NCBI GenBank assembly: GCA_947589105.1
Contig: CANQBL010000010.1
Location: forward strand, 1 to 32,063
Origin: an uncultured Bacilli bacterium
GTDB taxonomy: Bacteria; Bacillota_I; Bacilli_A; RF39; UBA660
DNA: 32,063 nt
Direction: 5' to 3'
Part shown: one piece after another, positions 1 to 32,063 of the stretch
How positions within the stretch are numbered: position 1 is the first letter of the stretch
Layout: each line of letters opens with the position of its first letter
Translations under genes and position numbers: made by a program
The notes under the pieces: generated by a model
What the model saw: the letters and a program-made list of their open reading frames with translations, nothing else
What the model was told of the DNA's origin: nothing
Database searches by the model: none

Positions 1-10
1 TTAAAGCCAT
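1..10 (-). CDS. Start of an unidentified gene cut by the left window edge
   Basis: On the minus strand an ATG (positions 10-8) is followed by codons for Ala and Leu before the sequence ends. It is preceded by a full AGGAGG Shine-Dalgarno site (24-19) at 8-nt spacing and by a good promoter at 37-66. These three signals in the right order support a real gene start, but only three codons are visible, so no product can be named. Confidence 0.6.
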
Positions 11-36
11 AATAAAAGCCTCCTATTATATACTAT

Positions 37-66
37 ATAATATCACTTTCCAAAGATAATTGTCAA
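37..66 (-). promoter_or_regulatory. Promoter of the gene cut at the left edge
   Basis: Minus-strand TTGACA (-35, 66-61) lies 18 nt from TATTAT (-10, 42-37), which is preceded by TGA to give an extended -10. The predicted start of transcription, near position 30, is a few bases upstream of the AGGAGG site at 24-19. Confidence 0.6.
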
Positions 67-80
67 TTAAAGTAAAAGTG

Positions 81-554
81 CTATAAGAGTTGATTTTTCT
101 TAAAAATAAATAACTTATTGGTTACATAATTATACATAAACATAACTAAAGAAGCAAAAATCTTTGCAATCATGTTTTTCATCTTAAAGTTACTAATAAA
201 AACGTGTAAAACAAAAGAATCTATTGGAAAACCAATTATCCTAATAACTACAAAAGAAAAAACTTGTAACATTTTATCTTTTCTTCTTATTGGTTTTGAT
301 TTAAATAATTTCCTATCCCATATAAATAAAATAGTAAAAGAAATCGTATAAGATAAAAAATTAGCTAGTAAATAATTACCATCACTAATTAAATCAACAA
401 TATAAAATACCAAATATAAAATTCCTGTACAAATCAATGATATAAAACAATACTTTATAAATTCTTCATTTTTATAATAAAATTTTTCTATTTTGCTTTT
501 TTTTCTAAATATCTTATTAAATAACTTTTCCTTTTTCTTATTAAAGAACAACAT
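81..554 (-). CDS. GtrA-like small polytopic membrane protein
   Basis: This 157-aa protein has a basic N-terminus (about 28 residues) and then four predicted membrane segments. The pattern is that of the GtrA/DPMS family: a KY...TGILY start to the first segment, an N-x-LLAN-x-x-SY motif in the second, and NYVTNKLFIFK at the end of the fourth. Family members are thought to help move lipid-linked sugars, or act beside glycosyltransferases, in making cell-surface polysaccharide. No glycosyltransferase is visible next to it here, so its partner is unknown. The family call rests on motif recognition. The start ATG has GAGGAAG upstream, and the gene has its own likely promoter. Confidence 0.75.
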   Translation of the reverse strand: MLFFNKKKEKLFNKIFRKKSKIEKFYYKNEEFIKYCFISLICTGILYLVFYIVDLISDGNYLLANFLSYTISFTILFIWDRKLFKSKPIRRKDKMLQVFSFVVIRIIGFPIDSFVLHVFISNFKMKNMIAKIFASLVMFMYNYVTNKLFIFKKNQLL

Positions 555-577
555 AATACTTCCTCTTTCTTTTCTTA

Positions 578-606
578 ATTATACCATCTAATTTATATTT
601 TAATAA
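578..606 (-). promoter_or_regulatory. Likely promoter of the GtrA-like gene
   Basis: A perfect TATAAT (583-578) with an extended TGG in front. The -35, TTATTA at 606-601 with 17-nt spacing, is weak. It lies between the spoVS terminator and the GtrA-like start, so the gene is probably transcribed separately. Confidence 0.5.
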
Positions 607-623
607 TATATTTTTTAATTTTT

Positions 624-654
624 AAAAGAAAAAAAGAAGCATTATCTTGCTTCT
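624..654 (-). terminator. Intrinsic terminator of spoVS
   Basis: Arms AGAAGC (654-649 read on minus) and GCTTCT (640-635) enclose an 8-nt loop that contains the spoVS stop codon. A U-rich tract (634-624) follows. The hairpin overlaps the last codons of the gene. Confidence 0.75.
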
Positions 655-902
655 ACGATTAACTTAATTGCAGTTCTTTCTTCACCTTCTATTACTATAT
701 CAGTAAATGCTGGTATACAAACTAAATTTTTACCTGACGGTGCAACAAATCCCCTTGCAATCGCAATTGCTTTAATTGCCTGATTAAGAGCTCCCGCGCC
801 AATAGCTTGTATCTCAACCGTTCCTTTTTCCCTAAATACGTTAGCTAAAGCTCCCGCAACACTACTTGGATTTGACTTTGATGAAACTTTAAGTGTTTCC
901 AT
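642..902 (-). CDS. spoVS: Stage V sporulation protein S (SpoVS)
   Basis: This 86-aa protein matches SpoVS over its whole length: it begins METLKVSSKS-x-P-x-SVAGALA, has the central G-A-G-A-L-NQAIKA-IAIARG block at residues 35-51, and ends with the EGEERTAIKL strand. SpoVS is an Alba-like small nucleic-acid-binding protein. In Bacillus its loss blocks spore coat assembly and alters septation control. It is also kept in some bacteria that do not sporulate, so its presence alone does not prove spore formation. The start has AAGGAGGA upstream. It is monocistronic, with its own terminator overlapping the stop. No clear SigH-type promoter could be seen. Confidence 0.95.
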   Translation of the reverse strand: METLKVSSKSNPSSVAGALANVFREKGTVEIQAIGAGALNQAIKAIAIARGFVAPSGKNLVCIPAFTDIVIEGEERTAIKLIVEAR

Positions 903-929
903 GTTTATTTCCTCCTTAATATTTTAGTC

Positions 930-935
930 ATTATA
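930..935 (-). promoter_or_regulatory. Possible -10 element of spoVS
   Basis: TATAAT on the minus strand lies about 28 nt upstream of the spoVS start and just ahead of its AAGGAGG site. No good -35 lies at 16-18 nt, so this is a tentative call. Confidence 0.3.
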
Positions 936-987
936 AATATATTAAAAAAGAAATAAAGTTATGAAAAAAAAGAAAAAGAATTTTTAT

Positions 988-1488
988 TTATTGATTAAAC
1001 ATATCTATTACTTGCGATAATCTAGTAATTTCTGGATAATCACCATTTTCTAATTCTCTTACAAACTTAATACCAATTCCTAGTTTCTTTTGCCATTCTT
1101 TAATATTTCCCGAATAATCATCTATTAAAATAGCTGCAGATGGATTAACAACTTCAGTTTTTGGTATTTCTTTTGGAACACTAACAACCGTAACTTGTGG
1201 TAAATGCTTGTGTAAATATTTTATTTTCTCTATCATTTCATTAGTAGAATTAATGTGAGTTAAAATATAAACGTTAAACTTCTTTGATTCACATATCTTC
1301 TTTATCTCATTTATACTATCATTTATAACATCAGTTTCCTCAATAAGTTTTTTCCAATCAAGATTTCTAAAATACTCAGTTACTTTTTCTTGGTCCTTTC
1401 TATCTATTCCCTTTTTATCTAATTCTTCATACGTTTTAGTCATGGTATCTTGTATAACACCATCAAAGTCTATGTATAATTGTTTCAT
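988..1488 (-). CDS. HAD-superfamily phosphatase (5'-nucleotidase-like)
   Basis: This 166-aa protein carries the three HAD landmarks: the nucleophile/acid pair D7-F-D9-G at the N-terminus, LTH (76-78) as motif II, and L-I-D-D (121-124) as motif III for Mg binding. A short helical cap lies between motifs I and II, as in the 5'(3')-deoxyribonucleotidase/NT5C type. The substrate cannot be told from sequence. The start overlaps the end of the upstream pseudouridine synthase by 26 nt, and its Shine-Dalgarno (GGAGGG, about 10 nt before the ATG) lies inside that gene's Trp-Arg-Glu codons, so the two are probably translationally coupled. It is the last gene of the methyltransferase operon, and no strong terminator hairpin follows it. 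Confidence 0.75.
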   Translation of the reverse strand: MKQLYIDFDGVIQDTMTKTYEELDKKGIDRKDQEKVTEYFRNLDWKKLIEETDVINDSINEIKKICESKKFNVYILTHINSTNEMIEKIKYLHKHLPQVTVVSVPKEIPKTEVVNPSAAILIDDYSGNIKEWQKKLGIGIKFVRELENGDYPEITRLSQVIDMFNQ

Positions 1489-2152
1489 CTTCTAATTCCC
1501 TCCATTTTGGTAATAACTTGAAATTTAATTCTTCTTTCGTAACAGGATGCTTAAAAGCTAATTGATAAGCAAAAAGTTTTATATTACCCTTATTTTGTTT
1601 TGCATATAGCATATCATCACAAAGTGGATATCCTAAGTTTTTAAACTGAAGTCTTATTTGATGATGGCGTCCAGTTAATAAGTTTATTTTAACAATTGTA
1701 TTATTATTAAGATAACCTAATACCTCATAAAACAGTATACTTTTTTTAGCATTAGGATAATCCTTACTAACTACTTTACTTACACCATTTTTTTCATCTT
1801 TATATAAATAGTTAACAAGCTTCCCATTATCACTATTTAATACCCCATTTAACACCGCTAAATAACTTTTCTTAAACTCATGATTTTTAATTTGCTCATT
1901 TAGTCTTTTTGCAGCTTTAGAAGTTCTTGCAAAAACCATAATACCACCAACTGGTCTATCTAATCTATGAACAAGACCAATATACACGTTACCAGGCTTA
2001 TTATATTTTTCTTTTATATAACTTTTTACCATGGTTAGTAAATCAAGATCACCTGTTATATCACTTTGAGACAAAACATTTGGCTTTTTTTCTACCACGA
2101 TAATGTGATTATCTTCATATAAAACATTAAGTTTATTTAATAGCTTTTCCAT
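1463..2152 (-). CDS. RluA-family RNA pseudouridine synthase (first copy)
   Basis: This 229-aa protein has the family's catalytic motif H-R-L-D-R (62-66, Asp65 the expected nucleophile) followed by P-V-G-G-I-M-V-F-A-R. It also has the K-S-x-L-x-Y-E strand and the L-x-T-G-R-x-H-Q-I-R-L-Q motif near residue 170. It converts uridine to pseudouridine in rRNA or tRNA, but the target site cannot be read from the sequence. There is no S4 domain, so it is the short RluA type. Its ATG follows directly after the stop codon of the 30-codon ORF at 2153-2245, and the GAGG Shine-Dalgarno lies in the last codons of that ORF. A second, divergent paralogue lies at 4295-4969. Confidence 0.88.
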   Translation of the reverse strand: MEKLLNKLNVLYEDNHIIVVEKKPNVLSQSDITGDLDLLTMVKSYIKEKYNKPGNVYIGLVHRLDRPVGGIMVFARTSKAAKRLNEQIKNHEFKKSYLAVLNGVLNSDNGKLVNYLYKDEKNGVSKVVSKDYPNAKKSILFYEVLGYLNNNTIVKINLLTGRHHQIRLQFKNLGYPLCDDMLYAKQNKGNIKLFAYQLAFKHPVTKEELNFKLLPKWRELEDETIIHRL

Positions 2153-2245
2153 TTAATCCTCATACATTATTTCTATTAAAGAAGAATCTTCTGCCAATTT
2201 ATAGGCATAATCCTTACCTAGTTTTAACTTTAATTTTCCTATCAT
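2153..2245 (-). CDS. Small ORF of 30 codons between methyltransferase and pseudouridine synthase
   Basis: The minus-strand ATG at 2245-2243 is preceded by AAAAAAGGTG (a usable Shine-Dalgarno) and opens a 30-residue frame that ends with TAA at 2155-2153, immediately before the pseudouridine synthase ATG. It starts 12 nt after the methyltransferase stop. The peptide is a basic KLKLKLGK stretch followed by an acidic half ending in EIMYED. The exact stop-start abutment, with the next gene's ribosome-binding site inside its last codons, suggests a translated coupling peptide or a genuine microprotein. I recognise no family. A chance ORF between two genes remains possible. Confidence 0.55.
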   Translation of the reverse strand: MIGKLKLKLGKDYAYKLAEDSSLIEIMYED

Positions 2246-2257
2246 TTTACACCTTTT

Positions 2258-3124
2258 TTATTCATCTTCCCAAAGTCCGTATATACCGCAAGGTAAAACT
2301 AAATTACTATCCGTCATAGGAAGTCCTACCTCTCCTGATGATACCTTTCCTTTGCACTTTTTATTCACCGTTATATTTAAAATATTTTCTAAAACCTTTG
2401 ATGACATACCAGTTGTATATGAGTTAATTAAGAAGAATAACGGATTATCACTTAAAACCTCTTCACACAATTTAATTAATGGAAACAAGTTTTCTTCTAT
2501 GTTCCATACCTCTCCATTTGCACCTCTTCCGTACGATGGCGGATCCATTACGATTGCATCATATTTATTTCCTCGTCTTATTTCTCTTTTAACAAACTTT
2601 ATACAATCATCTACTATTAGTCTAACATACTTATCTTCTAAATTAGAAGATATAATATTTTCTTTTGCCCATGAAACCATTCCTTTAGATGAATCAACAT
2701 GAACAACATCTGCTCCCGCATATAAACAAGCTAGGGTTGCTCCACCAGTGTACGCAAATAAGTTAAGTACTTTTATTTTTCGATTACTTAATTTTATTTT
2801 ATTAATCATGTAATCCCAATTAACAGCTTGTTCAGGAAATAAACCTGTATGTTTAAATCCCATTTGCTTTATGTTAAATGTTAAATTCTTATATTTAACT
2901 TGCCAACTTTGAGGTATATCACTTATGTTTTCCCAGTGTCCTCCCCCTTTATTGCTTCTAATATATTTAGCATCAACCTTATTCCATTTCTTATCAAAAC
3001 TTTTTTCCTTCCAGACAATTTGTGGATCTGGTCTATCTAAAATATACTTGCCCCAGCGTTCTAATTTTCTACCATCTGCCATATCTAGTATTTCATAATC
3101 TTCCCAATCTTTTGATATTTTCAA
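2258..3124 (-). CDS. Class I SAM-dependent methyltransferase (RlmI/COG1092-like)
   Basis: This 288-aa protein has the SAM-binding motif N-L-F-A-Y-T-G-G-A-T (121-130), the acidic post-motif V-H-V-D-S-S-K (141-147), and a catalytic-type motif M-D-P-P-S-Y-G-R-G (193-201). The last is the usual N/D-P-P-Y/F signature of RNA and protein base methyltransferases. Overall it resembles the catalytic half of RlmI-type 23S rRNA m5C methyltransferases without the N-terminal PUA domain, so the rRNA target is inferred from the family. The likely start is TTG at 3124: an AAGGTGG Shine-Dalgarno sits 4 nt upstream, and the next in-frame ATG is 14 codons in. It leads an operon with the small ORF, a pseudouridine synthase and a HAD phosphatase. 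Confidence 0.8.
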   Translation of the reverse strand: MKISKDWEDYEILDMADGRKLERWGKYILDRPDPQIVWKEKSFDKKWNKVDAKYIRSNKGGGHWENISDIPQSWQVKYKNLTFNIKQMGFKHTGLFPEQAVNWDYMINKIKLSNRKIKVLNLFAYTGGATLACLYAGADVVHVDSSKGMVSWAKENIISSNLEDKYVRLIVDDCIKFVKREIRRGNKYDAIVMDPPSYGRGANGEVWNIEENLFPLIKLCEEVLSDNPLFFLINSYTTGMSSKVLENILNITVNKKCKGKVSSGEVGLPMTDSNLVLPCGIYGLWEDE

Positions 3125-3143
3125 ATTACCACCTTCTTTAAAT

Positions 3144-3149
3144 ATTCTA
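3144..3149 (-). promoter_or_regulatory. Possible extended -10 of the methyltransferase operon
   Basis: Minus-strand TAGAAT preceded by TGT gives an extended -10, about 20 nt upstream of the TTG start. The region at -35 is only a T-run, so the call is weak. Confidence 0.35.
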
Positions 3150-3208
3150 ACATTTTTATACAGTTAAAAAAAGATATAACCTTATATTTATAATAAAAAA
3201 AGAATAAT

Positions 3209-3922
3209 TTACTTAAAATTATCCATGTTTTCACAAATCAAATAATCACTATATTCTTTTGCAAATTCATATTCTTTATTATTTTTAATCGTCCAACTAA
3301 AAATTTGTTTTTTTGATCTTTTAAATGATATATATTTGTTAGGTAATAACTTTGCATTATAAGATATAAAATTAGCCTTTGAAATAAAATCGATTATAAA
3401 CGTTTTTAAGGTCATGTTTTTAATACTAATTACTCCCTGATTTAAGGAATCTGAAATTAAAATACCACGTCTTATTTTAGGAAAATTTTTCTTAAACCAA
3501 CGAACCGAGAAAGGATTAAAACTTTGCATTAAAACTTCTCCTTGATAAGAAGAAATTTCTTTAGCAACCGTTTTTTCTAATTCACCGTTAAATTTAATCA
3601 TTTTTGTTTCAATTAAAATAGGAACCTTTTTATTAACAGTTAATAAAACCTCCTTAAGAAGAGGAATTTTTTGAGAAGTATTAAATAAATTATAATTTAG
3701 TAACTCATCATAGGTACAATCTTCAATTATTTTATTAATACCACACACCCTTTTTAAATTATGATCGTGAAATACAACTACGTTCTTATCTTTTAAAAGA
3801 TGAACATCTAATTCAATTCCATATCCATATCTAACAGCTCTTTTAAAAGCTAATATCGAATTTTCTGGAATGTTTTTTTTCATATCATGATAACCTCTAT
3901 GAGCATAAATATTTTTCTTCAT
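3209..3922 (-). CDS. Glycerophosphodiester phosphodiesterase
   Basis: This 237-aa protein has the GDPD TIM-barrel signatures: A-H-R-G at the N-terminus, P-E-N-S-x-x-A-F, the metal-binding E-L-D-V-H, and F-H-D-H-N-L-K-R. These supply the two catalytic histidines and the acidic metal ligands. It hydrolyses glycerophosphodiesters to glycerol-3-phosphate and an alcohol, in phospholipid or teichoic-acid turnover. There is no signal peptide, so it is cytoplasmic. I chose the ATG at 3922 because GGGTGAT stands 5-6 nt before it and the protein then begins right at the barrel. An in-frame ATG at 3940 overlaps the upstream stop as ATGA but has no Shine-Dalgarno. It is the last gene of a three-gene cluster, and no terminator is obvious downstream. 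Confidence 0.88.
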   Translation of the reverse strand: MKKNIYAHRGYHDMKKNIPENSILAFKRAVRYGYGIELDVHLLKDKNVVVFHDHNLKRVCGINKIIEDCTYDELLNYNLFNTSQKIPLLKEVLLTVNKKVPILIETKMIKFNGELEKTVAKEISSYQGEVLMQSFNPFSVRWFKKNFPKIRRGILISDSLNQGVISIKNMTLKTFIIDFISKANFISYNAKLLPNKYISFKRSKKQIFSWTIKNNKEYEFAKEYSDYLICENMDNFK

Positions 3923-3936
3923 TTTATCACCCATTA

Positions 3937-4290
3937 TCATTTTATTAACTTACTCCAAACTTTTTCATCAAAACCAATAAATACCAAATCATCAGCAACT
4001 AAAATAGGTCTTTTAACAAGCATTCCATCTGATGATAAGACCTTTAGTTTTTCTTCATAATTCATGTTTAAAAGCTTATCTTTAAGGTTTAATTTTCTAT
4101 AAACCAGCCCAGTTACATTAAAAAAATTTTTTATATCTTTTTTTGATAATTTAACTAATCTATCAAGTTCTTTATCTTTTAGCTTTTCTTCCTTTATGTT
4201 TCTATAATTATATTTAATATTATTATTTTTTAAAAAATCTTCAGCTTTTTTACAAGTTGAACATTTAGGATAACAAATTAAAGTATACAT
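3937..4290 (-). CDS. ArsC/Spx-family thioredoxin-fold protein
   Basis: This 117-aa protein has the ArsC/Spx/YffB fold: C-Y-P-K-C-S-T-C-K-K near the N-terminus (so a C-x-x-C as in Spx and MgsR plus a nearby cysteine), a central F-F-N-V-T-G-x-x-Y-R motif (the N-T-S-G/Y-R region of the family), then L-V-K-R-P-I-L, which is the conserved cis-Pro strand. Members are arsenate reductases or RNA-polymerase-binding redox regulators. The length and R-P-I motif fit either, and there are no arsenic genes nearby, so I do not choose. The start at 4290 has AGAGGT 6 nt upstream; an upstream in-frame ATG (4311) would overlap the preceding gene and lacks such a site. Confidence 0.8.
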   Translation of the reverse strand: MYTLICYPKCSTCKKAEDFLKNNNIKYNYRNIKEEKLKDKELDRLVKLSKKDIKNFFNVTGLVYRKLNLKDKLLNMNYEEKLKVLSSDGMLVKRPILVADDLVFIGFDEKVWSKLIK

Positions 4291-4294
4291 ATAA

Positions 4295-4969
4295 CTACCT
4301 CTTTTCCTCAAATAATAGATTAAAATTTTTTGGAATATTACTTTTAAATTCCATTTTTTTATTTGTCTTAGGATTAATTAAACATAAAAAATTTGCATGA
4401 AGCATAAGTCTATTAACCCCATCTTTTTTAACTCCATACTTTTTATCACCTAATATTGGATGATTAATATCACTCATATGAACTCTAATTTGGTTTTTTC
4501 TTCCTGTTTTAATATCTATTTCTACCATTGAATATTTTTTATTTTCCTTAATTACCTTATAATTAGTTATTGCTAGTTTACCATTTTGTTTATCATTAGA
4601 TGAGTATACTAAAAGAGTTTTTGTTTCTTTTAAATAAGATTTTATAGTACCTTTTTTATTTTCTAGTATACCATTTACTACTGCAACATAACCTCTTTTG
4701 ATAACCAATTTATCCCAATTATTTTGATAGTTATACTTTACGGTTTGATTTTTAGCAAACATAACTATCCCTGATGTATCCCTATCAAGTCTATGAATAA
4801 TAAATATTTTGGCTTTAGGATTACTTTTTTTTACATAAGTAGAAACTTCTTTGAACAAAGTTTTTTCTTTTTCTTTAGGAGTTGATATAGTAAGTATTCC
4901 ACTAGGCTTATTTACTACCAATATTTCTTTATCTTCATATATAATATATAATTTCCTTTTTGTTTTCAT
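4295..4969 (-). CDS. RluA-family RNA pseudouridine synthase (second copy)
   Basis: This 224-aa protein has the catalytic motif H-R-L-D-R (59-63, Asp62) followed by D-T-S-G-I-V-M-F-A-K, and later I-K-T-G-R-K-N-Q-I-R-V-H and H-P-I-L-G-D-K-K-Y-G. This is a more canonical RluA/RluD core than the copy at 1463. No S4 domain is present. It modifies uridine in rRNA or tRNA, but the site is unknown. The start at 4969 has GAGGGATG upstream at good spacing; the ORF opens 4 codons earlier. It is followed after 4 nt by the ArsC-like gene. No promoter fits in the short gap above it, so it may depend on read-through from the 113-aa gene's transcript. Confidence 0.88.
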   Translation of the reverse strand: MKTKRKLYIIYEDKEILVVNKPSGILTISTPKEKEKTLFKEVSTYVKKSNPKAKIFIIHRLDRDTSGIVMFAKNQTVKYNYQNNWDKLVIKRGYVAVVNGILENKKGTIKSYLKETKTLLVYSSNDKQNGKLAITNYKVIKENKKYSMVEIDIKTGRKNQIRVHMSDINHPILGDKKYGVKKDGVNRLMLHANFLCLINPKTNKKMEFKSNIPKNFNLLFEEKR

Positions 4970-4989
4970 AACATCCCTCATGTAAATGA

Positions 4990-5020
4990 TAACATAAAAG
5001 ACGTTAAAATTAACGTCTTT
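4990..5020 (-). terminator. Hairpin after the 113-aa gene
   Basis: Perfect 11-bp arms AAAGACGTTAA (4997-5007) and TTAACGTCTTT (5010-5020) overlap the stop codon. The T-tract after the stem on the minus strand is short and broken by A and G, so termination may be partial. That would let transcription reach the pseudouridine synthase downstream. Confidence 0.6.
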
Positions 5021-5360
5021 ATATTCTATTTCTTCTTTTTATTTGTTCTTTATCTATTTTTGTATCAATTTTATCAGAATCAACAAACCCAGGTTGAGTT
5101 TGATCAATATAGACTAAAGGAAGATGTGCAACTAAAGTTTTATCTATTTCATAAACTTCTTTTGGTTGTTTTTGCTCATCAGTATCTGAGAATATGCGCC
5201 CTACTAAAGCTTTATTTACACTACCAATATAAACCTTTTTTTTAATAATTGGTTTATCAGAAACTGGTGGTATACGTCCTACCAACGATTTATCAATATA
5301 ATAAAAAGTCTTTTCTTCACGTCTTCTTCTTTTTTGTCTTATTATATCTTTATAATTCAT
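5019..5360 (-). CDS. Unrecognised 113-aa protein with three copies of a short motif
   Basis: I do not recognise a family. The N-terminus is strongly basic (a run of five R/K around residues 10-14) and the C-terminus is again charged (KRRNRI). Between them a nine-residue motif occurs three times: IDKSLVGRI (22-30), VNKALVGRI (48-56) and IDKTLVAHL (72-80). The copies are 24-26 residues apart, linked by Pro/Lys/Asp/Gln-rich stretches that look disordered. There is no signal peptide or membrane segment. It is real by context: a good promoter (5394-5422), a GAGGGGG ribosome-binding site and a hairpin right after the stop. The repeated motif could be a partner-binding short linear motif, which is inference only. 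Confidence 0.75.
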   Translation of the reverse strand: MNYKDIIRQKRRRREEKTFYYIDKSLVGRIPPVSDKPIIKKKVYIGSVNKALVGRIFSDTDEQKQPKEVYEIDKTLVAHLPLVYIDQTQPGFVDSDKIDTKIDKEQIKRRNRI

Positions 5361-5393
5361 AATAAAAACCCCCTCTTTTTAAATTTGCTTTGT

Positions 5394-5422
5394 ATTATAA
5401 CACAAATACAAATTTTATGCAA
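5394..5422 (-). promoter_or_regulatory. Promoter of the 113-aa repeat-motif gene
   Basis: TTGCAT (-35, 5422-5417), 17 nt, then a perfect TATAAT (5399-5394) preceded by TGT. The -35 sits directly below the rubrerythrin terminator. Confidence 0.65.
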
Positions 5423-5443
5423 CTAAAAAGACCAATTGGCCTT
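5423..5443 (-). terminator. Intrinsic terminator of rubrerythrin
   Basis: A six-pair stem (AAGGCC with GGTCTT, one G-U pair) with loop AATT, overlapping the stop codon and followed by TTTTT on the minus strand. Confidence 0.65.
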
Positions 5444-5981
5444 AATAATTTTTTGATTTTTGTTCAAAATAGCTTTGTGGATGAGCACATACTGGACATA
5501 CTTTTGGAGCTTGCGTACCAACATAAACATAACCACAATTACGGCAAATCCATACCGTTTCATTACCTTTTTTGAACACTAAATCATCATTTACGTTACC
5601 TAATAACTTCATGTATCTTTCTTCGTGTTCCTTTTCAATCTTAGCTACTTCCTCAAAAAGGTAAGCTATATGGTCAAACCCTTCTTCTTTTGCTTCTTTA
5701 GCGAAGGTTTTATACATTTCAGTCCATTCTCCATTTTCACCAGCTGCAGCTGATTTTAAATTTTCTTTTGTTGAAGAAACTTCTCCTCCATTTAATAATT
5801 TAAACCAAATTTTAGCATGTTCCTTTTCATTGTTTGCGGTTTCTTCAAATATTGCTGCAATTTGTTCATATCCTTCTTTTTTTGCTTTACTAGCAAAATA
5901 AGTATACTTATTTCTTGCCTGACTTTCTCCTGCAAAAGCAGTCATTAAATTTTCTTCTGTTTTTGATCCTTTTAATTCCAT
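5442..5981 (-). CDS. rbr: Rubrerythrin
   Basis: This 179-aa protein is a complete rubrerythrin. The N-terminal ferritin-like four-helix bundle holds the di-iron ligands in two E-K-E-H elements (residues 52-55 and 116-119), with Glu19 and Glu82 in the partner helices. The C-terminal rubredoxin domain holds Cys146, Cys149, Cys162 and Cys165 as two C-x-x-C pairs. It reduces hydrogen peroxide to water with electrons from NADH or reduced rubredoxin/ferredoxin and is a standard peroxide defence of anaerobes. It acts in the cytoplasm. The start has AAGGAGAGG upstream. It is monocistronic, and its upstream region has two promoters and a strong palindrome, so expression is probably regulated. Confidence 0.95.
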
Positions 5982-6024
5982 AATTAAACTTCCTCTCCTT
6001 CAAACTTTAAAAATTAAATTTATA

Positions 6025-6049
6025 TTAAAATTACAACGTGTAATTTTAA
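6025..6049 (-). promoter_or_regulatory. 25-bp palindromic operator candidate over rubrerythrin promoter P2
   Basis: Perfect 11-bp arms, TTAAAATTACA and TGTAATTTTAA, are separated by ACG. The palindrome covers the -10 (6043-6048) and predicted start point of the proximal promoter, which is the position of a classical repressor operator. The core TTACA-N3-TGTAA does not match the PerR, Fur or Rex consensus closely enough to name the regulator. Confidence 0.6.
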
Positions 6050-6071
6050 AACTAATCTTTTAATATATCAA
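6043..6071 (-). promoter_or_regulatory. Rubrerythrin proximal promoter (P2)
   Basis: TTGATA (-35, 6071-6066), 17 nt, TAAAAT (-10, 6048-6043). Each hexamer is one base from consensus. The leader would be about 50 nt. Confidence 0.55.
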
Positions 6072-6101
6072 TTTTTATATAATACATTAATACATTTTAG
6101 A

Positions 6102-6116
6102 TAGTAAAGATTACTA
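6102..6116. repeat. 15-bp palindrome at the start point of promoter P1
   Basis: Arms TAGTAA and TTACTA with spacer AGA. They lie just downstream of the P1 -10, across the predicted transcription start near 6114. It may be a second operator, but its short AT-rich arms could arise by chance. Confidence 0.35.
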
Positions 6117-6120
6117 CTTG

Positions 6121-6149
6121 AGTATATTTAAAATACTTATAATTGTCAA
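6121..6149 (-). promoter_or_regulatory. Rubrerythrin distal promoter (P1)
   Basis: Perfect TTGACA (-35, 6149-6144), 17 nt, TATACT (-10, 6126-6121). It starts two bases below the stop codon of the upstream permease gene and gives a leader of about 130 nt. Confidence 0.65.
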
Positions 6150-6151
6150 TA

Positions 6152-7270
6152 CTATTTAATTCTTTTCCTTTTTAATCTATCGTTTACATACTCTTTTAAT
6201 AAACTATATAAAATAGATGCTATTGGAATACTTATTATCATACCAATAAAGCCAAATATACTTCCTCCTATAAGAACCGCAATAAGAGCCCATAAAGCAG
6301 GTAAACCAACAGAGCCTCCAACAATTCTAGGATAAGTAAAATTATCATCAAATTGCTGCAAAGCAAAGAATATAATTACGTACCAAATAACTCCGATTGG
6401 ATTGGTAACTCCTATTAAAACACACCCAACTAGTAAAGTAATAAAAGCTCCTACGTATGGTATAAGTGCTGTTATGGCAAATAATACCCCTAGAATTAAA
6501 GCATATGGTAATTTTATTATGCTAAGTATTATAAAAAGTATAAATCCAATTAAACTAGCATCTAAGCACTGACCAGTTAAAAAGTTAGTAAAAGTAGTAT
6601 TAGCTAGTTTAATTATACCTATGGTATTATTAGTTATTTCTTCATTAAAGAAAGCACTTAGTAACTTTTTAGTTTGCCTTGCTAAGTTCTCTTTATCAAG
6701 TAATATGTAAATTGAAATAATAAAACCTATAAAGAATATTATTATTCTAGATATCATAGCACCTAAAAACGTAGCTACCATAGATACGATACTTCCAGCT
6801 TGATTTATTGATGAATCAACTATTTTTTTAATATCAATTCCTTTTAAATATTCTTTAACATCTGGATAAGCTATGTTTATTTTGTTTATTATATTATTTA
6901 TAAAATCATAACTTTTTGGGATATTTTTGCTTATGTTAACAATTGCTTCAATAAATTCTGGAATAACTAAAAACATAATTAATCCTATTATTCCAAAAAT
7001 TAAAACAAGTGATATAACAAGTGAAATAACCCTTATTAATTTTTTATGTTTTCTTTTTGCTATTTTAAATATTTTTCTTTCAATTTGCTTCATTGGCACA
7101 TTTATTATAAAAGCTATTGCTATACCTACAATTAAAGGCATTAATAATTTAATTATAAATCCGATTAATTGAATAAATAAATGATAGTTAAAAACAACCC
7201 ATAACATAATTGCCGAAAAAGAAATTAAAAACATTATTTGCTTTATATTTTTCTTATTTAAATTCATCAT
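6152..7270 (-). CDS. AI-2E-family (PerM/YdiK-like) membrane permease
   Basis: This 372-aa protein has about eight membrane segments and the family's layout: three hydrophobic segments near the N-terminus, a soluble helical region around residues 105-165, then paired segments ending in the conserved G-Q-C-L-D-x-x-x-I-G, A-L-I-P-Y-V-G-A and G-x-x-V-G-L-P-A-L-W motifs. Family members are varied exporters or antiporters; the AI-2 export role of the name-giving member does not transfer to all, so the substrate is unknown. The start has AAAGGATG upstream and follows corA by 25 nt, so the two are probably cotranscribed. No clear terminator follows it before the rubrerythrin promoter. Confidence 0.85.
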   Translation of the reverse strand: MMNLNKKNIKQIMFLISFSAIMLWVVFNYHLFIQLIGFIIKLLMPLIVGIAIAFIINVPMKQIERKIFKIAKRKHKKLIRVISLVISLVLIFGIIGLIMFLVIPEFIEAIVNISKNIPKSYDFINNIINKINIAYPDVKEYLKGIDIKKIVDSSINQAGSIVSMVATFLGAMISRIIIFFIGFIISIYILLDKENLARQTKKLLSAFFNEEITNNTIGIIKLANTTFTNFLTGQCLDASLIGFILFIILSIIKLPYALILGVLFAITALIPYVGAFITLLVGCVLIGVTNPIGVIWYVIIFFALQQFDDNFTYPRIVGGSVGLPALWALIAVLIGGSIFGFIGMIISIPIASILYSLLKEYVNDRLKRKRIK

Positions 7271-7295
7271 TTAACATCCTTTCTTACATAAACTA

Positions 7296-8237
7296 TTATA
7301 ACATGTTTTTTTTCTTTAGTATAATTGCAATTATAATAGATAATACAAAAGATAAAATAATTATTAAAATAAAGCTTATATCAGAAGAGCCCATTTTCCC
7401 AAGAGGTACGTTCATTCCAATAAACGATGCAACCATAGTTGGAATTGAAAATACTATTGTTATACCTGCTAAAAATTTCATAACATCATTTAAATTATTA
7501 GAAATAATAGTTGCATAAGTATCAGTCATACTAGTTAATATTTCACGGTATATATTAGCCATTTCTATAGCCTGCTTATTTTCTATCATAGCATCTTCCA
7601 TTAAATCAGTATCATCAGAATATAACGTTATAACATTTCCTTTAGATAGTTTTTCTAAAACAACATCATTCGCTTTTAAAGACGTAGAAAAATAAACTAA
7701 TGTTTTTTCAATATTAAGTAAATCAATCAATTCTTTGTTATTAGTTGATTTATATAACGTTTTTTCTTTTTTATTAATATAATTATTAATATCCGTTAAC
7801 TCCTTTTGATAAACTGCAGCAGTTTTAAGAAGAATTTGAATAACAAATTTAGTTTTCTTTTTTATATCAAAATTCTTTACTTTGCCAGTTTTAAAATCTT
7901 CTAATAAAGCTTGCTTCTTTAATGATACAGTTATAAAATACCCATCATTATTAATTATGATTCCTAAAGGATCAGTATTATATTTATGTTTATATCTTGT
8001 ATCAGTTATATAAGGTGTATCAACTACGATTAAGCTAGCATTATTTCCAAATTCTATTCGAGGAAGTTCTTCATCATCAAGTAACTTAGTTAATAAATCT
8101 AAATCCGTTTTAGTTTTCAACGAAACTTCATTAATTTCATCAGTAGTAGGATTTATTAAATCAATCCAACAATCTTTTTCCAAAGTATTTAATTCCTTAA
8201 ATTTATTTTTATTATCAGTAGTATAAATATTTAACAT
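7296..8237 (-). CDS. corA: CorA-family divalent metal transporter
   Basis: This 313-aa protein has the CorA arrangement: an alpha/beta cytoplasmic domain that opens with W-I-D-L-I-N-P, a long helical stalk (residues 120-245), then two C-terminal membrane helices. The signature G-M-N (274-276) ends the first, and a lysine-rich tail (KKKN) follows the second. As a pentamer it takes up Mg2+ (in some homologues Co2+ or Ni2+) across the inner membrane. The N-terminal sequence is closer to the Gram-positive CorA/YfjQ type than to the enterobacterial one. A full AAGGAGG site precedes the ATG. The AI-2E-family permease follows in the same direction after 25 nt. Confidence 0.9.
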   Translation of the reverse strand: MLNIYTTDNKNKFKELNTLEKDCWIDLINPTTDEINEVSLKTKTDLDLLTKLLDDEELPRIEFGNNASLIVVDTPYITDTRYKHKYNTDPLGIIINNDGYFITVSLKKQALLEDFKTGKVKNFDIKKKTKFVIQILLKTAAVYQKELTDINNYINKKEKTLYKSTNNKELIDLLNIEKTLVYFSTSLKANDVVLEKLSKGNVITLYSDDTDLMEDAMIENKQAIEMANIYREILTSMTDTYATIISNNLNDVMKFLAGITIVFSIPTMVASFIGMNVPLGKMGSSDISFILIIILSFVLSIIIAIILKKKNML

Positions 8238-8307
8238 AATTAACCTCCTTACATTTTTTGCTATATGAACGTATAATCTTTTTTTTATTATTACTATCCT
8301 TAGTTTA

Positions 8308-8336
8308 ATTATAACTCAAACCTATTATTTTTTAAA
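8308..8336 (-). promoter_or_regulatory. Possible corA promoter
   Basis: Perfect TATAAT (8313-8308) with TTTAAA (8336-8331) at 17 nt. The weak -35 and overlap with the AT-rich tail of the exporter terminator make this tentative. Confidence 0.38.
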
Positions 8337-8365
8337 GAAAAAAGGATAGTATTTTTTACTATCCT
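8334..8365 (-). terminator. Intrinsic terminator of the MarR/ABC exporter operon
   Basis: Nine-bp arms AGGATAGTA and TACTATCCT (8365-8357 and 8351-8343) with a five-base A loop, then a T-rich tract on the minus strand. It overlaps the stop codon of the last exporter gene. Confidence 0.8.
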
Positions 8366-10736
8366 AATTCTTAAACTGTGAATTATAAAGTTCTGCGTAA
8401 AATCCGTTTTGCTTCATTAATTCCTCATGATTACCTTGTTCTATTATGTTACCTTCATTCATAACAAGGATTTTATCAGCGTTTTTTATGGTGGATAACC
8501 TGTGTGCAATAATAAATGAAGTTCTACCCTTAGTCAATTTATCCATTGCTTTTTGAACTAATTCTTCCGTTCTTGTATCAACACTCGAGGTTGCCTCATC
8601 CAAAATAAGAAATGGTGCATCTTTTATCATTCCACGGGCAATGGTTAATAACTGCTTTTGCCCCGCTGACACAGAATCATTATCTCTTACTGCATAATCT
8701 AAAGCTCCTGGCAAAGACTTTACAAAGTGATCTACCCCAACGGTTTTTAATGCCTCCATAATTTTTTTATCACTAACGTTTTTATTGTTATAGCGAACGT
8801 TATCTCTAATTGTTCCATCAAATAACCAAGTATCTTGAAGTACCATGATGAATAAATCATGAATGTTTTTTCTAGTTAATTCTTTGGTAGAAACACCATC
8901 AATTAGTATTTCCCCATCTTTTATGTTGTAAAATTTCATAAGCAAGTTAACCATCGTTGTTTTACCTGCTCCTGTTGGACCTACTATCGCAACTTTTTCT
9001 CCTGGTTTTACTTTACAGTTAAAATCCTTAATAATTATCTTATCATCGTTATATCCAAACTTAACGTGATTAAACTCTATGTTACCCTTAACCTTTTTTG
9101 GATTAAGTTTCTTAGTTAAGTTAGACTCATCTTCCATTTCAGGTTCTTCAACGAATTCAAATACCCTTTCAGCAGCAGCCGCCGTTGACTGAATACTAGT
9201 CATTCCTTGAGCTATTTGAGAAAGAGGAGATGTAAATAATCTTACGTATATCATAAACGCAACGATAACACCAAAAGTAATATGATTATTAATTACAAGC
9301 GTTGCACCAACAACGCATACCATAACGTAACCAAAGTTTCCAATGAAATTCATCATTGTTGGCATAAGACCAGACAAAAACTGACTCATACGATTACATT
9401 CAAATACGTTATCATTTAATTCATCAAAAGTCTTTGAAGCGTCATAGTTCCCATCGTATGCCTTAACCACGTTGTGATTAGTATAAATTTCTTCAATGTG
9501 ACCATTTAATTTTCCTAACTCAACTTGCCTTGCTAAAAAGTACTTTTGAGATTTTTTAAGTACCACACCCATAAAAATAAATCCAAATAATGATGAGATA
9601 ATTGCAGTTATGGCCATAATCCAGTTTGTTACAAACATCATTATAACGCAACCTATAAATAATGCTATAGCTCCTACTAATGAACCTAAACTTTGCGATA
9701 AGTTAAATCCTATCGTATCAACGTCGTTAGTAACCCTAGATAATATATCCCCTATCAAGTGAGTATCAAAATACCTTAAAGGTAGTTTATTTATTTTTAT
9801 TGATATTTTAGTTCTTAACTCCTTAGCAAACTTATTAGACATAATTGCCATTAAAAAACTTTGGAAGAAATTAAACAAAGCACTCGCTAAGTATATCGTA
9901 ATTAAAAACGTAACGATCTTTTTTATTGCCTTAACATCTAGTTTTGGTTTAACTATGTTTTTTATGTTTTTAGGTAATTTATCCATTTTTTTATATAAGG
10001 AGTTAACGCTTGTTTTTTTACTTACGTTACCCATGATACTTAAGAACTTTACTTTTTGATTAGTAGTTAATAAAGTACCTTTTATTTTACTATCCGGAAG
10101 TAAAATCTTTTTTATTGAGCTAGGCATTTTAGACAATTGTTTAATCATCAATTTTTGATTAGTTAAATTAGTATTACTAACCATATTAATAAATGATATT
10201 TTATCAGAAGAAGATACTAAAACATTATCTATCATACTACTTGGTAATATAACGTTTGTAATGCTATTAGGTAACTTTACTACCTCTTTTAAAAGTTCTT
10301 CTTTAAGATAACTACTAACGTTTTTTAAAAAAGCATTAAATATTAACTTATCTTCACTAGAAATATCATCCGAATTATTAATCATTATTATAGTTTCGTT
10401 ATCTAACTTAATGTTCATTATATCTGAACTTATATCCTTAAAATTTTTTTCGTTTAAAGTACTAGTAATATCACTTGTTATATTAATTAAGTTTTCTTTA
10501 TCCACTACAAGACCCTTAGATAACTCATCCGTTAAATCACTAAGTTTATTAGGCCCTATTATCGAAAGTACGCTTGATAAAGCTGCTAAGAAAAGAGCTA
10601 TCACTAAAATTGGTATAAATGGTTTTAAATACTTAAACAGCTTCTTTAAAGTAAGCGATAAGTTCTTAGGTTTTTCAAAGTTTCTTCCATGAACTCTTCC
10701 TCTTGGAGCCATCGTCTTTTGTTTTTTGTTATTCAT
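8364..10736 (-). CDS. ABC exporter subunit (TMD-NBD) with repeat-containing extracytoplasmic insertion
   Basis: This 790-aa half-transporter has six membrane helices and a C-terminal ATPase: Walker A G-P-T-G-A-G-K-T-T (586-594), signature V-S-A-G-Q (689-693), Walker B L-I-L-D-E (catalytic Glu present) and the H-loop A-H-R-L-S-T. It is about 200 residues longer than usual because an insertion (about residues 62-283) between helices 1 and 2 faces outside. That insertion repeats about every 50 residues with L-P-x-S-I-K-N and I-L-L-P-x-S-x-I motifs. The start ATG at 10736 has AAGGAG 7 nt upstream and overlaps the partner gene by 8 nt. With the upstream subunit it should form a heterodimeric exporter; the cargo is unknown. 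Confidence 0.9.
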   Translation of the reverse strand: MNNKKQKTMAPRGRVHGRNFEKPKNLSLTLKKLFKYLKPFIPILVIALFLAALSSVLSIIGPNKLSDLTDELSKGLVVDKENLINITSDITSTLNEKNFKDISSDIMNIKLDNETIIMINNSDDISSEDKLIFNAFLKNVSSYLKEELLKEVVKLPNSITNVILPSSMIDNVLVSSSDKISFINMVSNTNLTNQKLMIKQLSKMPSSIKKILLPDSKIKGTLLTTNQKVKFLSIMGNVSKKTSVNSLYKKMDKLPKNIKNIVKPKLDVKAIKKIVTFLITIYLASALFNFFQSFLMAIMSNKFAKELRTKISIKINKLPLRYFDTHLIGDILSRVTNDVDTIGFNLSQSLGSLVGAIALFIGCVIMMFVTNWIMAITAIISSLFGFIFMGVVLKKSQKYFLARQVELGKLNGHIEEIYTNHNVVKAYDGNYDASKTFDELNDNVFECNRMSQFLSGLMPTMMNFIGNFGYVMVCVVGATLVINNHITFGVIVAFMIYVRLFTSPLSQIAQGMTSIQSTAAAAERVFEFVEEPEMEDESNLTKKLNPKKVKGNIEFNHVKFGYNDDKIIIKDFNCKVKPGEKVAIVGPTGAGKTTMVNLLMKFYNIKDGEILIDGVSTKELTRKNIHDLFIMVLQDTWLFDGTIRDNVRYNNKNVSDKKIMEALKTVGVDHFVKSLPGALDYAVRDNDSVSAGQKQLLTIARGMIKDAPFLILDEATSSVDTRTEELVQKAMDKLTKGRTSFIIAHRLSTIKNADKILVMNEGNIIEQGNHEELMKQNGFYAELYNSQFKN

Positions 10737-12480
10737 TTTCAAGCTCCTTTCTTGATAATTGAGATAATGCTATTTCTTTATAAACCTTGCATTTTTTAAG
10801 TAAGTCTTTATGACTTCCTATTCCAACTACCTTTCCTTTATCTAATACCACTATGTTATCAGCGTTAATGATGGTACCTACCCTTTGGGCAACAATTATA
10901 CTTGTTGCTTCTTTTAAGTTTTTCTTTAACTCTTTTCTAAGTTCATAATCAGTTTTATAATCTAACGCGCTAAATGAATCATCAAAGACAAATATTTCTG
11001 GATTTTTAGCAATTGCTCTTGCAATTGCGATTCTTTGCTTTTGTCCTCCTGATATATTAGTACCACCTGCTGCAACGTTAGATTCATACTTATTTGGCAT
11101 CTTTAAAATAAAATCATTTGCTTGAGCAATTACTGCAGCATCAGTTATCTCTTTTTTAGAAACTTTATTTTTACCATAACCTATGTTATAGTTAACGGAA
11201 CCATCAAACATAACGGCACGCTGAGGAATATATCCTAATTTTTCGTGCAAAGCCTCTAGCTTATAATCCTTTACGTTTACCCCATCAATTAATATTTCAC
11301 CTTCGGTTACATCATAAAATCTCATTATTAAGTTTACAATCGTTGATTTACCACTACCAGTTGAACCAATTATGGCTAACGTATCTCCTTTTTTAGCCTT
11401 AAACGAAATGTTTTTAAGAACGTATTCATTAGCGTCTGGATACTTAAATGACACGTTTTTAAATTCTATTTCTCCATAAGTTTTGGTATCACCTAGAAAA
11501 TTTCCATCTTTTATTGTCTCATCTACATTTAATACCTCTGTAATACGACTAGCTGAAACACTTGCTCTAGGATACATAATAAATATCATAGCAAGCATCA
11601 AAAACGACATTAAAACTTGCATCGCGTAGCTAGAAAAAACAACCATGTTACTAAATATTGTTAATCTATCAAACATACCTGCACCATTAATTAATGACAT
11701 ACCAATAACGTAGATACTAAGGGTTAAGAAATTCATTATTAAATACATCGAAGGTGACATAACAGACATAACTTTTTGGTTAAAAGTTTGGGTTTTAGTT
11801 AAGTCGTTATTTACCCCTTCAAACTTATTTTCCTGATATTTTTCAGAGTTAAACGCTCTTATTACCCTAATACCATTTAAGTTTTCACGAGTAACACCAT
11901 TTATTCTATCAATTAATTTTTGAACTATTTTAAACCTTGGTAAGACCGTAACCATAAGAATTACTATTATGATAAGTAAAATAACAACCGCGATAAGGGT
12001 TGCTAAACTCCATTGCCATCCCTTACCAAATATCTTAAAAATAGCCCATACGGCCGTAATGGGTGCTTTAATTAGCATTTGAAGTCCCATTGCAATAAAC
12101 ATCTGAATGTTCGTTATATCATTGGTTGTTCTAGTTATTAAACTGCTGGTTCTAAAGTATTTCATTCTTTCCATACTAAAGCTTTGTACCTTTTCAAATA
12201 GTGTTTTTCTAGTTCTTTTAGAAAAAGTAGCTGAAACATAAGAAACTAAGTACCCAACTAAAAACGCTGATAATAAAGAACCTAAAGCACAAGAAAGCAT
12301 GTAAGCGCCTTGTTTTAACACCTCACTTATTTTAGTACCTTCCGTTTGTACTAATCTTGTTATTTCAGACATATAATCAGGTAGTTTTAAATCAAGCCAA
12401 ACCTGAAATAATATTAACAAAACACAAATAAAAATCATAATAAAGTCTTTTTTTCTAAATTCCTTTATTAACCTTAACAT
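10729..12480 (-). CDS. ABC exporter subunit with degenerate ATP site
   Basis: This 583-aa subunit has six membrane helices and an ATPase with Walker A G-S-T-G-S-G-K-S-T (372-380) and a canonical signature I-S-G-G-Q (476-480). Its Walker B ends V-F-D-D (498-501), with Asp in place of the catalytic Glu, and the H-loop His is Gln (V-A-Q-R-V, 532). Its partner has the reverse pattern, so the pair should have one degenerate and one active ATP site, as known for heterodimeric exporters of the BmrCD/TM287-288 type. These export drugs, peptides or lipids. I chose the ATG at 12480 because AAGGTGG stands 9 nt before it; the ATG at 12489 abuts that site too closely. It is preceded by a MarR gene. Confidence 0.9.
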   Translation of the reverse strand: MLRLIKEFRKKDFIMIFICVLLILFQVWLDLKLPDYMSEITRLVQTEGTKISEVLKQGAYMLSCALGSLLSAFLVGYLVSYVSATFSKRTRKTLFEKVQSFSMERMKYFRTSSLITRTTNDITNIQMFIAMGLQMLIKAPITAVWAIFKIFGKGWQWSLATLIAVVILLIIIVILMVTVLPRFKIVQKLIDRINGVTRENLNGIRVIRAFNSEKYQENKFEGVNNDLTKTQTFNQKVMSVMSPSMYLIMNFLTLSIYVIGMSLINGAGMFDRLTIFSNMVVFSSYAMQVLMSFLMLAMIFIMYPRASVSASRITEVLNVDETIKDGNFLGDTKTYGEIEFKNVSFKYPDANEYVLKNISFKAKKGDTLAIIGSTGSGKSTIVNLIMRFYDVTEGEILIDGVNVKDYKLEALHEKLGYIPQRAVMFDGSVNYNIGYGKNKVSKKEITDAAVIAQANDFILKMPNKYESNVAAGGTNISGGQKQRIAIARAIAKNPEIFVFDDSFSALDYKTDYELRKELKKNLKEATSIIVAQRVGTIINADNIVVLDKGKVVGIGSHKDLLKKCKVYKEIALSQLSRKELENE

Positions 12481-12494
12481 AAATATCATCCACC

Positions 12495-12917
12495 TTATTT
12501 TAAATTTTCTTCTAACTTATCAATTATTTTAAACAAATAATCAGTTTCCTCTTTGGTAATGCCCCTTAAAAGATCATCCTCAAAATTCGCTATTTTTTGT
12601 GCTATCTCTTTATGTTTATTCAAACTATAATCAGTTAATGCAACCTGTTTTTTTCTTGAGTCGTTTTTACAGGCAACTCTTTTTATTAAGTTATTTTTTT
12701 CCATCGTATTTAAAATACCAGATATCGTAGAACGTCTTACTGATACTTCTTTTTCGATGCTACTTTGATAGATTACTTTATCTTTATTATCACATAAGTA
12801 CTTTAATATTCTAACTTGAGTATTCGTTAGCTTAAGTTTATCTATGCCTTTAAAGATTTTTCTTTCTATCATGTTATCTAACTTTTTAATTTCAAACGCT
12901 ATTTTTCTTTCTTTCAT
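12495..12917 (-). CDS. MarR-family transcriptional regulator
   Basis: This 140-aa protein has the MarR winged-helix core: L-T-N-T-Q-V-R-I-L-K-Y-L, the helix-turn-helix I-E-K-E-V-S-V-R-R-S-T-I-S-G-I-L-N-T-M-E-K, then the wing N-L-I-K-R-V-A-C-K-N-D-S-R-K-K-Q-V with the conserved D-S-R-K. Long flanking helices serve dimerisation. It probably represses the exporter operon that follows after 14 nt, and its own gene, because a 20-bp palindrome overlaps the operon promoter. The ligand is unknown, though MarR/ABC pairs often answer the compound they export. The ATG at 12917 has AAGGTG upstream; TTG and GTG codons slightly upstream are poorer starts. Confidence 0.9.
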   Translation of the reverse strand: MKERKIAFEIKKLDNMIERKIFKGIDKLKLTNTQVRILKYLCDNKDKVIYQSSIEKEVSVRRSTISGILNTMEKNNLIKRVACKNDSRKKQVALTDYSLNKHKEIAQKIANFEDDLLRGITKEETDYLFKIIDKLEENLK

Positions 12918-12956
12918 AATTTTCACCTTCAAACCGCAAGGTAGCTAACAAAAATC

Positions 12957-12986
12957 ATTTTATCAAAATTAATTATGATATGTCAA
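12957..12986 (-). promoter_or_regulatory. Promoter of the MarR/ABC exporter operon
   Basis: Perfect TTGACA (12986-12981), 18 nt, TAAAAT (12962-12957) preceded by TGA as an extended -10. It gives a leader of about 33 nt before the MarR start. Confidence 0.7.
12961..12980 (-). promoter_or_regulatory. Probable MarR operator
   Basis: Imperfect 20-bp palindrome with outer arms TATCA and TGATA, inner AATT/AATT, and one mismatched pair. It fills the spacer and touches the -10 of the operon promoter. The length and position suit a MarR dimer and suggest autorepression. Confidence 0.55.
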
Positions 12987-13000
12987 TAAAACCATTATTA

Positions 13001-13035
13001 AATTTATTAAAGGAATGAATTAAAATTCATTCCTT
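13001..13035 (-). terminator. Hairpin after the alpha/beta hydrolase gene
   Basis: Twelve-bp arms AAGGAATGAATT (13010-13021) and AATTCATTCCTT (13024-13035) with a very small loop, overlapping the stop codon. The T-tract after it on the minus strand is short and broken, so it may be a weak terminator or an mRNA-stabilising hairpin. Confidence 0.55.
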
Positions 13036-13873
13036 ATTTACTTAACTTAATTGCTTCATATAGGTTTTTAACATTCTTATACGTATGGCCACAATCTTTT
13101 ACAAAAATATAATTAGCATTTAAGTTATTTTTTAAAAACTTCATAACATCTTCTTTATTATCCATAAATAAAACTTTATCATTTTCTCCCATTATGATAT
13201 CAACAGGAATTCTTATACTTCTTAATATTTTACTCTTATAATCAGGAGTTCTATATCTAAATATATCATTTTTTCCATTTATAACAAAATCTGTTAAAAA
13301 AGTTTTTGCACTAAAACAAAGAGGATAAAACATAAAGCTGATTATACCATCTTCTTTTTTTTCTTTTTTCATATTCTTAGCTTTATCTAATAAAACATCA
13401 TAATCATTACCTAACCTATAAAAAGTTTGTAACATAACATCACAAGGGGATATTAATACTAATTTTTTAATAACCTTTTTTCTATTATTAGAATAATAAT
13501 TAATAATTTTATTGCACCCATATGAGTGAGCGGATAAAATTATATTTTCGTATCCTTTATTTACAAAATAATTAACAACACAATCAATATCTAATTCACT
13601 TTCCTTAAATAATTCAAAATTACAACCAACAGTATAAACCTTATCCTTTTTTATAAAAGAAGTTACGTATCCACTTCCTCTATTGTTATAAGATGCAAAA
13701 CTATATCCCAAATCATTATAAGCCATAGCTAGAGCATCAACATAGTTTTCATGAAAACTACCTGCCATACCATGGGTATGAATAACTATTGTTTTAGAAT
13801 TTTTAACCCTTCTATAAAGAACTGGTAATAAAAAACCATCTTTTGTTTTAACCCTTATAAAATCACAATCCAT
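13034..13873 (-). CDS. Alpha/beta hydrolase (serine hydrolase, S33-like)
   Basis: This 279-aa protein has an alpha/beta-hydrolase core: oxyanion-hole H-G-M-A-G-S (34-39), the nucleophile elbow A-H-S-Y-G with Ser117 (the first Gly of G-x-S-x-G is Ala), acid D232 in M-G-E-N-D-K-V, and His263 in D-C-G-H-T-Y. An extra helical cap lies around residues 150-205. It is probably cytoplasmic, as no signal peptide is seen. The family covers esterases, lipases and aminopeptidases, and the substrate is unknown. It starts 6 nt after the SDR gene and is the last gene of that operon. Its Shine-Dalgarno (GGGGG, about 11 nt upstream, inside the SDR 3' end) is distant, which suggests coupling. Confidence 0.82.
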   Translation of the reverse strand: MDCDFIRVKTKDGFLLPVLYRRVKNSKTIVIHTHGMAGSFHENYVDALAMAYNDLGYSFASYNNRGSGYVTSFIKKDKVYTVGCNFELFKESELDIDCVVNYFVNKGYENIILSAHSYGCNKIINYYSNNRKKVIKKLVLISPCDVMLQTFYRLGNDYDVLLDKAKNMKKEKKEDGIISFMFYPLCFSAKTFLTDFVINGKNDIFRYRTPDYKSKILRSIRIPVDIIMGENDKVLFMDNKEDVMKFLKNNLNANYIFVKDCGHTYKNVKNLYEAIKLSK

Positions 13874-13879
13874 TAGTTA

Positions 13880-14668
13880 TTAAACCCCCATTGTTAAAGT
13901 TTCTGGAAGAGTTGATGCACCATCTATTACTATTCCTTGACCAGTTATATAACTTGATTCTTCACAAGCTAAAAATGAAGCTAGTTCCCCAATTTCTTCA
14001 ATTTTTCCCAATCTTTTCATTGGAATAGCATTTGCTATGCCATCTATTACTTGTGAAGGATTATCTTTATTAGATACAACAGCCATTTTCTCTACCATAG
14101 GTGTTAATACATAACCTGGTAATATAGCATTAACCCTTATATTATAGGTAACTAACTCAATTGCAAGAGCTTTTGTAAACCCTAAAATAGCAGCTTTTGT
14201 AGTTGCGTAAGCAACTTCTCCAACATCTGCAACCGAAATACCTGTTACACTAGATAAATTAATGATTGAACCTTTAGATGATTTTTTCATAAGAGGTAAA
14301 GCACATTTTGTAACATTCCAAGTTCCCTTTATATTAATATCAAAATGTTTATCCCTCAACTCTAAAGACATATCTTCAAACTTTTCTAACATACATATAC
14401 CAGCATTATTAACTAAAATATCAATTTTATCAAACTTACTTTCTATGTCTTTAAAAACACCCTGAACCATCAAAGTATCTTTTATATCTACTTTATAACC
14501 CGTAACATCATAACCTTCATTTTTCAAATCAGAAACCGTTTTTACCAATTCATCAGAATAATCCAATATAATAACTTTAGCCCCATATTTTAAGAATACT
14601 TTTACAATTCCAAGGCCATTTCCCATAGCCCCTCCTGTTATTACCGCAATTTTTCCTTCTAACTTCAT
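13880..14668 (-). CDS. Short-chain dehydrogenase/reductase (SDR)
   Basis: This 262-aa classical SDR has the NAD(P)-binding T-G-G-x-x-x-G-x-G (11-19), an Asp at the end of strand 2 (I-I-L-D-Y) that favours NAD(H), N-N-A-G (87-90), the catalytic Ser140 and the Y154-A-T-T-K158 pair, then the P-G-Y-V-L-T-P-M loop and the C-terminal Y-I-T-G-Q-x-x-x-I-D-G. The substrate cannot be assigned; it resembles sorbitol/glucose/acetoin-type dehydrogenases no more than others. AGGAGG stands 7 nt before the ATG. It lies between the rRNA methyltransferase (28 nt upstream) and the hydrolase, so it is probably cotranscribed with both. Confidence 0.9.
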   Translation of the reverse strand: MKLEGKIAVITGGAMGNGLGIVKVFLKYGAKVIILDYSDELVKTVSDLKNEGYDVTGYKVDIKDTLMVQGVFKDIESKFDKIDILVNNAGICMLEKFEDMSLELRDKHFDINIKGTWNVTKCALPLMKKSSKGSIINLSSVTGISVADVGEVAYATTKAAILGFTKALAIELVTYNIRVNAILPGYVLTPMVEKMAVVSNKDNPSQVIDGIANAIPMKRLGKIEEIGELASFLACEESSYITGQGIVIDGASTLPETLTMGV

Positions 14669-14696
14669 AATAATCCTCCTATCTTATACTAAATTG

Positions 14697-15974
14697 CTAA
14701 TTTTCTTTTCTTTTAAATTCTAAAACGCTAATACACTCTACATGATTAGTTTTTGGAAACATATCAACTGGTATTATCTTTTTTATATCGTATAAATCTT
14801 TTAAATAACCTAAGTCCCTAGCCATGGTAACCGGGTTACATGATATGTATATTATTTTTTTAGGTGCTATTTTTTTCATTACTGCAATCGCTTTTCTATC
14901 CACTCCTTTTCTAGGAGGATCTACAAAAATAATATCTATCTTTTCTTTTATTTTATTAATTTCTAATGTAGCATCACCACATATAAAATTAACATTTGAA
15001 ATATTATTTATCATTTTATTGCAATTTGCATCTAAAACAGCATCTTTTACTATTTCTATTCCTATAACTTTTTTGACATACTTTGATACAATACAAGAAA
15101 TCGTACCGGTACCAGAATATAAATCTAAAACAACATCATCTTTTGATAGTTTTGCTTCTTTTATAGCAGTTTTATATAACTTCTCAGTAGTAACTGGGTT
15201 TACCTGAAAAAACGAATCAAAGGAACAATTAAACATTAAACCATTTGAAATTTGAGAAATATATCCGTTACCATAAACAGTTCTTCCATTTAAAACTATA
15301 GTTTTTAAATTAGGAACTTTCGTTTTTAAATACTCTACTATTTTTTCATCTTGTTTATCATTAATTGAATAAATATCAATTAATAAATCATTCATTGCGT
15401 TTCCATGTTTTATGGTGATAGCTTTTATATTATTTTTATGTTCCTTTATATAATTTCTAATAATACTAAGAGCATCATTTATTTCATCTTCTAAAAGCCT
15501 GCAATAACTAATATCTACAAGTTGATAAGTTCCACTACCATAAAAACCAATTCTATCTTCTTCTACTTTAAAGGATGCTTTATTACGATAATTTTCATTT
15601 TTAAATGATGGTATTATTTCACTTACTTTACTATTAATTTTTCCAATTCTAGTAACCGCATTTTGAACTTTTTGACACTTAAATTCTAAATTTTTATTAT
15701 CACTTTGATGTCTTAAATCACAACCACCACATTCTTCATAATAAGGACATAAAGATTCAGTCCTTTCCTTTGAAGGTTTTAATATTTTAATTAATTTTCC
15801 ACGAGCAAAGTTTTTCTTTATCTCAGTTATTCTAAATCTTACTTCTTCCCCAATTAAAGTTTTAGGAATAAAAACAGTAATACCTTTTACCTTACAAACA
15901 CCAGATCCTTCATTTTCTAAAGCAATAATTTTTTCTTCATAAATTTCATCTATATTAATAGAAATTAAACCCAT
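14697..15974 (-). CDS. rlmD: 23S rRNA (uracil-C5)-methyltransferase, RlmD/RlmCD type
   Basis: This 425-aa protein has an N-terminal TRAM RNA-binding domain (about 1-60), then a [4Fe-4S] cysteine set C76-x5-C82-x2-C85 with C100, and a C-terminal SAM domain: D-L-Y-S-G-T-G-T-I-S, F-V-D-P-P-R-K-G, and the catalytic-cysteine region Y-I-S-C-N-P-V-T-M-A-R-D-L. It methylates U747 and/or U1939 of 23S rRNA; Gram-positives often have one enzyme (RlmCD) for both sites, so the exact target is open. The ATG at 15974 has AGGTG at proper spacing; the codon nine bases earlier is a GTG inside that site. It has its own strong promoter. Confidence 0.9.
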   Translation of the reverse strand: MGLISINIDEIYEEKIIALENEGSGVCKVKGITVFIPKTLIGEEVRFRITEIKKNFARGKLIKILKPSKERTESLCPYYEECGGCDLRHQSDNKNLEFKCQKVQNAVTRIGKINSKVSEIIPSFKNENYRNKASFKVEEDRIGFYGSGTYQLVDISYCRLLEDEINDALSIIRNYIKEHKNNIKAITIKHGNAMNDLLIDIYSINDKQDEKIVEYLKTKVPNLKTIVLNGRTVYGNGYISQISNGLMFNCSFDSFFQVNPVTTEKLYKTAIKEAKLSKDDVVLDLYSGTGTISCIVSKYVKKVIGIEIVKDAVLDANCNKMINNISNVNFICGDATLEINKIKEKIDIIFVDPPRKGVDRKAIAVMKKIAPKKIIYISCNPVTMARDLGYLKDLYDIKKIIPVDMFPKTNHVECISVLEFKRKEN

Positions 15975-15990
15975 TATTATCACCTATTTA

Positions 15991-16019
15991 ATTATAAAAC
16001 AATAAACAATTTATGTAAA
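15991..16019 (-). promoter_or_regulatory. Promoter of the rlmD-SDR-hydrolase operon
   Basis: TTTACA (-35, 16019-16014), 17 nt, perfect TATAAT (15996-15991). It lies directly below the nifJ terminator. Confidence 0.65.
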
Positions 16020-16046
16020 ATAAAAAAAAGAGTTTTGTAAACTCTT
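16019..16046 (-). terminator. Intrinsic terminator of nifJ
   Basis: Eight-bp arms AAGAGTTT and AAACTCTT around a 3-nt loop (16028-16046), followed on the minus strand by eight T residues. It sits about 50 nt past the nifJ stop. Confidence 0.85.
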
Positions 16047-16094
16047 AAAACTACTTATCAAAATTTACTTTATCAAAAATAGTTAATCTAATAA

Positions 16095-19000
16095 TCAATT
16101 ACTAGATATATTTTTATAATATTCAAACCTTTTTATAGCAGCTTCCTTATTTTGTTTTAATAGTTCTTCTGCATCAGTTTTATTAATGCTTTTTAAAATT
16201 GCGTATCTATTTTCGTTTTCAAGTAATTCGTCATATTTATCAAAATCAGGATTTTTATAATCTAATTTTAACTCTTTTGTTGTTGGATTATATCTAAATA
16301 TTGGAAAATATCCACTTTCTACCGCTAACTTTTCTTCTTTTATACTGTTTTTCATTCCATTTTTTATTCCATGAGTAATACAAGGTGCATAAGCAATTAC
16401 AATTGATGGTCCATCATAATTTGCCGCTTCTGTAAGAGCGTTTATTGCTTGCTGCATGTTACCACCCAAACTTATTTGAGCTACATAAACATCTTCGTAA
16501 GACATAAATATTCTTGCTAAATCTTTCTTTTTTCCTACCTTGCCAGATGAAGCAAACTTAGCTACTGCACCACTTCTAGTTGATTTAGATTTTTGACCTC
16601 CAGTATTAGAATATACTTCCGTATCCAAAACTAAAATATTTATATTTTCTCCACTAGCTAAAACATGATCTAATCCGCCATAACCAATATCATAAGCCCA
16701 ACCATCGCCACCTAATATCCAAACCATTTTAGGCATTATGTAATTTTTAATTCGTTCTAATGGCATAGCTTCAGAATAATCAAAATCAGAAACTAATTTT
16801 AAACTTGTTTCATAATCTTTAGGATTATTTAACCATTCATCTGATATAGCTTTATTTTCATAAGAAAGATCAGCCGTAGATAAAATATGTTTAATTCTAT
16901 CCTTTGCTAATTCATCCGCTATTTTTATACCTAAACCAAATTCAGCATTATCTTCAAATAAAGAATTAGCCCAAGATATATCATATGGCATTCCAGGATG
17001 AGACCCACCATATATTGAAGAACAACCCGTTGCATTAGCAATTACTAAGTTTTTCCCAAATAACTGGGTTAATAATTTAACGTATGGAGTTTGACCACAT
17101 CCAGCACAAGCTCCAGAAAACTCAAATAATGGTTTTTTAAATTGAGAACCCTTTATCGTTTTATTTGAAATAATATTTTTATCTAGCTTATCTTCATTTT
17201 CAAACAATAACGTAGAATCCTTTCTTGTAACTTCAGCTTCTTCTTTCATTAAAATAGCTTTTTCTTTAGAAGGACAAACCTCAGCACAAACACCACATCC
17301 CGTACAATCTTTATCTGATACAGCCATGTAAAAGAATAAATCATCGCGTCCTTTATAAGGAACTGCTTTTTCTTCTAAATCATATTTAGCTACTTCTTCT
17401 TTCGTTAACACAAAAGGCCTTATTACCGCATGAGGACAAGCTAAAGCACACTGGTTACATTGAATGCAATTTTCCTTATTCCAACAAGGAAGCATTTGTG
17501 CTATATCCCTTTTTTCAAACCGCGTTGTTGCAGTATTAAACGAACCATCCATATGATTTTCAAAATCACTTACAGTTAATTCATTACCAGATAATTTCGA
17601 TATAAAATTAAAAATCTTATCATCACATAATTTTAAATCTTCTTTTTCATTTAAATAATTTAAAGAATTTATGTCAACAAATACTTCTTTTAAACAAGAA
17701 TCAACTTGATCTATTGCTTTTAAATTAGAATTTACTACATCTTGCCCTTTTTTTGCAAAACGTTTTTTTATTTGTTCTTTTATTTTAATTTTAATTTGAT
17801 CATAGTTAACAAGTCCACCTACTTTAAACATTGCCGTTAAAACAATAGCTGATATTTTATTATTAATATTGTTTTCGATAGCTATTTTAAAAGCATCAAT
17901 GGTGTAAAATTTTATATTATTATCAATTATATATTTCTTAACTTCATTAGATAATTTTTTCAACAAACTATCACCAGTTAAGGAAGTAACAAGAATAAAA
18001 GTCCCATTTTTCTTTAATTTGCTAATTATATCATATCTATCTAAATAAGAATCTTTTGTAACAACTAACATGTTTGTTTTATCTACATAGTAAGGTTTAT
18101 TTATATCCTCTTTTGATACTCTTAAATGGGATTTAGTAACTCCTCCTGATTTTTTTGAATCATACTCAAAATATCCTTGTACCTTTGCATCGGTAAAATT
18201 ACCCAATATTGTTATAAGGTCTTTTGAGGCACTAACCATTCCATCAGAACCATAACCATATACCAAAATTTGTCTTACTTTTTTATCTTTTATTTCATAA
18301 TTAGGAATCGGTATACTCTTATTAGTTAAATCATCTTTTATTCCAACGGTAAAACCATTAAATGAGTCTTTACTATCTAAAAAATCAAATACACCTTTTA
18401 TCATATTAGGTGTGGTATTCTTACCAGAAAGACCATATCTTCCTCCAATTATTTTTGGAGAAATATCTTCTTTTGAAAAAGCTTCACAAACATCAAGATA
18501 AAGAGGTTCCCCACTTGCCCCAGGTTCTTTAGTACGGTCTAATACTGCTATTTTTGTAACTGTTTTAGGAATTACATCAAGTAAGTATTTACTACTAAAA
18601 GGTCTATACAAATGTACTTCTACAAGTCCTAAATCTTCTTGTTCATTATCAATAACTTCTTTTATTGTGTCACACAAAGAACCCATTGCGATAATTATCT
18701 TGCTAGCATTTTTACTTCCATAATAATTAAATGGTTTATAATCCTTACCAGTCAAATCATTTATCTTAATCATATAATCATTAACAATATCAGGTAGATT
18801 ATCATATAATACGTTTCTAGCTTCAGTATTTTGAAAATATATATCATCATTTTGAGTTGTCCCTCGAATAACTTTTTTTGCTAACAAACTTTTATCTTTA
18901 AAATCATTTAAAGCTTTACGATCTATTAAGTATTTTAAATCAGCTCCGTCTAAGACTTCTATTTTCTTTAATTCATGACTGGTTCTAAAACCATCAAAAA

Positions 19001-19505
19001 AATTAACAAACGGAACTTTGCCTCGTAAAGATGATAAATAAGAAACAGCTGTTAAATTCATAACGTCTTGAACGTTTGATGATGCTAAATACGCAAAACC
19101 GGTTGATCTTGCTGCATAAATATCTTGATGATCCCCCATTATACTTAAAGCATGGGTGGCAATTGATCTTGCTGCTACATTTATAACGCAAGGAAGACAT
19201 TCTCCAGCTATTTTATACATGCTTGGAATCATAAGAAGTAATCCTTGTGATGCGGTATAAGTAGTTGCAAGTACTCCTGCTTGTAATGCTCCATGAACTA
19301 AAGCTATAGCTCCTTTTTCGCTTTGCATTTGTACTACTTTAACAGGCATACCATATAAATTATTAAATTTTTTACTTGATAATTCATCCACCTTTTCTGC
19401 CATTGTTGAAGCAGGTGTTATTGGATAAATTCCTGCAAGTTCGCTAAATAAATAGGAAATATAACTACAAGCTTCATTTCCATCCATTACTTTGTATTTT
19501 TTCAT
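16095..19505 (-). CDS. nifJ: Pyruvate:ferredoxin (flavodoxin) oxidoreductase
   Basis: This 1136-aa single-chain enzyme oxidises pyruvate with CoA to acetyl-CoA and CO2 and passes electrons to ferredoxin. All domains are present in order: the pyrimidine-binding domain I (Y-P-I-T-P-A-S-x-M-A near the start), the CoA and gamma regions, two [4Fe-4S] clusters (C-x-x-C-x-x-C-x-x-x-C-P near residues 680-690 and about 735-745), the proximal-cluster G-A-C-A-G-C-G-Q-T-P-Y, and the TPP site G-G-D-G-W-A-Y-D-I-G (about 935). It is slightly shorter than typical enzymes of about 1170-1190 aa. The start has AAGGTG. It is monocistronic, with its own promoter and terminator. It marks an anaerobic fermentative metabolism. 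Confidence 0.96.
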   Translation of the reverse strand: MKKYKVMDGNEACSYISYLFSELAGIYPITPASTMAEKVDELSSKKFNNLYGMPVKVVQMQSEKGAIALVHGALQAGVLATTYTASQGLLLMIPSMYKIAGECLPCVINVAARSIATHALSIMGDHQDIYAARSTGFAYLASSNVQDVMNLTAVSYLSSLRGKVPFVNFFDGFRTSHELKKIEVLDGADLKYLIDRKALNDFKDKSLLAKKVIRGTTQNDDIYFQNTEARNVLYDNLPDIVNDYMIKINDLTGKDYKPFNYYGSKNASKIIIAMGSLCDTIKEVIDNEQEDLGLVEVHLYRPFSSKYLLDVIPKTVTKIAVLDRTKEPGASGEPLYLDVCEAFSKEDISPKIIGGRYGLSGKNTTPNMIKGVFDFLDSKDSFNGFTVGIKDDLTNKSIPIPNYEIKDKKVRQILVYGYGSDGMVSASKDLITILGNFTDAKVQGYFEYDSKKSGGVTKSHLRVSKEDINKPYYVDKTNMLVVTKDSYLDRYDIISKLKKNGTFILVTSLTGDSLLKKLSNEVKKYIIDNNIKFYTIDAFKIAIENNINNKISAIVLTAMFKVGGLVNYDQIKIKIKEQIKKRFAKKGQDVVNSNLKAIDQVDSCLKEVFVDINSLNYLNEKEDLKLCDDKIFNFISKLSGNELTVSDFENHMDGSFNTATTRFEKRDIAQMLPCWNKENCIQCNQCALACPHAVIRPFVLTKEEVAKYDLEEKAVPYKGRDDLFFYMAVSDKDCTGCGVCAEVCPSKEKAILMKEEAEVTRKDSTLLFENEDKLDKNIISNKTIKGSQFKKPLFEFSGACAGCGQTPYVKLLTQLFGKNLVIANATGCSSIYGGSHPGMPYDISWANSLFEDNAEFGLGIKIADELAKDRIKHILSTADLSYENKAISDEWLNNPKDYETSLKLVSDFDYSEAMPLERIKNYIMPKMVWILGGDGWAYDIGYGGLDHVLASGENINILVLDTEVYSNTGGQKSKSTRSGAVAKFASSGKVGKKKDLARIFMSYEDVYVAQISLGGNMQQAINALTEAANYDGPSIVIAYAPCITHGIKNGMKNSIKEEKLAVESGYFPIFRYNPTTKELKLDYKNPDFDKYDELLENENRYAILKSINKTDAEELLKQNKEAAIKRFEYYKNISSN

Positions 19506-19529
19506 TTATACACCTTCTACTCATAACTA

Positions 19530-19558
19530 ATTATATCATTAAATATTTTATTTTAAAA
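19530..19558 (-). promoter_or_regulatory. Promoter of nifJ
   Basis: Perfect TATAAT (19535-19530) with TGA in front (extended -10). The -35 TTTTAA at 17 nt is weak. It diverges from the fic promoter, with only 11 nt between the two -35 elements. Confidence 0.55.
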
Positions 19559-19569
19559 GGCAAAAAAAT

Positions 19570-19598
19570 TTGCATATCGAATTATTTTATGTTATAGT
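19570..19598 (+). promoter_or_regulatory. Promoter of the Fic gene
   Basis: TTGCAT (19570-19575), 17 nt, TATAGT (19593-19598) preceded by TGT as an extended -10. It gives a leader of about 20 nt with GAAGGG before the ATG. Confidence 0.6.
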
Positions 19599-19622
19599 AT
19601 AAAACCTAAAGAAGGGCAAAAA

Positions 19623-20762
19623 ATGGGAAACAAGATAAAATTACCATTAAAAATGGAAAGTAATTCATTATTTTTAGATAAAGATAAAATAGCAGATAAC
19701 AAGGCAAAATTAGAAATATTTTTAAAAGATGAATCCGAAATTCATTCCATTAATTTTGCTAAAAGTGTGCTTTTAGCAAATGAAGTGCAATCTAATAACG
19801 GTGTTGAAGGTTATTATGATGACATAAAAGAAATAGAAAATGTTATAAAAAATTCTAATAATTCTAAAAATAAAAACAAACAAGAAAAATTAAGAATTCT
19901 TAATTTATATAAAGGTTATAAGTACATTCTTAACAAAGAACCAATAACAAAAGAAAATTTAAAAAAATTATATGACATTTTAAGTAATGGATTACTTAAT
20001 GATTATGAAATTAAAAACATGGGAGAATTTTATCGATTAGCACCTGTTTATATATATTATTCTAGTCGTCTTAATATTGAACCACTAGAAGGAATGGATT
20101 ATAATAATTTAGATTCATTTATGAACGATTTTTTTAAATTTATAAACTATAACCTAGGGGAAGGTTGTATAACAGATGAATTTATAAAGTCTCAAATAAT
20201 GCATTTTTACTTTGTTTATATTCATCCTTATTTTGATATAAATGGAAGAACATCTAGAACTACAGCTATTTGGCATCTATTAAATAAAGAGGCTTATCCA
20301 TACATTATATTTAATAGAGGAATAAAACTTAATATGCAAGAATATTACAAAGTAATCATGGACGTAAGAAAGTTTCATAATATATCATTTTTTGTTAATT
20401 ATATGATGAAAACAGTTTTAGTAGAGTTACAAAAAGAACATGTTGTTCAAGACATAATAAAACAAAACGGAAAGTTAAATGCAATGGAATACCAAACTCT
20501 TCATTATCTGCTTTCGATGAAAGGAATTAGAACTCTTTGTGATTTTTCTAAAACATATAGTAGATATAATTCAAAAAAAAGTCCCCAAATTTTATATAAA
20601 GAAATGATTGAACCGTTATTAGATAAAGGAATAATTCTAAAGGGAAGAAACACTAAAACAAAATATGATAAAAATGATTATAACTTTGTAATTGATTTTA
20701 ATACAAAATATATTGATGATAATCCAGAAAAAACTGGTGAATTACATATAAAGACAAAATAA
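19623..20762 (+). CDS. Fic-domain protein (probable AMPylase/nucleotidyl transferase)
   Basis: The only plus-strand gene. This 379-aa protein carries the Fic active-site motif H-P-Y-F-D-I-N-G-R-T-S-R (from His201), which matches H-P-F-x-D-G-N-G-R-x-x-R with Ile in place of the first Gly. Such proteins transfer AMP or another nucleotide to a hydroxyl side chain of a target, often to inactivate it. Upstream, N-N-G-V-E-G (58-63) occupies the place of the inhibitory S/T-x-x-x-E-G motif of class II Fic proteins, with Glu62 kept but Ser/Thr replaced by Asn. A C-terminal winged-helix-like region (280-360) follows. No antitoxin lies next to it. It is monocistronic and separately promoted, and is possibly a stand-alone accessory gene. 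Confidence 0.85.
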   Translation: MGNKIKLPLKMESNSLFLDKDKIADNKAKLEIFLKDESEIHSINFAKSVLLANEVQSNNGVEGYYDDIKEIENVIKNSNNSKNKNKQEKLRILNLYKGYKYILNKEPITKENLKKLYDILSNGLLNDYEIKNMGEFYRLAPVYIYYSSRLNIEPLEGMDYNNLDSFMNDFFKFINYNLGEGCITDEFIKSQIMHFYFVYIHPYFDINGRTSRTTAIWHLLNKEAYPYIIFNRGIKLNMQEYYKVIMDVRKFHNISFFVNYMMKTVLVELQKEHVVQDIIKQNGKLNAMEYQTLHYLLSMKGIRTLCDFSKTYSRYNSKKSPQILYKEMIEPLLDKGIILKGRNTKTKYDKNDYNFVIDFNTKYIDDNPEKTGELHIKTK

Positions 20763-20806
20763 AAAGTAAAAATTCTTAATTTAAAGAACTTTTACTTTTT
20801 ATTTTT
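20761..20806. terminator. Bidirectional terminator between fic and typA
   Basis: Convergent genes share a long A/T hairpin: A5GTA4 plus TTCTT on one side pairs with AAGAA plus T4ACT5 on the other (20761-20800), with one internal mismatch. T-runs follow on both strands. Confidence 0.75.
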
Positions 20807-22616
20807 ACTTATACCGAGCATCAAATTTTTTTCTTTCTTCAGTATTTAGTATTTTCTTTCTCATTCTAAAGTTAAGTGGTGTAACTTCTACTAATTCATC
20901 AGAATTTATGTAATCTAAACAAACTTCTAAAGATAGTTTTCTAGGTCTTTTTAAAACAACTGTATGATCCTTACCTGCACTTCTTGTATTAGTTTGTTGT
21001 TTTTGCTTTACTACGTTTACTGCCAAATCATTTTCTCTATTATTTTCACCAACAATCATACCCTCATACACTTCGATACCAGGTTCAACAAACATAATAC
21101 CACGATCTTCTAATTGACCAAGTCCGTACGCTGATGTTTTACCATTTTCCATAGAAACTAAAACTCCTAGTTTTCTTTCCCCAACAACGGCATCTGCCAT
21201 AGGCATATATTCTTTAAACGTATGGTTAATTATACCATAACCCTTAGTCATGGTCATAAAATCAGTCATAAAACCAATTAACCCACGAGAAGGTATTATA
21301 TAATTTAACCTAACTAAGTTTTCTACATTAGTCATGTTATCCATTACTCCACCACGAGTACCTAAAGCTTCAATTACTGAACCAACATTTTCCTCAGGAA
21401 CCTCTAATTGTAAATCCTCATAAGGTTCGCATTTTACTCCATTTATTTCCTTTACTATAACTTCTGGTTTTGAAACTTGAAGTTCATAACCTTCTCTTCT
21501 CATGTTTTCAATTAAAATAGAAAGATGTAATTCTCCTCGACCTGATACTATCCAACTTTCAGTATCATTAGCTCTTACCTTTAACGATACATCCCTTTGA
21601 GTTTCTTTTGTTAATCTTTCTTCAAGTTTTCTTGCTGTTACAAATTTTCCCTCACGTCCTGCGAAAGGAGAATTATTAACCGAAAAAGTCATTTGAAGAG
21701 TAGGTTCATCAATTCTAAGAGGAGTTAAAGCTTCTTCTTTTCCTACCGTACAAACCGTTTCTCCAACCGATATATCAGGAAGTCCTGCAATGGCAACTAT
21801 TTCACCAGCATGAGCCTCCTCAATTTCTATTCTATTAAGCCCTAAAAAACCGAATAATTTTTGTATTCTAAAATGTTTTATACTACCATCTAATCTTACA
21901 CAAGAAACATTTTCATTTACCTTTACTTTACCTCGAGCAACACGACCAATACCAATTCTTCCAACATAATCATTATAATCTAATAAAGCAGGTTGAAATT
22001 GCAATCCACCCTCTTCATCCCTTGATGGTCCTGGTATATATTTTATTATCATGTCAAGTACAGGATCCATAGTATGAGTTTGTGTATCCAAACCAGCTTC
22101 TAAACTAGATGTTCCTTGAAGAGCTGATACATAAACAACTGGAAAATCTAATTGTTCATCATTAGCACCTAATTCAATAAATAACTCTAAAACCTCATCT
22201 AATACTTCCGGAATTCTTGTGGAAGGTTTATCTACTTTATTTATTGCAACAATTGGTTTAACTCCAGCCTCTAATGCCTTTTTTAAAACAAACCTAGTTT
22301 GTGGCATAGTTCCCTCATAAGCATCAACAACCAAAAGCACTCCATCAACCATATGCATTATTCTTTCTACTTCTCCACCAAAATCAGCATGTCCTGGAGT
22401 ATCTAATATATTTATACGATAATTTTTATAATTAATAGCGGTTGTTTTAGCAAGAATGGTAATTCCTCTTTCCCTTTCTATATCATTTGAATCCATTGCT
22501 CTATCCATTATTTGTTGATTTTGTCTTAACGTATCAGATTGTTCTAACAACTGGTTTACTAACGTTGTTTTACCATGGTCAACGTGAGCAATAATAGCAA
22601 CGTTTCTTATTTCCAT
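20805..22616 (-). CDS. typA: Ribosome-associated GTPase TypA/BipA
   Basis: This 603-aa protein is a complete translational GTPase of the TypA/BipA family. G1 is A-H-V-D-H-G-K-T-T near the N-terminus, G2 lies in E-R-E-R-G-I-T-I, G3 is D-T-P-G-H-A-D-F-G-G, and G4 is N-K-V-D. EF-G-like domains II, III and V follow, then the TypA-specific C-terminal domain with S-R-G-L-I-G-F and E-Y-x-P. It binds the 70S ribosome and helps 50S assembly and growth under cold and stress. The ATG at 22616 has AGAGGTG at good spacing; the GTG three codons earlier is inside that site. It has its own promoter and converges on the Fic gene. Confidence 0.96.
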   Translation of the reverse strand: MEIRNVAIIAHVDHGKTTLVNQLLEQSDTLRQNQQIMDRAMDSNDIERERGITILAKTTAINYKNYRINILDTPGHADFGGEVERIMHMVDGVLLVVDAYEGTMPQTRFVLKKALEAGVKPIVAINKVDKPSTRIPEVLDEVLELFIELGANDEQLDFPVVYVSALQGTSSLEAGLDTQTHTMDPVLDMIIKYIPGPSRDEEGGLQFQPALLDYNDYVGRIGIGRVARGKVKVNENVSCVRLDGSIKHFRIQKLFGFLGLNRIEIEEAHAGEIVAIAGLPDISVGETVCTVGKEEALTPLRIDEPTLQMTFSVNNSPFAGREGKFVTARKLEERLTKETQRDVSLKVRANDTESWIVSGRGELHLSILIENMRREGYELQVSKPEVIVKEINGVKCEPYEDLQLEVPEENVGSVIEALGTRGGVMDNMTNVENLVRLNYIIPSRGLIGFMTDFMTMTKGYGIINHTFKEYMPMADAVVGERKLGVLVSMENGKTSAYGLGQLEDRGIMFVEPGIEVYEGMIVGENNRENDLAVNVVKQKQQTNTRSAGKDHTVVLKRPRKLSLEVCLDYINSDELVEVTPLNFRMRKKILNTEERKKFDARYK

Positions 22617-22646
22617 AATTTGCACCTCTTTTTCACTAACCAGTTA

Positions 22647-22676
22647 ATTATAGCACAAAATAATAAAATATTACAA
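22647..22676 (-). promoter_or_regulatory. Promoter of typA
   Basis: TTGTAA (22676-22671), 18 nt, perfect TATAAT (22652-22647) preceded by TGC (extended -10). Confidence 0.6.
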
Positions 22677-22710
22677 AAAATAAATAAAAAGACCAAAAAT
22701 TGATCTTTTT
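22677..22710 (-). terminator. Terminator of the 143-aa helical protein gene
   Basis: Ten-bp stem of AAAAAGATCA with TGGTCTTTTT (one G-U pair) and a five-base loop. It overlaps the stop codon and is followed by a T-rich tract. Confidence 0.7.
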
Positions 22711-23140
22711 ACAAATACTTCTTTAATACTTCAACACTTTCTTCTTGCATTGTAACGTATTCTGAAACTAAGTTTCTTACTTCCTTAGAAATTTCTTTAT
22801 TATTAAGAATTTTTCTTCCTTCTATAATTCCCATATTTGTGCCTTGTAATAATAACTCTGATATCTTTGAATTACTCTTATCAGTTAATGTTTTCATGTT
22901 TACCCCATACCAGGTCATCATTTTTGTCATCGCACCAGTTTCATGAGGTTCATCATCCGAATTATACTTATGATATAAGTCTTTTATTCTTTCAGACATC
23001 TTTTTATACTTGTCATACTGTGTTTCAATTACGTTCTTAAAATCTTCATCTTCTACTTTATCAAGCACAAAATTAATTGCATCCATCCCCATAGAAGAAC
23101 CTTTACTAATTTCATCTAATGCATTTATGTTTTCTTTCAT
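22709..23140 (-). CDS. Helical protein, possibly ferritin-like four-helix bundle, unknown function
   Basis: This 143-aa protein is almost entirely alpha-helical by composition. Four amphipathic stretches (about 3-27, 30-59, 70-100 and 112-142) suggest a four-helix bundle. The opening pattern, G-S-S-M-G-M-D-A-I-N-F-V-L-D-K-V-E-D-E-D-F, with a later M-G-I-I-E-G-R, recalls a small family of uncharacterised proteins common in clostridia. I cannot name the family with certainty, and no ferritin-type E-x-x-H iron site is evident. There is no signal peptide. It is monocistronic, with AGGAGGA before the ATG, a plausible promoter (23161-23190) and a terminator over its stop. Confidence 0.75.
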   Translation of the reverse strand: MKENINALDEISKGSSMGMDAINFVLDKVEDEDFKNVIETQYDKYKKMSERIKDLYHKYNSDDEPHETGAMTKMMTWYGVNMKTLTDKSNSKISELLLQGTNMGIIEGRKILNNKEISKEVRNLVSEYVTMQEESVEVLKKYL

Positions 23141-23160
23141 AATAATATCCTCCTAACATT

Positions 23161-23190
23161 ATTATGATTAAATACAATAAAAACATACAA
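23161..23190 (-). promoter_or_regulatory. Likely promoter of the 143-aa protein gene
   Basis: TTGTAT (23190-23185), 18 nt, CATAAT (23166-23161). The -35 region overlaps the T-tract of the preceding terminator. Confidence 0.45.
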
Positions 23191-23214
23191 AAAAGTAAGC
23201 AAAAAAGCTTACTT
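23187..23214 (-). terminator. Terminator of the J-domain-like membrane protein gene
   Basis: Eight-bp arms AAGTAAGC and GCTTACTT with a six-base loop (23193-23214), followed by six T residues on the minus strand. Confidence 0.8.
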
Positions 23215-24049
23215 ATGACTTTATAGATGGAGAAAAATTTGGTATAAAAAACGCTATATCGCTTTCCCCTTTAGAATATTTTTTAAATTCACCAATAAGA
23301 GAATTACTTTCTCCTAAAAGTTCAACTGCTTCATCAATTGAAATTATTCTAGCTACTCCCTCTTTTTCTAATTTTTTAGCTATTTCTATAGTAGTTCTAC
23401 CAACTATAACATCACCTTCATACACATAGTTAACATTTCTATAAGCTTCTTTTACTTCTAAATGAGAAAATCCATATTCATAAAATATACCTTTTAAGTA
23501 ATCTATCGAATCATTTCCTTGTGCAACATACTCTATACACACATTATTATTTTTGCTTTCATCTTCTATATTGTTTATAACTGCTTTACCCGCACCAAGT
23601 GCGCATACTCCAACCAATACACCAGCTACAACCTTAACTACCATACTTTTAATTTTTAAGTTTTTGGCTCTTTTTATTTGCTCTTCTTTAATTATTTTAT
23701 ATCTGGTTTCTTCTTGCTTCTTTTTATTTTGATAATTTTTATATAACATTTGCTGATTTATAGTAAAATCAGAAGAATCTTTATCTGAGTTAGTAAAATA
23801 AGAAGTATCTTTATCCGATTTAGTAAGATCAGAAGTATCTTTATCTGAGTATCTATTTTGTTTTTCTTCTTCCAAAGAATCATAAGACTCTTTCAATCTT
23901 TCATAAACTCTTATCGATGTTTCAGTTGGTTTTCTATCTATCATTTCTTTAAATTTTTTTAGTCTATTCTCAAGTTTTTCTTTAGCTTCTTCAAGAGGTA
24001 AATCTTTATTAACACCAAAAAACTGATATATATCAAATTTATGTTTCAT
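23213..24049 (-). CDS. Membrane protein with J-domain-like N-terminus and tandem SDKD repeats
   Basis: This 278-aa protein is not a named family to me. Residues 1-67 look like a J-domain (Y-Q-F-F-G-V...Y-E-R-L-K-E-S-Y-D-S-L...R-Y) but lack the H-P-D tripeptide that stimulates Hsp70. Residues 68-97 are three ten-residue copies that begin SDKD and continue T/S-S-x-x-T. A charged coiled-coil-like stretch (98-132) and one membrane helix (about 136-158) follow. The outside C-terminal domain contains a LysM-like Y-E-G-D-V-I-V-G-R-T strand and a second helix-rich part. Topology is probably N-in/C-out. It is monocistronic, with promoter 24074-24102, AGGAGGG ribosome-binding site and its own terminator. 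The function is unknown; a cell-envelope role is inferred. Confidence 0.75.
   Translation of the reverse strand: MKHKFDIYQFFGVNKDLPLEEAKEKLENRLKKFKEMIDRKPTETSIRVYERLKESYDSLEEEKQNRYSDKDTSDLTKSDKDTSYFTNSDKDSSDFTINQQMLYKNYQNKKKQEETRYKIIKEEQIKRAKNLKIKSMVVKVVAGVLVGVCALGAGKAVINNIEDESKNNNVCIEYVAQGNDSIDYLKGIFYEYGFSHLEVKEAYRNVNYVYEGDVIVGRTTIEIAKKLEKEGVARIISIDEAVELLGESNSLIGEFKKYSKGESDIAFFIPNFSPSIKS
23759..23848 (-). repeat. Three 30-bp tandem repeats inside the J-domain-like gene
   Basis: Three in-frame 30-bp units encode the SDKD(T/S)S-x-x-T-x decapeptides at residues 68-97. The units keep high DNA identity (shared gaagtatctttatc-type core on the plus strand), which suggests recent duplication and possible copy-number change. 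Confidence 0.8.
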
Positions 24050-24073
24050 ACTACCCTCCTATTGTACATTTAA

Positions 24074-24102
24074 ATAATAACAATTTTATAAAATAATGTC
24101 AA
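24074..24102 (-). promoter_or_regulatory. Promoter of the J-domain-like membrane protein gene
   Basis: Perfect TTGACA (24102-24097), 17 nt, TATTAT (24079-24074) preceded by TGT. The spacer contains a 12-bp AT palindrome (ATTTTATAAAAT). Confidence 0.65.
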
Positions 24103-24117
24103 ATAACATGCACAAAC

Positions 24118-24150
24118 ATATTAAAAAGAAGTATAAAAACTATACTTCTT
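24118..24150 (-). terminator. Terminator of the RNase J-like gene
   Basis: Ten-bp arms AAGAAGTATA and TATACTTCTT (24126-24150) around a five-base loop, overlapping the stop codon and followed by TTTTT on the minus strand. Confidence 0.8.
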
Positions 24151-25786
24151 GAACAACTGTTATTATCATTGGCTTACATTCTGTTTCATCATATAAATAC
24201 TTACTTAATCTTTCTCTTATTCCAATCTTAATTTTATTGTATTCAACATAATTATCAACCTTATTTTCTTCAATAACCTCTAATGATATTCTTTTTATTT
24301 CCTCTATTAAATCAGAACTTTCTTTAACATAAATAAATCCCCTAGTTAAAACTTCAGGATAAGCTAAAATTTCTTTTGTTTTTTTATCTAAAGTAGCACA
24401 TATAATTACAATACCATTATCAGATAATAGTTCACGATCCTTTAAAACCAATTCCCCAATATCTTGTGATGAATTACCATCTATTAATACATCATCAACT
24501 TTTACCCTTTCTTTTACATCATTTAATTCTCCATTAATAAAGGTTACTACATCACCATTTTGCTTTAACAAAATATTTTCTTTATTCATTCCAACATGAC
24601 TTGCACATTTTGCATTAGCAACCATATGACGATATTCACCAATAACTGGCATGTAATATTTAGGATTCATTAAATCAAGCATTAACATAATGTCTTCACT
24701 AGAAGCATGATGAAGCAAATTATCTTTTCTAGACATAGTAACAACTGAGGCTCCTACTTTAGATATATCATCTACAACCTTAATTGCCAATTTTTCGTTA
24801 TAATCATTTATTGGTTCCATAAAAAATACAGTATCTGTTGATTTTATTTTTACATATTTATCATACCCATTTATTATTCTATTTAGATTCATAAATGGTT
24901 TTTCTCTTTCATTTGATATTAGTATTATAACGTCTTTATCATTTATGTTACTAAGGTCCCCAATCCTATCACGATTAAACTTAACGTAATTATTATCTAA
25001 AATATTATTTATTATACCTTGAAGTTTATGTCCCATTACAACCACTCTTCTAGTTGTTTTAGAAATCTCGTTAAATAACTCTTCTATTCTTGATACATGG
25101 GCAGTAAAAACAGTAACAATAATTCTATTTTCAGTTTTATTAAGCGTATCTCTAATAAGTTTATCAATTCTATTTTTTGGAGAAGTATACCCAATTTTAT
25201 CCGCGTACATAGATTCACCCATTAAACATAAAACTCCTTGTTTTCCTATGTATGCTAATTTTCCTATATCAGCTTTATAAGGCCCAAGCATGGTAGCATC
25301 AAAAACATAATTTCCTGTGTAAAAAATTGTTCCATCAGGTGTATTTAAAGCATAACCAACGTTATCTGGAATAGAATGAGTTAATCTTACTGGAAAAACA
25401 CTATTTTTTCCAAAGGTTATTTTCTTATGTGGATCAATTATAGTTAAATTATTAAAATAAACGTTAGAATCATCTAATTCCTTTTTTAATAAATTAGCAG
25501 TAAATTTCGTAGCATAAACTTTTAAAGCAGGAACTTCTTTTACAATGTCACATACTGCTCCCATGTTTTTTTCATGACCATGGGTAATAAATAAACCTTT
25601 AATATTCTTAATGTTTTCCTTTATAAAGTCATAGTTAGGAATAACATAATCTACTCCTAGTAGTTTATCACTAGCATATTTCAAACCCGCATCAAAAATA
25701 AAAATATCTGAATCGACCTTAACAACATACATGTTTTTTCCTTCTTCATTAAGACCGCCCAAACCAAAAATCTTAATCTTACTCAT
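24140..25786 (-). CDS. RNase J-family protein with a degenerate active site
   Basis: This 548-aa protein has the full RNase J layout: metallo-beta-lactamase halves, a beta-CASP insertion (about 200-350) and a C-terminal domain (about 440-548). The zinc-site motif T-H-G-H-E-D-H-I-G reads T-H-G-H-E-K-N-M-G here (H69, H71 kept; Asp and His replaced by K73, N74). H137 of T-H-S-I-P-D is kept, but the T-G-D aspartate is N159. The later H-G-E-Y-R-H has lost its first His (V-I-G-E-Y-R-H). It therefore probably cannot bind two metals normally and may act as an RNase J2-like partner of an active J1 elsewhere. The ATG has AAAGGAGGA. It is monocistronic. Confidence 0.88.
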   Translation of the reverse strand: MSKIKIFGLGGLNEEGKNMYVVKVDSDIFIFDAGLKYASDKLLGVDYVIPNYDFIKENIKNIKGLFITHGHEKNMGAVCDIVKEVPALKVYATKFTANLLKKELDDSNVYFNNLTIIDPHKKITFGKNSVFPVRLTHSIPDNVGYALNTPDGTIFYTGNYVFDATMLGPYKADIGKLAYIGKQGVLCLMGESMYADKIGYTSPKNRIDKLIRDTLNKTENRIIVTVFTAHVSRIEELFNEISKTTRRVVVMGHKLQGIINNILDNNYVKFNRDRIGDLSNINDKDVIILISNEREKPFMNLNRIINGYDKYVKIKSTDTVFFMEPINDYNEKLAIKVVDDISKVGASVVTMSRKDNLLHHASSEDIMLMLDLMNPKYYMPVIGEYRHMVANAKCASHVGMNKENILLKQNGDVVTFINGELNDVKERVKVDDVLIDGNSSQDIGELVLKDRELLSDNGIVIICATLDKKTKEILAYPEVLTRGFIYVKESSDLIEEIKRISLEVIEENKVDNYVEYNKIKIGIRERLSKYLYDETECKPMIITVVQEV

Positions 25787-25819
25787 AACATCCTCCTTTC
25801 TTTTTTATTAAGCTATTTA

Positions 25820-25825
25820 ATTATA
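25820..25825 (-). promoter_or_regulatory. Extended -10 of the RNase J-like gene
   Basis: TGC-TATAAT on the minus strand, about 35 nt upstream of the start codon. No good -35 is seen; the extended -10 may suffice. Confidence 0.5.
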
Positions 25826-25847
25826 GCATGTTTTAAGATAAAATACC

Positions 25848-25880
25848 ACAAAAGAAAATAAGGAGATATTTCCTTATTTT
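25848..25880 (-). terminator. Intrinsic terminator of tyrS
   Basis: Ten-bp arms AAAATAAGGA and TCCTTATTTT (25855-25880) with a six-base loop, overlapping the tyrS stop codon, then a T-rich tract on the minus strand. Confidence 0.75.
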
Positions 25881-27100
25881 AAAAATCCAATATAATTTTT
25901 CTTTTTTCCTCTTTTTATTACTAAGACCTCATTTCCAATCGCTAAATCTTTTGTAATAATTAAATTTTCATCAATTACTTTTTCATCATTAATTGATATA
26001 GAACCAGCATTTAAAAATTCTCTAGCTTCTCTTTTACTTTGACATATATTATTTTCTATTAACATATCGATTAAAGTTGTACCACTTGTAATATTAAACG
26101 AAGGCACATCTTTAAAACACATTAATATTTCATCTTTAGAAAGCTTTTTAACATCACCGCCAAATAAAGCCTCACTTATTCTAAGCGCTTTTTCAAACTC
26201 TTCTTTGCCATGGATAAATGTTATTACCTCACGTGCTAAAGTTTTTTGAGCAATTCTTAATTCAGGACACTTATTATGTTCTGTTTCTATTTGTTCTATC
26301 TCTTCTTTCTTTAAAAATGTTAGTTTTTTAAGATAATCTATAATACATGAATCACTTGTATTAATTAAATATTGATATAATTCATAACTAGAAGTTTTTT
26401 CTTTATCTAACCATAAAGCATTACCTTCTGTTTTACCAAATTTAACACCGTTTGAATCCAAAACTAAAGGCATAGTCATACCGTATAACTCTATATTATC
26501 TTTTTTACGAGCAAGTTCTATACCAGTTGTAATATTTCCCCATTGATCCGATCCTGCTACTTGTAATGTAACACCCTTTGATTTATTTAAATATAAAAAA
26601 TCCATTCCTTGAAGTAAAGTATAAGCAAATTCACAGAAAGTAATACCTGAAACTAGTCTCCTACTTATTATATCTTTAGCTAACATATAATTAACATTAA
26701 TATACTTTCCATAATCTCTTAAAAAATCAAGAATATTTATATCTTTTGTCCAATCATAGTTATTCACTACTTCAAAGCCAAATATTTTTTTAGCTTGCAA
26801 AGTCAAACCTTCTACGTTCTTATTTACTTCTTCTCTTGTAATCATTTGACGTTCTTTAGAAGGTTTTGGATCTCCAATAAGACCTGTTGCACCACCAATT
26901 AATAAAATTGGCTTATGACCATACCTAGCAAGTCTTGTAGCTATTAAAAATGATGAGAAATGACCTATATGCATTGAATCAGCTGTGGGATCTGTTCCTA
27001 TATAAAAAGTTAATTTTTCTTCATTTAATTTCTTTTCTAATTCAGGACTACTAATATCTTTAATTAGTCCTCTCCATTTTAAATCTTCATACAATGTCAT
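25874..27100 (-). CDS. tyrS: Tyrosine--tRNA ligase
   Basis: This 408-aa class I synthetase charges tRNA-Tyr. Visible landmarks are Y33-I-G-T-D-P-T, H44-I-G-H47, Y160-x3-Q of the tyrosine pocket, G183-S-D-Q-W-G-N-I, and the KMSKS equivalent K220-F-G-K-T. A C-terminal S4 RNA-binding domain (about 340-405) contains the S-x-R-E-A-R-x-x-L/I-N-A-G-S-I-x-I-N motif. It is the bacterial TyrRS type with H-I-G-H and K-F-G-K-T. AGAAAGGA precedes the ATG. A tyrosine T-box leader (27119-27331) controls it by transcription antitermination when uncharged tRNA-Tyr accumulates. It is monocistronic. Confidence 0.97.
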   Translation of the reverse strand: MTLYEDLKWRGLIKDISSPELEKKLNEEKLTFYIGTDPTADSMHIGHFSSFLIATRLARYGHKPILLIGGATGLIGDPKPSKERQMITREEVNKNVEGLTLQAKKIFGFEVVNNYDWTKDINILDFLRDYGKYINVNYMLAKDIISRRLVSGITFCEFAYTLLQGMDFLYLNKSKGVTLQVAGSDQWGNITTGIELARKKDNIELYGMTMPLVLDSNGVKFGKTEGNALWLDKEKTSSYELYQYLINTSDSCIIDYLKKLTFLKKEEIEQIETEHNKCPELRIAQKTLAREVITFIHGKEEFEKALRISEALFGGDVKKLSKDEILMCFKDVPSFNITSGTTLIDMLIENNICQSKREAREFLNAGSISINDEKVIDENLIITKDLAIGNEVLVIKRGKKKNYIGFLK

Positions 27101-27118
27101 AATAATTTTCCTTTCTAT

Positions 27119-27331
27119 AAAAAAAGTTCATCCAAATAAAGGATGAACTTTTAAGTCCACGGTACCACCTTTGTTCTAGATTATTTATCTAGCTCTTAAA
27201 TAAGTTAACGCCTATATTACGTTTTAGCTCCAAAACTGTAATTTGTTATATAAACCATCTTACGTTTTCACCAACCACGTAATCTCTAAAAGAATAGTTT
27301 ATAAACTACTTTTGTTTTTTTCATTGCTAAC
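27119..27331 (-). promoter_or_regulatory. T-box riboswitch (tyrosine) of tyrS
   Basis: The leader has the conserved T-box sequence AAAGGTGGTACCGTGG (minus, 27172-27157). The terminator that follows has 12-bp arms AAAAGTTCATCC and GGATGAACTTTT (27122-27152), then a T-run. Upstream are stem III (CTAGAT/ATCTAG, 27176-27192), a short stem with AACG/CGTT arms, and a stem I closed by CAAAA/TTTTG. The specifier codon is most probably UAC (27240-27238) in the context AATTACAG, which matches tyrosine. The GGTACC bulge can pair with the tRNA acceptor end to form the antiterminator. The total length of about 210 nt is compact. Confidence 0.92.
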
Positions 27332-27337
27332 AAATAT

Positions 27338-27366
27338 ATTTTATTATTTTATTTAATTTATGTCAA
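27338..27366 (-). promoter_or_regulatory. Promoter of the tyrS T-box transcript
   Basis: Perfect TTGACA (27366-27361), 17 nt, TAAAAT (27343-27338). It begins 3 nt below the stop of the 132-aa gene. Confidence 0.7.
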
Positions 27367-27369
27367 CTT

Positions 27370-27768
27370 TTAAGTTAAGCTATCACTATTTTTTCTTAAA
27401 ACATAAGAAGAAGACACTTTAAAATTTTCGTCTTGTAACTTACTTTTAACTTCATTATAAATATACTCAGATAACTCACCTAATCCAAGTCTAATATGAT
27501 TTAAATCTTCACTATTTGCTATTTTATAATTATTACTATCAGTAACTAAACCATTACAATTGTATAAATTTCCATTAATAAGAAGAGCACACTTTGTATA
27601 TGTTTTATCTATCATAACCGTTGCACTTGGAAAAAACATTAATAAAAACATACAAAAATCACTTGAATAATAATCTAATATTTCGCTTATTTCCCCTTTT
27701 ATATTTTTTTGTTTAACAACCAAAGAAAAGATCTCATTAATTTTATTAATTACCAATATTGGATTCAT
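27370..27768 (-). CDS. Unrecognised 132-aa protein at the end of the surface module
   Basis: I recognise no family. It is soluble-looking, with mixed alpha/beta composition: an N-terminal amphipathic helix (3-30), a hydrophobic stretch with C-M-F-L-L-M-F-F-P (about 39-47) that is too short and polar-flanked to be a sure membrane helix, a two-strand region with K-C-A-L-L-I-N-G-N-L-Y-N-C-N-G (two cysteines), and a long C-terminal helix (about 93-114). The start has GGTGAT 6 nt upstream. The gene follows the DUF5305-like gene but is separated from it by a strong terminator, and I see no convincing promoter of its own. It may be expressed by read-through. Confidence 0.7.
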   Translation of the reverse strand: MNPILVINKINEIFSLVVKQKNIKGEISEILDYYSSDFCMFLLMFFPSATVMIDKTYTKCALLINGNLYNCNGLVTDSNNYKIANSEDLNHIRLGLGELSEYIYNEVKSKLQDENFKVSSSYVLRKNSDSLT

Positions 27769-27799
27769 AAATTATATCACCAATGTATACTATGAAAAT

Positions 27800-27851
27800 A
27801 ACCTATTAAAAGTTAAAACAAAAAAAGATTAAAACTAATCTTTTTTTGTTT
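27800..27851 (-). terminator. Terminator of the DUF5305-like gene
   Basis: A 16-bp perfect stem (27816-27831 with 27836-27851) made mostly of A/T with a GATTA/TAATC core and a four-base loop. It overlaps the stop codon. The downstream T-tract on the minus strand is T4 then AAC T4. Confidence 0.75.
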
Positions 27852-29070
27852 GTTGATCTTTTTCTAAATCTACTAGCTTTAAAGTATATCTATAAGTTTC
27901 ATTTTCTGTTTTAACAATAAATATACTCTTTTCCCTTTTATGTATTTCATGGAATATAATTGGTTTTTCAATGTTATCTCTTACGTCTAATAACTCATTA
28001 AAACTATCTACATCAACAACAGCACCATTTATATCTATCATTTTACGAGAATTTACGATAACTCTATCATACTCTTTTAATATCTTAGATAATGTTATAT
28101 CATAAATACTTTTTTTAGACGTTGTTTTCCTTATAAATAATAATAATCTAATTACAACAACAACTAAAATAATTAAAGAAAGTAAACTTAATGCAAATAA
28201 TATACTATTTTGTATACTAAAGTCTTTATAAACTTTTATGTTATCACTATTATTAACTTCCTTATAATCCATACCTATATTAATCATTTGCTCTGTTAAT
28301 GGAATAGTTAACTTCATTGTATCACTTGAGTCTATGCTTTTTATTATATTTCCCTTCTCATCTTTTATTTCTATACATAAGCTTAGCACAAGATTACTAT
28401 CCGCACTAATTGCATACGAATTTTTAAAAGATTTAACAAGATCATTATACTTTGAATAATCTATTTTTATATCTTTATTAATACTAAATCCATTTGAATT
28501 ATCCATCGTAAAATAATCAGGCTCTGTTAATTTATCAGACTTTTTATATATAACCTTTGACTCATCCTTAGAATCCATTACTAAAACATCTGATTTTATA
28601 TAGTACATATAAGTATAATTAATATTTTGATTAATATTAAAGTTATAGTTAAAACTTACATCAATATTATCAATTAAACTAGCTATATACTGCATGTTCT
28701 TATTTAAATATGGTTCATCATAATAATTATTTTCCTTTAAATAAACCTTGTAATCCAAATTACTAGTTTGCTTATATAATACACTACTTCTAGATTTAAT
28801 TGTAATACTACTAACCAAAAGAACAATCGTTAATATAGAAAATATAACTATTAATAATATATTAGCAATAAGCCTTTGATTATAGCTAACATACTTAGTT
28901 TTATTAATATTAGATTCATAATCCAATTTATCACTGTCACTTGCTTTAAACTGTGAGTCTATTTCCTCTGAAACATTAGCTTCCTTTTCTTTTTTACTTT
29001 TTATCATTTCCCCACTCATTATAGCATCAATTGCTTCATCTAGTTTTTTATTCTTATTTTTTTTACTCAT
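27835..29070 (-). CDS. DUF5305-like bitopic/two-helix membrane protein
   Basis: This 411-aa protein has a charged cytoplasmic N-terminus (1-65, lysine and glutamate rich), a membrane helix (about 67-91), an outside domain (about 92-285), a second helix (about 289-315) and a cytoplasmic tail (316-411). The outside part has the DUF5305 pattern: D-Y-K-V-Y-L-K-x-N-x-Y-Y, Y-L-N-K-N-M-Q-Y-I-x-S-L-I-D-N-I, then I-K-I-D-Y-S-K-Y-N-D-L-V-x-x-F. Proteins of this kind are often encoded beside SipW-type signal peptidases, as here: the peptidase lies 11 nt upstream. The biochemical role is unknown. AGGAGG precedes the ATG. The family call is recognition only. Confidence 0.72.
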   Translation of the reverse strand: MSKKNKNKKLDEAIDAIMSGEMIKSKKEKEANVSEEIDSQFKASDSDKLDYESNINKTKYVSYNQRLIANILLIVIFSILTIVLLVSSITIKSRSSVLYKQTSNLDYKVYLKENNYYDEPYLNKNMQYIASLIDNIDVSFNYNFNINQNINYTYMYYIKSDVLVMDSKDESKVIYKKSDKLTEPDYFTMDNSNGFSINKDIKIDYSKYNDLVKSFKNSYAISADSNLVLSLCIEIKDEKGNIIKSIDSSDTMKLTIPLTEQMINIGMDYKEVNNSDNIKVYKDFSIQNSILFALSLLSLIILVVVVIRLLLFIRKTTSKKSIYDITLSKILKEYDRVIVNSRKMIDINGAVVDVDSFNELLDVRDNIEKPIIFHEIHKREKSIFIVKTENETYRYTLKLVDLEKDQQTKKD

Positions 29071-29081
29071 AATACCTCCTA

Positions 29082-30224
29082 TTATCTACTTAACAACTCA
29101 TTTAATGCAACCGTCGGAATTCCAATATATCTTATCTTAATATTAGTTATTCCTATAACTTCTGATTCTTTTACAACCCAAGAATCATTAGTATCATTAT
29201 TATCACCCTTAGTTATAAAATATTTTTTTTCATCTATATTTAGTATTTTAACCACTCTATGAACAATTATTTTATTATCATGATTAAATATTAAAACACT
29301 ACCCTTTTTAATCTCATTTAGTTCTGATTTTTTTAATTTCTTAACTATTACAACGTCTCCTTTTCTTATAATAGGAGTCATTGAACCAGAACCTATTGTT
29401 AAAGCTTGATATTTAAACAAACCACTAGTTAATGTTACTATTATAAACAGTAAAAACGTTATAACCGAATAAAACGCTAACTTCCTATTATTATACCTAG
29501 AACTTTTTACTCTTCTTAATTCAAAATAGTTAAAATTATTATTTAATTTAATCATTATTATAACTGGTAACGCCGTTTTTATAACAACATCTATATATTC
29601 CCCAAAATCCGGAAATATAGGTAACAAATAAGTACTTAATTCCGTTAATAACCTATAAAATATCGCATCTTTGTAACCAACCTTACGAGTTAAGTATATT
29701 AAGAAAATATTCTTCGTAATACTAGGAAAAACAACCAAACAAATCATTTTAGTTAATCCTAAATAAGTTGTAATTTTATAAGTATTAATCATTAAATTAA
29801 CATCAATTAAAATAAATGCTATATACCCAACAATAAAACACAACTTATTACCCCTAGACTTAGAAAACAATTCATACCTTAATAATTCACTAATTACTAT
29901 AAGCAATATCACTGAAAAAGTATTCTTAACAATATTAACAAAAGATAGACTATAACTATTTCTTAAAAAACCAAAAAATAATCCTAAAAAATAAGTTATA
30001 AAATAATAAAGCAAAAGAGAAATTAATATATTTAACAAAACATCTTTCTTATACCTAAAATTATCCTTTTCAAAACCAAATAATATTACTGTTACTATAA
30101 AAAATAGTAATAAAATACCTGTTATTTCATATGTATCTACTATTTTAAATAACAAACTATTAAATAACAATAAAATAAGTAAAACTATTTGTATAATTAA
30201 TAACTTATTATATCCCTTCTTCAT
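29082..30224 (-). CDS. SipW-type signal peptidase I with multi-span N-terminus
   Basis: This 380-aa protein ends in an S26 signal peptidase domain of the SipW/eukaryotic type. Ser281 lies in G-S-G-S-M-T-P-I, and His322 in V-H-R-V-V takes the place of the usual catalytic Lys. K-G-D341-N-N-D follows, and a final strand ends the chain. Such enzymes cleave signal peptides of a small set of exported proteins (TasA and TapA in Bacillus). Here about 230 residues with some seven membrane helices precede the usual single anchor (about 251-268), whereas classical SipW has only about 190 residues. It lies between the BspA-like gene and the DUF5305-like gene. The start has GTGGTGAT. Confidence 0.85.
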   Translation of the reverse strand: MKKGYNKLLIIQIVLLILLLFNSLLFKIVDTYEITGILLLFFIVTVILFGFEKDNFRYKKDVLLNILISLLLYYFITYFLGLFFGFLRNSYSLSFVNIVKNTFSVILLIVISELLRYELFSKSRGNKLCFIVGYIAFILIDVNLMINTYKITTYLGLTKMICLVVFPSITKNIFLIYLTRKVGYKDAIFYRLLTELSTYLLPIFPDFGEYIDVVIKTALPVIIMIKLNNNFNYFELRRVKSSRYNNRKLAFYSVITFLLFIIVTLTSGLFKYQALTIGSGSMTPIIRKGDVVIVKKLKKSELNEIKKGSVLIFNHDNKIIVHRVVKILNIDEKKYFITKGDNNDTNDSWVVKESEVIGITNIKIRYIGIPTVALNELLSR

Positions 30225-30276
30225 ATTATCACCACTTTTTACACTTTTTATTATCTATAAACTTAAAATCTTTTAT

Positions 30277-32063
30277 CTAGTACACTCTAGTACACGTATA
30301 TTTTCCACTAATAGTTTCTTTTTCACAATTAAAGTTTCTTCCATAAGAATTTATTTCTTCCTTAAGCTTTTCATCCGTTACATTTACTTTATTTAAACCA
30401 ATGCAACCAGCAAACATATTAGTCTTATCTGTTACTGCCGAAATATCGAAGCTACTTAAATCTAACGAAGTTAAATGTACGCAATCAACAAACATATATC
30501 TCATATCTGTTACAGCTGAAGTAACAAAGCTACTTAAATCTAACGAAGCTAAACCTCTACAATTATAAAACATATCTCTCATATTTGTTACTGCAGAAGT
30601 ATTAAAGTTACTTACATCTAACGAAACTAAACCACTGCAAACAGCAAACATATAACTCATATCTGTTACTGCCGAAGTAACAAAGCCTCTTACATCTAAC
30701 GAAGTTAAACTACTGCAATTATAAAACATAGTACTCATATCTGTTACTTCCGAAGTATCAAATTTACTTACATCTAACGAAGTTAAACCACTGCAATTTT
30801 GAAACATAGAACTCATATCTGTTACTTTCGAAGTATCAAATTTACTTACATCTAACGAAGTTAAACTATTGCAATTTCGAAACATTTGACTCATATTTGT
30901 TACTTTCGAAGTTTCAAAGCCTCTTACATCTAACGAAGCTAAACCACTGCAAACAGCAAACATATAATTCATATTTGTTACTTCCGAAGTATCAAATTTA
31001 CTTACATCTAACGAAGCTAAACCACTGCAACCATAAAACATATAACTCATATCTGTTACTTCCGAAGTAACAAAGCCTCTTACATCTAACGAATTTAAAC
31101 CACTGCAATTATAAAACATATAACTCATATTTGTTACTTTCGAAGTAACGAAACTACTTACATCTAACGAAGCTAAACCACTGCAATTATAAAACATATA
31201 ACTCATATCTGTTACTTTTGAAGTATCAAATTTACTTACATCTAACGAAGCTAAACCACTGCAATCATAAAACATATGAATCATATTTGTTACTTTCGAA
31301 GTAACAAAGCCTCTTACATCTAACAAAGTTAAACTTTTGCAATTTTGAAACATACGATTCATATCTGTTACTGCAGAAGTATCAAATTTACTTACATCTA
31401 ATGAATCTAAACGCACGCAATCAGCAAACATATAACCCATATCTGTTACCGCTGAAGTAACAAAGCCACTTACATCTAATGAAGTTAAACTTCTGCATTG
31501 ATAAAACATTAAACGCATATCTGTTACTGCAGAAGTAACAAAACTACTTACATCTAACGAAGCTAAACCCCTGCATTCATAAAACATACGATTCATATTT
31601 GTTACTTTCGAAGTATCAAAGCTACTTAAATCTAACGAAGCTAAAACACCGCATTCATAAAACATACGACTCATATTTGTTACTTTCGAAGTATCAAAGC
31701 CTCTTACATCTAACGAAGTTAAACCATTGCATTTAGTAAACATATAACTCATATCTGTTACCGCTGAAGTAACAAAGCTACTTACATCTAATGAAGTTAA
31801 ACTATTGCAATCAGTAAACATATAACTCATATCTGTTACTTTCGAAGTATCAAATTTACTTACATCTAACGAAGTTAAACTATTGCATCCTTGAAACATA
31901 CGACTCATATTTGTTACATTTTTAGTATCAAAATACTCACCAAAATCTACTTTTACTAAGTTAGAAAAATAATAAAATTGATACATTGATGTTGGATTTG
32001 CATACACTACTCCTATTCCACCTACTGTAAGTTCATATTTTCCATTTTTATCACTATCTTTAT
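30277..32063 (-). CDS. BspA-like (DUF285) repeat surface protein, 5' end outside the window
   Basis: The frame is open to the right edge, so the N-terminus is missing; 594 residues are seen. A G-x-Y-E-L-T-V-G-G-I-G-V-V-Y-A-N-P entry strand leads into 20 repeats of 26 residues (19 full). Each has M-x-x-M-F-x-x-C, L-x-S-L-D-V/L, and F-x-T-S-x-V-T-D/N. This is the DUF285 leucine-rich-like repeat of BspA-type proteins, which are exposed on the cell surface and in some species bind host matrix or other cells. The C-terminus (about 45 residues, two extra cysteines) has no LPxTG or membrane anchor, so attachment must come from the missing N-terminus. The next gene is a signal peptidase 52 nt below, with no terminator between. 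Confidence 0.92.
   Translation of the reverse strand, partial: KDSDKNGKYELTVGGIGVVYANPTSMYQFYYFSNLVKVDFGEYFDTKNVTNMSRMFQGCNSLTSLDVSKFDTSKVTDMSYMFTDCNSLTSLDVSSFVTSAVTDMSYMFTKCNGLTSLDVRGFDTSKVTNMSRMFYECGVLASLDLSSFDTSKVTNMNRMFYECRGLASLDVSSFVTSAVTDMRLMFYQCRSLTSLDVSGFVTSAVTDMGYMFADCVRLDSLDVSKFDTSAVTDMNRMFQNCKSLTLLDVRGFVTSKVTNMIHMFYDCSGLASLDVSKFDTSKVTDMSYMFYNCSGLASLDVSSFVTSKVTNMSYMFYNCSGLNSLDVRGFVTSEVTDMSYMFYGCSGLASLDVSKFDTSEVTNMNYMFAVCSGLASLDVRGFETSKVTNMSQMFRNCNSLTSLDVSKFDTSKVTDMSSMFQNCSGLTSLDVSKFDTSEVTDMSTMFYNCSSLTSLDVRGFVTSAVTDMSYMFAVCSGLVSLDVSNFNTSAVTNMRDMFYNCRGLASLDLSSFVTSAVTDMRYMFVDCVHLTSLDLSSFDISAVTDKTNMFAGCIGLNKVNVTDEKLKEEINSYGRNFNCEKETISGKYTCTRVY
30427..31908 (-). repeat. Nineteen tandem 78-bp repeats in the BspA-like gene
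   Basis: The DUF285 units are exactly 26 codons (78 bp) each, with a partial twentieth unit beyond. DNA identity is high. The short linker after the L-D-V strand comes in a few recurrent variants (S-K-F-D, S-S-F-V/D, R-G-F-V/D/E, S-G-F-V) that reappear in non-adjacent units. Confidence 0.9.

Follow-up and report, generated by a model that had tools for sequence, protein, structure and literature searches.

Why does a perfect 25-bp palindrome stand between a rubrerythrin gene and its promoter? The gene, rbr (5442-5981, minus strand; 179 aa; PF02915 and PF21349, with NF045767 above its cut-off), lies in the window, i.e., the whole stretch of 32,063 nt of DNA that was analysed. The sequences that the first-pass annotation described upstream of it are all present: two promoter-like matches in tandem, P1 (TTGACA-17-TATACT, 6121-6149, minus strand, 11/12 positions) and P2 (TTGATA-17-TAAAAT, 6043-6071, minus strand, 10/12), an exact 11-3-11 palindrome (6025-6049), which is also part of a longer imperfect repeat, and a 6-3-6 palindrome, TAGTAA-N3-TTACTA, at the P1 start point (6102-6116). 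That annotation took the 25-bp palindrome for the operator of a redox regulator that it could not name. Our analysis leads elsewhere. The best explanation as a whole, to which we give a probability of about 0.6, is that the locus lost perR, kept a PerR box, and retains the constrained tail of perR, which would act as an mRNA hairpin.

The genus sample comprises the 18 genomes found, including that of the window (G000; 1.04 Mb in 30 contigs, 92.5% complete). Rubrerythrin gives a full match in 17 of them, whose upstream regions were compared, and a weak match in G001. The Fur-family domain PF01475 exceeds its cut-off in 11 genomes, once in each, and nowhere in the other seven (G000, G001, G008, G011, G012, G015, and G017), among which the bins G011 and G012 are 73% and 67% complete. 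A PerR gene may conceivably lie elsewhere in G000, given the completeness of its assembly. In G001, whose bin is 94% complete and which has neither PF01475 nor a good rbr match, the whole operon seems to be lost. Matches to PF01475 below the threshold occur in G000, G008, G015, and G017. The one in G000 is a MarR-family regulator of the window (12495-12932), which scores weakly with the FUR model too; it is immediately followed by the genes of two ABC exporter half-transporters (8364-12489), with frames overlapping by a few bases, and no result ties it to the 25-bp palindrome. On the other side of rbr, downstream, a 113-aa ORF (5019-5360) contains three imperfect repeats (IDKSLVGRIPP, VNKALVGRIFS, and IDKTLVAHLPL). 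It has no Pfam match and no counterpart among the ORFs of at least 80 aa in the rbr loci of ten perR-bearing relatives.

The comparison with the other species of the genus places the palindrome inside a gene. In 10 of the 11 perR-bearing congeners it sits within the last codons of perR. This gene, whose frame encodes a Fur-family protein of 126 to 128 aa, directly precedes rbr, and its stop codon lies 1 to 2 nt from the rbr ATG in the 10 cases examined. The protein ends in TGFKITx(C/S)NF(N/K)I followed by a CxxC pair, and the palindrome, read as the codons TTT AAA ATT AC(N) NNN (T/A)GT AAT TTT AA(T/A), encodes the stretch F-K-I-T-x-(C/S)-N-F-(N/K). Seven of these ten copies are exact, one has a single mismatch, and two have two. 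In the remaining perR-bearing genome, G009, the tail of PerR is divergent and the palindrome is lacking. The bin of G009 is 67% complete and carries two rbr copies (L017 and L062): one, cut by a contig end, follows a perR gene with a perfect box and that divergent tail, and the other lacks perR and is immediately preceded by a 16-2-16 inverted repeat. The alignments thus identify the palindrome as the 3' end of perR, with no sign of a regulon. Allowing up to two mismatches, the 25-mer occurs once in G000; it is single copy in 12 of the 18 genomes and missing from six. Our literature searches found no paper that describes this element, nor one describing an intragenic or synonymous element in perR and rubrerythrin. 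BlaI/CopY-type operators have the form TACA-N2-3-TGTA. Sites of this type, and those of Rex, FNR/CRP, CcpA, and MarR/OhrR, were considered and then set aside once the coding origin had been seen.

In the family sample, the association was seen in this genus only. We searched 386 genomes of the family, drawn evenly and including five of the genus, and matches with at most one mismatch were found in eight. Arms without any mismatch occur only in this genus, in three of its five genomes. For the five other matches (L210-L214), the 3 kb read contains no rbr and no perR, and in other genera that have the perR-rbr pair with the same promoter box (L018, L019, L021, and L155) the palindrome is not at the perR end. 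These results led us to reject a family-wide element. At L155, one of these loci, a different stem could form 108 nt upstream of rbr, with 10 pairs if G-U is allowed.

How did the end of a gene come to lie in front of rbr in G000? In the phylogeny of RpoB and RpoC, G000 is the sister of G013 (support 100/99), which keeps perR. A stretch of 63 nt upstream of rbr (5990-6052, minus strand) aligns without gaps to the perR gene of this sister, with 53 identical positions. The local score is 71, against a maximum of 42 in 1,000 shuffles. In the part made up of GTT, the palindrome, and the adjoining TATAAAT, 34 of 35 positions are identical; by this alignment, the palindrome is the clearest surviving piece of perR in G000. 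Since G013 is the sister and keeps the gene, perR was lost on the branch of G000 itself, unless G013 regained it. A single clade of perR-less species is disfavoured (AU test, p 0.022, with G012 represented by only 30% of the columns). The best tree needs three changes of perR state, two of which are forced by the starred branches. G012 is intermediate: it has kept the promoter, the box, and the first and last codons of perR, and its middle is gone. In the short leaders of G015, G011, G017, and G008, no perR coding sequence was recognised by eye, nor, for G017, by alignment. These are also the four of the six perR-less species with rbr in which the palindrome is absent, which makes the palindrome dispensable.

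The lost regulator can be named. The protein of G013 has as its best PDB match in phmmer 2fe3, the PerR of Bacillus subtilis (E 4e-23), and as its best NCBIfam match a PerR model (E 5e-28), where its 98 bits stay below the cut-off of 200. In the alignment with 2fe3 it has the residues aligned with the metal ligands of B. subtilis PerR (H37, D85, H91, H93, and D104), as well as the CxxC pairs. A perfect box, TAGTAATNATTACTA, precedes perR in all 11 perR-bearing genomes and is the only perfect copy of the genome in ten of them; none of the seven perR-less genomes has a perfect copy anywhere. The remaining genome, G014, has a second perfect box (L215:976-990), immediately upstream of a gene that encodes rubredoxin and glutamate synthase domains. 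The same box also precedes perR-rbr in three other genera and one named contig (the four loci mentioned above). With one mismatch allowed, matches to TAGTAATNATTACTA are no commoner than matches to its reversed control, so only perfect or well-placed boxes are meaningful.

The box of the window stands at the P1 start point. The 6-3-6 palindrome reads TAGTAATCTTTACTA on the minus strand, one mismatch from TAGTAATNATTACTA, and the mismatch lies near the centre. At the operon promoter, the box matches at 14 of 14 positions in the ten perR-bearing species aligned, and is also perfect in G009. The perR-less species score lower, with 13 positions in G000 and G012, 12 in G015, and 11 in both G011 and G017, where the best match of G017 is off the aligned position; no box was seen at the rbr promoter of G008, which is outside this table. 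The starred branches offer only two independent pairs for the decay of the box, too few for a sign test. All 15 genus promoters examined (a set that leaves out G008 and both G009 loci) have a P1-like sequence before the box, with 10 to 12 of 12 matches, and the box begins 4 nt after the -10 hexamer in 12 of them. P1 is therefore best described as the ancestral promoter of a perR-rbr operon, which now serves rbr alone. We infer that PerR binds the box, and that a dimer bound at this position would block initiation. As far as sequence can tell, the redox site is the 6-3-6 palindrome, not the 25-bp one. The peroxide or redox control that had been proposed for this locus is thus supported as ancestry, at the smaller palindrome instead of the larger one and with a regulator that can be named. 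Taken jointly, the origin of the 25-bp palindrome from perR and the identity of the PerR box seem to us very nearly certain.

These results suggest a sequence of events. In the ancestral state, perR stood between P1 and rbr, and the position and conservation of the box at the P1 start point suggest that it served PerR to repress the operon to which perR itself belonged. The alignment and the tree indicate that perR was deleted on the branch to G000 after the split from G013, again unless G013 regained it, and that the deletion left P1, a box that has started to decay, and the end of the perR coding sequence, now part of the leader of rbr. In the assembly of G000 no protein passes the Fur-family cut-off, so that transcription of rbr from P1 probably escapes PerR.

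The origin of the palindrome does not say whether it does anything. The codons of the perR-bearing species are informative in this respect. Over the palindrome, eight of the nine columns with conserved residues use a single codon in all ten species. We drew columns of the same residues (each shared by 7 or more of the 10 species) from the remainder of perR and from four other genes (that of an AI-2E transporter, rbr, rpoB, and rpoC); 1.3 to 1.5 invariant columns were expected, and eight were reached in none of 100,000 draws, with or without rpoB and rpoC. Since these draws take the columns singly, we also ranked windows of 11 codons, which is the more sober test. The window at the perR end ranks first of 2,890 in five genes (0.943 against 0.638 expected, z 4.1), and one rpoB window is nearly as frozen (0.891 against 0.607). 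The latter corresponds to the codons around EISPVENFSGT (loci among L189-L204). At the perR end, the two codons ahead of the stem vary; the freeze sets in with the stem's first codon and extends beyond the palindrome on its 3' side. The tail of perR in the sister species thus looks protected at the level of DNA or RNA, and a constraint on the nucleotides of this region is, in our judgment, quite probable. The statistics suggest that the nucleotides of the palindrome were already under constraint when it still belonged to a coding sequence.

The alternative that survives best is a neutral one. The palindrome could have arisen by chance from the codons for F-K-I-T-x-C-N-F-N, given the A+T-rich genome, and it could have persisted in G000 through the short time elapsed and the slow mutation of A/T positions. 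The four perR-less species that do without it fit this explanation, as does G009, which manages without it in the presence of perR. The comparison of G000 with G013 can be read in the same way: in 4 of the 10 differences a G has become A or T, and just two positions of the arms are G or C. None of the 22 arm positions of G000 has changed, compared with 9 of the 38 other positions of the remnant (p 0.011, with boundaries chosen post hoc); counting A/T positions only gives a p value of 0.057. This difference, a modest one, suggests that the arms were retained but falls short of proof. What a neutral remnant leaves unexplained are the synonymous codons shared by the perR-bearing species, i.e., the eight invariant columns out of nine where about 1.4 are expected and the first rank among 2,890 windows. 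We consider it unlikely, and a role of the perR end at the nucleotide level is likely in this genus.

What could this role be? The palindrome is a predicted RNA hairpin. For a stretch of 46 nt around the G000 copy, 198 of 200 shuffles fold less well (z -3.1), and the whole 148 nt, comprising the leader and the first 12 nt of rbr, do not stand out (z -1.3; 22 of 200 shuffles are as good). The five short stretches folded have predicted energies from -7.3 to -9.7 kcal/mol and z values of -3.1, -2.5, -1.8, -1.4, and -1.1; in the four relatives among them, the predicted stems have 10 to 12 pairs (z -1.1 to -2.5). The stem lies 66 to 72 nt before the rbr start, counted from its TAAAAT. The arms, over ten bases, are identical in all ten perR-bearing species, so there is no covariation for or against the fold. 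Positions 5400-6400 give no Rfam match up to an E value of 1. A hairpin alone would not demand the conservation seen on the 3' side of the palindrome, which counts against a reading by the hairpin only. Still, the single copy, the fixed place at the end of a regulator gene, and the predicted stem make an mRNA hairpin a better fit than an operator.

Known systems suggest what such a hairpin might do. CggR and GlnR are repressors. The G000 genome encodes RNase Y (TIGR03319, 729 bits, G000:C2:4821-6356). In B. subtilis, RNase Y cleaves the cggR and glnRA transcripts at the regulator gene, and the part encoding the enzyme is stabilised by a stem-loop that lies downstream (PMC11780869). As in cggR-gapA and glnR-glnA, the regulator gene comes first and the enzyme second, a stem-loop is predicted at the end of the regulator, and RNase Y is present. 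These precedents, and the presence of the nuclease, lead us to favour a stabilising hairpin. There are also differences: the stem is almost entirely made of A-U pairs, the hairpin is predicted from sequence, and in the window it has lost its host gene. By analogy, the hairpin would protect the rbr part of the transcript, and perhaps mark it by processing, which would allow the enzyme to be made in excess over the PerR regulator. This function falls somewhat short of an even chance in our estimate. More tentative still is the idea that selection kept the hairpin, or a site, in the rbr leader after the deletion of perR, such that a coding end became a leader element.

The nucleotide constraint could also reflect a bound protein. 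A dimeric repressor other than PerR could recognise the palindrome and control rbr, either through P2 or, in the relatives, as a roadblock within the operon. The near-perfect symmetry of the palindrome and the onset of the synonymous freeze at its left end would suit an operator, and so would its position over the P2 -10 and start point. The frozen stretch is, however, asymmetric, continuing 3' of the palindrome, and no genome among the 18 has more than one copy at up to two mismatches. The further copies at other promoters that a regulon would have were not found (one copy in 12 of 18 genomes, none in six). The palindrome is indeed absent from other promoters, and close relatives do have it, inside coding sequence. 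The core TTACA-N3-TGTAA occurs at five sites in G000, against two for its reversed control, and the four sites other than that of the palindrome are all inside long open frames.

P2 does not help this explanation. The region has 4 promoter-like sites, where shuffles give 2.3 +/- 1.6. The -10 of P2 derives from old perR codons, and its -35 matches at 5 of 6 positions in G000, a figure that falls to 1 to 2 of 6 in the 11 other sequences with the palindrome. Since the -35 is not conserved in these relatives and shuffles give about two such promoters, we treat P2 as probably fortuitous: as a working promoter, the role it had been given, it is peculiar to G000 among the 12 sequences compared and does not rise above chance. 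Another internal promoter was sought by eye at TATAAAT, and no -35 was found. We therefore regard an operator as improbable. An auxiliary intragenic PerR site, for which one could invoke the pentamers ATTAC and GTAAT common (by eye) to TAGTAATNATTACTA and to the ATTAC-N5-GTAAT of the palindrome, both in one operon, is very improbable, as the half-sites are everted, in the order opposite to that of a Fur-type box, such pentamers are likely to be common by composition, and G000, in which no PerR was found, has an intact palindrome.

The reconstructed operon, as opposed to its tail, has close parallels. For perR-rbr-rdl of Desulfovibrio vulgaris, Table 7 of PMC545781 gives a predicted PerR site, AtCAGTAATtGTTACTGgT, and the paper quotes the B. 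subtilis PerR consensus as TTATAATNATTATAA. The gene pair and its promoter box are alike in D. vulgaris and in the genus, whose box resembles AtCAGTAATtGTTACTGgT and differs from TTATAATNATTATAA. In Clostridioides difficile, the PerR-controlled rbr1 locus (rbr1-perR-rbo) includes a gene of the rubredoxin-glutamate synthase kind (PMC8546684), the type found behind the second box of G014. Unlike both of these loci, the window has no perR and a box with a mismatch. For its probable state there is a parallel in strain 630-delta-erm of C. difficile, where PerR function was lost by the substitution T41A (PMC8546684). Without a working PerR, constitutively high rbr would be expected in both cases. 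The difference is that the strain has a point mutation in PerR, whereas G000 has had the gene removed from its own operon.

The genus thus offers a natural experiment on the loss of a repressor, with 11 genomes that have perR and a perfect box and seven without either, two of them in bins about 70% complete. One of these seven has been caught with the middle of perR missing. The case also shows that an intergenic palindrome with the look of an operator can be what is left of a dead gene, which calls for caution when operators are called from symmetry alone. Finally, should the frozen codons prove to be a genuine mRNA element, perR-rbr would join cggR-gapA and glnR-glnA as a pair of repressor and enzyme whose proportions are set by processing, and the element would in this case be encoded inside the repressor gene itself.

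Follow-up and report, generated by a model that had tools for sequence, protein, structure and literature searches.

Results

The genes at the end of the window, the whole stretch of 32,063 nucleotides analysed here, are read as an Abp/TasA-like fibre-export cassette whose signal peptidase would also process a chimeric adhesin, probably displayed on or near the fibre, an interpretation of the sequences that we regard as fairly probable. The best explanation for the chimera is that it combines the SipW-type signal and beta-sandwich head of a fibre subunit with a long DUF285/PARCEL repeat solenoid, while the small SipW-type subunits encoded beside it are best explained as relatives of AbpX and, distantly, of TasA/camelysin. 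Since the chimera has the front end of a fibre protein and lies in one four-gene block with the peptidase and membrane partner that usually attend such fibres, the fibre system probably places the repeat protein on the cell surface. Readable from the sequence are the architecture of the chimera, the homology of its head with the small subunits, the conservation of the peptidase-partner pair and the presence or absence of the whole block.

Gene order and contig join

The window is the entire contig C10 (CANQBL010000010.1) of an assembly of 1.04 Mb in 30 contigs. Four minus-strand open reading frames, encoding a 132-aa protein (U132), a DUF5305 protein, an S26B (ER/SipW-type) signal peptidase and a DUF285 repeat protein, were confirmed at its end, with successive gaps of 66, 11 and 52 nt. 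A terminator scan found no terminator-like site in the 52-nt gap between the DUF285 and S26B genes. The four genes, the 52- and 11-nt gaps, the hairpin and the lack of a terminator in the longer gap were all as described by a sequence-only reading of this DNA. The DUF285 frame (30277-32061, 594 aa, minus strand) is open at the contig edge and, as the window is a whole contig, it was a break in the assembly that removed the N-terminus, not the cutting of the window. No DUF285 repeats were found elsewhere in the assembly outside this protein.

The missing end was located with the N-terminal region of a relative's DUF285 protein (locus L115), which, as a query against this genome, retrieved the start of contig C19. 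The final 77 bases of the window (31987..32063) are identical to the first 77 of C19, and this stretch is otherwise unique in the genome, a pattern that adjacent contigs from a k=77 assembly would show. Joining the contigs at this overlap unites the 3' two thirds of the gene (30277..32063, minus strand) with its 5' part on C19 (L172:1-777, minus strand). Where contigs part at a k-mer overlap, the assembly graph must have branched or been thinly covered, and the join could in principle be an assembly accident, the DUF285 protein having some other N-terminus; we consider this extremely improbable, since the overlap is exact and unique, the joined frame stays open over 828 aa, the joined cap region resembles that of the intact relatives L140, L165 and L179, and C19 and C10 correspond to the two sides of a single locus in the congener G089.

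Farther upstream on C19, on the same strand, lie two small SipW-type substrates of 201 aa (sub201) and 221 aa, followed by YlbF-like, MiaB and MurD-like genes (named by eye). Extension past position 32063 had been proposed as a check, and it revealed both the SipW-type signal of the BspA-type protein and these substrates. A TasA-like substrate gene just outside the window had been thought to speak against the link between peptidase and repeat protein; the presence of two small substrates bears that objection out in part.

Architecture of the repeat protein

The joined protein starts with MKLKKTYKKNSGKINIIMFFLFCVLTLGLTVGYSSLNKELKISAEAVF; in this stretch a SipW-type signal precedes the short LxI strand motif that the small substrates also have. 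A fibre-subunit-like domain of ~150 aa, a cap (~200-285) and ~20 repeats of 26 aa come next. The repeats match both DUF285 (PF03382, E 3e-140, 459.7 bits) and PARCEL (TIGR02167, E 8e-199, 641.6 bits, 20 repeats), in each case over the cut-off, and they are encoded by 78-bp tandem units (30393..31917, minus strand, 19.6 copies, TRF score 1737). The C-terminus (...SGKYTCTRVY) has neither a transmembrane segment nor an LPXTG-like end. The contrast drawn earlier between a DUF285 repeat protein and a TasA-like subunit fails, since the two are fused in this protein. Counting from the presumed cut, P2' is occupied by Leu, where TasA has an aromatic residue (PMC10269814). The SipW-dependent-type signal profile TIGR04088 gave no match on the chimera up to E 0.1, and matched one of 30 small substrates (1.1e-5).

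When the heads were aligned with the small substrates by HHalign, homology was detected at 99.7% over 167 columns (E 2.4e-25). A profile of the heads retrieved the small substrates and about 30 large proteins; the passengers of such large SipW-headed proteins are Listeria-Bacteroides repeats, DUF6273, dockerin-like domains or DUF285. The small-substrate profile matches the archaeal bundling-pilus protein AbpX (PDB 9sj2/9rhp; E 4.6e-7), and the best score against the TasA/camelysin family PF12389, obtained with a small subunit only, was 19.3 bits, under the cut-off of 22.5. The modelled head of the relative L179 is a confidently predicted beta-sandwich, for which a fold search returned generic beta-sandwiches (Z up to 7.3), with no TasA among the matches listed.

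These data also bear on the possibility that the chimera is a client of the peptidase without being part of a fibre, the head serving for delivery only and the repeat protein being released or tethered to the membrane as a lone adhesin. Such a fate would suit a C-terminus of this kind, and elsewhere in the family plain Sec signals serve to export DUF285 proteins, so that the repeats do not need fibre membership. A plain signal would then have been enough here too, yet the entire subunit domain of ~150 aa, with its conserved strand behind the cut, has been retained, just as in ~30 other large proteins; we therefore hold a non-fibre client to be possible but unlikely.

Heads of other DUF285 proteins

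The readable starts of 45 DUF285 proteins, which are the best-scoring matches and not a random sample, fell into 18 type IV prepilin N-termini (from eight genomes), five SipW-type heads, seven with a SipW-like motif only, two W-variants and 13 others. Among these best-scoring matches, most of the family's DUF285 proteins thus bear heads other than the SipW type; three of the prepilin starts score over the TIGR02532 cut-off. The prepilin N-terminus (GFTLIELL...) was seen in L133, L135-L137, L139, L140, L144, L145 and L150 and, within the same eight genomes, in L157, L158, L162 and L165-L167. A DUF285-bearing open frame of 7120 aa was also noted in a genome that has no S26B match (G038:C2, L146). 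The cap preceding the repeats is common to all kinds of head, and that of the window chimera is close to that of the prepilin-headed L140 (E 3.6e-40, whole protein). This pattern fits a transfer of the DUF285 repeat passenger between fibre heads.

The signal peptidase and its DUF5305 partner

The S26B protein (29082..30224, minus strand, 380 aa) scored 91.9 bits against TIGR02228 (cut-off 51.85). Its catalytic residues, Ser281 (29382-29384) and His322 (29259-29261), are invariant across 28 related sequences, and a search with the catalytic part returned SEC11A/C, from the signal peptidase complex (E 8.5e-20); the assignment to SipW-type peptidases with a Ser-His dyad therefore stands. Against the Bacillus SipW equivalog NF046067 it reached 67.8 bits, under the cut-off of 190, which indicates an enzyme that would work like SipW but is not a SipW orthologue. 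The N-terminal half, about 250 aa, is hydrophobic, and a Pfam search with it gave no convincing family. Residues G81, E113, R116, P202 and P205 are invariant in this membrane half (29475-30224). The same genome carries a shorter S26-type gene and, on contig C9 (L010:6258-11044), a second S26B-DUF5305 cassette which is devoid of DUF285 and has four small SipW-type substrates, three before and one after the S26B gene. Given the shorter gene and the second cassette, the chimera may be processed by a peptidase other than the S26B of its own block.

The DUF5305 protein (27835..29070, minus strand, 411 aa) scored 63.7 bits against PF17231 (gathering cut-off 29). It has a predicted transmembrane segment (63-88), a beta domain (~95-280) that we take to be extracellular, a second transmembrane segment (289-317) and a small C-terminal domain. 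With the AlphaFold2 model (pLDDT 80.6), the fold search gave generic beta-sandwich matches only (TRAP-alpha, E 2.9e-4; RbmA, Z 7.7), and no mention of DUF5305 was found in the literature searched. An A/T-rich hairpin spans its stop codon (27817..27850, minus strand, -13.6 kcal/mol, z -4.4). The terminator scan did not list this hairpin because the stem is almost purely A/T; it likely marks the 3' end of the cassette transcript.

Conservation of the cassette

An S26B match was present in 138 of 145 family genomes, DUF5305 in 74 and DUF285 in 44. Among 80 DUF5305 loci fetched we counted 62 pairs in which a long S26B gene directly precedes DUF5305, with a median gap of 9 nt. Of 60 genes immediately preceding S26B, 52 encode a SipW-type head, versus 11 of 191 background ORFs farther away, both counts mixing profile matches with those of a loose motif regex that also picks up some ordinary membrane proteins. 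Directly downstream of DUF5305, a large SipW-headed protein was encoded in 20 of 61 cases. The pair also occurs, among named loci, in Bacilli, Syntrophomonas and several MAGs labelled Saccharibacteria. Loci L206, L207, L209, L210, L212, L213 and L216, from MAGs labelled Candidatus Saccharibacteria in several studies, are S26B-DUF5305-substrate cassettes.

Across the 80 DUF5305 loci retrieved and a further 46 named loci, only the window genome had a DUF285 gene immediately before S26B. The nearest S26B orthologue (L177, 76% identity) lies in the order substrate-S26B-DUF5305 with no DUF285, and the orthologue of Candidatus Aphodocola excrementigallinarum (L178, 65%) in a pair with neither substrate nor DUF285, so that the direct DUF285-S26B adjacency is a feature of the window genome. 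In L178 (9211-13797) the pair sits behind a uracil-DNA-glycosylase-like gene, at a different place in the genome. The expected conservation of all three neighbours was thus borne out for S26B and DUF5305 and fell through for DUF285.

Such a distribution would be expected if the peptidase and DUF5305 served the small substrates only, the DUF285 gene having entered the operon by chance and its product being processed otherwise; L177 in particular shows the arrangement without it, and L115 alone among the 62 sampled pairs has a DUF285 gene within six genes. That account has to contend with a DUF285 protein that bears the substrates' own head and signal, and with two further cassettes of this type, L115 and L179, that each include a SipW-headed DUF285 protein, and we consider it quite improbable. 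DUF285 proteins with plain Sec signals also lie near the cassette in L078 and L183.

Presence and absence of the block

In the congener G089 a single contig (C15) carries, contiguously, MiaB, YlbF, a 231-aa substrate (sub231), U132 and tyrS. In the window genome C19 carries MiaB, YlbF and the 221-aa substrate, and C10 carries U132 and tyrS; identities with G089 are 74% for TyrS, 62% for YlbF, 47% for the substrate and 38% for U132. This synteny, which holds both contig sides in one locus, supports the C10/C19 join independently. The genes for sub201, the chimera, S26B and DUF5305 are missing between the same flanks in G089, and they therefore form one block that was gained here or lost there. 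The right border lies near a promoter-like site before U132 (TTTTCA-16-TATAAT with TG, 27771..27798, minus strand), and the DNA preceding U132 shares 81% identity with the empty site of G089 across 67 bp. A tyrS T-box leader (27136..27333, minus strand, RF00230, 99.2 bits) lies in the flank. The L091/L218 locus, from the same genus, was considered as a cassette orthologue and dropped, since its S26B shares only 38% identity and G089:C15 provides the true empty site.

U132 itself (27370..27768, minus strand), for which no family was matched, had been counted as a member of the module. In G089 its orthologue lies between a SipW-type substrate and tyrS, so that it belongs to the tyrS side and is ruled out as a member. 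The module proposed from gene order is real in a changed form, comprising substrates, chimera, S26B and DUF5305. That the BspA-type protein is its client is likely, and the link no longer depends on gene order, given the SipW-type N-terminus, the domain homologous to the small substrates and the presence or absence of the block as a unit.

Discussion

From the combined analysis we infer the following scheme. The substrates would be exported by Sec, and S26B would cut behind the GYA/GYS-type end of the signal, thereby freeing the conserved short strand. The small subunits may then polymerise by donor-strand exchange in the manner of TasA, in which, after SipW processing, the N-terminal strand beside the cut completes the next subunit (PMC9674648). 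Through the same head the chimera would join the fibre at its tip, base or side and display its repeats outward. TapA, for comparison, initiates filaments but is not itself a repeating unit (PMC10151520). DUF5305, as the membrane partner of S26B, may aid the peptidase or an assembly step. In C. perfringens, export of the fibre protein BsaA requires SipW (PMC7395162). Against the fibre reading stand the absence of the chimera from the L177 and L178 loci, the Leu at P2', the lack of a TIGR04088 match for the chimera, the merely generic fold matches of the L179 head, the second S26B-DUF5305 cassette and shorter S26-type gene of the genome, and the prevalence of other heads among the DUF285 proteins examined.

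A wider proposal, offered tentatively and rather doubtful as it stands, is that in these gut Bacilli the membrane-embedded S26B and DUF5305 form a dedicated machine for both processing and assembly of Abp/TasA-like fibres, on which large adhesins are interchangeable add-ons sharing a common head, DUF285 having been passed between two unrelated kinds of head, SipW-type and type IV prepilin-type. The present data give DUF5305 a firm context, as partner of a membrane-embedded SipW-type peptidase, and suggest a route by which BspA-type adhesins may reach fibres in uncultured gut Bacilli. That DUF285 repeats occur on both SipW-type and prepilin-type heads points to a general means of mounting adhesins on filaments.

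Our literature search found no paper joining SipW and BspA in this sense. The cassette resembles tapA-sipW-tasA of B. subtilis in having a dedicated ER-type signal peptidase beside beta-sandwich fibre substrates, and in the N-terminal strand that adjoins the cut site (PMC9674648, PMC10151520); it differs in the extra membrane half of the peptidase, which falls short of the SipW equivalog, and in having a DUF5305 partner and an 828-aa adhesin chimera. The sipW-bsaABCRSD operon of C. perfringens likewise unites a SipW-type peptidase, the subunit of a fibre and other secreted proteins, whereas it also contains regulators, and the portion of that report consulted mentions neither DUF285 nor DUF5305 (PMC7395162). 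Archaeal bundling pili share the profile match of AbpX with the small substrates but are archaeal filaments. The DUF285/PARCEL surface proteins described earlier (PMC2996958) belong to the same repeat family as the 20 TIGR02167 repeats of the chimera; unlike those, the repeats in the window sit on the head of a SipW-type fibre subunit.
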